Positions 1 to 41,809 of a stretch of DNA of 41,809 bases are shown piece by piece. Made by a program: the position numbers and the translations under genes. Source of the stretch: an uncultured Anaerolineales bacterium (GTDB lineage: Bacteria > Chloroflexota > Anaerolineae > Anaerolineales > Villigracilaceae); contig CASGHD010000001.1 in NCBI GenBank assembly GCA_949319575.1, positions 1-41,809 of the forward strand, written 5' to 3'. Numbering within the stretch: position 1 is the stretch's first letter; each line of letters starts with the position of its first letter. The notes below the pieces were generated by a model. That model was given only the letters and a program-made list of their open reading frames with translations, made no database searches and was not told the DNA's origin.

Positions 1-176
1 GTAACTACTCAGGCATGTCGTTGCGAGGAGGCTCTTGCTCGCCTGCCCCGATGTTTTTCGGGGTCCCGACGCCTGTCCTGAGCCTGTCGAAGGGAAGCAA
101 TCTCCCGGCGTTGGGGGACTGCTTCGGCAAAACCAAGAGCGCCTCGCAGCGACATGTTCCCAGGCTGTGTAGTTAC
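1..176. repeat. MITE-like palindromic element, copy 1
   Basis: First of four related elements in the window (others at 7858-8035, 22040-22192 and 24429-24580). It begins GTAACTACTCAGGC and ends GGCTGTGTAGTTAC, so the ends are inverted repeats. The next inner blocks, TGTCGTTGCGAGG and CCTCGCAGCGACA, are also complementary, giving a long imperfect hairpin. The middle carries a small CCCCGA/TCGGGG hairpin and the sub-repeat CCTGAGCCTGTCGAAGGG. No transposase is present, so it would be non-autonomous. Short reading frames across it are incidental. Confidence 0.85.
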
Positions 177-240
177 GATAAATCTTGCGTTACGAACACT
201 ATTGCACAAAGTGAGTTATTGGGTGAAGCGCAACTCAAAC

Positions 241-273
241 AGAAAAGACCTGACTTGGCGTCAGGTCTTTTCT
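241..273. terminator. Hairpin terminator (both strands)
   Basis: A 14-bp perfect stem (AGAAAAGACCTGAC / GTCAGGTCTTTTCT) with a 5-nt loop lies just beyond the stop codon of the minus-strand gene at 286-1074. T-rich tracts flank it, so it can serve as an intrinsic terminator for that gene and for a plus-strand transcript entering from the left. Confidence 0.75.
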
Positions 274-285
274 GTTTTTATCCGA

Positions 286-1074
286 TTACTTTTGACTTGA
301 AAAAATCCCCGGCAATAGGGCCGCCGCAAACGGTAGGAAAAGTATCAACCCAAACAAGAGGATTCCGCTACTCCCATTCCCACCGGGGGCTGGCGTGTCG
401 GTGGGCAGAGGTTCCGGCGTATCTGTTGGCGGAGGCTCGGGAGTATCCGTTGGCGGAGGCGCCGAGGTATCCGTTGGAGACACGGCGGTATTTGTTGGCG
501 GCTCAGATGTAACTGTCGACGCCTGGGTGCTTGTCGAGGTCGGTGGAACATCTGTATCGGTAGGGGCGGGCGTGTATGTATCAGTTGGCGCCGATGTGTT
601 TGTTGGAACAGGCGTGGAAGAGATCGTCGCTGTAGGTATCCGCGTATTTGTAGGGACCAATGTATTGGGGATCGGCGTCTTTGTTGGGGGCGGCGCGCTT
701 GTCGGGTTTTCGAAAAAGCCTCCTCCGTCGCTTACCCGCGTAAGGAATGCAAAAATCGGCGGAACAACAGCGGGAGTGGATGAACTCGACCCCCTGGCGG
801 GAGTTGGCGAACCCGCTCCGGGCGTGGCTGAGGGTCCTGTAACTAAAATTTTGAAAAACGAATCGGATGTGGGGGTAAAAAACAAGTTGGCAAACGCTTG
901 TTGGGTCAATATCCGGTCGAGAGGCGTAGGCGTGGGAGATTGGCGCGGCGCTAGCACCACATCGGCATGAGGGTCCCTTCCTCCTGAAACAAGATATGGT
1001 ATGCCGAATGCCAACAGGCACACAAACATGACAACAACGGGAATGGCAAAACCCTGCTGTCTTTGGGTTTGCAT
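286..1074 (-). CDS. Pro/Thr-rich membrane-anchored surface protein
   Basis: A 262-residue protein of unknown function. Residues about 9-29 form a hydrophobic signal/anchor segment. Residues about 45-235 are low complexity and rich in Pro, Thr, Ser and Ala, with tandem PTDTPEP-type units near the end. A second hydrophobic segment (about 238-256) precedes a short tail ending SSQK. The architecture is that of a cell-surface stalk or a wall-spanning protein held by a C-terminal membrane helix; no enzymatic domain is visible. An AGGAG ribosome site lies about 10 nt before the ATG at 1074. The antisense plus-strand frame (395-970) is a shadow of the repeat. Similar Pro/Thr spacers occur in the lipoproteins at 35327 and 40822, so this looks like a common envelope style in this genome. 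Confidence 0.75.
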   Translation of the reverse strand: MQTQRQQGFAIPVVVMFVCLLAFGIPYLVSGGRDPHADVVLAPRQSPTPTPLDRILTQQAFANLFFTPTSDSFFKILVTGPSATPGAGSPTPARGSSSSTPAVVPPIFAFLTRVSDGGGFFENPTSAPPPTKTPIPNTLVPTNTRIPTATISSTPVPTNTSAPTDTYTPAPTDTDVPPTSTSTQASTVTSEPPTNTAVSPTDTSAPPPTDTPEPPPTDTPEPLPTDTPAPGGNGSSGILLFGLILFLPFAAALLPGIFSSQK

Positions 1075-1210
1075 AACTACGAAATTCTCCTCATAAACGC
1101 GACGAAAACAAGCATGGCGAGATCGCCAACGAAATTATCCCACAAAACACCGGCACCGGCATGGGTAAATAGTACAAAGGGAGTGACGAAACGTATGTGT
1201 GAAAGTTCTC

Positions 1211-1272
1211 TTCGCCACAGAGACCACCAAGACTATAGAGAGAAAATCTCAAACTCTCTGCGCGCTCTATGG
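1211..1272. repeat. Short palindromic repeat, CACAGAGA family, copy 1
   Basis: The block GCCACAGAGACCACCAAGAC, followed by a shared 16-base core (ATAGAGAGAAAATCTC), recurs with few changes at 34618-34676. Its two halves (CACAGAGA / TCTCTG) are complementary. It belongs to the widespread type of short intergenic palindromes made of CACAGAG-like words. No coding content. Confidence 0.6.
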
Positions 1273-1305
1273 TTTCACACAATCTAGGCGCCACGCCTTA
1301 GCGCA

Positions 1306-1333
1306 AAAAGCGCAGACCTGTATGGTCTGCGCT
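1306..1333 (-). terminator. Terminator of the LysM gene
   Basis: On the minus strand a 10-bp stem (AGCGCAGACC / GGTCTGCGCT, loop ATACA) is followed directly by TTTTT. It lies about 25 nt beyond the stop codon of the LysM gene. Confidence 0.8.
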
Positions 1334-1358
1334 GTAGGTTTTCCGGTCAGGAAACAGG

Positions 1359-1793
1359 TCAGTAAATGTAGATTACCTGTCCGGCGTAAATGTAGTTTGC
1401 GTTCGGGATGCCGTTCCTCCACTGCAAGTGGCTGACGGTCACTCCGTAATACATGGAGATCCCGCCTAGCGTGTCGCCTCGGCACACCACGTAATAACTC
1501 CCGTAGGCGTTATAGCCCGGCCCGCAATAATACGAAACCGGATCGTACCCGCCGGGGATAGATAACGCCTGCCCGGGGTAAATATAGTAGGAGTAACTTA
1601 CCCAGGGATTCGCCGCTACCAGCGACGAGAGCGACACCCCGCAGTTGCGGGCGATCTTGGCAAGCCAGTCTCCCGGCTGAACATAGTACGTGCTCGGACA
1701 AGACGCCCAAGCTTTCGCGTTGTTCACGCTGGCGAACGATGTGAACAACAAAATCACGATCACACTTAGTTGAACGATCCGTTTGATGGTCAT
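1359..1793 (-). CDS. Secreted protein with two LysM domains
   Basis: A 144-residue exported peptidoglycan-binding protein. The start is set at ATG 1793 because GAGGAGG lies just upstream and a signal peptide follows immediately (MTIKRIV then a hydrophobic run to NNAKA). A longer frame to 1838 would add 15 unlikely residues. LysM domain 1 (YYVQPGDWLAKIA...) and LysM domain 2 (YVVCRGDTLGGIS...) each have the usual GD(W/T)L turn and a closing I/L-x-I strand. The protein ends at the second LysM and has no catalytic domain, so it probably binds the wall or an extracellular glycan. It has its own promoter and terminator and is therefore monocistronic. Confidence 0.85.
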   Translation of the reverse strand: MTIKRIVQLSVIVILLFTSFASVNNAKAWASCPSTYYVQPGDWLAKIARNCGVSLSSLVAANPWVSYSYYIYPGQALSIPGGYDPVSYYCGPGYNAYGSYYVVCRGDTLGGISMYYGVTVSHLQWRNGIPNANYIYAGQVIYIY

Positions 1794-1829
1794 GCCTTCC
1801 TCCTCGATGGTTTGTTGATTGCCAGTCAT

Positions 1830-1858
1830 AGTGTACAACTTTCAGGGTCGAATTTCAA
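1830..1858 (-). promoter_or_regulatory. Sigma-70-type promoter of the LysM gene
   Basis: On the minus strand TTGAAA (1858-1853) and TACACT (1835-1830) are separated by exactly 17 nt. They lie about 40 nt upstream of the start codon at 1793. Confidence 0.65.
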
Positions 1859-2164
1859 GTAGGATTTGCCAGACCTGACATTTGTCCATGACTTTTGTCG
1901 TACCCAGAGATTGCAACACCCATGAGGCGGAAAAGATTCCCCGTCGATAGACCAAGTCCCTTGAAATTGGAGAGAGCCGATGGAAAAGAGCGGCTCACTC
2001 CCCATTTCGAGCCGATTCTGCCTCTGCCGCCCCTCCCGCCTGCCCAAACGGACTCGCGATCCCCCCGCGTGGCGCGAGCAACGCCCGGGCGTTGAATCAG
2101 CCCACCCCGTCAGGTTGAACCGTCTGCCCATCCACGAAAATGCGGTCAGTACATCACGTGGCTA
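1859..2164. other. Intergenic stretch without recognisable content
   Basis: Beyond the LysM promoter, no gene, repeat or hairpin could be supported here. The short frames on both strands lack family features or ribosome sites. Confidence 0.4.
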
Positions 2165-2575
2165 TTATCCTGTTCGAGAAATATGACCGAGTCTTTCCAA
2201 CATGCCGAGGAAGTCGCGTTGCGCCCAGCGCTCTGTCAATTTGCCGTCTTTGATACGGAAAATATCCATCCCGGAGTAAGTGATCTGCCTGTTTGTGGCG
2301 GGAAACCCCCGGAAGGAATCTGCCTGGGTGGCGGTGAACTCCACCCGGGCAACCACTTCGTCGCCCTCCGCAATCAGATCTTGCAGGGATGCCTGAATAT
2401 CCGGGAAAATCCGAATCATAACGTGATACAAAGTTTTGAAATGCTCCCTCCCTTTGTCCCGCGCGGCGTGATCGTCGAAATCTTCCGCGATCATTTCGTC
2501 AATCAACTCATCCTTTCGCCCATTCACCACCTCCGCATAAAACCGCCTGATCAACGCTTTGTTCTGTTCCAGCAT
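2165..2575 (-). CDS. SnoaL-like / ester-cyclase family protein
   Basis: A 136-residue protein of the NTF2-like SnoaL superfamily. Family features seen are the N-terminal helix (NKALIRRFYAEVVNGRKD), the IAEDFDDH segment, GDEVVARVEFTATQ, and the C-terminal ITYSGMDIFRIKDGKLTERW block typical of SnoaL-like polyketide-cyclase relatives. The start is placed at ATG 2575, where GGAG sits 5-6 nt upstream; six further upstream residues in frame have no ribosome site. Members bind small hydrophobic ligands or act as cyclases or hydrolases, and the substrate cannot be read from the sequence. It stands alone with no operon partner. Confidence 0.8.
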   Translation of the reverse strand: MLEQNKALIRRFYAEVVNGRKDELIDEMIAEDFDDHAARDKGREHFKTLYHVMIRIFPDIQASLQDLIAEGDEVVARVEFTATQADSFRGFPATNRQITYSGMDIFRIKDGKLTERWAQRDFLGMLERLGHISRTG

Positions 2576-2687
2576 ATCATCTCCGCATGACAAATTTTCG
2601 CCAGGATTTTAATCCATCCATGGCTCGCTGAATACTGACAAATATCCTGTTCGTTGACTGTGCCAAAGCCCGGGTTTTGGTTCTATT

Positions 2688-2920
2688 TGTACGCGGACTG
2701 CGCGGATCGAACGGATTTTATTCTACCTACCTGACAGTTTTAAAAATGGGACGCAGAAAAACGCAGATGAACGCTGATTTTTCAACAACCAGGCGGAAAA
2801 AAGTTTTTTATCTGCGTTTTCAGCATGCCTCAGCGTCCAAAAAGGAAAGTGTCAGGTGGTTAGATTTTATTCTGTTTTTTACGGAGGGTTCCATGTTGTC
2901 CGCGCGCTCCGTGTGCCGAA
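2688..2920. repeat. Nested imperfect palindrome (ACGCAGA family)
   Basis: Successive blocks pair across a centre near 2800: CTACCTACCTGACA (about 2723) with TGTCAGGTGGTTAG (about 2850), GGACGCAGAAAAACGCAGAT with ATCTGCGTTTTCAG...GCGTCC, and outer ACGCGGAC with GTCCGCGCG. The words ACGCAGATGAACGCTGAT are typical of short bacterial intergenic palindromes. No gene is seen. Confidence 0.65.
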
Positions 2921-2989
2921 AGGGCTTTTTATCAAGCTACTTTTGTAAAACCGGCTCTAGCGTTTTTGACGGGAAATGCTTTTTTCAAA

Positions 2990-3136
2990 CACAAAGGCTT
3001 GCATTGACGGTTCGTCTTTCGCTCACCGTATCGAAATGACACGACGGCCACAAAGGAAAAAACCAAGGAATCCAGACTTGTCCCCTCTTTGTGCACTTTG
3101 TGTCATTTCGGCCGGCTCAATGCAAGCCTTCGTGGT
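2990..3136. repeat. Imperfect palindrome (CACAAAGG family)
   Basis: AAAGGCTTGCATTGACGG at the left pairs with CCGGCTCAATGCAAGCCTT at the right. Inside, CGAAATGACAC pairs with GTGTCATTTCG and CACAAAGG with CTTTGTG. With the preceding palindrome it fills the gene-free 2.6-3.2 kb stretch upstream of ricT. Confidence 0.6.
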
Positions 3137-3198
3137 GAAGCTCTGTCCCGTTCATTACAGGAGACCCGTAAAATCATAATCCTGTTCAAACCTTACGG

Positions 3199-3204
3199 TA
3201 TAAT
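3199..3204 (+). promoter_or_regulatory. -10 box giving a probably leaderless ricT start
   Basis: A perfect TATAAT ends 7 nt before the ATG at 3212, which would place transcription start on or next to the A of the ATG. There is no Shine-Dalgarno sequence. The same geometry is seen at 16330 and 29500. No strong -35 box is visible. Confidence 0.55.
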
Positions 3205-3211
3205 TCCGACC

Positions 3212-4150
3212 ATGAATACACAAATTATCGGCGTCCGCTTTACCAAAGTGGGCAAAATCTATCACTTCGACACTTCCACCGTGCCAGACGTGCAGATCGG
3301 CGAACACGTGATCGTGGATACTTCGCGCGGCAGGCACCTCGGCGAGGTCATGCGCGTGGAGAAGGAAACGCCTCCCAAACCGGAAGGCGGCTGGAGGTCC
3401 GTAGAGAGGCGCGCCACCCCGCGCGACCTGCTCCTCCGCCAGTCGTGGCAATCCAAACAGACCGAGGCGATGATCAACTGCCGCGCCCGCGCCTCTGAAC
3501 TCAAACTCGAAGGGGTCAAGATCGTCGCCGCTGAATACAACTACGACGGCGCGCGCCTCGCCTTTTTATTCAGCACCGAGACCGAAGAAAAAGTGGATCT
3601 CAAATCGCTGAAAAAAGACATGCACGCGCTATACCCCAACACGTTTATCGAACTGCGGCAGATCGGTCCGCGCGACGTGGCGAAGATCATCGGCGGCATG
3701 GGCGCGTGTGGAATCGAAACGCGCTGTTGCTCGAAATTCCTCACCGACTTCTCCCCCATCTCGATCAAGATGGCAAAAGACCAGGGCATCTCGCTCACGC
3801 CCGAAGAGATCACCGGCATGTGCGGGCGCTTGCGCTGTTGCCTCATCTACGAATACGAGCAATACGTCGAAGCGCGCAAATCACTGCCCAAGCGAAACAA
3901 ACGCGTGGTCACCCCCAAAGGCGAAGGCAAAGTGATCGACGCGTTACCCATGAGCAACAAAGTGATCGTGTTGCTCGAAACAGAAGAAGGCAAACGATTC
4001 ACCGAAACCTTCGACCACACCGACCTGCAACCCTGGGACGAACTCGAAGCCCTGCGCCGCAAATCGAACGCGCCCTGCGACCGGCACGAAGGCGGCGGAT
4101 GCACCTGCGGAAAATCCAGCCCGCTCAAGAAAAATGGCAGACCCAACTAA
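3212..4150 (+). CDS. ricT: PSP1 domain protein, RicT/YaaT family
   Basis: A 312-residue protein of the PSP1/RicT family, known in Bacillus as part of the RicA/F/T complex that modulates RNase Y-dependent mRNA maturation and phosphorelay. The N-terminal part (NTQIIGVRFTKVGKIYHFD) and the PSP1 core (VGEMCGRLRCCL-type motif, here GMCGRLRCCLIYEYEQY, plus CGIETRCCSKFL) are intact. The conserved Cys residues that hold the iron-sulfur cluster in Bacillus RicT complexes are likely among these. A Cys/His-rich tail (CDRHEGGGCTCGK) follows. The start is ATG 3212; upstream in-frame codons belong to a palindrome. The stop overlaps the next gene by 17 nt. Confidence 0.9.
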   Translation: MNTQIIGVRFTKVGKIYHFDTSTVPDVQIGEHVIVDTSRGRHLGEVMRVEKETPPKPEGGWRSVERRATPRDLLLRQSWQSKQTEAMINCRARASELKLEGVKIVAAEYNYDGARLAFLFSTETEEKVDLKSLKKDMHALYPNTFIELRQIGPRDVAKIIGGMGACGIETRCCSKFLTDFSPISIKMAKDQGISLTPEEITGMCGRLRCCLIYEYEQYVEARKSLPKRNKRVVTPKGEGKVIDALPMSNKVIVLLETEEGKRFTETFDHTDLQPWDELEALRRKSNAPCDRHEGGGCTCGKSSPLKKNGRPN

Positions 4151-4862
4151 CGCGTGGGAAACCCCTCAAAAAATTCTGGTGATTCTGGCGCACCCCGATG
4201 ACCCAGAATTTTTTTGCGGCGCGTCGCTCGCCAAGTGGGCGCGCGACAGACACGAGATCACGTATTTGCTTTTGACGTGCGGCGATAAGGGATTCAATCC
4301 CACCACACAACCAGACATGACGACGGAAAAGCTTTGCGCGCTTCGCCATGTGGAACAACACAACGCAGCGGATGTAATCGGCGTAAAAGCGGTTCATTTT
4401 CTGGACGTGGAGGATGGTTACCTCATCCCCAGCCTTGACCTCCGCCGCGACATCGTGCGCGAGATCCGCCGGCACAAGCCAGATATCCTCGTCACCTGCG
4501 ATCCGCAAAACCTCTTTGCCATGTATGGACTCAATCATCCCGACCACCGCGCCTGCGGACAAGTCGTCCTGGATGCGGTCTTCCCCGCCGCGGGGAGCAA
4601 AGTATTCTTCCCTGAATTGCTCGACGAAGGCTTCGAACCTCACATGCCCAAAGAAATCTGGTGTTCCTTAACCTCGCAACCAAACACCATCCTCGATGTT
4701 ACCGACACATGGGACATCAAACTCAAAGCCTTGTTCGAGCACAAAACACAAATTCAAGAACCAGATAAACTCGCCGAACGGATGAAATCCCGCCGCGCCG
4801 AAGACAGCACGGAAGAAAATCCGCGCTATGAAGAAAAGTTTAGAGTTGTGAAATACAATTAA
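4134..4862 (+). CDS. LmbE/PIG-L family N-acetylglucosaminyl deacetylase
   Basis: A 242-residue zinc-dependent deacetylase of the LmbE-like fold. The metal/catalytic motif AHPDDPEFFCGAS lies at about residues 19-31, and the second metal His motif NHPDHRACG at about 134-142. The length is normal for the family. Known relatives deacetylate GlcNAc-linked substrates (PIG-L, MshB, BshB); the substrate here is not determined. The start lies inside the 3' end of ricT (17-nt overlap), so the two are co-transcribed and probably translationally coupled. It ends before a palindromic repeat. Confidence 0.85.
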   Translation: MADPTNAWETPQKILVILAHPDDPEFFCGASLAKWARDRHEITYLLLTCGDKGFNPTTQPDMTTEKLCALRHVEQHNAADVIGVKAVHFLDVEDGYLIPSLDLRRDIVREIRRHKPDILVTCDPQNLFAMYGLNHPDHRACGQVVLDAVFPAAGSKVFFPELLDEGFEPHMPKEIWCSLTSQPNTILDVTDTWDIKLKALFEHKTQIQEPDKLAERMKSRRAEDSTEENPRYEEKFRVVKYN

Positions 4863-4868
4863 GAAATT

Positions 4869-4938
4869 AACCGCAAAGAGCGCTAAGAACGCAAAGTTTT
4901 AAATCTTTTCTTTGCGATCTTCGCGCGCTTGGCGGTTC
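4869..4938. repeat. Palindromic repeat, ACCGCTAAG family, copy 1
   Basis: AACCGCAAAGAGCGCTAAGA at the left pairs imperfectly with TCTTCGCGCGCTTGGCGGTT at the right around an AT-rich centre. Related copies lie at 16460-16529 and 37745-37810. Confidence 0.75.
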
Positions 4939-4957
4939 AAAAAAAGGAGAACCTCCC

Positions 4958-6148
4958 ATGCCCAACTTCCTCCAGCACGCCGAAGAACTATTCCCCTACA
5001 CTCAAACCCTGCGCCGCGACTTTCATAAACATCCCGAACTCGGATTCAATGAAATTCGCACGGGCGGGATCGTTGCCAAAGAACTCGAAGCCCTCGGGCT
5101 TGAAGTGACGAAAGGAGTCGGAAAGACCGGCGTAGTCGGCTATCTCGAAGGCTCGCGCCCGGGCCCGACGATCCTCCTCCGCTTCGACATGGACGCGCTC
5201 CCCATCCACGAAGAGACCGGCGCGGAATATTCATCCACGAATCCCGGCGTGATGCACGCCTGCGGACACGACGGTCACACTGCCATTGGACTCACGGTTG
5301 CGAAAATGCTCCACGCGCATCGCGACGAACTTGCAGGGAGTATCAAGTTTTGTTTCCAACCCTCCGAGGAGGGAACCAATGGGCAAGAAGTCGGCGGCGC
5401 GTTGATGATGATGCGCGACGGCGTTTTAGAATCGCCAAAAGTCGAAAAGACGTTGTCGCTTCACGTGTGGAACGATAAGCCCGTCGGCTGGTTGAGCGTG
5501 GCGAAAGGACCCGTCATGGCTGGCGCGGAATTATTCTCCGTCAAATTGACCGGCAAAGGCGGGCACGGCGCCGCGCCGGATACAACGATTGACCCGGTGG
5601 TTGCCGCGGCGCAGATCGTCACCGCGTTGCAAACCATCGTCTCGCGCAATGTTCCCCCGCTCAAACCGGCGGTGGTCAGTGTTACTTCCATTCACGCAGG
5701 CTCCGCGTTCAATATCATCCCGCAAACTGCCGAGATTAACGGCACGATTCGAAACTTCGACCCCGATGTCCGCAAGATGGTACTTGCGCGCTTCGAGGAG
5801 ATCGCGCGCGGAATCGGTTCCTCGATGGGCTGCGAAGTGGAGATCACACTCAAGCAAGTCACGCCGACGGTAATCAACAACGAAACTGTTACTGACAGCG
5901 TGTTCAAATCCGCGCAGGCTCTTTTTCCTAAAACCGAGATTGAAACAACGCCTTACCTGACCATGGGCGCGGAAGACATGGGCTATATGCAGGAACAGGT
6001 TAACGGTTGCTATTTCTTTATCGGCTCCGCCAACGATGAAAAGAATCTCAACTACAACCATCACCATCCCAAGTTCGATTTCGACGAACGCGCGCTAGTC
6101 ACCGGCGCGGCGCTGATGGCAACCGCGGCGGCTGATCTGTTGAAATAA
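4958..6148 (+). CDS. M20D-family amidohydrolase
   Basis: A 396-residue metallopeptidase of the M20D subfamily (N-acyl-amino-acid / IAA-amino-acid hydrolase / hippurate hydrolase type). Seen in order: FHKHPELGF near residue 25, LLRFDMDALPIHE (about 73-85), the metal motif MHACGHDGHT (about 98-107), PSEEGTNG with the catalytic Glu pair (about 135), and the dimerisation/lid domain motif GKGGHGAAP (about 195). AAGGAG lies 8 nt before ATG 4958. It is predicted to hydrolyse N-acyl or aryl-acyl amino acids in the cytoplasm; the exact substrate is open. Confidence 0.9.
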   Translation: MPNFLQHAEELFPYTQTLRRDFHKHPELGFNEIRTGGIVAKELEALGLEVTKGVGKTGVVGYLEGSRPGPTILLRFDMDALPIHEETGAEYSSTNPGVMHACGHDGHTAIGLTVAKMLHAHRDELAGSIKFCFQPSEEGTNGQEVGGALMMMRDGVLESPKVEKTLSLHVWNDKPVGWLSVAKGPVMAGAELFSVKLTGKGGHGAAPDTTIDPVVAAAQIVTALQTIVSRNVPPLKPAVVSVTSIHAGSAFNIIPQTAEINGTIRNFDPDVRKMVLARFEEIARGIGSSMGCEVEITLKQVTPTVINNETVTDSVFKSAQALFPKTEIETTPYLTMGAEDMGYMQEQVNGCYFFIGSANDEKNLNYNHHHPKFDFDERALVTGAALMATAAADLLK

Positions 6149-6223
6149 AATACGGAATCAGGGAAGCGCCACCGAATAAACTTCCAATGAACGAACGCCC
6201 CATCTTGCAGAAAGGCGCGATCA

Positions 6224-7769
6224 ATGCTCCCCCCTAACGCCGGCGTTAGCGCCGCTTTATTTATCGCAGGGGCGCTCTGCTTCGCCGGGGGCTTCATCAC
6301 TTGGCAAACTCGCATCAACACGCCGGGCGCATCGTCTTTAATTACCCTGGCGTTCAGTTTATGCTGGTGGGATATTACATACGGTCTCTTTTTGGCGAAC
6401 GCGCCCGCGCTTTACCCTAACTTTTGGCTGCACACCGTTTATGTGGGAGTTGTTCTGACCCCGCCGTCTGTTCTGTGGTTTGCCGCGCAAATTTCGGGGC
6501 TGACTACATGGTCGAAACCATCGCTCGTCATAAGTTTATACGCCGTCTCTGTTCTAGTGTTAGCGCTCCTGGCAACCGACTCGTATCACGGCTTGTTTTT
6601 TGGGGGCATCGAGATCAAGAGCGCCGAAATGATTCTAAGCGGCGGCCCGATCTTCTGGGCGAACCTCGCTTATTCCTACGCGCTCATGTTGATCAGCCTG
6701 TTCGTCCTGACGCGCCGCTTCAGGAAGGCGACTGGGATTTTCCGCAAGCAACTGGGAATCGTTTTGTTTGGAGTCATCATCCCATGGGTCAGCAATCTTA
6801 TGTTCGTCGCCGGGCTAAGCCCGCTTCCAAACGTGGATAATACCCCGCTGTCATTTACCGTCACGGGAATTATCTTCGCATACGCGCTGTTGCAGTATCG
6901 CTTGTTGGATATCATCCCAATCGCGCGAGATGTGTTGATCGAGAACATGAGCGACGGCGTAATCGTTTTAGATTCGGAAAATCGGCTGGTAGACTTCAAC
7001 CCCGCCGCGCTTCAAAGCCTCGAACTGGAGCGACCACCCCAAATAGGTCAACCCGCCGGCTGAGATCTTTGCAAAATGGACCGATCTTGTGGAAGACTTC
7101 TCCGGCGTCAACGATATTCGCGTTGAGCTGTCATTCGACAAACCCATCCGCGCATTCCTCGACTTGAAAATTTCTCCGCTGTACGACGATCGCGCCAATT
7201 TTCTGGGACGGCTCATCGTTTGGAGGGATATCACCCCGCTCAAAAATACGCAAACTGAACTGCAAGAACAAGTCATCCGCGACCCATTGACCGGGCTATA
7301 CAATCGCCGCTATCTGAACGAGATTCTCACGCGCGAACTCGCGCGCGCCACCCGCGAAAATTATCCGATCAGTCTGGCGCTCATTGACATTGACGATTTC
7401 AAACATGTGAACGACGCCTACGGCCACCCTGCCGGGGATTCTGTTTTACAACGTTTCGCAAAGCAACTGCTCAATCAAACGCGGGTCGAGGATACGGTGT
7501 ATCGGTACGGCGGCGAGGAATTTCTTGTTTTGTTGCCAAACTGCGCCGGTGCAAACGCCATGAAAATTGTCGAGAAATGGAGAAGTTCCTTTCAGCGAAC
7601 GAACATCTCCTACAAAATTGGAATTACGGGGATTACCATTTCATGCGGTATTGCAGAATTTCCAACCGACGGCGGAACCGGCGAGGAACTAATCGCCACA
7701 GCAGACCAATTCCTATATCACGCGAAAGCGACGGGAAAGAATCGCGTCGTCGCGCGCGCAAATCGTTGA
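6224..7769 (+). pseudogene. 7TM-PAS-GGDEF diguanylate cyclase, frameshifted
   Basis: Two frames together make one protein. The first (6224-7063, 279 aa) has a histidine-kinase-type N-terminal 7TM domain (about residues 1-225) and the first half of a PAS domain (ENMSDGVIVLDSENRLVDFNPAA). The second, in the next frame from about 7050, continues the PAS (EIFAKWTDLVEDF...LGRLIVWRDIT) and a full GGDEF domain with GGEEF active site and an RVED inhibitory I-site five residues before it. The first frame stops at TGA 7061-7063, and the second is closed upstream by TAG at 7044, so one +1 shift must lie at about 7047-7060. No slippery sequence is seen. It is either a recent mutation or an assembly indel. 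If read through, it would be a membrane c-di-GMP synthase. Confidence 0.8.
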
Positions 7770-7857
7770 AAAAGTTGGACAGCAAAACAGCCCAGAATGA
7801 AAGGTTGATATGTTGAAGTAGTTCTATGAAGCGGACGATTGCGATCGTCTGCTTTTT

Positions 7858-8035
7858 GTAACTGCTCAGACATGTCGTTGCGAGGAGGGCTCTTGCTCGC
7901 CTGCCCCGATGTTTTTTCGGGGTCCCGACGAAGCGTCGCGTGGCGCCGTGGCGACACAATCTCCCGGTACTGGGAGACTGCTTCGGCAAAACTAAGAGCG
8001 CCTCGCAGCGACATGTTCCGAGGCTGAGTAGTTAC
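7858..8035. repeat. MITE-like palindromic element, copy 2
   Basis: It runs from GTAACTGCTCAGACATGTCG to GGCTGAGTAGTTAC. It is near-identical to copy 1 except in the central part, where the CCTGAGCCTGTCGAAGGG sub-repeat is replaced by GAAGCGTCGCGTGGCGCCG. It sits between the diguanylate cyclase and the GbsR-type regulator. Confidence 0.85.
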
Positions 8036-8128
8036 TTTTATTTTCAACTATCGGGCGGCTTGTTCCTTGATAACAATTGGCGAACAGCGCTTCCAATACA
8101 CTAAATTGCCTACGCGCAGGCAAAACAC

Positions 8129-8180
8129 TTGACAGGCTAGCTCCTTAGTTATATACTACGTTTAGTATTCACTAAACGTA
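8129..8180 (+). promoter_or_regulatory. Promoter with overlapping palindromic operator
   Basis: TTGACA (8129-8134) and TATACT (8152-8157) are spaced by 17 nt. Directly overlapping the end of the -10 is a perfect inverted repeat, TACGTTTAGT / ACTAAACGTA with a 4-nt spacer (8157-8180). This is a typical operator position for autorepression by the downstream regulator. Confidence 0.8.
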
Positions 8181-8202
8181 CATTACATAACGAGACAATC
8201 TT

Positions 8203-8727
8203 ATGCCACAATCACTCGCAAGGATCAAAAAAGATTTCACGGAGGGCTTGAGCCAGATCAGCCGCTTTTGGGGATTCCCCAAAGGGATGGGCGCGATCTT
8301 CGCCGCGCTCTATCTCTCCCCCACTCCACTATCGCTGGATGAGATCGTCGCAGAGACCGGGTTAACCAAAGGCGCAATCAGCACGGAGATCCGCGCTCTG
8401 GCGCGTATGGGACTCGTTCACCGCTCGACCAAACTCGGCGACCGCAAGGATTACTACGAAGCGGAAGCCGATTTCTACGCGGCGATCAAATCCATTTTGA
8501 GGGAACGCCAGAACAGCGAGTTTGACCGCGCCGTCGGTTCTGTGAAAGTCGCCTTAGCCACGATGGATGAAAACTGGGTGGATAACGAGGAATGGAAGTT
8601 CACCTACAAGCGCGTACAAGCGTTGCAGGAATTTTTCGACGCGATTGATAGTCTGGCGAAAGCTGTGATCAAGCTGGAGGGTTTGGGGTTGTCGAATGTT
8701 TCAAAAGTGTTGGGTGTCTTGAAATAA
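8203..8727 (+). CDS. GbsR/MarR-family transcriptional regulator
   Basis: A 174-residue winged-helix regulator of the GbsR type. An N-terminal helix (FTEGLSQISRFWGFPKGMGAIFAALYLS) is followed by the HTH (LSLDEIVAETGLTKGAISTEIRALARMGLV) and the wing (HRSTKLGDRKDYYEAE). The C-terminal helices are those of GbsR-like dimers. In other bacteria GbsR controls glycine-betaine synthesis; here the neighbour is an NmrA-like reductase, so the effector is unknown. The gene has a strong promoter overlapped by a perfect palindrome, suggesting autoregulation. A weak ACGAGA-type ribosome site precedes ATG 8203. Confidence 0.85.
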   Translation: MPQSLARIKKDFTEGLSQISRFWGFPKGMGAIFAALYLSPTPLSLDEIVAETGLTKGAISTEIRALARMGLVHRSTKLGDRKDYYEAEADFYAAIKSILRERQNSEFDRAVGSVKVALATMDENWVDNEEWKFTYKRVQALQEFFDAIDSLAKAVIKLEGLGLSNVSKVLGVLK

Positions 8728-8734
8728 TACAACA

Positions 8735-8777
8735 CGTCGCCGAGGCTTGCGCTGAGTTCATCAAAGTGACGGCGACG
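8735..8777. repeat. Intergenic hairpin in the regulator-reductase gap
   Basis: CGTCGCCG (8735-8742) and CGGCGACG (8770-8777) are perfect inverted 8-mers around a 27-nt loop between the two genes. There is no T tract, so it is more likely a REP-like palindrome or an mRNA stabiliser than a terminator. Confidence 0.5.
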
Positions 8778-8790
8778 AAAGCGAGGAAAA

Positions 8791-9696
8791 ATGAAAATCG
8801 CAGTAACAGGCGCGTTCAGTTATACAGGCAAGTACGTCACAACAAGGCTGCTCGCCCGCGGCGAAGAAGTCATCACGTTGACCAATCATCCCAGCCGCCC
8901 CAATCCATTCAATGGGCAAGTGAAAACTTTTCCGCTGGATTTCGATGAGGCAGGCATGACCAAGTCTCTGCGAGGCGTGGATGTGCTGGTCAACACATAT
9001 TGGGTTCGATTCGACAAAGGCGAAAATACACAACCCCGCGCGGTAGAAAACACGCGAAAATTGATGAATGCCGCAAAAGCCGCCGGCGTGAAGCGCATCG
9101 TCCACATCAGCATCGCAAACCCATCGGCAGATTCGCCCTTGCCATATTATTGGGGCAAGGCGGCAAATGAGAAATCCGTGATTGATTCGGGAATTCCGTA
9201 CGCGATCCTCCGCCCCACTGTGCTGGTCGGCGGCGGGGAGGATATTCTCATCAACAACATTGCTTTCCTGCTGCGCCGGCTTCCGTGCATGCTTATCCCC
9301 GGCGATGGCTCGTATGGAATTCAACCGGTGCATGTTGAAGATGTGGCTGATCTTGCGGTGGAAGGCGTATACAGCAAGGGCAGTTCCATCATGGATGCGG
9401 TTGGACCCGAGAAGTACGCCTTCAAAGAACTGATCCAATTGGTCGGTGAAAAGATCGGCGCGAAGCGACTTGTGATCCCTGCCCCGCCTCGCTTGGCATT
9501 ATTCGCCTCGCAGTTTCTGAGTCTGTTTCTCGATGACGTGTTGCTCACCCCTGAAGAAGTGGATGGCTTGATGGCAAATCTGCTTGTTTCTCATGAGGCG
9601 CCGCGCGGCAAGAGAAAGTTTTCAGATTGGCTGGAAGAAAATAAAAATGTGATTGGAAGAAAATACGCTTCTGAGATCGCCAAGCATTACCGATGA
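8791..9696 (+). CDS. NmrA-like NAD(P)-binding oxidoreductase/epimerase
   Basis: A 301-residue short-chain-type Rossmann protein. The nucleotide motif is TGAFSYTGKYVTTRLLARG (TGxxGxxG-like, starting at residue 6). A VNTYWVRFDKG segment and a KRIVHISIANPS strand follow, and PYYWGKAANEKSVIDSG occupies the position of the YxxxK catalytic motif. The length and the C-terminal substrate domain fit atypical SDRs of the NAD(P)-binding/complex I NDUFA9-like class. GAGGA lies just before ATG 8791. It follows the GbsR-type regulator by 63 nt on the same strand and is probably in its transcript, so redox or stress control is plausible but inferred. Confidence 0.8.
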   Translation: MKIAVTGAFSYTGKYVTTRLLARGEEVITLTNHPSRPNPFNGQVKTFPLDFDEAGMTKSLRGVDVLVNTYWVRFDKGENTQPRAVENTRKLMNAAKAAGVKRIVHISIANPSADSPLPYYWGKAANEKSVIDSGIPYAILRPTVLVGGGEDILINNIAFLLRRLPCMLIPGDGSYGIQPVHVEDVADLAVEGVYSKGSSIMDAVGPEKYAFKELIQLVGEKIGAKRLVIPAPPRLALFASQFLSLFLDDVLLTPEEVDGLMANLLVSHEAPRGKRKFSDWLEENKNVIGRKYASEIAKHYR

Positions 9697-9697
9697 A

Positions 9698-9734
9698 AAA
9701 AGTGACTGTCATCTTTGAGATGACAGTCACTTTT
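9698..9734. terminator. Bidirectional terminator hairpin (GTGACTGTCA type)
   Basis: A 17-bp perfect stem (AAAAGTGACTGTCATCT and its complement) with a 3-nt loop has an A tract on the left and a T tract on the right. It lies between two convergent genes. A near-copy is at 35288-35324, also between convergent genes. Confidence 0.85.
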
Positions 9735-9738
9735 AGTT

Positions 9739-10347
9739 TCAATCTATCCTCACCATGCCGCCGCATTTGGGATTATCCATGCAACCGTAGTAACGCTTGC
9801 CCTTGTCGGGTCCCGCGCGGTGCATACGCAAGACCATCATCCGCCCGCAGATGGGGCAATGGGGAACTGAATCAGTTTTCCCCGTGGCGCGAAGCGTTTT
9901 CGTCTGCTTCACTTTGAGAATCGCAAGCTGGAATAATTCCGCCAAGTCCCCCTCCAAATAATTTTCACTGGACATCACATGCACGAGCGGAAGCCCCGCG
10001 CTGAGGAAGAGGTCGCCGAGAAATTGATCGGATTCGCGCGTTTCAGATTTGCCGACAGGCTTCACGAGTTCGATGGCGAACACAGGCTGGAGAGTCTTGG
10101 GGTCGCACAGTAAAAAATTAACATGTTTGCGAAAGATCTTGTTGAAAAAATGCACGTTCTCGTTGGGGCGCACGATATAAAAAATATCGTTGAGCGCAAC
10201 TTTAGGACAGACCACATAATGTTTGCCCGCCATGTTTTGCAACGCGCGAAACAACGCCAACTCAGGCGCGGACATGAACCGTTCGCGCAGACGATACGGA
10301 AGCCGCTCGTCTTGAACTTTGACCTGTGTGGATTCCCGAATCGCCAT
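9739..10347 (-). CDS. DUF2726 protein with C-terminal zinc ribbon
   Basis: A 202-residue protein. The DUF2726 core (LMSAPELALFRALQNMAGKHYVVCPKVALNDIF...FLLCDPKTLQPVFAIELV) resembles restriction-endonuclease-like folds with a conserved D...E-x-V segment. The C-terminus has a topoisomerase-type zinc ribbon (CPICGRMMVLRMHRAG...YYGCMDNPKCGG). Such proteins are thought to act on nucleic acid, but no reaction is proven. The start is chosen at ATG 10347 (MAIREST); ATG 10359 overlaps the stop of the phosphatase gene and is an alternative. It is last in a minus-strand run with hisN-like and the toxin-antitoxin pair. A TATAAT (10361-10356) just upstream might allow separate transcription. Confidence 0.8.
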   Translation of the reverse strand: MAIRESTQVKVQDERLPYRLRERFMSAPELALFRALQNMAGKHYVVCPKVALNDIFYIVRPNENVHFFNKIFRKHVNFLLCDPKTLQPVFAIELVKPVGKSETRESDQFLGDLFLSAGLPLVHVMSSENYLEGDLAELFQLAILKVKQTKTLRATGKTDSVPHCPICGRMMVLRMHRAGPDKGKRYYGCMDNPKCGGMVRID

Positions 10348-10358
10348 GGTGACGCCCA

Positions 10359-11126
10359 TTATACACGCATCAATTTCAAGACTTTCGATTTGAGCGCGGC
10401 ATTGACAGCGACTCCCTCCCCGTGAGTGTGGCCCTCCTTGCCGCTCCATGAGCCGAACCAGCCCCCCGCCTCGCGGAAGATGGGCGGCATGGGCGCCACG
10501 TCCCAAATTTTGATTGACGGATCGAGCATGATCTCGGCGCGGCCTGTGGCGACCATGTGATAGCCGTACGCGTCGGACCAACCGCGCCCATAGAAACATT
10601 CCTTGTGCATGTTCTCGAATATATCGAGTCGCTTCTTCGTGCGGAAGCCCGACCAGCTTGTGTATGTGAACACCGCTTCTTTTAAGTTTTTCACTTCCGA
10701 AACGCGCGCGCGCTTGCCGTTCCACCACGCGCCGAGACCGTCTGCCGCGTAGAGGATTTCATCCAATGCGGGAAAACAGACCACTCCCACGCGCGACACG
10801 CCTTCAATTTCCAGCGCGATCAACACGGAATAAAACGGCACGCCTTTCATGAAAGATTTTGTGCCGTCAATTGGGTCAACAATCCAGCGGAACGGATTCT
10901 TCGCCCCTGCTTTTTCCCCATACTCCTCCCCCACAATCGCATGAGTAGGATACGCCTTCTCGATCTCGCCGCGGATGAATTTCTCAGTAGCGCGGTCCGC
11001 CGCGGTGACGGGAGATTCGTCTTTTTTCAAATCGTGATGAATGCCTTTGTTGTAATAACTGAGCGTGATCCGCCCGGCGCGGTAGGCAAGTTGACGGGCG
11101 AAGTGGAGGTAGGAATCAAGTTTCAT
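10359..11126 (-). CDS. hisN: Inositol monophosphatase family, probable histidinol-phosphatase
   Basis: A 255-residue Mg2+-dependent phosphatase. Metal motifs present are GEEYGE (motif around the first Glu), WIVDPIDGTKSFMKGVP and WDVAPMPPIFREAGG. The segment GWSDAYGYHMVATGRAEIMLD matches the HisN-type (inositol-monophosphatase-like histidinol-phosphatase) branch better than SuhB, so histidine biosynthesis is the most likely role. 3'(2'),5'-bisphosphate or inositol phosphate substrates cannot be excluded. The start follows the stop of the PIN-like gene by a single nucleotide (TAA-A-ATG), so translation is coupled. Confidence 0.8.
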   Translation of the reverse strand: MKLDSYLHFARQLAYRAGRITLSYYNKGIHHDLKKDESPVTAADRATEKFIRGEIEKAYPTHAIVGEEYGEKAGAKNPFRWIVDPIDGTKSFMKGVPFYSVLIALEIEGVSRVGVVCFPALDEILYAADGLGAWWNGKRARVSEVKNLKEAVFTYTSWSGFRTKKRLDIFENMHKECFYGRGWSDAYGYHMVATGRAEIMLDPSIKIWDVAPMPPIFREAGGWFGSWSGKEGHTHGEGVAVNAALKSKVLKLMRV

Positions 11127-11127
11127 T

Positions 11128-11520
11128 TTATGGTATGTAAACCCGTCCGATGCCGAGATAATTTTCTATGTTCAAGACGATTTCGACTAGTCGTTCGGCG
11201 CATTGCTCTCGATATGCTCGCTCTTCCATACGACTGACCATGCTAACGGTAACGACAGGCAGCGACGACGGCGTGTTTTCATTTCGAATTGTTTGCTCCA
11301 GCGAATCTTCCCCTTCGCTGTTTCGATTCCCGGTAAGGAGAATAAGTTGTTTCTCCTGAGCAAACCGCCAGACAGAGCGGTCACTGCTATTGATCGGAAG
11401 CCCTACATCACCAAAAGTAAGCATCGGGATTTCCAACAATTTGAGCCAACCTTCGCCGCCCATGGTTGCCCAAAGCAAAATGCCCTGCTTTTTCAGGTGG
11501 TGATCGAGAAGCGCTTTCAA
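11128..11520 (-). CDS. PIN-like (DUF5615-type) putative toxin
   Basis: A 130-residue protein. It opens with a strand plus acidic residue (MKALLDHHL), contains LEIPMLTFGDVGLPINSSDRSVWRFAQEKQLILLTGN, and resembles the DUF5615/Mut7-C-like PIN fold in which Asp residues coordinate metal for RNA cleavage. The start is TTG 11520, overlapping the stop of the upstream DUF433 gene in a TTGA arrangement. DUF433 plus DUF5615-like pairs are an established toxin-antitoxin combination, which supports the call more than the sequence motifs alone. Activity is not certain because the canonical acidic set is incomplete to the eye. Confidence 0.6.
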   Translation of the reverse strand: MKALLDHHLKKQGILLWATMGGEGWLKLLEIPMLTFGDVGLPINSSDRSVWRFAQEKQLILLTGNRNSEGEDSLEQTIRNENTPSSLPVVTVSMVSRMEERAYREQCAERLVEIVLNIENYLGIGRVYIP

Positions 11521-12011
11521 GGCTTACGATCCGCGTGATATTGTTCCCGCCACTCTTGCAGTTTTAAGCGCGCGACATCCCGTTGCACATACGCTTTTCC
11601 CAGTTGTTCGCGGTTTTTCTCTTCCCAATAGTTTCGATTTTCCTCAGCAGATTTCAGAACATCCCGATATTGCTGTTCAACTTCCTGTTTATGCAAGTGG
11701 ATATAGTCGAGAACATCGAGCATTTCCTCATCGGTCAGCTCATACAGATCGCGGACGTTTTTCAGAGAATTCCCTTCCCTGATCTCGTCCATGATGGCAT
11801 ACAAAGTGAGGCGCGAGCCTTTGATGGTCAAGCCTGATGCTGTTTGAGTGACAGTTTGGTTTTCACGCGGGAGGGGACCGTCCGTCTCCAGAAGGTCATT
11901 GACCAGTTTCTGCGAACGCAGGACCGTCAGTTCGCTTTGTAACCGCCTGATCTCTTCTTCCAACTGGGAGATACGCTCGTTGATCTGAGTTTGGGTTGAA
12001 TTTTGCTCCAT
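11517..12011 (-). CDS. DUF433 antitoxin-like protein with coiled coils
   Basis: A 164-residue protein. Residues about 8-35 form a coiled coil (ISQLEEEIRRLQSELTVLRS). A DUF433-type winged-helix domain follows (LTIKGSRLTLYAIMDEIREG...LTDEEMLDVLDYIHLH), and then a charged helical tail (EQQYRDVLKSAEENRNYWEEKNREQ). DUF433 proteins serve as antitoxins and transcription repressors for PIN-like partners. The start is uncertain: ATG 12011 and ATG 12038 are both possible and neither has a strong ribosome site. It is the first gene of a four-gene minus-strand run (antitoxin, toxin, hisN-like, DUF2726). Confidence 0.7.
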   Translation of the reverse strand: MEQNSTQTQINERISQLEEEIRRLQSELTVLRSQKLVNDLLETDGPLPRENQTVTQTASGLTIKGSRLTLYAIMDEIREGNSLKNVRDLYELTDEEMLDVLDYIHLHKQEVEQQYRDVLKSAEENRNYWEEKNREQLGKAYVQRDVARLKLQEWREQYHADRKP

Positions 12012-12119
12012 AGGACATTCTCGCTTTTCACTTTCCATTTTATCAGAACGCAATTTGTACAGGTATGGTCTGTTGAATGCGATAAGCATTGGCGGACAAA
12101 ATTGAAACGGGATCAAGTG

Positions 12120-12881
12120 TCATTCCGTCATTTTCAACCAGCCGAAAATCATCCACGGTGAGACGGCGAAGATGCCAGCCAGCGCGGCGCCGCCCAAGCC
12201 GCCTGACAATGCGCCCAAGATACTTCCCAGCGCGGTTATGCTGAAAAGGATAATCGTCATCTTATCGAATTGCGGATCGGAGCGGTCAGCAAGGAGCGGT
12301 TTACCAAGCCAGATGAAAACGATAAACGCTACAAACGTCGTGAGCCACCAACCAGAGAAATTCTGCAAGGGAATGCCGAAATAGGGACCATTGGCATCCC
12401 AAACCCAGTGACCGATCTTCACCATCACCGGGTCCATAACCACATCCCACGCCGTCATTACAATCGCTCCTATCGCCGCCACCCAGAACGACCGGGCGTT
12501 CGCCTTGACGGGAACAATCCAATCCGCAATGACGAAGGCTGGATACATCATCATGAACCACGCCACCGGGATGATGAGCGGCACCAAACCCAGAAAAAGA
12601 TATCCGAGTCTGTCAGTGTAGTGATAGGGACCGTAGATCAAACCCGTCAGCACGCCTACGCTCTCGAACGTCAAACTGATTACAAACGCGGACGCCAACA
12701 GCCAAAGCGCTCGAGTCCACTTCATGCGAGTTGCCGCGTGGAGCAGGGCGATCAAAAAGCCCAACAGCGTTGACAAGGGGAAAAGGTAAAAGGGAAATTT
12801 TTGACCGGTGTTTGACAGATATTGAAGTCCCACCGTCAACAAGGCGTAAATCGCTAACAGGATGGGGAGTGTTTTTCGCAT
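12120..12881 (-). CDS. cruF: CruF-like carotenoid hydratase family protein
   Basis: A 253-residue integral membrane protein with about 7 helices, of the carotenoid biosynthesis family (COG2324). Family blocks seen are ESVGVLTGLIYGPYHYTDRLG, VPLIIPVAWFMMMYPAFVIAD, TAWDVVMDPVMVKIGHWVWDANGPYFGIPLQNFSGWWLTTF. CruF or bisanhydrobacterioruberin hydratase adds water across the psi end of acyclic carotenoids. Whether this protein makes hydroxylated lycopene-type carotenoids here is inferred, because no other crt gene is in the window. The start ATG 12881 has only a weak ribosome site (GGGATA). Confidence 0.8.
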   Translation of the reverse strand: MRKTLPILLAIYALLTVGLQYLSNTGQKFPFYLFPLSTLLGFLIALLHAATRMKWTRALWLLASAFVISLTFESVGVLTGLIYGPYHYTDRLGYLFLGLVPLIIPVAWFMMMYPAFVIADWIVPVKANARSFWVAAIGAIVMTAWDVVMDPVMVKIGHWVWDANGPYFGIPLQNFSGWWLTTFVAFIVFIWLGKPLLADRSDPQFDKMTIILFSITALGSILGALSGGLGGAALAGIFAVSPWMIFGWLKMTE

Positions 12882-12998
12882 TCTTTCGTTTATCCCTTTC
12901 TATTTCAACTTATCCAGTAATTTGTCAAGCAAGCGGTTTTTCTGCTCCTTATTTACCACATCCACATAACCACACGACACAGATGATTTCATTTCATA

Positions 12999-13934
12999 TC
13001 ACGTTACTACGAGCTGTGTCTTCTTTTTTGCTAACGAGATCGTCGCAATCGCGCCAGAATTGAAAGGTAAAAAATCGGTTTCCACGCCGTCGCTGAAGAT
13101 CACGCCGCCGTCCGCCATCTCGGATTCAAGTATGAGGGGGAGTTGCGGAGTTACCAAACCACTTACGATTTCTGCGCTGGAAGTCTTGCTAACGAACGGC
13201 TCACGAACCACAAAGATTAACTGGTCCGCCTCCCATTTCAATTGTATACGAGGCAATTCAATATCCTTTTCGTTTCTTGAAAAGACTTCATACATCCCGT
13301 TCGCCATGTTGAACAAACTACTTAACCAGCCCGTTGAGCCAACGCCTGTTGAGACAATGATTCCGCTGGAAGAATGATGTTCTTCTCGCTCTTGAGATCT
13401 GATCTTGTAACGCGCCGAGACGTGTGTTTTCGCGCCGATGAATAGATCATTGAAGGCAAGAAGCAATTGTCCATCATTTAGCGCTGCCTCCGCCATGCTG
13501 ATCTGACGAACCTTCACTCGTCCTTCCAATACTTTTTGCATCGCGGGTATCGCCGACCGCACATTGAAAGGGAGTAGGATTCCATCAATATGCTCAGGGT
13601 CAGGATTCACAGCAACAATGGGTTGACCGTCGAGATATTTGGCTGTGTTCACCACCAAGCCATCAATCCCAATCGTCACCACCACATCTTCAGGCGTGAA
13701 AAGAAAATTGGGCAGGAAACCGCGTTCGATCTCTTGAAGTTTCGCCAGCCGCGATAATGCGGATCGTAACTGAGTCAGCGCGCTCACATACGCGGCATGT
13801 TCTCGTTCATACAAAGAAAAGTCGCTGCCGCTGTGTTCAATGTAGAACTTTGCCTGACCCAGCGTATTGAAACGTTCGACCAATCCTTCCAGCCGCGTCT
13901 TGCGGGTAACAAGGACGATCTTTTCGTAGCTCAC
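12999..13934 (-). CDS. NAD-kinase-like protein paired with SPFH
   Basis: A 311-residue protein with the NAD(+) kinase fold. The Gly-rich substrate loop normally GGDGT is GIDGL at residues 89-93. The adenine-binding ND motif (LAFNDLFIG, about 160-167) and the second loop STGVGSTGW (195-203) are present. The N-terminal 80 residues, with a helical YEREHAAYVSALTQLRSALSRL, differ from the housekeeping enzyme. It starts with GTG 6 nt after the SPFH stop, so the pair is an operon. Loss of the second Gly suggests altered or lost catalysis; it might sense or modify NAD(H) at a membrane platform, but that is inference. Confidence 0.75.
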   Translation of the reverse strand: MSYEKIVLVTRKTRLEGLVERFNTLGQAKFYIEHSGSDFSLYEREHAAYVSALTQLRSALSRLAKLQEIERGFLPNFLFTPEDVVVTIGIDGLVVNTAKYLDGQPIVAVNPDPEHIDGILLPFNVRSAIPAMQKVLEGRVKVRQISMAEAALNDGQLLLAFNDLFIGAKTHVSARYKIRSQEREEHHSSSGIIVSTGVGSTGWLSSLFNMANGMYEVFSRNEKDIELPRIQLKWEADQLIFVVREPFVSKTSSAEIVSGLVTPQLPLILESEMADGGVIFSDGVETDFLPFNSGAIATISLAKKKTQLVVT

Positions 13935-13940
13935 AATAAC

Positions 13941-14966
13941 CTACTTTTGTTCGCGCTTTTCCCGCATCAGTATCTCGAACAACTCAGGCGAGATATTCAA
14001 GTTGCCAATCTTTCCCGCGTTTTCAGCAAGTTGTTTGAGAGCCAAGCTTGCCATCAATCGAGGATCTGTGTTCTGGACTGCCAACGCCTGCAAAAGGGCG
14101 GGATCAAGGTCACGCATAGGTTTCAAGGAAGCATCAACAGCATACGCCTGAACATCGGCTTCTGCTTTAGCATTTTCTGTGCGTGCCGCTACCAGGCGCT
14201 TACGTTCGGTTTCCAGCGTAATTTGACCTTCCAACTTTGACTTGCGGACTTGTTGCTCTTTCGCCTCCACCGCCAGATCAGCCTCCACTTTCGTCTCGCG
14301 AATTTGACGTTTCTTATCTTCTACCGCGATCTCAGTGTTTAACTCATTCTCTTTGATCTTGCGCTCCTGCTCGACAGCAGAATTGCGCCGATCGTAAATA
14401 GCTTGATCTGCGCGACGCAAGAGTTCTTCTCGCGCCTCCGCTTCCAACGCGCGCGACATCTCAGGGACAGGGCGAATTGCTTGGATTGCTAAGCCTAATA
14501 CCTCCACACCTAAAGCGGATAATTCATTGACCTGACCCAATTTCGACATCACCACAGTTGCCACTTCATCGGTCGAATGTATCGCATCTTTCAATGGAAG
14601 TTTTTGCACTTCCGCACGAATAAGCACTTGGAGCAGGTTAATCAAGCGTTGGGGTAACTTTTGCGAATCCTCAGAGATATACTGCATTCGAGATCCCATG
14701 ACAGTGAAGTTGAGCAGGGATGCAAGCCGTTGAGGCTCTTGCACTCGATATGTCAATTGCCCTTGAATTGTGATGGCTTGGAAATCTGCGCTGATTTCAT
14801 TGAAAATGAACGGGGCGTCGGCGCTTCCAATCGGCACAATTACAATAGAAGACGAAGGACTGAAATAAAAGAACGCCAACCCCGCGCCAGACCTGCGGAG
14901 TTTACCCCCACGATAGTGCATAATAAATTGGGAGGGTGTGGCTTTAATATATTGGAAACCGAACAT
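13941..14966 (-). CDS. SPFH/Band 7 domain protein
   Basis: A 341-residue stomatin/flotillin-superfamily protein. Residues about 1-170 form the SPFH domain (FIFNEISADFQAITIQGQLTYRVQEP...LGVEVLGLAIQAIRPVPEMSRALEAEAREELLRRADQA). Residues about 180-290 form a long charged coiled coil rich in Glu/Lys/Arg, as in flotillin-like scaffolds that oligomerise on membranes. There is no obvious N-terminal transmembrane helix, so attachment would be peripheral. GGAGGA lies before ATG 14966. It is first in a two-gene unit with the NAD-kinase-like gene. Confidence 0.85.
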   Translation of the reverse strand: MFGFQYIKATPSQFIMHYRGGKLRRSGAGLAFFYFSPSSSIVIVPIGSADAPFIFNEISADFQAITIQGQLTYRVQEPQRLASLLNFTVMGSRMQYISEDSQKLPQRLINLLQVLIRAEVQKLPLKDAIHSTDEVATVVMSKLGQVNELSALGVEVLGLAIQAIRPVPEMSRALEAEAREELLRRADQAIYDRRNSAVEQERKIKENELNTEIAVEDKKRQIRETKVEADLAVEAKEQQVRKSKLEGQITLETERKRLVAARTENAKAEADVQAYAVDASLKPMRDLDPALLQALAVQNTDPRLMASLALKQLAENAGKIGNLNISPELFEILMREKREQK

Positions 14967-15048
14967 GAGTTCCTCCTATGGATGACTTGATTGATTTACA
15001 CATCGTACATCTCCACTTATTTTACATGAATTAGCAAAATAGGTTTCA

Positions 15049-16302
15049 TCAATTATTTGCAAGTGACGCAAGAAGACGGCTTTCATCCTCCTCATTCCTC
15101 ACCTCCCCATCCAACCGCGCGGCGCGGAGTTGACGGAGGATTTCGCCAAAGCGCGGACCGGGTTCGAGTCCGCGCGCTTTGAGGTCGTCGCCGGTGGTGA
15201 GGGGTTTGACGTGTTGCCATTTTGACAGATAATCGCTCAACGCAGTTTCCTTGCTCACGAGATACACCGCGTAGACCGAGAGGGAGGGCAAATCGTCGAG
15301 GTGAAATGTCCATTGGCTGGGTTTCCACTCTTTGAAGGAGGGTAAAACTTTTTTCAACGTAGACGCGGAAATAACTGCTTTGGTGAGTAACGCGGGAAAA
15401 GCAAGTCGTTCGGCAAGTGTTTCGATGTCTGCTTCGGATAAATTTATCAAATACAAAGTCCAGCCGAGGGATTGGCGGAATGAAAGCATATCTGGAACAG
15501 CAAATTCACCAAAGCCTGAAAGCGGTTCTTCGAGCGGAGGTAACTCGTATCTCATAACTTGTAATTGATCGTGGATTGATTGGAACACATCCAACTCGGA
15601 CAATTGTTTGAGCATTGCGGAGGGATTTGGTTCATCGAAGATCAAGTCAAATTCATGGCGCAGACGTTCGCCGCTCAAATCAGAAAGAACTTTGCGCGAC
15701 TCGTCGTTGACGAGTTTCAGCGTTTCAGGCTCAACCGTGAATCCGTATCTCTCCGCATATCGAACTGCGCGAAAGATACGCGTTGGATCATCCACAAACG
15801 ATTTTGGATGCAAGACGCGAATGGATTTCTTCTCGATGTCATTTTGCCCGTGCAAAGGATCATACAACTCACCGAAGTAGTCGCCGTCCACGCGGATTGC
15901 CATGGCGTTGATGGTGAAGTCGCGGCGGCGGAGGTCGTCGTCGAGGGTGGATTTGGTGACGGTGGGGAGAGCGCCGGGGGAGGCGTAAGTTTCGCGGCGG
16001 GCAGAGATAAGATCGAGAATTGGAGAATTGGAGGATTGGGGAGTCCACGTTGCGGTGAAGAATTTTTCGTGGATGGTGAGGTCGCCGCCGTATTTTTTGA
16101 CGAGGGCGCGGGCGAGTTTGATCGCGTCGCCTTCGAGGGTGAGATCAAGGTCCACGATGGGGCGAGCCAGCATCAAGTCGCGGACGGAACCGCCGACGAG
16201 GTAGATGGGGAATCCGAACGCGGAGGATTCGTCCGCAACGCGGTGAATCAAATCCAAGAGGGAGGAATCCAATGATTTTTTGAGGAGGTCGGCGAGATTC
16301 AC
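15049..16302 (-). CDS. CCA tRNA nucleotidyltransferase / poly(A) polymerase family
   Basis: A 417-residue class II nucleotidyltransferase. The head motif is LVGGSVRDLMLARPIVDLDLTLEGD (GGxVRD and DxD metal site). RRDFTINAMAIR and DPTRIFRAVRYAERYGF follow, and the C-terminal part carries a GDDLKARGLEPGPRFGEIL helix. It adds CCA to tRNA 3' ends (or is a related poly(A) polymerase). The start is set at GTG 16302 because a TACAAT box lies 6 nt upstream; ATG 16344 lies before that box and is the alternative. A short stretch of the AATTGGAG-type simple repeat is embedded in the frame near 16014-16040 (residues SSNSP before ILDLISARRE). Confidence 0.85.
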   Translation of the reverse strand: MNLADLLKKSLDSSLLDLIHRVADESSAFGFPIYLVGGSVRDLMLARPIVDLDLTLEGDAIKLARALVKKYGGDLTIHEKFFTATWTPQSSNSPILDLISARRETYASPGALPTVTKSTLDDDLRRRDFTINAMAIRVDGDYFGELYDPLHGQNDIEKKSIRVLHPKSFVDDPTRIFRAVRYAERYGFTVEPETLKLVNDESRKVLSDLSGERLRHEFDLIFDEPNPSAMLKQLSELDVFQSIHDQLQVMRYELPPLEEPLSGFGEFAVPDMLSFRQSLGWTLYLINLSEADIETLAERLAFPALLTKAVISASTLKKVLPSFKEWKPSQWTFHLDDLPSLSVYAVYLVSKETALSDYLSKWQHVKPLTTGDDLKARGLEPGPRFGEILRQLRAARLDGEVRNEEDESRLLASLANN

Positions 16303-16308
16303 ATTTGT

Positions 16309-16335
16309 ATTGTAGCAGAGAAAATCAGGTATAAT
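16309..16335. promoter_or_regulatory. Divergent -10 boxes between cca-like gene and small RNA
   Basis: TACAAT on the minus strand (16314-16309) lies 6 nt before GTG 16302. TATAAT on the plus strand (16330-16335) lies 7 nt before an ATG at 16343. The two promoters are back to back within about 25 bp. Confidence 0.55.
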
Positions 16336-16341
16336 GCGCCC

Positions 16342-16458
16342 CATGTTATTGAACCCGTTGCCGCGACCCGTGATTTGTAAGATCGCCTTGTCTGGTTAAG
16401 GTTCAGTTCAACGTGTCTCGTGAACGGCTCCCGGACTTGGCGAGCCGTTTTCTTTTTT
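16342..16458 (+). ncRNA. Candidate small RNA / leader with 18-residue ORF
   Basis: A TATAAT box at 16330 and an intrinsic terminator (AACGGCTC / GAGCCGTT stem at 16423-16449, then TTCTTTTTT) enclose a transcript of about 117 nt with no large gene. Internal complementarity includes TGAACC with GGTTCA, GCGA with TCGC, and a competing GTTCA/TGAAC. An ATG exactly 7 nt after the -10 opens an 18-codon frame (MLLNPLPRPVICKIALSG) that ends before the terminator. It may be a leader peptide or attenuator for the LOG gene, or an independent small RNA. It matches no RNA family I recognise (not tRNA, SRP, 6S or RNase P). Confidence 0.5.
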
Positions 16459-16459
16459 C

Positions 16460-16529
16460 ACCGCTAAGCGCGCTACGATCTCTAAGAAAAAATATTTTAA
16501 CCCTTCGCGGACTTCGCGTTCTTAGCGGT
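16460..16529. repeat. Palindromic repeat, ACCGCTAAG family, copy 2
   Basis: ACCGCTAAGCGCGCTACGAT at the left pairs imperfectly with CGCGTTCTTAGCGGT at the right around an AT-rich centre. It lies directly before the LOG-family gene. Confidence 0.75.
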
Positions 16530-16540
16530 AAAAGGATTTT

Positions 16541-17080
16541 ATGAACGTTTCTGTTTTTGGCGGCGCACAGCCGCGACCTGATTCTCCTGAATATGCAGAA
16601 GCCCGTTTGTTAGGCGGACTTCTCGTGCAACGCGGACATACCGTGTTGACGGGCGGCTACATCGGCGTGATGGAAGCCGTGTCGCGCGGCGCGTCTGAAG
16701 CGGGCGGATACGTGATCGGTGTGACGTGCGAGGACATTGAGGCGTGGCGCAAGGTGAAGGCAAATGCATGGGTGAAAGAGGAGTGGCGTAAGAAAACTCT
16801 GCTTGAACGTATGCTCGCCATTATCGAAGGATGCGACGCGGCAATCGCTATGCCCGGCGGGCTTGGCACGCTGGCGGAAATATCTGTGATGTGGAATTTG
16901 ATGGTCGTGGATTCTTTGCCCCGGAGGCCGTTGATACTGGTCGGGCAAGGGTGGAAGTCCACACTCGACCAGTTTTTTACTTCGTTCGAGAATTATATGC
17001 CCATGCGCCAACGCGATGATTTGATGTTCGCGGAGGATGTGCAAGGCGCAGTTGAAAAGTTAGAAGGTTGGAAGGTTTAA
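16541..17080 (+). CDS. LOG-family (TIGR00725-type) nucleotide-binding protein
   Basis: A 179-residue SLOG/Rossmann protein. FGGAQPRPDSPEYAEA at the N-terminus, TGGYIGVMEAVSRGA (about 38-52) and the signature MPGGLGTLAEI (PGGxGTxxE, about 106-116) are present. LOG enzymes hydrolyse nucleoside 5'-monophosphates such as cytokinin ribotides to free base and ribose phosphate; other SLOG proteins only bind nucleotides, so the activity is unproven here. The start ATG 16541 follows AAAAGGA. It precedes proS by 52 nt with a small palindrome between. Confidence 0.85.
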   Translation: MNVSVFGGAQPRPDSPEYAEARLLGGLLVQRGHTVLTGGYIGVMEAVSRGASEAGGYVIGVTCEDIEAWRKVKANAWVKEEWRKKTLLERMLAIIEGCDAAIAMPGGLGTLAEISVMWNLMVVDSLPRRPLILVGQGWKSTLDQFFTSFENYMPMRQRDDLMFAEDVQGAVEKLEGWKV

Positions 17081-17086
17081 GGTTTC

Positions 17087-17122
17087 AACCTGCAACCTTG
17101 CAACATGCAACCTGAAACCTAA
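17087..17122. repeat. Small inverted repeat with AACCT words
   Basis: AGGTTTCAACCTGCAACC is mirrored by GCAACCTGAAACCT, with short CAACCTGCAA words between. It fills the gap between the LOG gene and proS; no terminator tract is present. Confidence 0.45.
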
Positions 17123-17132
17123 AGAGGACAAA

Positions 17133-18572
17133 ATGGCTGAAGATAAATTACCAACCCGTGCCGAAGATTTTTCGGAATGGTACAACCAACTCGTTGTAAA
17201 GTCGGACCTTGCGGATTACGCCCCTGTGCGCGGATGTATGGTCGTCAAACCCTACGGCTGGGCGCTGTGGGAGAACATCACCTCGTGGCTGGATGGCGAA
17301 TTCAAAAAGACGGGTCACGTCAATGCGGCGTTCCCCACGTTGATCCCACTTTCGTTCTTTGAAAAAGAAAAAGAACACGTGGAAGGATTCTCTCCGCAAC
17401 TGGCGGTCGTCACCATCGGCGGCGGAGAATTGCTCGAGGAAAAACTTGTAGTGCGTCCCACCTCCGAGACCATCATCGGATACATGTATTCGAAATGGGT
17501 CCAATCGTGGCGCGACCTGCCGATCTTGATCGTGCAGTGGGGTTCGGTGATGCGCTGGGAAATTCGCACCAAACTTTTCCTGCGCACGGCTGAGTTTTAC
17601 TGGCACGAAGGTCACACCGCGCATGCGGACGCGGACGAAGCCCTCGAAGAGATGTATCGCATCCTCGACATCTACGAAAAATTCTGTCTCGAGGAAGCCG
17701 CGATCCCCGTGTTCAAAGGACCCAAGAGCGAATCGGAGCGCTTCCCCGGCGCACAGATCACCACCTCCATCGAAGCGATGATGTGGGATAAACGCGCGTT
17801 GCAGTCTGGCACGTCGCATTATTTCGGCACGAACTTTGCGAAGGCGTTCGACATCAAATTCCTCAACAAGAAAAACGAACTCCAATTTGCCGAAACAACT
17901 TCATGGGCGATCTCGAGCCGCATCATCGGCGCGATGATTATGGTGCATGGCGACGATCACGGTCTCGTCCTGCCTCCCCGCCTCGCGCCTATTCAGGCGG
18001 TGGTCGTTCCCATTTTCAAGAACGATGACGAGAAAACAAAAGTGATGGAAGTCGCCGACCGCGTCTTCGCGGAACTCAAAGCCGCCGGAATACGAATCAA
18101 AATGGATGACCGCGATAACGTCAGCAGTGGATTCAAATTCAACGATTGGGAGATGCGCGGCGTCCCTGTCCGCGTGGAGATTGGTCCCAAAGATGTGGAA
18201 AAGGGATCCGTGGCGCTCGCCCGACGTGACAAGCCCGGCAGGGAAGGCAAGACCTTCGTCTCACAAACGGGTCTTTCTTCGACCGTCAGCCTGCTTCTCA
18301 GTGAGATACAGGATTCGCTCCTCAAGCGCGCCACCGAGTATCGCGACGCGAACATCCACGAGCCAAAGGATTACGAGGACCTCAAGCGCATCGTCGCGGA
18401 CGGATGGGCGTTCGCCTACTGGTGCGAGTCGCTGGAGTGTGAAGCCAAGGTGAAAGAGGAAGCCAAAGCCACCACGCGCAACATCCCCATGAACCAGCCC
18501 GACCAAGAAGGAGTCTGTATCGTGTGCGGCAGACCTTCGAAGAGAAAAGTGTATTTTGCGAGAGCGTATTAA
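17133..18572 (+). CDS. proS: Prolyl-tRNA synthetase, archaeal/eukaryotic type
   Basis: A 479-residue class II aminoacyl-tRNA synthetase of the short type without the bacterial editing insertion. Motif 1 surrounds AAFPTLIPLSFFEKEKEHVEGF, motif 2 is MRWEIRTKLFLRTAEFYWHEGHTAH, motif 3 is in MVHGDDHGLVLPPRLAP. The anticodon domain (VVVPIFKNDDE...) and the C-terminal zinc-ribbon-like end (CESLECEAK...GVCIVCGRPSKRKVYFARAY) mark the archaeal/eukaryote-like ProS. It charges tRNA-Pro. An AGAGGAC ribosome site precedes ATG 17133. Replacement of the bacterial-type ProS by this form is common in several bacterial phyla. Confidence 0.95.
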   Translation: MAEDKLPTRAEDFSEWYNQLVVKSDLADYAPVRGCMVVKPYGWALWENITSWLDGEFKKTGHVNAAFPTLIPLSFFEKEKEHVEGFSPQLAVVTIGGGELLEEKLVVRPTSETIIGYMYSKWVQSWRDLPILIVQWGSVMRWEIRTKLFLRTAEFYWHEGHTAHADADEALEEMYRILDIYEKFCLEEAAIPVFKGPKSESERFPGAQITTSIEAMMWDKRALQSGTSHYFGTNFAKAFDIKFLNKKNELQFAETTSWAISSRIIGAMIMVHGDDHGLVLPPRLAPIQAVVVPIFKNDDEKTKVMEVADRVFAELKAAGIRIKMDDRDNVSSGFKFNDWEMRGVPVRVEIGPKDVEKGSVALARRDKPGREGKTFVSQTGLSSTVSLLLSEIQDSLLKRATEYRDANIHEPKDYEDLKRIVADGWAFAYWCESLECEAKVKEEAKATTRNIPMNQPDQEGVCIVCGRPSKRKVYFARAY

Positions 18573-18578
18573 AATCTT

Positions 18579-18606
18579 GTAGGGACGGGCAGCTGCCCGT
18601 CCCTAC
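18579..18606. repeat. Perfect 28-bp palindrome after proS
   Basis: GTAGGGACGGGCAG and its exact complement abut to give a 28-bp palindrome with no spacer. The sequence type (GTAGGGACGGGC) is a frequent intergenic palindrome of Chloroflexota and cyanobacteria. It begins 7 nt after the proS stop. Confidence 0.8.
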
Positions 18607-18614
18607 ATAATATT

Positions 18615-19415
18615 ATGCCCGCCATAGACCTCGCCCGCCTCAAAAAACAGACCGCGCAACTGGCTGACTTGTTCGACCAGCCCGCCGATTTTTTGCGCGA
18701 GCTGAAAGAGATTCTCGATTACTACGTCAACCGCACATTGCGGAGTCAGGGCGTGGCGCCGTCGTCTGTTCTTCCGACATATCGAACTCCCTCTGTTGTG
18801 CTTCGCCAAATTGAAACTGAATTAAGCCCGGTTGCGGAAAAGAATCCAATCGAAGCGCTGGAACTTGCCGACGCGCTCTGGGATGAAGGTTGGCTCGAGA
18901 CGCGCCTGCTCGCCGCGTTTTTGCTGGGACGAATCCCTCCGCAAGAAGAACGCCTGCTCGCGCGCCTCACCGCGTGGACTCAAGCCATCCGCGACCCGGC
19001 GGTGAGAGCCGCCTTACTGACGACCAGCCTCACCCGTCTAAGAAAAGAAACGCCGAGTCTGTTTCTGGTGTTAGTCAAAGAGTGGTTGTATCCCACGCGC
19101 CAACGCATGTGGTCGAACGGATTGCAGGCGCTCGTGCCGCTCATCGCGTCGCCGGACTTCGACAATCTGCCGCCCATTTTCGAAATCGTGGAACCAGTCT
19201 TCAAAGCATCGCCAGCCGCGTTACAATTCGACTTACAGGAACTTCTGGTCGCTCTTCACAAAGCGTCACCCGATGAAGCGTTACACTTTATCCAGCAAAT
19301 ATTGAAAGAGACCAATAGCCCCCTGCCAGCCACTGCCTTGCGAAGAATGTCGACGGATCTTCCGCTCGAATTACAATTACACATCCGCGAAATACTTCGC
19401 AATACAAAAAACTAA
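18615..19415 (+). CDS. Hypothetical all-helical (HEAT-repeat-like) protein
   Basis: A 266-residue protein I do not recognise with certainty. It is almost wholly helical with repeating amphipathic pairs. Segments such as LADALWDEGWLETRLLAAFLLGRIPPQEERLLARL and IRDPAVRAALLTTSLTRL resemble AlkD-like DNA-alkylation-repair or other HEAT-repeat solenoids. The N-terminus (DLARLKKQTAQLADLFDQPADFLRELKEIL) looks like a capping helix bundle. No catalytic motif stands out. It lies just after proS behind a palindrome and 23 nt before a small membrane protein gene, so the two may be co-transcribed. Confidence 0.65.
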   Translation: MPAIDLARLKKQTAQLADLFDQPADFLRELKEILDYYVNRTLRSQGVAPSSVLPTYRTPSVVLRQIETELSPVAEKNPIEALELADALWDEGWLETRLLAAFLLGRIPPQEERLLARLTAWTQAIRDPAVRAALLTTSLTRLRKETPSLFLVLVKEWLYPTRQRMWSNGLQALVPLIASPDFDNLPPIFEIVEPVFKASPAALQFDLQELLVALHKASPDEALHFIQQILKETNSPLPATALRRMSTDLPLELQLHIREILRNTKN

Positions 19416-19438
19416 GGCACAACGAAAGGCACAATGCC

Positions 19439-19936
19439 ATGCTGGTTTTGCGAGGCGTGATCGGCGCGATCATTCTATTTCTCGGCCGCGAACTCAACTT
19501 TCTTTTCGCCGCAGGCATGGCGGCGCTGGTCGCGCTCCGCTACACGCCAAAACTCCCCGCAACACTTCCCAACTGGGCAGATTATGCCTTCATAGCCGGC
19601 GTTGCCGTCCTCGCCGCCTGGGTGGTAATCGTCAACCAACCCGTTGGGTTTTACATTTCAGGTTTTTTTGCGGGCGGATACGTGCTCATGGAATGGTTCG
19701 AGCCGGGCATTTTGACGTTTCCCATCCTGCCGTTCTTCGTGGGGTCGGTGATCGGCGCGGTCATTATTGGCGTATTCACAGAATGGGCGCTGATCGTCAT
19801 CTCCAGCCTGATCGGCGCGATCTACGCCACCACCCTCTTCCGCCTCAGCCCAACTGCCGAAACGCTCGTGGCGGGCGGGCTGTTCGTTATCGGCGCGCTC
19901 ACGCAAGCCATCCTCATGCGGATGCAAAAAGAATAA
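19439..19936 (+). CDS. Small polytopic membrane protein
   Basis: A 165-residue protein with about five or six hydrophobic segments (for example VIGAIILFLGRELNFLFAAGMAALVAL, YAFIAGVAVLAAWVVIV, FPILPFFVGSVIGAVIIGVF, WALIVISSLIGAIYATTLF, LVAGGLFVIGALTQAILM). The glycine-rich helices and overall size resemble DUF4203/TMEM198-like membrane proteins, but no function is known. It follows the helical hypothetical protein by 23 nt and precedes a YqiA-like hydrolase across a small palindrome. Confidence 0.7.
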   Translation: MLVLRGVIGAIILFLGRELNFLFAAGMAALVALRYTPKLPATLPNWADYAFIAGVAVLAAWVVIVNQPVGFYISGFFAGGYVLMEWFEPGILTFPILPFFVGSVIGAVIIGVFTEWALIVISSLIGAIYATTLFRLSPTAETLVAGGLFVIGALTQAILMRMQKE

Positions 19937-19943
19937 CGGGCAG

Positions 19944-19972
19944 CCTTGCGAAGGTTCTCAAACCTTCGCAGG
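19944..19972. repeat. CCTTGCGAAGG palindrome, copy 1
   Basis: CCTTGCGAAGGTT and AACCTTCGCAGG are inverted around CTCA. A perfect version is at 20525-20553, so the hydrolase gene is bracketed by the same palindrome. Confidence 0.7.
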
Positions 19973-19989
19973 TTGTTTGCAAAATCAAT

Positions 19990-20523
19990 ATGGATAATTC
20001 AAAACTCATTTACCTGCACGGACTCGAAAGCGACAGCAACAGCGGCAAAGCGCGTCAGTTCCGCGAGTGGTTTCCCGGGATGCTCACGCCTGATTTCAAA
20101 GGCTCGTTTGAAGAGCGGATGATTCAACTCGAACAGATACTCGAACCGTCCCGCAGGTTTTCCGGAAAGGCAAAATTGTCCGAATCAAACCTGCGGGACG
20201 TTCCACAATGGACGATCATCGGCTCCTCATACGGCGGATTGATGGGGACAGTGTACACATGCAACAATCCGACGCGCGCGCGGAAGTTGATCCTGCTCGC
20301 GCCTGCCCTCCTGCGTGAACCCTTCGGTTCTTTCCTCGACGTTCAGCCTGCTTCAGTTCCCGTCATCGTGATCCACGGGACGCGGGACGACGTAGTCCCG
20401 CTCGAACCCGCGCGCGAGGTGGCGCAGGCGTTATTCACGAATCTCGAGTACATCATCGTGGACGATGACCATCGCCTGCACAAAACACTCCACGAGTTGG
20501 ATTGGAAAAAGATATTGGCATAA
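19990..20523 (+). CDS. YqiA-like alpha/beta hydrolase with in-frame palindrome
   Basis: A 177-residue small alpha/beta hydrolase. It shows an N-terminal YLHGLESDSNSGKA, the nucleophile elbow GSSYGGLMG, a late VIVIHGTRDDVVPLE strand with the acid, and the catalytic His in VDDDHRLHK. Esterases of the YqiA type are similar in size. Residues about 53-71 (PSRRFSGKAKLSESNLRD) are encoded by a 54-bp palindrome (20147-20200) and look like an insertion between LEQILE and QWTIIGSS. The start is ATG 19990. The longer frame starting at 19693 overlaps the membrane-protein gene and is a shadow. Confidence 0.8.
   Translation: MDNSKLIYLHGLESDSNSGKARQFREWFPGMLTPDFKGSFEERMIQLEQILEPSRRFSGKAKLSESNLRDVPQWTIIGSSYGGLMGTVYTCNNPTRARKLILLAPALLREPFGSFLDVQPASVPVIVIHGTRDDVVPLEPAREVAQALFTNLEYIIVDDDHRLHKTLHELDWKKILA
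20147..20200. repeat. 54-bp palindromic element inside the hydrolase gene
   Basis: CGTCCCGCAGGTTT and its exact complement AAACCTGCGGGACG flank a 26-nt centre. The length is 54 nt (18 codons), so the reading frame is kept. Confidence 0.75.
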
Positions 20524-20524
20524 T

Positions 20525-20553
20525 CCTTGCGAAGGTTGACAACCTTCGCAAGG
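20525..20553. repeat. CCTTGCGAAGG palindrome, copy 2
   Basis: Perfect 14-bp arms (CCTTGCGAAGGTTG and its complement) are separated by a single A. It starts 1 nt after the hydrolase stop codon. No T tract follows. Confidence 0.75.
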
Positions 20554-20575
20554 ATGTTCTCCATATTGCTCTAAG

Positions 20576-20621
20576 CGCCGTCCTCGGCGCTTATTTCAAA
20601 TCCTCGCCACCGAGGACGGCG
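20576..20621. repeat. CGCCGTCCTCGG palindrome
   Basis: Perfect 12-bp arms (20576-20587 and 20610-20621) flank a 22-nt centre, directly upstream of the FAD oxidoreductase gene. Confidence 0.7.
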
Positions 20622-20635
20622 GCTGGAGCAAGTAA

Positions 20636-21922
20636 ATGACCCATCAACAAATCTACTGGCACACCACAGTCAAAATGCCCGGCGAGGAACATGCCGCGAC
20701 TCCGCTCCCCTCCAAAGTGGATGTGGCGGTCATCGGCGGAGGGTTCACAGGTTTGAGCGCCGCGCGCGCGTTGGCGAAAAGCGGCATAAATGTCGCGGTA
20801 CTGGAGGCGGAAACCATCGGCTGGGGAGCGAGTTCGCGCAACGGCGGGATGACTCTGACCGGGCTCAAGCCTTCGATGCAGAGTGTGATCAAAAAATACG
20901 GGCGGGATCTGGCAAAGCGCTTATTTCAAGTGTCGCTTGATTCGGTGGACACGGTTGAGCAGGTTATAAAAGAGGAAAGTATTGATTGCGGCTTCAAGCG
21001 ATATGGACATCTCTACGTTGCAAGCAAGCCGCATCACTTCGATTCTTTTTACGACGAAGTGGATTTCATGTCAAAAGAATTCAACCACAAGGTTCACGTT
21101 GTCCCGCCGAATGAGTTGAAGGATGAAATCGGGTCAACAAAATATTTTGGCGGAATCGTGGACGAGGTCAGTGGCGGACTCAACCCGGCGCAATATGTCG
21201 CAGGCTTGGCGCGCGCGGCGGAAAAGGCTGGGGCGTCGCTCCATGCGCGGGCGCGGGTGACCAGCTTCCAGCGGCGAGGGACGCGGTTCTTCATCCAAAC
21301 AGAAAGAGGGAATCTGGAAGCGGAAAAAGTTTTGGTCGGCACATCGGGCTACACGGGAAGTGTCACGAAAAAATTGCGACGAAAAATAATTCCAATTGGG
21401 TCGTTCATTATTGCAACGGAAAGATTATCGGATGAACTCGCGCATGAACTCAGCCCGAAGAACCGTATGATCTTTGATTCGATGCATTATCTGAATTATT
21501 TTCGGCTGTGGGATAACCGCATGATCTTCGGCGGGCGCGCGGCATTTTTCCCTGAAAATAAAAATACGATTGGGCGCAGCGCGGAGATTTTGCGGCGCGA
21601 GATGATTCGCGTATATCCGCAATTGAAAGATGTGAAAATTGATTATGTATGGGGCGGCACGCTCGATTTCGCTTTCGACATGATGACGCACGTCGGCGAA
21701 GTGGACGGCATGTATTACTCGCTCGGCTACGCGGGTCACGGCGTGGCGATGGCTTCGCATTTGGGAAAAACTGTCGCGGAGGCAATGATTAACGGAAATA
21801 TCAAAGAGCATCCGTTCGCGCAATTCGATTTCCCATCCGCGCCGCTGGGATTGTACAACGGCTTCCCGTGGTTCCTTCCGCTTGCGGGCGCGTGGCAAAA
21901 GATTTTGGATTGGGTTGAGTAA
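20636..21922 (+). CDS. FAD-dependent amine/amino-acid oxidoreductase (DAO family)
   Basis: A 428-residue flavoprotein of the D-amino-acid-oxidase-like family. The FAD-binding Rossmann motif VAVIGGGFTGLSAARALAKSG (about 30-50) is followed by LEAETIGWGASSRNGGMT, the family's second FAD contact. The C-terminus has YSLGYAGHGVAMASHLGKTVAEAM. The layout matches gamma-glutamylputrescine oxidase (PuuB) and related amine oxidases, but the substrate is not fixed by the sequence. GGAG lies 8 nt before ATG 20636. No other putrescine genes are adjacent. Confidence 0.85.
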   Translation: MTHQQIYWHTTVKMPGEEHAATPLPSKVDVAVIGGGFTGLSAARALAKSGINVAVLEAETIGWGASSRNGGMTLTGLKPSMQSVIKKYGRDLAKRLFQVSLDSVDTVEQVIKEESIDCGFKRYGHLYVASKPHHFDSFYDEVDFMSKEFNHKVHVVPPNELKDEIGSTKYFGGIVDEVSGGLNPAQYVAGLARAAEKAGASLHARARVTSFQRRGTRFFIQTERGNLEAEKVLVGTSGYTGSVTKKLRRKIIPIGSFIIATERLSDELAHELSPKNRMIFDSMHYLNYFRLWDNRMIFGGRAAFFPENKNTIGRSAEILRREMIRVYPQLKDVKIDYVWGGTLDFAFDMMTHVGEVDGMYYSLGYAGHGVAMASHLGKTVAEAMINGNIKEHPFAQFDFPSAPLGLYNGFPWFLPLAGAWQKILDWVE

Positions 21923-21925
21923 AAC

Positions 21926-22290
21926 ATTTTCACCGCGAAGGCTCGCACTGAGCCAGTCGAGGCAGCACAACGCGCGCTAAGAAAATTCAACGCGAATTAC
22001 GCTACTCGGCGAATGACACGAATAAAACCTAAAAAATTCGTAACGACTCAGGCGTGTCGTTGCGAGGAGGCTCTTGCTCGCCTGCCCCGATGTTTTTCGG
22101 GGTCCCGACGAAGCAAGCTCCCGGCGTTGGGGGACTGCTTCGGCAAAACCAAGAGCGCCTCGCAGCGACATGTTCCCAGGCTGAGTGGTTACAAAAATTC
22201 GCGCAATTCGCTCACTCGCGGCATTCGCGTTGAAGAATTTTTCGACTTTGCGATAGACCTATTTATTTTCTTCGCGCGCTTAGCAGTTCA
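21926..22290. repeat. Nested palindromes surrounding MITE-like copy 3
   Basis: The outer words CACCGCGAAGG...GCGCGCTAAG at the left and TTCTTCGCGCGCTTAGCAG at the right resemble a split ACCGCTAAG-family palindrome. Inside them a second pair of arms is inverted: TTCAACGCGAATTACGC (about 21986) and GCATTCGCGTTGAA (about 22221). Between those arms sits the third MITE-like element (22040-22192). The interpretation as stepwise insertion is an inference. Confidence 0.55.
22040..22192. repeat. MITE-like palindromic element, copy 3
   Basis: It runs from GTAACGACTCAGGCGTGTCG to GGCTGAGTGGTTAC. It is the shorter form, lacking the CCTGAGCCTGTCGAAGGG sub-repeat of copy 1 but keeping the CCCCGA/TCGGGG hairpin. 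It lies 144 nt upstream of the acsA start. Confidence 0.85.
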
Positions 22291-22302
22291 AAATGCGAGT
22301 GG

Positions 22303-22308
22303 TACAAT
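22303..22308 (+). promoter_or_regulatory. Probable -10 box of acsA
   Basis: TACAAT lies 28 nt before the acsA ATG, with TTAGCA 17 nt upstream as a weak -35. A normal GAGGAGAG ribosome site lies between, so this transcript has a short leader. Confidence 0.5.
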
Positions 22309-22336
22309 AACAACATTCTCACTCGAGGAGAGAAAC

Positions 22337-24292
<1,956 letters not shown>

Positions 24293-24300
24293 AAGAGTAG

Positions 24301-24351
24301 AGAATTGGGGAATTGGGGAATTAGAGATTGGAGATTGGAGACTGGAGATTG
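24301..24351. repeat. Low-complexity GAGATTGGA tandem repeat
   Basis: Tandem near-heptamers of the GAATTGGG / GAGATTGGA type follow the acsA stop. A short stretch of the same type is embedded in the cca-like gene at 16014-16040. Confidence 0.6.
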
Positions 24352-24385
24352 AACAGGCTGAGACGACTCTTCTCAGCCTGTTTTT
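24352..24385 (+). terminator. acsA terminator
   Basis: A 12-bp stem (AACAGGCTGAGA / TCTCAGCCTGTT, 7-nt loop) is followed by TTT and a T-rich run, 59 nt beyond the acsA stop. Confidence 0.8.
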
Positions 24386-24428
24386 GTTTGGTGTGATGTA
24401 AACTGGAAATGCAAGTCGCAATACATGC

Positions 24429-24580
24429 GAACGACTCGGCGATGTCGTTGCGAGGAGGGCTCTTGCTCTTCCCGACGCCTGCCCTGAGCCTGTCGAAGGG
24501 AAGCAATCTCCCGGCATTGGGAGACTGCTTCGGCAAAACCAAGAACGCCTCGCAGCGACATGTTCCGAGGCTGAGCAATT
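24429..24580. repeat. MITE-like palindromic element, copy 4
   Basis: It runs from GAACGACTCGGCGATGTCG to GGCTGAGCAATT. It contains the CCTGAGCCTGTCGAAGGG sub-repeat but lacks the CCCCGA/TCGGGG hairpin. The terminal repeats are more degraded than in copies 1-3. It separates acsA from the retroelement. Confidence 0.8.
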
Positions 24581-24604
24581 CCACCATACAGGAAAATAAT
24601 AATT

Positions 24605-24649
24605 GCCCCGCGATGGTCCCTTATGGAGGATAGATCGCGGGGCTTTTTT
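24605..24649 (+). terminator. Terminator hairpin at the retroelement's edge
   Basis: A 10-bp GC-rich stem (GCCCCGCGAT / ATCGCGGGGC, 19-nt loop) is followed by TTTTTT on the plus strand. On the minus strand it is followed by a weaker T-rich run and may also end the DGR transcript. Confidence 0.7.
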
Positions 24650-24659
24650 ATATTCGGCT

Positions 24660-24803
24660 CTCCTCACGGATTAAGCCGGGGTTTTGCCCGCGCCATCTTT
24701 GAAAGCCTCGGCAACCCAGCCGTAGCCGTGTTGCATTTCTGGCGTAACGCAAGTTGATCGCGAAGCATCCCTGTGGGACAACTTGCGCCACAAACAAAGG
24801 TGT
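24660..24803 (-). ncRNA. DGR spacer RNA downstream of the template repeat
   Basis: On the minus strand this stretch follows the TR directly. It contains a strong hairpin with 9-bp arms (CGCAAGTTG / CAACTTGCG at 24787-24779 and 24756-24748) and a 22-nt loop. In characterised DGRs the RNA just 3' of the TR is structured and serves as the site where the RT-Avd complex primes cDNA synthesis. That role is inferred here from position and structure. No conserved reading frame is present. Confidence 0.55.
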
Positions 24804-24924
24804 GGAAACAACCAACCGAAAACCGATGTTGTTATTACGGTTATCAGGATCGTTGTTGTTGCGATACGCACAGCGCGCGTTGTTTCGATTGTTGTTGAAC
24901 GAACCGCCGCGCAGGACGCGTCTT
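24804..24924 (-). repeat. DGR template repeat (TR)
   Basis: A 121-bp stretch aligning without gaps to 26394-26514 (constant offset 1590). Read in the target's frame it contains twelve AAC/AAT codons in clusters of 3, 2, 3, 1 and 3, the classic adenine-rich design of DGR templates. By manual comparison the copy in the target gene differs at 16 positions, all of them TR adenines in coding sense (16 of about 32), with no change at the other 89 bases. It begins 27 nt after the avd stop codon. Confidence 0.97.
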
Positions 24925-24951
24925 CATCGGGCAGACCCCTCGTAGCGAGTC

Positions 24952-25302
24952 TTACGACCCGGGAACGACGGATTTCATCCAGCCGCCAAGTAAACGACCG
25001 ATTTCAGCCACCATATCAGAGGCATGTTTATACTGACCGTTCGTCATCCACTTCCATTTCTGGCATAAGCGAAGATACAGCCGCGTTTTGAGAAGTTCCG
25101 CGTCGGCGGCGCGCAGTTTTTCCGAACGCTGTACGCCGCGCTGAGCATTCGCTTCGACGATCAATTCTTGGAAGTTGAGCGCACAAGCCTGCAACCGCTT
25201 CGTGATGATGAACCGCTGGCTTTTCGGAAAATCCATTGTCAGCGGAATCAACCACGAAACAAAATCGTACGAGCGCGTAAAGATAACCATTTCATCAGAC
25301 AT
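24952..25302 (-). CDS. avd: DGR accessory variability determinant, Avd
   Basis: A 116-residue basic, all-helical protein of the Avd / four-helix-bundle (23S rRNA IVP-like) family. SYDFVSWLIPLTMDFPKSQRFIITKRLQACALNFQELIVEANAQR is the characteristic first half, and LRLCQKWKWMTNGQYKHASDMVAEIGRLLGGWMK the second. Avd pentamers bind the RT and the DGR RNA and are needed for mutagenic cDNA synthesis. The start is ATG 25302, with GGGAGAA upstream and an 8-nt overlap with the RT stop. The longer frame to 25365 lies within the RT gene and is not used. The TR follows 27 nt downstream. Confidence 0.9.
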   Translation of the reverse strand: MSDEMVIFTRSYDFVSWLIPLTMDFPKSQRFIITKRLQACALNFQELIVEANAQRGVQRSEKLRAADAELLKTRLYLRLCQKWKWMTNGQYKHASDMVAEIGRLLGGWMKSVVPGS

Positions 25303-26344
25303 AGGTTTCTCCCAATATATTTGATTTTCCCAAGATCGCTCTGCGCAAGCCCCATGTATCGCCATAGCGCAGGTGATTGACCCAACCCTGCACGGAGGCT
25401 TTGAGCGTTTCTGTGGAAGCCGTGCGCAGGAGTTGTTTCAGCTTTCTTTGGTACGCAATTCCCTTCTCGCGTTTTAACAGCCGCTTTTCGGGGTGGATCA
25501 CAAAACCGAGAAATTTGATCCCATCGGTGACGGGGCGCGGGATGGCGCGTTCTTCATGCAGGGTCAATCGCAAGCGTTTCATTCGTTCGAGGAGGGCGGA
25601 ACGTGAAGCCCACAGCGTTTGTTTATCGTCGGCAAACAGCAGGAAATCATCCACATAGCGAAGATAAGCCCTGCAGGAAAGTTCGCGTTTAACGAATTGA
25701 TCGAACCGGTCGAGGTAACAATTCGCCCACCATTGCGAGGTGAGGTTGCCGATCGGCAAGCCCCGTGGACGATGGATTGCAAATAAATCATCGCCTGCAA
25801 AATAGACCATCGCGTATTCTTCCGAAAGCACGCCTTCGCCGCTCGCTAGAATCCTTTCGATCAGCCACAGCGCGCTGTCGTCGGGCAGCATGCCTTTCAG
25901 GGTATCTTTCAGCAAGGCATGGTCAATGCTCGGAAAAAACTGCTTCACGTCGCATTGCAGAACATATTTGTATCGTCGCGCCAGCCGTTGACACTCATCC
26001 AGCGCGCGGTGCGTGCCTTTGCCGACGCGGTTGGCGTAACTCGTGGGGATAAAACGTTTTTCAAAGTACAGAGTAGTTATATTGCACAGCGCATGATGCA
26101 CGACACGATCACGAAAGGGGGCGGCGGAGATCAATCGTTTTTTTGGTTCGTGGATATGGAAACTCCGATATTTCCCGGGCGAGTAACTTTTATTTTCGAG
26201 TTCCGATTGCAGAGCAAGTAGGTTGTCCGCGAGGAGGTATTCGAACTGCGCCGTGGCTTGCCTGCCTCTTTTCCCGCGCGAGGCATTTTTATAGGCAAGG
26301 GTCAGGTTATCCCAATCGCAAAGTTGCTCTTGTATATTTATCAT
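25295..26344 (-). CDS. DGR reverse transcriptase
   Basis: A 349-residue stand-alone reverse transcriptase. Seen in order: an N-terminal WDNLTLAYKNASRGKRGR, KKRLISAAPFRDRVVHHAL, motif 3 LQCDVKQFFPSIDH with catalytic Asp 132, motif 4 GLPIGNLTSQWWAN (195-208), motif 5 YVDD (230-233), and the GIKFLGFVIHP thumb-side motif. The SQ ending of motif 4, instead of the SP of group II intron and retron enzymes, is the hallmark of the DGR clade. There is no maturase or endonuclease domain. It would copy the TR RNA with errors at adenine. It is located between the target gene and avd in one minus-strand unit. Confidence 0.97.
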   Translation of the reverse strand: MINIQEQLCDWDNLTLAYKNASRGKRGRQATAQFEYLLADNLLALQSELENKSYSPGKYRSFHIHEPKKRLISAAPFRDRVVHHALCNITTLYFEKRFIPTSYANRVGKGTHRALDECQRLARRYKYVLQCDVKQFFPSIDHALLKDTLKGMLPDDSALWLIERILASGEGVLSEEYAMVYFAGDDLFAIHRPRGLPIGNLTSQWWANCYLDRFDQFVKRELSCRAYLRYVDDFLLFADDKQTLWASRSALLERMKRLRLTLHEERAIPRPVTDGIKFLGFVIHPEKRLLKREKGIAYQRKLKQLLRTASTETLKASVQGWVNHLRYGDTWGLRRAILGKSNILGETYV

Positions 26345-26390
26345 AGAGTCAGAGTTTCAGAGTTCAGAGATTCAGATTTCAGAGATGTGA
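26345..26390. repeat. CAGAGTTCAGAGATT tandem words after VR
   Basis: Short near-tandem words of the type TCAGAGTTCAGAGATTCAGA lie between the VR (target gene 3' end) and the RT start. The stretch overlaps the last codons of the target. It could act as the downstream boundary element for homing, but no clear cruciform is seen. Confidence 0.5.
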
Positions 26391-28598
26391 TGGGGAAACA
26401 ACCAACCGAAAACCGATGTGGTTAAGACGGAAATCAGGATCGTAGAAGCTGCGATACGCACAGCGCGCGATGTATCGATTGCCGCTGAACGAACCGCCGC
26501 GCAGGACGCGACTGTTTCCCGTTTGTGGACCTTTCGGATTCAACACAGGTGTGCTGGTGCGGCTCTTGTATTCCGAATCACTGAACCAATCATTACACCA
26601 CTCCCAGACGTTTCCTACCATATCGGCGCAACCATAAGGCGAGTCGCCGCCGAGGGAAGAGTATGCGCCAACTGGCGTTGTACCTCCTTTCCTTCCTTCT
26701 CCTGAATTGCATTTGTTCGAGTCGAATTCGTTTCCCCAGGGCCACTCGTTGCCATACGCGCCGCGCGCGGCTTTCTCCCATTCGGCTTCGGTGGGCAGGT
26801 GCAGTAACAAATCGCCCAGATCACTCTTGAAGGTTTCGTTGTACCACTTGCAATATTCCATAGCGTCGGCCCACGAAACATTCACTACGGGATGATCTTT
26901 CTTTTTCTGCCAATCAGAAACTGGATGTTTCTTCTTGCCTAAAAATTCGGCGTATTGTTCATTCGTCAAAATAAACTTCGCCATCCAATAATCGTAGTTG
27001 ATCTCGACTGTATGTTGGGGCTTTTCATCATCGGAAGCCAATTCATTATCATCCTTGCTCCCCATCACAAACCTGCCCTTTGGCACGCGCACGAAGCGAA
27101 TGCCGCCAATTTCGGTTTGGTTCATCTCGTTCAACCGTTCGGTGTTGATTGCCCGCTTAAGCACAACCTCTTCTTCTGCAATATCTGCGCCTACGCCATA
27201 AATCGCTTCTTCCAGCGATCCTGGAACCTGAACTTGTTCCTCCACAGGCAGCTTGACCGGCTCAGGTTTCGGCGGAGGCGCGGTCATGTAGATCATCGAA
27301 TCGAGCGCGTCGGGCGTGAATTCACCGCTGAACGAGATCTGCTTCAACACTTTTCGCAAGCGGCGCGAGTCGTCGTCTTCGTAATCGGCAAACGAGCCGC
27401 GTACCGCATCCTTTTCCTCCTGATTTCCATTTTGCCATTTCAAAGCATCGAGAACGAAATTATGTCGAATGGACTTGTCATCGAGTTTCGTCACCTGCCC
27501 CACAAATTTAGCGGGCGCGGCGCGCATCAATGCCTGCCAGCATATAAAATCGTCGCGGTTCACGCCTTTGGCTTGCTCTGAATTCACTGCCATAAACCAT
27601 TGCAAGTTCAAATCGTTGATCACGTTCTTCACGCGGCGCGGGTTCACTTCCGCGGCGGCGACCAGCGCGCCCCAGCGTTTGAGCATGGCTTCGTCCACTT
27701 TGGTTTTGTCCTGCGTTTTCAGATAATCTTCCATCGCCTTTTCAACGATGGGCGGCAGATCAAAGCGCAGTTGAATGATCTTTTCGAGATAGTCCTTCGC
27801 GCCTTCGCCGATGATACCTTCGTTTTTGTAATGAGTTTCCACGGCGGCGCGCACGATGCGCGTGTCTGCGCCTAGCACAAAGACACATCCGCTTTTATCG
27901 AGGAACAGTTTGATCGCTTCGAGGGTTTGAACGGTTTTGGCGGGCAGGCAACGATCCAAATCGTCAATGAAAATGACCAGTGTTCCATTCCCAGTCCAAC
28001 TTTTCAGTAAAGCCTCAAATGCCTCATTGAAATAATCGAAAAAGGCGGTGTGCTGTTTTATAGGCGATTGTTCCTGAGATTTATTCGGGTCGAGTTTGAA
28101 TTTGAAGGTCGCGCCCAACCCTCCAAAACTGGCTTCAAAGGCGTTGAACATCATGGCAATCACATCGTAAGACGGCTGGTTCGGGTCGCCAAACCACGCC
28201 TTAATCTTGTTGATAAACCCATCTCTCTGCATGGCTTGAAGGATCACACGCACGAGCGCGACCAGCAATTCATCTTCGTCGTTGTACTTCCACGCGTCGA
28301 ACCAGACCGTTTTGCAAGCGCGGAATTTGTTTTCCTCATCTTCGGCAAAACGATGTTTGCCTTTGCCATCTATTCCTTTAGGGTGATCCAACATATCCTT
28401 CACGCGCAACAACAGGGATGTTTTCCCCGACCCCCACGCGCCGTTAATTCCGATGGCGAGCGGCGTTTCGGTGTTCGGGCTGGCGATCAGCCGCGCGAAG
28501 GTGGCGGCGAAATCGTCGAAGTGAAAATCTGCCCGCTTCGCGCCGGTCAGCGGGGCGTCGTGCAGAACTTCGGGAGTTTGGTATTTTCGCTTTGGCAT
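26379..28598 (-). CDS. DGR target: KAP P-loop NTPase with FGE-like variable domain
   Basis: A 739-residue protein. Residues about 20-430 form a KAP-family NTPase: Walker A GAWGSGKT (53-60), the FDAWKYNDEDELLVAL block, and Walker B LVIFIDDLDRC (207-217). A Pro-rich linker (about 438-462) leads to a formylglycine-generating-enzyme-like/C-type-lectin fold (about 495-735) with MGSKDDNELASDDEKPQHTV, LPTEAEWEKAARG, GNVWEWCNDWF and RVLRGGSF. The last 45 residues lie in the VR. Variable positions read from the TR are 705-707, 709, 710, 717-719, 723 and 725-727. There are no predicted membrane segments. GAGGAG precedes ATG 28598. It is probably an intracellular sensor whose binding face is diversified; the NTPase would act as switch or effector (inference). 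Confidence 0.93.
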   Translation of the reverse strand: MPKRKYQTPEVLHDAPLTGAKRADFHFDDFAATFARLIASPNTETPLAIGINGAWGSGKTSLLLRVKDMLDHPKGIDGKGKHRFAEDEENKFRACKTVWFDAWKYNDEDELLVALVRVILQAMQRDGFINKIKAWFGDPNQPSYDVIAMMFNAFEASFGGLGATFKFKLDPNKSQEQSPIKQHTAFFDYFNEAFEALLKSWTGNGTLVIFIDDLDRCLPAKTVQTLEAIKLFLDKSGCVFVLGADTRIVRAAVETHYKNEGIIGEGAKDYLEKIIQLRFDLPPIVEKAMEDYLKTQDKTKVDEAMLKRWGALVAAAEVNPRRVKNVINDLNLQWFMAVNSEQAKGVNRDDFICWQALMRAAPAKFVGQVTKLDDKSIRHNFVLDALKWQNGNQEEKDAVRGSFADYEDDDSRRLRKVLKQISFSGEFTPDALDSMIYMTAPPPKPEPVKLPVEEQVQVPGSLEEAIYGVGADIAEEEVVLKRAINTERLNEMNQTEIGGIRFVRVPKGRFVMGSKDDNELASDDEKPQHTVEINYDYWMAKFILTNEQYAEFLGKKKHPVSDWQKKKDHPVVNVSWADAMEYCKWYNETFKSDLGDLLLHLPTEAEWEKAARGAYGNEWPWGNEFDSNKCNSGEGRKGGTTPVGAYSSLGGDSPYGCADMVGNVWEWCNDWFSDSEYKSRTSTPVLNPKGPQTGNSRVLRGGSFSGNRYIARCAYRSFYDPDFRLNHIGFRLVVSPSHL
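26394..26514 (-). repeat. DGR variable repeat (VR)
   Basis: The diversified copy of the TR, at the 3' end of the target gene. Ten of the twelve TR Asn codons are changed: to Ser, Gly, Tyr, Ile, Ser, Phe, Tyr, Phe, Leu and His. Two (707 and 726) remain Asn. The conserved right-hand end in coding sense (TTTTCGGTTGGTTGTTTCC) is identical in TR and VR and is the likely initiation-of-mutagenic-homing region. The VR sequence ends about 13 nt before the target stop codon. Confidence 0.97.
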
Positions 28599-28688
28599 GG
28601 GTCTCCTCGCGCTTTTTTCCCGTCAATGCGAGCGACCGCTAGTCGAAACACAAGCAGTCAAGACCGGAGAATTGGCGCCGAAAAATTG

Positions 28689-29180
28689 CTACTCTCCGAT
28701 TTCGGAGAGAATGGCTTTTGCCAATTGTTCATTAATATAAAAGCCCGCATTGGTTTGCAATATCTCAAGAATTTCTCTGAGTGAATTGATTTCACCCGCT
28801 TGCTTTGCCCGGACCAAAACCCCAAGTATGCCAATCGGCGCAAGCCCCATAGTTTTGGCGATGAGTCTGCCTTCGCGTTCATCCATCAAGACGACTTTGA
28901 CCCCCAACTCCAGCGCAAGAGCAATGGCTTCGGCTTCACCGTCATCGAGTTCGCGTTTCAACGCGCGCGTTATTTGGTCGTTTTGCAATTCCACCCTGCG
29001 CAACCAACCGTCCTCCAGAGCCCGACGAATTTTATCCGCGCCGGGCAAATCCGAATCAACTTTTAGCTCCGCCAGGACCGCAGGCGGGATGACAACTTCC
29101 CCAAACTGTTGTCGCAGTAAATCCAAACGACCGATCGCCGCCAGATTTAGCGCCGGCGACGTATCACTGACGACCAGCAT
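28689..29180 (-). CDS. DUF3368 PIN-like toxin
   Basis: A 163-residue protein of the DUF3368 PIN-like family. The N-terminal VVSDTSPALNLAAIGRLDLL carries the first Asp, ELDDGEAEAIALALELG the central acidic cluster, and VVLMDEREGRLIAKTMGL the later Asp pair. This fold is predicted to cleave RNA with a metal ion. It overlaps the upstream antitoxin by 17 nt. It ends 90 nt before the start of the DGR target gene on the same strand. Confidence 0.85.
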   Translation of the reverse strand: MLVVSDTSPALNLAAIGRLDLLRQQFGEVVIPPAVLAELKVDSDLPGADKIRRALEDGWLRRVELQNDQITRALKRELDDGEAEAIALALELGVKVVLMDEREGRLIAKTMGLAPIGILGVLVRAKQAGEINSLREILEILQTNAGFYINEQLAKAILSEIGE

Positions 29181-29418
29181 ATTCGAGGTCGTCCTTTAAT
29201 TCCTCTTCAGTGTAATGACGCGGAATGCCTCGCCTGCCGAGCGCCATACCAAACTCGAATTTGCTCAAGCCGCTTAACTGACGCGATTTGCCAAAGGAAA
29301 GAATGCTCTGAGCGTACAGCGTAACCGCCAGCTCAACCAACACGCGGCGTTCCTGTTCGCCCGCCGGCAGGCGCATCGCTTGCGCGACAGCATCGGGAAT
29401 TTCCAAATGGATAGCCAT
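29164..29418 (-). CDS. UPF0175-family antitoxin
   Basis: An 84-residue UPF0175 protein (MAIHLEIPDAVAQAMRLP... FGKSRQLSGLSKFEFGMALGRRGIPRHYTEEELKDDL). The central helix-turn-helix-like region and the terminal acidic tail are typical; UPF0175 plus DUF3368 is an established toxin-antitoxin pair. The start is ATG 29418, with GGAG 7 nt upstream; the six extra upstream residues in the longer frame lie before that site. It is first gene of the minus-strand run that continues into the DUF3368 gene and perhaps the retroelement. Confidence 0.85.
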   Translation of the reverse strand: MAIHLEIPDAVAQAMRLPAGEQERRVLVELAVTLYAQSILSFGKSRQLSGLSKFEFGMALGRRGIPRHYTEEELKDDLEYAGRQ

Positions 29419-29499
29419 GGTATGCTCCTGCGTCAATTATAAACGTATTTACACCGGACTTATAACAAAACTGGCAAACCACACCGAACTGCCTCACAG

Positions 29500-29505
29500 T
29501 ATAAT
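29500..29505 (+). promoter_or_regulatory. -10 box of a probably leaderless DUF1684 gene
   Basis: A perfect TATAAT ends exactly 7 nt before ATG 29513. No ribosome site is present. Confidence 0.55.
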
Positions 29506-29512
29506 TTCCCGC

Positions 29513-30331
29513 ATGACAGACAAAACCTATGAAAACGAAGTCCTACAATGGCGCGCGGAAAAATACGCCGCGCTGACCGGCGAAAATGGCTGGGTGGCGC
29601 TGGCTGGCTTGCACGAACTCAAGCCGGGCAGGAACCTGGTCGGTTCGACATCGATGAGTGAAGTAGTCCTTCCCGAACATGCCCCAACCTATCTCGGCGT
29701 GGTGGAAGTTTCAAGCAAAGCCATCCGCTTTCAACCCGCCAACGGAATCCATGTGAGGGTCAACGGGCGCGCGGCGCAAAAGGCGATCCTCAAGCCCGCG
29801 CAAGACCCGAAGCCGAGTTTCATCACCTGGAACAAACTCCGCATGGTGGTGCATCAACATGGGGATAAATTCTCGATGCGCATCTGGGATAATGGACGCG
29901 AGGAGCGCTTCAAACTTCCGCCGCTGAAATGGTTTCCCATCGAAAAAAAATTCCGCTTTAACGCCGCGTATACTCAGTACCCCAAGCCGAAAGCCTCCCC
30001 ACAGGATAATTCATTGGGCGACGTGGTCGACGATCAATTGCACGGGTTCGTGTCGTTCCACTTCGAAGGGAAGACCTACAAACTCGATGTGACCGAAACC
30101 AGCACAAAGAAGTTATTCGTCAAGTTTCGAGATGGCACAAGCAGTAAAGAAACCTATCCGCCCAGCCGTTATCTGTACACCGACGCGCCGCATCAGGGCA
30201 AAGTGATCCTGGATTTTAATTATTCGTACAGCCCGCCGTGCGCGTTCACGCCGTATGCAACCTGCGTGTTCGCCTCCGCGCAAAACACGCTTCCCTTCCG
30301 CGTGGAAGCGGGGGAGATTTACAGAGGGTAA
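29513..30331 (+). CDS. DUF1684 family protein
   Basis: A 272-residue protein of the DUF1684 family. Recognisable blocks are ENEVLQWRAEKYAALTGENGWVALAGLHEL at the N-terminus, FKLPPLKWFPIEKKFRFNAAY in the middle, and the conserved C-terminal VILDFNYSYSPPCAFTPYATCVFASAQNTLPFRVEAGE. The family is widespread but has no assigned function. The start at ATG 29513 follows a TATAAT box by 7 nt and suggests a leaderless mRNA. It has no signal peptide. It diverges from the toxin-antitoxin pair. Confidence 0.85.
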   Translation: MTDKTYENEVLQWRAEKYAALTGENGWVALAGLHELKPGRNLVGSTSMSEVVLPEHAPTYLGVVEVSSKAIRFQPANGIHVRVNGRAAQKAILKPAQDPKPSFITWNKLRMVVHQHGDKFSMRIWDNGREERFKLPPLKWFPIEKKFRFNAAYTQYPKPKASPQDNSLGDVVDDQLHGFVSFHFEGKTYKLDVTETSTKKLFVKFRDGTSSKETYPPSRYLYTDAPHQGKVILDFNYSYSPPCAFTPYATCVFASAQNTLPFRVEAGEIYRG

Positions 30332-30418
30332 ACATGATGAACCCCAAACTTAAGGATTCAGCCACGGGTTTCACAGATTCTCGCGGATTTTGAATTTTAA
30401 ACTTTCGCTGATCAAAAT

Positions 30419-30453
30419 AAAAAGCCAACCCATCCAAGTGTGTTGGCTTTTTT
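30419..30453. terminator. Bidirectional terminator
   Basis: An 11-bp stem (AAAAAGCCAAC / GTTGGCTTTTT, 12-nt loop) with A and T tracts lies between the convergent DUF1684 and EcfT genes. Confidence 0.85.
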
Positions 30454-30543
30454 CGTGTCAATTCGTGAAACTTGTACTGAGCCTGTCAAAGTATCCGTGG
30501 CGAAAGGTCAGTAGGATTAAATTCGGTGTGAGTTATGTTTGAC

Positions 30544-31422
30544 CTACCCCAATATAAATTTCGTAAAAAAGTCCGGGACGAAAAATCCGCCGATCCCAAA
30601 CCCCCACTTCAGAATGCAACACGCGAGGAAGATGACGACTCCCAGCCCGATCATGAAATAGTCGCGGGGGGCGTAATGTAATTCTTTGAGCCATGTGCGG
30701 GGAGCTGTGTCGAAGGCGCGCAGGTCCATGGCGTCGATCACCTCCTCGCCGGTCACCGTCGACTGCATGGTGACGGGGATGATCAACGGGGCAAGTTTGC
30801 GGATTTTTTCGACGAACCCGCCCTTGAGTTTCTCCACTTCATAACCGCGCGCGCGCTGGGCATCCACCGTAATGGTGAGGTCGCGTGAAAAGGTGGGCAG
30901 GAAGCGGAGCGCCAAATCCATGGTAAAGGATACTTTATCCGATGCGCCCATGCGCTTGAAGGCAGTTCCATAGATATTCGGGTCGAGGGTATAGGGGATT
31001 GCAATGGCAGGCAGAGCCATGGCAAGGATTCGAAGCACCTGCGTCATGGCAAACCACAATTTCGAAATGGTGATCGTGATCCCCCAGACAGTGCCCGGAA
31101 TTAACGCCTGATAGATGATCGGCGAGTTCGGGTCGAGTGCCGCGGAAGGACCGCCGCGCCCTGAAAGCAAACCATTCAATCCAATAATAAAGAATACCAG
31201 AATGAAGACGAAGAAAAGGGTCCGCCGCATTTCCTTCCACTCGATCCGAGCCAATACAAACTGGGTCAGCGAGAACAGAAAGAGCGGAATCATGAAGCGG
31301 TAATCCCATATTTCCGGTATTGTCAATGCAAAGATCGTGCACAGCAGGACGATAAACCTGGTGCGCGGATCCAAGCGTTGGATAAATGTATCGCGCGGGC
31401 GGTACTTCCACGTAACGAGCAT
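30544..31422 (-). CDS. ecfT: ECF transporter transmembrane T component
   Basis: A 292-residue T component of an energy-coupling-factor transporter. An N-terminal WKYRPRDTFIQRLDPRTRFIVLL precedes about five transmembrane helices (e.g. FVFILVFFIIGLNGLL, FMIGLGVVIFLACCILKWGFGIGG). The coupling-helix motif with Ala-Arg-Gly is present (VDAQRARGYEVEKLKGG). The start is placed at ATG 31422, 4 nt after the S-component stop; the longer frame to 31458 lies inside that gene. It connects the ATPases to the S component in the membrane. Confidence 0.9.
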   Translation of the reverse strand: MLVTWKYRPRDTFIQRLDPRTRFIVLLCTIFALTIPEIWDYRFMIPLFLFSLTQFVLARIEWKEMRRTLFFVFILVFFIIGLNGLLSGRGGPSAALDPNSPIIYQALIPGTVWGITITISKLWFAMTQVLRILAMALPAIAIPYTLDPNIYGTAFKRMGASDKVSFTMDLALRFLPTFSRDLTITVDAQRARGYEVEKLKGGFVEKIRKLAPLIIPVTMQSTVTGEEVIDAMDLRAFDTAPRTWLKELHYAPRDYFMIGLGVVIFLACCILKWGFGIGGFFVPDFFTKFILG

Positions 31423-31426
31423 ACTT

Positions 31427-31975
31427 CTATCTGCCTCTGCGAGCGGCCATACCGGCAAACGCGATCATCAGGATCGGCAACAGGATGGCGACGTTTACCG
31501 TGTTGCTGATGAGCGTGGGAACAAAGTAACCGGTTATGGCAGTGGCCATATCGATTCCGCTGGTGAACATTTCGGTCAGCGAAGCAAATAACATGCCGAC
31601 GATAATGCCCAACACGCCCCAACCGACCGCCTTGATGATCTGATTCTGCGCCTTGAAATCGGTGATGGAAGCCATGATCAAGCCCGGCACCATTCCCATC
31701 AAGCCATTTCCGAGGCTCCAATTCCAGTAAAAGCCATAGCCCGAAGCCTGGTCGCCGATCGTATTGCCAATGAAGCCAGCCAGCAAACCAACAATAGGAC
31801 CGTATGCCACGCCGAAAAAGATCAGCACGGCAACCGCCGGTCGAAATGAGATATTTCCAGCGGCGGGAATTGCGAGGAAATTCGTAAACCACGACAACGC
31901 GCCATAGAGCGCCGCGCCAATGGCGCCGTACACCACTTGTCGGGTTCCGAACTCCCAGGTTGAATTGTTGTTCAT
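31427..31975 (-). CDS. ECF transporter substrate-binding S component
   Basis: A 182-residue membrane protein with about six helices (e.g. VVYGAIGAALYGALSWF, AVAVLIFFGVAYGPIVGLLAGFIGNTIGD, WGVLGIIVGMLFASLTEMF, VNVAILLPILMIAFAGMA). Its size and YGPIVGLLAGFIGNTIGD segment fit ECF S components, which bind vitamins or nucleoside-like ligands. The substrate is not readable; the adjoining SAM hydroxide adenosyltransferase suggests an adenosine- or methionine-related compound, as inference only. AGGAGA precedes ATG 31975. Confidence 0.85.
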   Translation of the reverse strand: MNNNSTWEFGTRQVVYGAIGAALYGALSWFTNFLAIPAAGNISFRPAVAVLIFFGVAYGPIVGLLAGFIGNTIGDQASGYGFYWNWSLGNGLMGMVPGLIMASITDFKAQNQIIKAVGWGVLGIIVGMLFASLTEMFTSGIDMATAITGYFVPTLISNTVNVAILLPILMIAFAGMAARRGR

Positions 31976-32063
31976 TTCTTTCTCTCCTTTTGATTAATTT
32001 GGATAACGGACTGACCCGCTCGTATTAACCCTGTAAACGGATATTCGTTGCAGGGTTAATGCC

Positions 32064-33704
32064 TCAAGCATAAGCGGCGAGCGCCTCGGCGGTGAGAAAT
32101 CGCTTGGTTTTGGAAAGCAGGCTCAAGTTCATGCGCAGAAGCGAGGTGGGTCTCACGCGATACTTCGTCAACAGATCAAAATCCTTCAACACCACTTCGG
32201 GTTTTCCATCGGCAACGATATGTTTATCGCCGAACAACAGCACGCGGTTGGCATACGTCACGGCAAGATCGACATCATGCGTGATGAACAGCGTCGCCGC
32301 GAAATTTTCGGCAACCAGCGATTTCCTGCCACCCGCCGGCTTGCACATCGCATCCATGAAATGCGTGTAATTCGAATAGTCCTGCCCGGCGGTGGGCTCA
32401 TCCATGATCATGATCTTCGATTGCATCGCCAGCACCGCCGCGATCGTCGTGCGTTTTTGCTGACCGAACGAAAGCCCGAGCGGGGGATATTCCTCAAGCC
32501 CCTTCAAGTTCACCGTGGCAAGGCTTTCAGAAACCAATCGCGGAATCGAGAGGCTGTCCATCTCGAGATTCTTCGGTCCAAACTCCAACTCCTCCCGCAC
32601 CGTCGGCGCGAACAACATATGCGTGGGGCTTTGAAAAACGAACCCAAGCAAATGGGCGATCTGCGCGACACTCATGCTCTTCGTATCTTTGCCTTCCACA
32701 AGCACGCGCCCGCTGGTGGGCTTGAGCAACCCGATGGCATGTTTCACCAGCGTCGATTTTCCCGCGCCGTTGGGACCCAGCGCCGCGATCAAATCGCCGC
32801 GATTGATCTGGAGGTTGACATTTTGCAGGATGAGAGGAGTCTCGTCGCTATAACGGAAGTCCACATTCTCGAACGCGACCAGCGCCTCGCCTCGCGCCTC
32901 CTGTGCGGCTGGTTCCACCCTAGGCGGCATTTCCCCCGCCTGACGGACCCGCTTCACCACCCATTCCGCCGGGAGTTTCACCTCGCGGTGATTGATCGCC
33001 GTTGGCAGGCTTTCGATTGACCCGAGATACTTCACCTGCCCCGCTTCCATATACAACAACCGGTCAGGCTTGGCAAAAATAGCATCCTCCACGCGGTGCT
33101 CGATCAACACGACCGTCTTTCCCTCGTCTGCCAGGCTTCGGAAAACTTCGAGGGCTTCGTGAGCAGACGCGGGGTCGAGAGAGGCGAGCGGCTCATCCAG
33201 CAATAAAATGGACGGGTTCATGGACAACAATCCTGCCAGCGCAACCTTCTGTTTTTCTCCGCCGGAGAGGTTAAATGTTTCGCGCTCCAGCAGGTGTTCG
33301 ATCCTCAGCCGCTTCATCGCCGCGTCCACGCGAGAGAGGATTTCCTCGCGCGGCAACCCTAGATTCTCGGGACCAAAGGCAACCTCGTTATATACATTGC
33401 TGGCAACGATCTGGCGCTCGGGGTCTTGCAATAACGTGCCCACCGTCTGCGCCACATCGGCAATCTTCATCTCGGAAACATCCCTGCCATGCAAAAGGAG
33501 TTTGCCGGCGCGCTCTCCCTTATAAGATCGCGGAATCAAGCCGTTGATGCAACGCGCCAGCGTGGTTTTGCCGCATCCGCTCGAGCCGGCGATTAACAAC
33601 AGTTCGCCGGGCTTGAGTTCGAATGAAATATTGTCGATCGCCTTTTCCGGGCGGGTTCGATATTGAAAGGATAAGTTCTCGATCACCAGCGGAGATTGAC
33701 TCAT
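32064..33704 (-). CDS. Fused double ABC ATPase of the ECF transporter
   Basis: A 546-residue protein joining two EcfA-like ATPase domains. Domain 1 has Walker A GSSGCGKTTL, signature LSGGEKQKVA and Walker B LLLDEPLASLD. Domain 2 has GPNGAGKSTL, LSFGQQKRTTIA and IMDEPTAGQD, with the H-loop LFITHDVDLAV. A run of about 15 residues (PAGGRKSLVAENFA) between the D-loop side and the H-loop of domain 2 looks inserted relative to typical EcfA. It energises uptake by the S and T components encoded downstream on the same strand. It follows the SAM hydroxide adenosyltransferase gene by 8 nt. Confidence 0.92.
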   Translation of the reverse strand: MSQSPLVIENLSFQYRTRPEKAIDNISFELKPGELLLIAGSSGCGKTTLARCINGLIPRSYKGERAGKLLLHGRDVSEMKIADVAQTVGTLLQDPERQIVASNVYNEVAFGPENLGLPREEILSRVDAAMKRLRIEHLLERETFNLSGGEKQKVALAGLLSMNPSILLLDEPLASLDPASAHEALEVFRSLADEGKTVVLIEHRVEDAIFAKPDRLLYMEAGQVKYLGSIESLPTAINHREVKLPAEWVVKRVRQAGEMPPRVEPAAQEARGEALVAFENVDFRYSDETPLILQNVNLQINRGDLIAALGPNGAGKSTLVKHAIGLLKPTSGRVLVEGKDTKSMSVAQIAHLLGFVFQSPTHMLFAPTVREELEFGPKNLEMDSLSIPRLVSESLATVNLKGLEEYPPLGLSFGQQKRTTIAAVLAMQSKIMIMDEPTAGQDYSNYTHFMDAMCKPAGGRKSLVAENFAATLFITHDVDLAVTYANRVLLFGDKHIVADGKPEVVLKDFDLLTKYRVRPTSLLRMNLSLLSKTKRFLTAEALAAYA

Positions 33705-33712
33705 ACCATCAC

Positions 33713-34510
33713 CTAAAATGTCACAAAAATTTCGTTGCCTGGTTTTACGCCGAGGGCGCGTTCCGCGCTCCCGTTCACCACAGCAACGGTTAAGTTGCCT
33801 GTGCTATTCATCAAAGCGATCGTCTCGCCCGCCGGTCTCTCGCCGAAGGTGTTGACCATACCGTTGATCTCGGTACCCAGCAAGTTGACTCGTATGCTTT
33901 CTTTCCGTTCCAGCGCGGTATCCAAATGTTCGGCGCTGATATTCGTCGAAATATTCCCAAAATGATCGATGTGAATCACCTCGCCGCGCCAGCCATACTC
34001 CATGCGGACAGGCTTCGGCAGGTCAATTCGCACCGGGTCGTTGAACGGCGTTCCCAAGTCGCTGATCGGCGTCCCATTCGCCAGATGCGCGGCGACCGGG
34101 GAGAAAATATCCCGCCCATGGAACACAAAACTGATGACCGGCAGCCAATATCTGATCCGATTCAATTCCACGAACTGGGTCGTCCAGCCGGAATGCTCGG
34201 CGCGATCCAACAAGCCGGAGATCGTGCCATTATCGGGTCCCACATAGAACCAATCGCCGATCCGCGCCGCCATTGGACGGCGTTTTGTGCCAACACCGGG
34301 ATCCACCATAACCACGTGCACCGATCCCTTGGGATAATATGGGATGGACCGCGCAAAGATATACGCGGCTTCCCGGATGTTTTGCGCCTGCACCACATGG
34401 CTTAGGTCGGAAATCTGCGCTGTCGGGCATATACCCCAGATCACGCCTTTCATCACTCCCACCGTGCCATCTTTGATCCCAAAGTCGGTCATCAGACTGA
34501 TAACTGTCAA
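33713..34510 (-). CDS. SAM hydroxide adenosyltransferase (DUF62)
   Basis: A 265-residue DUF62 enzyme that converts S-adenosylmethionine plus water to adenosine and methionine. Signatures are SLMTDFGIKDGTVGVMKGVI at the N-terminus, VVMVDPGVGTKRRP, YVGPDNGTISGLLD, HIDHFGNISTNI and the C-terminal domain TIALMNSTGNLTVAVVNGSAERALG. The start is set at TTG 34510, because AGGAGA lies 5 nt upstream and the family start follows; the ATG at 34537 precedes that site. It is first gene of the ECF unit (SAM hydrolase, ATPase, S, T), with 8 nt to the ATPase. Confidence 0.88.
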   Translation of the reverse strand: MTVISLMTDFGIKDGTVGVMKGVIWGICPTAQISDLSHVVQAQNIREAAYIFARSIPYYPKGSVHVVMVDPGVGTKRRPMAARIGDWFYVGPDNGTISGLLDRAEHSGWTTQFVELNRIRYWLPVISFVFHGRDIFSPVAAHLANGTPISDLGTPFNDPVRIDLPKPVRMEYGWRGEVIHIDHFGNISTNISAEHLDTALERKESIRVNLLGTEINGMVNTFGERPAGETIALMNSTGNLTVAVVNGSAERALGVKPGNEIFVTF

Positions 34511-34617
34511 CGTTCTCTCCTCGCAGGGTTTCGCCAATTATAAAACATTGCAGAGATTGAAACGCCTCGATTTTGCCCGGAACTGGGAGAAGCAAGGCAA
34601 GCGTGTAAATAGCATCT

Positions 34618-34676
34618 TTGCCACAGAGAACACTGAGACCATAGAGAGAAAATCTCAAAATTTCTATGCGCTCTGC
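34618..34676. repeat. Short palindromic repeat, CACAGAGA family, copy 2
   Basis: GCCACAGAGAACACTGAGAC followed by a 16-base core (ATAGAGAGAAAATCTC) matches the block at 1211-1272. It lies in the divergent gap before the ferritin gene. Confidence 0.6.
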
Positions 34677-34789
34677 CGTCTCGCAGCGCGAACGGTGCGG
34701 CTTTTACGCACGAGAACAGCCATTCCCCGCAAAATTGGCCCATCTCACGCCATGTTATACTTGTTTCATCGAAACACAAAGGAGAAACA

Positions 34790-35284
34790 ATGTTAATCAA
34801 CCCAGAATTGGCAAAAGCCATAAACGCGCAGATCGGCAATGAATTCGGCGCGAGCATGCAATACCTCAGCATCGCGGGTCATTTCCACACACAGAAATTA
34901 ACCCTGTTGGCAAAATTGTTTTTCGAGCAGGCAGAAGAAGAGAAAACGCACGCGATGAAGTTCGCGCATTATGTTCTCGACACACAAGGAGACCTGCAAA
35001 TTCCCGCCATCGCCGCGCCGAAGCCGAAATTCGCATCTGCCGAAGAGGCGGTGAAAGCCGCGCTCGCGTGGGAAATGGAAGTGACGGAGCAGATCAAAGC
35101 CCTGATGGACATGGCGGTCTCGCAGAACGATTATCTGGCGCAGAACTTCCTGCAATGGTTTATAGATGAACAACTGGAAGAGATCAATAAAATGGATCAA
35201 CTGTTGAGCGTGATCCAGCGGGCGGGCGAAAAGAACCTGCTCATGGTGGAAGCGTATTTAGTGCATATCGAGAAAGCAGGGTAA
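34790..35284 (+). CDS. ftnA: Non-haem ferritin
   Basis: A 164-residue ferritin subunit. Iron-site residues are visible: Glu 18 in IGNEFGASMQYL, the ExxH in AEEEKTHAMKF (Glu 51, His 54), and the later Glu in FIDEQLEEINKMDQLL. It is a four-helix bundle forming a 24-mer cage that oxidises and stores iron. AAAGGAG lies before ATG 34790, and a TATACT box lies further upstream (34756-34761). The next gene on the other strand is a thioredoxin-fold lipoprotein, separated by a bidirectional terminator. Confidence 0.92.
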   Translation: MLINPELAKAINAQIGNEFGASMQYLSIAGHFHTQKLTLLAKLFFEQAEEEKTHAMKFAHYVLDTQGDLQIPAIAAPKPKFASAEEAVKAALAWEMEVTEQIKALMDMAVSQNDYLAQNFLQWFIDEQLEEINKMDQLLSVIQRAGEKNLLMVEAYLVHIEKAG

Positions 35285-35287
35285 CAA

Positions 35288-35324
35288 AAAAGTGACAGTC
35301 ACCTTTAAGGTGACTGTCACTTTT
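35288..35324. terminator. Bidirectional terminator hairpin (GTGACAGTCA type)
   Basis: A 17-18-bp stem (AAAAGTGACAGTCACCTT and complement) lies between the convergent ferritin and lipoprotein genes. It shares its AAAAGTGAC...GTCAC core with the hairpin at 9698-9734. Confidence 0.85.
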
Positions 35325-35326
35325 AT

Positions 35327-35866
35327 TCACTGCACATACTGACCGAATACAGATTCAAAATCCGCTTCCGAGGTGAAGCCCACCCATTTCATCAACAGGA
35401 CACCGTTGGGGTCGAGGAAGTAGACTTCGGGTTGGTAATAAAAGCCCAATGTTTGTTGAAAGCCGAATGTGTTCGGGTCGTCGGCGTCGAGGTAGGTGAA
35501 TTTGATCCTGCCGAAATATTCCGCTTCAAGCCCATGAACCATGGGCGCCATGGCGCGGCAGGTGCTTCAGGTGAAGCGAAAAAATTCGACGAACTGATAT
35601 TGCCCTGAAGCCAAACTGACCGTAGACGGATCTGTCGCTTCGAGGTTCGGACCGCGCGAGGTGGCGACGGGAAGCGCGGCTTGAGTCGGCGGTTCGGTCG
35701 CGGCGGGAGGCTGGGTTGCGGGAAGTGGAGCGGATTCAACCGTCGGTGAAGGGAGCGCGCTGGGCAACTCTGTCGCAGGGGCGGACGCGGGTTGAGTCGC
35801 TTGGGGGGCGCACGAAGCAACAAGGAGGGCGAGCAGAAGTAAGGTCGGAGCGAAGCGGGTTTTCAT
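35327..35866 (-). CDS. Thioredoxin-fold lipoprotein, probable selenoprotein (UxxC)
   Basis: Read through one in-frame TGA (35567-35569) the gene encodes 179 residues. It has a lipoprotein signal (MKTRFAPTLLLLALLVASC, lipobox VASC), a Pro/Ala/Thr linker, and a thioredoxin domain (QYQFVEFFRFT, then Sec-S-T-C-RAMAPMVHGLEAEYFG). The domain continues with VKF-like IKFTYLDADDPN, the cis-Pro segment YYQPEVYFLDPNG and a normal end. The TGA is residue 100, exactly where the first Cys of CxxC belongs, and frame and homology continue on both sides. A hairpin 20 nt downstream may be the bacterial SECIS. The start is ATG 35866 with AAGGATAGG upstream. The alternative is a Cys-to-stop mutation; selenium genes are not in the window. 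Confidence 0.8.
35530..35546 (-). promoter_or_regulatory. Candidate bacterial SECIS hairpin
   Basis: On the minus strand GCCCATG and CATGGGC pair around a GTT loop (or 6 bp with a GGTTC loop). The stem begins 20 nt after the in-frame TGA, placing the loop about 28 nt downstream. Bacterial SECIS elements lie in this window and carry a G (often GU) in the apical loop. The short palindrome GCGCCATGGCGC lies between and could compete. Confidence 0.5.
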
Positions 35867-35938
35867 TATCCTATCCTTTCTTGAAATCAAGATACTTTGT
35901 ACCAAAAAATCCTTACGCAAAGGTTACGAATGCCATCT

Positions 35939-35967
35939 TTGACGAGTGTCACGTCCTACGCTATACT
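35939..35967 (+). promoter_or_regulatory. Promoter of the aldehyde dehydrogenase gene
   Basis: TTGACG (35939-35944) and TATACT (35962-35967) have a 17-nt spacer. The sequence from TATACT onward (TATACTACGCTTAGT) differs by a single base from the same part of the GbsR-type promoter at 8152-8166, though no full palindrome follows. Confidence 0.7.
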
Positions 35968-36039
35968 ACGCTTAGTTCCCAGTTGGAGAATTCGATAGTA
36001 GATAGTTCATCCAACATCAAAATAATTTATGGAGGAAGC

Positions 36040-37719
36040 ATGGCTGGTTTCAAACTCACTTACGGCACAATGTTCAATCCGCCTGAGGCGCTTCATGAGG
36101 GGTTCGATAAGGCGGTTGCAAAACTCAAACAAAATCTCGGCAAAGAATATGGAATGTTCATAGACGGCAAGGATGTTTTCTCGGACGAAAAGTTCGACGA
36201 CCACTCGCCCGTCAACACCGGCTGGATGCTGGCGCGAATGCAAAAGGGCAACGCGCTCCACGCGCGCATGGCGATCGAAGCGGCGCGCAAGGCATTCCCC
36301 GGATGGAGTCATACGCCGTGGCAAAAGCGCGTGGCGTTGGTGCGCAAAGCCGCTTCGTTGATCGAGAAGCGCATCTTCGAACTCGGCGCGGCGATGGCTC
36401 TCGAAGTCGGCAAGAACCGCATGGAGTCGCTCGGCGATGTGCAAGAGACCGCCGACCTGATGTATTGGCCCGCGCAAATGATGGAGGAGAATAACGGCTT
36501 CATCAAACCGATGGGCAAAGACCCGCTCACTGGATATGATTCGACGAACGTGTCTGTGCTTCGTCCGTATGGCGTGTGGCTCATTATTTCGCCGTTCAAC
36601 TTCCCCTTCGCATTGACCGGCGGACCGACCGGCGCGGCGCTCGTGGCTGGAAATACAGTTGTTATCAAACCCGCATCTGACACCGCATGGATCGTGCGTT
36701 TGTACGCGGAATGTCTGCGCGATGCGGGCTTCCCCCCCGGCGTGTTCAACTTTGTGACCGGTCCCGGCTCCACAGTTGGACAGGCTTTGGTAGACAGCCC
36801 CGAAGTTGACGGCGTAACATTCACCGGCTCGTTCGACGTGGGCATGAAAATGTACCGCGATTTTGCGAACCGCAATCACGTCCGCCCGATCGTGTTGGAA
36901 CTCGGCGGAAAAAATCCCGCCATTGTTTCGCGCAATGCGAATCTCGAAGACGCGGCGACCGGCATCTATCGCTCGGCATTCGGTTTGCAGGGACAGAAAT
37001 GCTCCGCCGCGTCACGCATCCTTGTGGAAGAACCGGTCTACGATGAACTGCTCGCCAAACTGAAATCGAAAGTGGACTCGCTGGTGATCGGCGACCCAAC
37101 CGAACGCGCCACATACATCGGACCGGTGGTCAACCAAAATTCATACAACGAGTTCAAGAATTTCACCGAGGAGATCAATCAGGCGGGCGGACGATTCCTC
37201 ACCGGCGGAAACGTGAAGTCCGGCGGCATGTACGATTACGGCTACTACTGCGAGCCGACCCTCGTCACCAACCTGCCCTTCGAGCATCGCTTGTGGAAAC
37301 ACGAGATGTTCCTGCCCATCGCCACCATCGGCAAGGTGAAGAATCTCGACGAAGCGATGACGATTGCCAACGATGTGAATTACGGCCTCACGGCTGGTTT
37401 CTATGGCTCACAAAAAGAAAGCGCGTGGTTCTTCGATAACATTCAAGCCGGCGTCACGTACGCGAATCGTCCGCAAGGCGCGACGACCGGCGCGTGGCCC
37501 GGCTTCCAACCCTTCGGCGGCTGGAAAGGCTCCGGCGCAAGCGGCAAGAACGGCGGCGGATACTATTACACACAGTTGTACATGCACGAACAGATTCAAA
37601 CATTGGTCAAGAATGCCCCAGTCAAAAAAGCAAAAGCAACTGCAAAGCGCCGCCCTGAGCGTGTCGAAGGGAAGAAAGTTGCGAAAAAGAAGATCGTCAA
37701 GAAAAAGTCGCGTAAGTAA
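36040..37719 (+). CDS. pruA: Delta-1-pyrroline-5-carboxylate dehydrogenase-like
   Basis: A 559-residue NAD-dependent aldehyde dehydrogenase. It shows the cofactor strand GVWLIISPFNFPFALTGGPTGAALVAGNTVVIKPAS, the general-base Glu in VLELGGKNPAIV, the catalytic Cys in GLQGQKCSAASR, and the P5CDH-like C-terminus RPQGATTGAWPGFQPFGGWKGSGASGKNGGGYYY. The most likely substrate is glutamate semialdehyde (proline catabolism). The last 35 residues form a Lys/Ala-rich tail in which RPERVEG is encoded by the repeat word CCCTGAGCGTGTCGAAGGG. GGAGGAA precedes ATG 36040; the longer frame from 35716 is antisense to the lipoprotein gene. Confidence 0.88.
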   Translation: MAGFKLTYGTMFNPPEALHEGFDKAVAKLKQNLGKEYGMFIDGKDVFSDEKFDDHSPVNTGWMLARMQKGNALHARMAIEAARKAFPGWSHTPWQKRVALVRKAASLIEKRIFELGAAMALEVGKNRMESLGDVQETADLMYWPAQMMEENNGFIKPMGKDPLTGYDSTNVSVLRPYGVWLIISPFNFPFALTGGPTGAALVAGNTVVIKPASDTAWIVRLYAECLRDAGFPPGVFNFVTGPGSTVGQALVDSPEVDGVTFTGSFDVGMKMYRDFANRNHVRPIVLELGGKNPAIVSRNANLEDAATGIYRSAFGLQGQKCSAASRILVEEPVYDELLAKLKSKVDSLVIGDPTERATYIGPVVNQNSYNEFKNFTEEINQAGGRFLTGGNVKSGGMYDYGYYCEPTLVTNLPFEHRLWKHEMFLPIATIGKVKNLDEAMTIANDVNYGLTAGFYGSQKESAWFFDNIQAGVTYANRPQGATTGAWPGFQPFGGWKGSGASGKNGGGYYYTQLYMHEQIQTLVKNAPVKKAKATAKRRPERVEGKKVAKKKIVKKKSRK

Positions 37720-37744
37720 AACCGACCTCACCTTGCTTTATTGA

Positions 37745-37810
37745 ACCGCTAAGCCCGCTAAGGGCGCTAAGTTTTAATTCTTTCTTTGCGTTCTTGGCGC
37801 TCTTAGCGGT
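37745..37810. repeat. Palindromic repeat, ACCGCTAAG family, copy 3
   Basis: ACCGCTAAGCCCGCTAAGGG at the left pairs imperfectly with TTCTTGGCGCTCTTAGCGGT at the right around an AT-rich centre, closely matching the copies at 4869 and 16460. Confidence 0.8.
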
Positions 37811-37863
37811 AAATTTTGAAGTCTATCCGCCCTCAAACCCTTACAGGGAGAGGGGAATTGTTT

Positions 37864-38622
37864 ATGCCTTGGAATCCCGATCAATATCACAAGTTTCAAT
37901 CCGAACGCGCGACGCCGTTTTATGACCTGCTCGCGCTCGTGGATGCGCGCCCTAATCTCAAAGCAGTGGATTTGGGATGCGGTACCGGCGAGTTGACGCG
38001 TCAACTGGCTGACCGGCTTCCCAACTCCGACGTGACCGGGTTGGACTCATCGCCTGAGATGTTGAAAAAATCCGCTTCCTTTGCGCGGGGCGGGCTGGTT
38101 TTCCAAGCGGGAGATTTATCCGCCCTCCCCGGCGACTGGGACTTGATCTTCAGCAACGCCGCCCTGCAATGGAGCGGGGATCATGCAAAGTTAATTTCAC
38201 AGTTGTTCGCGCGCCTCAACCCCGGCGGGCAGATCGCCATTCAAGTCCCGTCGAATCACAATCACATCTCGCATCAAATCTACCGCCAGACTGCCGCTGA
38301 GGAAAAATTCAAATCCATCCTGCGGGGATTTCAACGCATCGCGCCGGTGTTGACCATTGACCAGTACGCGCAACTCCTCTTCGATTGCGGCGCGGAAAAT
38401 ATCGTTGTGTTCGAAAAAATCTACGCTCACGTGTTGGAAGACTCAGACGCCGTCGTTGAATGGATCTCCGGCACAGCGCTCGTTCCCTACTTCGAACGTC
38501 TCGGCGAACACAAAGATGAATTCGTAGACTCTATCCGAGAGAAGATGCGCGCGGCAATGCCGGGCAGTCCGGTGTTTTATCCGTTTCGCCGCATTTTATT
38601 TTCCGCGAGGAAGCCGGCATAG
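37864..38622 (+). CDS. tam: Trans-aconitate 2-methyltransferase-like
   Basis: A 252-residue SAM-dependent methyltransferase. The N-terminal WNPDQYHKFQSERATPFYDLLALV is the Tam signature. SAM motif I is AVDLGCGTGELTRQLA, the acidic strand is TGLDSSPEML, and DLIFSNAALQWSGDH is motif IV. It methylates trans-aconitate, a by-product that inhibits aconitase; the substrate is assigned by family resemblance. AGGGAGAGGGG precedes ATG 37864. A small membrane protein gene begins 3 nt after its stop. Confidence 0.85.
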   Translation: MPWNPDQYHKFQSERATPFYDLLALVDARPNLKAVDLGCGTGELTRQLADRLPNSDVTGLDSSPEMLKKSASFARGGLVFQAGDLSALPGDWDLIFSNAALQWSGDHAKLISQLFARLNPGGQIAIQVPSNHNHISHQIYRQTAAEEKFKSILRGFQRIAPVLTIDQYAQLLFDCGAENIVVFEKIYAHVLEDSDAVVEWISGTALVPYFERLGEHKDEFVDSIREKMRAAMPGSPVFYPFRRILFSARKPA

Positions 38623-38624
38623 AC

Positions 38625-38879
38625 ATGGGCGAACCGGAGAATTACAACCGCAAGGAACTCATTCACCGTATCGGCACGTTTTTCCTCCTGATCGCGGTGG
38701 GCTTGCTGGTCTACTTCATTCTTTCCGATAGCGTCGGTGAGCCGCGCTTCGATCTGTTTTGCCTGGGCGTTCTTATTTCAGGCATCGGGTTCTTCTTCCG
38801 CTCGCAACTCAAACGCCCCTCCCCCTCCAGCGGACGATTCGGCTGGATGAAGCGATTCTTGAAAGGTAAAGAGGAATGA
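38625..38879 (+). CDS. Small two-helix membrane protein
   Basis: An 84-residue protein of unknown function. It has two hydrophobic segments (TFFLLIAVGLLVYFIL and LFCLGVLISGIGFFF) and a short basic tail (GWMKRFLKGKEE). It lies between tam and the CoA transferase, 3 nt after the former, and its stop overlaps the next start by 4 nt (ATGA). This tight spacing supports it as a real gene in one operon. Confidence 0.7.
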   Translation: MGEPENYNRKELIHRIGTFFLLIAVGLLVYFILSDSVGEPRFDLFCLGVLISGIGFFFRSQLKRPSPSSGRFGWMKRFLKGKEE

Positions 38880-39778
38880 CAAAAGTACTTTCGCTGTCTG
38901 ACGCGATCGCAAAATTCGTGAACGACGGAGATACGGTTTACGCCGCCGGGTTCACTCACCTGATCCCCTTCGCCGCCGGGCACGAGATCATCCGTCAGGG
39001 AAAAAAGAATCTTACCCTCGCCCGCGCCACGCCGGACCTGATCTACGACCAAATGGTCGCGGCGGGATGCGCGAAGAAAGTCATTTTCTCGTACATGGGA
39101 AACCCCGGCGTCGGGTCGCTTCGCATCGTGCGCGCGGCAATCGAACAGGGAAAACTCGAATGGGAGGAATATTCACACTTCGGGATGATCACGCGCCTGC
39201 AAGCGGGGGCGGCTGGTTTGCCTTTCCTGCCAATGAATCAAACGGGTGCGATCAGTCTTGAAAAAGCGAATCCCAATATCAAACGAATCGCTGATCCCTA
39301 CGGCGGCAAGGATGTGATCGTCGTCCCGGCGTTGAATCCCGATGTCGCCATCGTCCACGTTCAGCGCGCGGACGCGAACGGCAACGCGCATTTGTGGGGG
39401 ATTATCGGCGAGCAAAAAGAAGCCGCGTTCGCCGCGAAAAAAGTTATCGTCACCGCGGAGGAAATCGTGGACGAATCGGTCATCCGTTCCGACCCGAACC
39501 GCACGATGATCTCGGAGATCGTGGTCAGCGCGGTGTGTCACGTTCCGTTTGCTTGTCATCCCAGTTACGCGCAGGGATATTACGACCGCGACAATGAGTT
39601 TTATCTCGCGTGGGATAAGGTCAGCGAATCGGCTGAATACACCAAACAATATTTGGATGACTGGGTGTACGGCGTGAAAGATCGAAATGAATACTGGCAA
39701 AAACTCGGCGGGGATGTCCATAAACGACTGAAAGTCCCTGACTTGATGAGTGAGCCGATCAATTATGGGAAGTATTGA
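38876..39778 (+). CDS. CoA transferase family I, alpha-type subunit
   Basis: A 300-residue subunit of the glutaconate-CoA-transferase-like (GctA / IpdA) family. N-terminal VLSLSDAIAKFVNDGDTVYAAGFTHLIPFAAGHEIIRQG, the FSYMGNPGVGSLRIVR segment and VPALNPDVAIVHVQRADANGNAHLWG are family blocks. It forms a heteromer with the beta-type subunit encoded after a palindrome. The acyl substrate is not determined. It overlaps the small membrane protein by 4 nt. Confidence 0.88.
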   Translation: MTKVLSLSDAIAKFVNDGDTVYAAGFTHLIPFAAGHEIIRQGKKNLTLARATPDLIYDQMVAAGCAKKVIFSYMGNPGVGSLRIVRAAIEQGKLEWEEYSHFGMITRLQAGAAGLPFLPMNQTGAISLEKANPNIKRIADPYGGKDVIVVPALNPDVAIVHVQRADANGNAHLWGIIGEQKEAAFAAKKVIVTAEEIVDESVIRSDPNRTMISEIVVSAVCHVPFACHPSYAQGYYDRDNEFYLAWDKVSESAEYTKQYLDDWVYGVKDRNEYWQKLGGDVHKRLKVPDLMSEPINYGKY

Positions 39779-39783
39779 TTTAG

Positions 39784-39855
39784 GTACACAAGTAGACAAG
39801 TAGACACGTAAATACGTGTGTACTTGTCTACGTGTCTACGTGTGTACTTGTGTAC
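39784..39855. repeat. Tandem-word palindrome between CoA-transferase subunits
   Basis: GTACACAAGTAGACAAGTAG at the left is mirrored by CTACGTGTGTACTTGTGTAC at the right. It is built of repeated AAGTAGAC/CTACGTGT words and forms a long imperfect hairpin between two co-directional subunit genes. Confidence 0.7.
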
Positions 39856-39886
39856 GCGCTTTCGACAAGAGGAGTAGCGGATCACC

Positions 39887-40663
39887 ATGAGCGAAATAAA
39901 ATATTCATCATCCGAATTAATGATCATCAACGCCGCGCGGTTATTGCGCGATGGCGATGTGGTGTTTGTCGGTGTTGGTCAACCGAATCTTGCGTGCAAT
40001 CTTGCAAAGAGAACACACGCTCCAAACCTTGTGATGATCTATGAAGCGGGCGTGATCGGCGCGGAGCCTGCGCGCTTGCCGCTTTCGATTGGCGACCCAA
40101 CTCTTGTGAGCGGCGCGTTATCCGTTGTGAGCATGTACGACATTTTCACCAACTATCTCCAACGCGGCAACGTGGACGTGGGCTTCATGGGCGGCGCGCA
40201 AATTGACAAATTCGGCAACATCAACGCCACCGTTATCGGCGGATATGAAAATCCCAAAGTGCGTTTGCCCGGCTCAGGCGGCTCGCAAGAGATCGCGGCG
40301 TGGGCAAACCGTTGTTACATCATGACCCCGCATCAAAAGCGCCGCTTTCCCGAAAAAGTGGAATTCATGACCTCGGCTGGATTCATCGGCGGGCGCGGCG
40401 ACCGCGAGAAAGCGGGACTGCGCGGCGGCGGGATGCTCGCCGTCGTCACCGACATCGGCATCATGGAGCCGGATGAATCAGGCGAGATGATTCTCACGCA
40501 GTTGCACCCCGGCAAAACGTCGGATGAAGCGAGGGCGAACACCGGCTGGGATTTGAAAACCGCTTCGCGCGTCGGGACGACTGATCCAGTTTCCTCGACC
40601 GAACTCCGCATCTTACGCGACGACCTCGACCCAACGGGAATCTACCTCAAAGGGGCATCGTGA
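39887..40663 (+). CDS. CoA transferase family I, beta-type subunit
   Basis: A 258-residue subunit of the GctB / IpdB family. The catalytic Glu is probably Glu 53 in VMIYEAGVIGAEP, and the glycine motif GSGGSQEIAAWAN follows. VGFMGGAQIDKFGNINAT is the usual oxyanion-side block. Unlike IpdB-type hydrolases, the candidate Glu is present, so CoA transfer is the more likely reaction. GAGGAG lies 12 nt before ATG 39887, a longer spacing than usual. Confidence 0.88.
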   Translation: MSEIKYSSSELMIINAARLLRDGDVVFVGVGQPNLACNLAKRTHAPNLVMIYEAGVIGAEPARLPLSIGDPTLVSGALSVVSMYDIFTNYLQRGNVDVGFMGGAQIDKFGNINATVIGGYENPKVRLPGSGGSQEIAAWANRCYIMTPHQKRRFPEKVEFMTSAGFIGGRGDREKAGLRGGGMLAVVTDIGIMEPDESGEMILTQLHPGKTSDEARANTGWDLKTASRVGTTDPVSSTELRILRDDLDPTGIYLKGAS

Positions 40664-40821
40664 GACCAGCACTGTCACGAATAACGTAAGTTTTCACGCG
40701 GGTAGTACTATTGTCTCAATTTATCGGGGGAAGCATCACAAGGGTTAAGAAGCGTTTATGATTGTATGTTATAAGCGTCTATGCCGTCTGAACAAATCCC
40801 CATAAAAGTTCAAGGAGTAAA

Positions 40822-41634
40822 ATGAACAGCAAGCACGTTATCGGCGTTTTCACACTCATCGCATTGACATTGTCTTCATGCATCACGCCAGCCGCCACAC
40901 CGCAGGCTGAACCCACCGCAGGACCCGACCTGGCGCTCACCGTCACAGCACAGGCGAACCTTCTTCAAGCGCTGACCCAAACTGCCCTGGCGCCTACAAA
41001 CACACCGGAACCCACCTTCTCGCCCGCCCCCGCCTTCACAGCGACACCTTCCAAAGTGACGATCACCGTTAGCGCAGATACGAACTGCCGCTCCGGTCCC
41101 GGCTTGGATTACGATATCGTCGGCGCGTTGACCATCGGTCAGCAGGCGGAAGTAGTAGGGAAAAGTTCAGCCGCCAACTATTGGGTGATCGATAATCCCC
41201 TCGGCGCGGGCACGTGCTGGCTGTGGGGCGAACACGCCACCATCACCGGAGACGCGGCTGGCTTGCAAGAGATTGCCGCGCCGCCAACGGTCACGCCGCT
41301 CGCCGCGCTCGCTCCCGTTATTGACCGTGTGGCAGTGCGATATGATTCGTCTTCGGGTGGTCTAGTCGTGTATATGGATGTCTACTTTTACGATGGTGAA
41401 GGCGATGCAAATTTCCTCGATCTGCAACTGGTTAGCGCCTCAATACCGGTAACGGGGAAGATCAAAGATGTTTCATTTTCCCCCTCCGCCAACCAAAGAA
41501 AAGGCGCTGTCGTTACCGGGCAATGGGCTTGCGGCACGAAACAATATGATATGGCAGTCGGAGTTGTAATTACCGATCAAGCGGGGCACACGAGCAACAC
41601 GATTGGGGTCAATTTTTCGTGCAATAAGAATTAG
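40822..41634 (+). CDS. SH3b-domain lipoprotein
   Basis: A 270-residue exported lipoprotein. Signal peptide MNSKHVIGVFTLIALTLSSC has a lipobox (LSSC). A Thr/Pro-rich spacer follows (ALAPTNTPEPTFSPAPAFTATPS). Residues about 80-150 are a bacterial SH3 domain (VSADTNCRSGPGLDYDIVGALTIGQQAEVVGKSSAANYW...CWLWGEHATI). The C-terminal part is a beta-rich domain of unknown role (IDRVAVRYDSSSGGLVVYMDVYFYDGEG). SH3b domains bind cell-wall or glycan ligands. AAGGAG precedes ATG 40822. Confidence 0.85.
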   Translation: MNSKHVIGVFTLIALTLSSCITPAATPQAEPTAGPDLALTVTAQANLLQALTQTALAPTNTPEPTFSPAPAFTATPSKVTITVSADTNCRSGPGLDYDIVGALTIGQQAEVVGKSSAANYWVIDNPLGAGTCWLWGEHATITGDAAGLQEIAAPPTVTPLAALAPVIDRVAVRYDSSSGGLVVYMDVYFYDGEGDANFLDLQLVSASIPVTGKIKDVSFSPSANQRKGAVVTGQWACGTKQYDMAVGVVITDQAGHTSNTIGVNFSCNKN

Positions 41635-41644
41635 CGGCGAAAAA

Positions 41645-41677
41645 AGACCTCGGAGTTCTCCAAGAACTCCGAGGTCT
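41645..41677 (-). terminator. ahcY terminator
   Basis: A 15-bp stem (AGACCTCGGAGTTCT and complement) with a 3-nt loop is followed on the minus strand by TTTTTT, 31 nt beyond the ahcY stop. Confidence 0.85.
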
Positions 41678-41707
41678 CTCTGATCACTGATAACTGATCA
41701 CTCTGGC

Positions 41708-41809
<102 letters not shown>

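Follow-up and report, generated by a model that had tools for sequence, protein, structure and literature searches.

A complete, apparently intact diversity-generating retroelement with a KAP NTPase-FGE target in a Chloroflexota genome

The window analysed here, a stretch of 41,809 nucleotides from an uncultured Anaerolineales bacterium, raises the question of whether a group of genes and repeats within it forms a working diversity-generating retroelement (DGR) and, if so, what kind of protein this element would be rewriting. The locus is a complete, apparently intact cellular DGR, member of an already known kind. It combines the features by which such elements are recognized: the motifs of the reverse transcriptase (RT), differences confined to adenines between the template repeat (TR) and the variable repeat (VR), a VR located in a CLec-type domain, an Avd protein and a structured spacer. 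We consider it highly probable that the best explanation of the whole is a cellular DGR on the chromosome of a member of the Chloroflexota, where rewriting of the VR alters a sensor-like target made of a KAP NTPase and an FGE domain.

Layout, reverse transcriptase and Avd

All the parts lie on the minus strand, in the order target, RT, avd, TR, spacer and hairpin. An earlier note on this DNA, made from its letters, had already given the single strand and the order of the first four, and had concluded that these parts together make a DGR, which stands, as every DGR part was found. It had set the element at 24660-28598. The target does end at 28598, but the unit extends slightly beyond 24660, because the spacer RNA stops only at 24650, with a hairpin beyond it at 24643-24605.

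The RT gene (25295..26344, minus strand) codes for 349 residues that match RVT_1 (E=4e-17) and phrog_1423, 'Reverse transcriptase' (E=1.7e-104), with the motifs GLPIGNLTSQ (the SQ of motif 4) and YVDD, just as claimed for a DGR-type enzyme. Retron, DRT and group II identities were discarded, their NCBIfam matches being below cut-offs. In a tree of 61 RTs the enzyme groups with DGR RTs from Chloroflexota; it is nearer three cyanobacterial RTs than the phage RTs included, in a tree that is midpoint-rooted and where phage branches are long. RTs in Chloroflexota genomes reach 74% identity, that of a genome of the same genus 69%, and that of SZPG01000034.1, 'Chloroflexi bacterium CFX6', 68%; the host, which the earlier note had described as Chloroflexota-like, does belong to this phylum. 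The avd gene (accessory variability determinant, about 24952..25302, minus strand) is recognized by NF033474 DivGenRetAVD (93.3 bits for a cut-off of 80), PF22296 bAvd and phrog_3206, so that the profile search suggested beforehand as a check retrieved both families, Avd above its cut-off. The most likely start of avd would be at 25302, with an overlap of 8 bases with the end of the RT gene, rather than at 25365, where the open frame has its first ATG.

The repeats and the question of activity

The TR (24801..24923) and the VR (26391..26513), both on the minus strand, form a direct repeat of 123 nt, 1590 nt apart and 87% identical. A TR of 121 bp had been announced: the repeat is indeed there, but its aligned length is 123 nt, the outermost codons carrying a mismatch each. 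The VR covers codons 696-736 of the 739 of the target gene, close to its 3' end as expected. Mismatches affect 16 of the 123 bases, all 16 at adenines of the TR (hypergeometric P=2.5e-11), with nine A>T, four A>G and three A>C changes. The TR displays 12 AAC or AAT codons, which hold 24 adenines, 14 of them altered in the VR. In a wider pool of 41 loci with a TR/VR pair (66 were examined), 651 of 1178 A sites differ, as against 20 of 3218 non-A sites, a pool biased towards an adenine-only result because the pair finder penalises non-A mismatches.

Is the element still at work? The earlier note held it to be probably active, and this view is supported, indirectly, by concerted evolution of TR and VR, an excess of changes at third codon positions and intact open frames for RT, avd and target. 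At all 15 non-A sites that separate the window TR from the TR of its nearest relative (locus L056), the window VR has the base of its own TR, as it does at all 16 that separate this TR from the TR of a sibling DGR in the same genome (contig C175); reciprocally, the VRs of L056 and C175 give the same counts, each matching its own TR. Compared with L056, differences in RT, Avd and target are two to four times more frequent at third codon positions than at first or second ones. It might be argued that activity was recently lost, homing having stopped in an element whose parts still look intact, and decay is indeed witnessed in related loci, with a target frame interrupted in L058, another one split in L045, and cassettes devoid of RT. 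We deem this unlikely: TR and VR differ at none of the 90 non-A sites, against 15 such differences between the window TR and that of L056, and the genes for target, RT and Avd, like the spacer RNA and the hairpin, appear intact.

The TR and spacer were also searched against the DNA of their own genome. The 20 places listed are the TR or VR of the window DGR or of its siblings, or else matches of at most about 42 bases, and therefore no second target of the window TR was seen among them.

A spacer RNA that follows the template repeat

A structured spacer had been proposed downstream of the TR, and the region 24800-24590 does fold better than expected (z=-3.9 against dinucleotide shuffles, none of 200 being as good). 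The spacer RNA proper (24650..24744, minus strand), delineated by an RNA model, R1, and by covariation, comprises an outer stem GCC/GGC, a covarying hairpin, a 3' hairpin and an AATA end. It is followed by a terminator-like hairpin (24605..24643, minus strand) closing the unit, with a ten-pair stem in the fold, GCCCCGCGAT / ATCGCGGGGC, which may act as a terminator.

Comparison of sequences indicates that the spacer is a conserved, covarying RNA. The window spacer reaches 75.6 bits with R1 (E=8.5e-14), as a member of its training set. This set has 31 sequences, all chosen by a pattern fixing CC[AG]G[AT]A and CGAGG, and the invariance of the outer stem within it is therefore partly there by construction; L068, also caught by the pattern, was kept out of training for its unread bases. 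R1 has a match in 51 of 66 sources, and 20 of those 51 did not serve to train it. At least nine of the 15 sources without a match at E<=0.016 are contigs that end inside or just after the RT gene, and two more weak matches (E=0.51 and 0.59) fall at other places of L095 and L082. One of five measures of covariation, the number of pairs in which both partners have changed, is 11 for a shuffle mean of 9.1, a value reached by 9 of 500 shuffles. A second set of 25 spacers leans towards the model of the first set, because it was found by that model, and its MAFFT alignment was made without it; it is made of 16 of the 20 untrained matches (one of them entered as L156, whose contig is that of L082; L049, L068, L099 and L106 were excluded) and of nine other sequences (L151, L152 and L153 were excluded). 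With this set RNAalifold recovered the outer stem and helix 2, and not the 3' hairpin, for which the test chooses the 5' start that pairs best and so has an upward bias.

The spacer RNA keeps its place 3' of the TR despite altered gene order, and it also marks RT-less cassettes, target-VR-TR-spacer, in related genomes. By count, 29 spacer matches are accompanied by an RT and 11 are not. In its own genome R1 retrieves contigs C1, C175, C103 and, doubtfully, C24 (E=1.4); C35 is absent there and was matched at E=9e-6 when its contig was searched as L042. R1 finds none of the spacers of the BPP-1, Nostoc, Microcystis and Prosthecochloris DGRs, its best match across these four loci (E=0.23) being elsewhere in the Microcystis locus; the likeness of the BPP-1 spacer, an end made of CCUG, a hairpin and AAAA, is one seen by eye only. 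We offer only tentatively, as somewhat less than an even bet, the proposal that the spacer makes a defined family of DGR RNAs, that it accompanies the TR wherever gene order and strand change, that it suffices to mark non-autonomous cassettes without RT and Avd, which a further DGR in that cell would diversify in trans, and that its 3' end is common to cyanobacterial and BPP-1 spacers.

Between 24000 and 29500, Rfam gave no credible match at E up to 1; the sole and weak one, Ocean-VII, was rejected (E=0.3; its 16.6 bits fall short of the gathering score, 53.5, and it lies on the opposite strand). No Rfam entry was found for the RNA, yet we do not claim that its fold is unpublished. A study by Handa et al., in Nature in 2025, may describe a conserved DGR spacer RNA. 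Among the titles and opening lines of abstracts collected on this subject, PMC12875486 alone is on point. The model offers a way to find TRs, RT-less ones included, without relying on the RT, as well as a comparative structure, open to test, of the RNA that would initiate cDNA synthesis.

The target protein, its relatives and its genomic setting

The target gene (26379..28598, minus strand) codes for 739 residues, with a KAP P-loop NTPase (aa 27-331) and an FGE-sulfatase/C-type-lectin domain (aa 502-733). At E<=0.001 Pfam reports KAP_NTPase (5e-46), FGE-sulfatase (7.8e-57) and a weak AAA_16, hence neither the NACHT nor the effector domain of an antiviral STAND/NACHT sensor. Sequence matches of the FGE domain in the PDB include FGEs and variable protein 1 of Treponema denticola (2y3c, E=4e-15), itself an FGE/C-type-lectin DGR target, which is not known to have a KAP NTPase. 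For the KAP half, sequence comparison with the PDB yields no relative at E<=0.01, and the AlphaFold model of the target, built from a five-row alignment, is poor (mean pLDDT 50.7). In the alignment with 6s07, a bacterial FGE, the target has GGSFSGNRYI where the enzyme has GGSFLCHESYC; the two cysteines of the latter, which we take to be catalytic, face G706 and I710, both AAC codons in the TR, and the target thus lacks the active-site pair of a functional formylglycine-generating enzyme. Matches to QatA and others are far below NCBIfam cut-offs, and PADLOC matches to QatA, PDC-S20 and PifA are partial, in a table without cut-offs; the target is therefore given no named defence system.

A single transcript would probably span target, RT, avd, TR and spacer, and the spacer RNA would recruit RT and Avd. 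By analogy with BPP-1 and other DGRs, the RT would copy the TR RNA, misincorporating opposite adenines, and the cDNA would take the place of the VR in the 3' part of the target gene. The FGE/C-type-lectin domain could be altered in as many as 12 AAY codons, its scaffold unchanged, and variable ligand binding may then modify the state of the NTPase. Because the variable domain is joined to a KAP NTPase, the target would most likely be a sensor switch, possibly as part of a pathway of defence or conflict. Ligand binding at the surface is the role of many DGR targets, and Mtd of BPP-1 is annotated as mediating attachment; a variable domain that binds ligands at the cell surface or in adhesion nevertheless looks quite unlikely here, for a protein fused to a KAP NTPase, with no signal peptide seen by eye at its N terminus, in a genome where the targets of sibling DGRs are two NACHT-FGE and one KAP-FGE proteins.

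Several known systems share features with this locus. The Bordetella phage BPP-1 DGR shares an RT with the SQ motif (36% identical), differences between TR and VR restricted to adenines (17 of 17) and a spacer directly 3' of the TR; its gene order, mtd-avd-TR-brt, is different. In the excerpts consulted of Doré et al. 2024 (PMC10907252), the cellular DGRs of clade 5D resemble the window locus in several features: a CLec/FGE domain that bears the VR and is joined to an NTPase, genomes with several DGRs, hosts that include filamentous Chloroflexi, MITE-like repeats near the loci and 'degenerate' loci with the RT missing. The same excerpts name KAP-NTPase targets in passing, and commonly give these DGRs two targets, where one was found at the window locus. 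The VMAP-ternary conflict systems, putative ones, of Kaur et al. 2020 (PMC7159879, in the part of its text consulted) also have a DGR-diversified FGS (FGE) domain, in most cases attached to the vWA component in MoxR-vWA systems rather than to a KAP NTPase, and no partner genes were recognized at the window locus. A search for terms in the text of Roux et al. 2021 returned no occurrence of Chloroflexi or Chloroflexota. The locus adds a clean, complete cellular DGR in which the diversified domain shares its protein with a KAP NTPase. Its genome encodes four full-length DGR-type RTs (at least three beside that of the window), and it offers a concrete case for the putative use of DGRs by bacteria as adaptive sensors.

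That the element be borne on a prophage or plasmid, as DGR-type RTs may be, is very improbable, since the best phage and plasmid RTs among the matches listed are 37% and 46% identical, against 74% in Chloroflexota genomes, no RT relative was found in viral_contigs in one pattern-seeded scan, and, among the flanking genes scanned, acs and one for an FAD oxidoreductase lie nearest. The neighbours of this DGR as scanned (these two, DUF3368, UPF0175 and DUF1684) are not obviously linked to it, and around its KAP-FGE relatives L056 and L146 the neighbours look different, by eye.

The retroelement unit and its template

The diversity-generating retroelement (DGR) forms a single compact unit (window 24605-28598), read from the minus strand, where the coordinates bear out the earlier note, which had claimed a complete element in the order target, RT, avd, TR. 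The unit begins with a target gene of 739 residues (28598-26379), in which a KAP P-loop NTPase is joined to an FGE-sulfatase domain, and of which codons 696-736 make the variable repeat (VR, 26513-26391). The reverse transcriptase (RT) of 349 residues (26344-25295) starts 34 bases after this gene and is followed by the gene for Avd, whose probable start at 25302 would make it overlap the end of the RT by 8 bases. The template repeat (TR, 24923-24801) follows, then a structured spacer RNA reaching to 24650 and, downstream of it, a hairpin (24643-24605), all on the same strand. This is another example of an already known DGR type, and what is added here is the spacer RNA and a set of cassettes devoid of RT.

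Detected with a general repeat finder, not with the A-biased pair finder used for relatives, TR and VR align without gaps across 123 bases and mismatch at 16, every one a TR adenine (A>T 9, A>G 4, A>C 3), a placement expected by chance with P = 2.5e-11. Twelve TR codons are AAC or AAT, and 14 of their 24 adenines are altered in the VR. A stop codon can be reached from only one TR codon, the first (AGA), while the possible proteins number about 10^17.8 if all TR adenines vary, and 10^14.1 from AAY codons alone. At the 15 non-A sites where the window's TR differs from that of the nearest relative (locus L056), both VRs match their respective TR throughout (15/15); the same is true of the 16 non-A sites separating it from the TR of C175, a sibling DGR of the same genome (16/16), whose template the window's VR follows at none (0/16). 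Judged from this agreement between repeats, the VR was overwritten with a copy of its own TR after its line had parted from those of L056 and C175. When RT, Avd and target are compared with those of L056, differences are two- to fourfold more frequent at third codon positions than at first or second ones. Both observations give indirect support to the earlier note's view that the element is probably active.

Just upstream of the target, DUF3368 and UPF0175 genes adjoin each other (28689-29436, minus strand), a pair which we take to be toxin-antitoxin-like. A dispersed repeat with a core of about 105 bases lies directly beside the DGR (24470-24583), with further window copies at 64-167 and 22110-22185. 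It occupies at least 40 places in the genome (40 of 249 candidates scored), most copies being 93-97% identical over the core, and 17 of the 40 listed copies are no more than 200 bases away from where a contig starts. The L056 locus carries an ORF resembling, by eye, a REP-associated transposase.

The target protein

The FGE domain of the target matches solved FGE structures as well as the Treponema DGR protein 2y3c. In the alignment to the bacterial enzyme 6s07, G706 and I710, both AAC codons in the TR, stand opposite the cysteines of LCHESYC, making it unlikely, on residue identity, that the target is an enzyme of this type. The NTPase-CLec targets described by Doré et al. 2024 (PMC10907252) suggest, by analogy, that the protein may act as a sensor switch. 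A role in defence is a guess, since no effector was recognised for this target and the abstract of that paper calls the role untested.

Relatives and gene order

The same genome holds other full-length RTs on contigs C175 (67% identical), C35 (61%) and C103 (53%), and an RT piece at the end of C151. C175 and C103 have NACHT-FGE proteins as their targets, C151 a KAP-FGE protein; no target was seen on C35, where the RT is near the contig end. KAP-FGE genes are also present in L056 (KAP part 79% identical), L061, L071 and L146 (54%). In two other DGR loci (L052, 7193-9022; L051, 7798-9429) a TIR domain takes the place of the NTPase and is fused to the same kind of FGE domain.

Among 84,980 species genomes, an RT scan turned up 54 loci. 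Record titles place 45 of these in Chloroflexota (counting Roseilinea, Aquidulcis and Caldilineaceae); the other nine, titled for instance Myxococcales, Nitrospirales or Halieaceae, may be transfers or misplaced contigs. No RT relative was found in the viral collection scanned. In a tree of 61 RTs, midpoint-rooted and with long phage branches, the window's RT groups with those of L056, L057 and L058 (support 100/99) and this group is nested in a Chloroflexota-rich one, with three cyanobacterial RTs outside and phage RTs farther out. With 12 loci from whole genomes, the window's included, the set comprises 66 loci, and a TR/VR pair was located in 41. Pooled over these pairs, 651 of 1178 A sites differ against 20 of 3218 others, a pool biased by a finder that penalises non-A differences. 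The window's order, VR-RT-avd-TR, is found in 19 of the 41, VR-avd-TR-RT in 14, VR-TR-RT-avd in two and other orders in six.

The spacer RNA and cassettes devoid of RT

Most relatives share a sequence 3' of the TR, starting about GCCRGAAAUGC and ending about AAUAY, which RNAalifold, run on 31 sequences, folds into an outer stem, a hairpin (helix 2) and a 3' hairpin. For 11 of 15 pairs, one or more sequences carry a two-sided change. Standard pairs occupy 93.8% of cells, a share that drops to 72.9% in shuffles and to 29-46% with one side slid. Four of five pairing measures are higher than in any of 500 shuffles, and the fifth, the number of pairs with two-sided changes, is reached in nine of them; the outer stem is partly fixed by the selection of the 31 sequences. 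A model-free alignment of 25 further sequences recovered the outer stem and helix 2, with two-sided changes in 9/9 pairs, and not the 3' hairpin. The covariation model built from the 31 sequences finds a match (E<=0.016) in 51 of 66 sources, including 20 that played no part in model building, and its match starts 6-101 bases past the TR end in the 38 of 48 listed loci where a TR had been located. Rfam gave no credible match, nor did the model match BPP-1 or cyanobacterial spacers, which by eye end alike (CCUG, hairpin, AAAA). The stretch between TR end and spacer RNA seems to tolerate insertions, as variable hairpins are seen there by eye in the window (24800-24745) and in L061, L062, L063, L078, L079 and L096. 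The spacer RNA and the RT are on different strands in L082/L156 (one contig), L155, L099 and L106; in L099, which has a single TR, VR-like copies occur on either strand.

A search of 199 genomes of the class with the model yielded 40 matches (E<=0.001). For 29 of these, the same contig has an RT match (E<=1e-30) no farther than about 1 kb away, which shares the strand in 27 cases and is on the opposite one in two. Of the remaining 11, two (L144, L150) are less than 500 bases from a contig end, and in L148, L152 and L154 no TR/VR pair was found. L147 (22 A mismatches and 1 other) retains avd, L153 (17 and 1) avd and a short RT stub, and the pair in L151 is weaker (10 A and 3 others, 8 A and 3 others). 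L145, L146 and L149 each possess an FGE target, VR, TR and spacer, with no RT or Avd detected by tblastn within about 5 kb; their mismatches are 16 A and 1 other in L145, 15 A and 1 other then 7 A and 2 others in the two pieces of L146, and 12 A and no other in L149. This A bias suggests that an RT acted in trans in recent times, or else that the RT was lost not long ago. An RT match is present elsewhere in two of the three genomes concerned, G201 and G019; in G052 there is none (E<=1e-30), an argument against action in trans in that genome, provided that the assembly has not simply missed the RT. Loci of this type are already known, since loci with missing RT are described by Doré et al. (PMC10907252). 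The target of L146 is a KAP-FGE protein related to that of the window, and two ORFs downstream of its cassette resemble, by eye, an AbiE pair.
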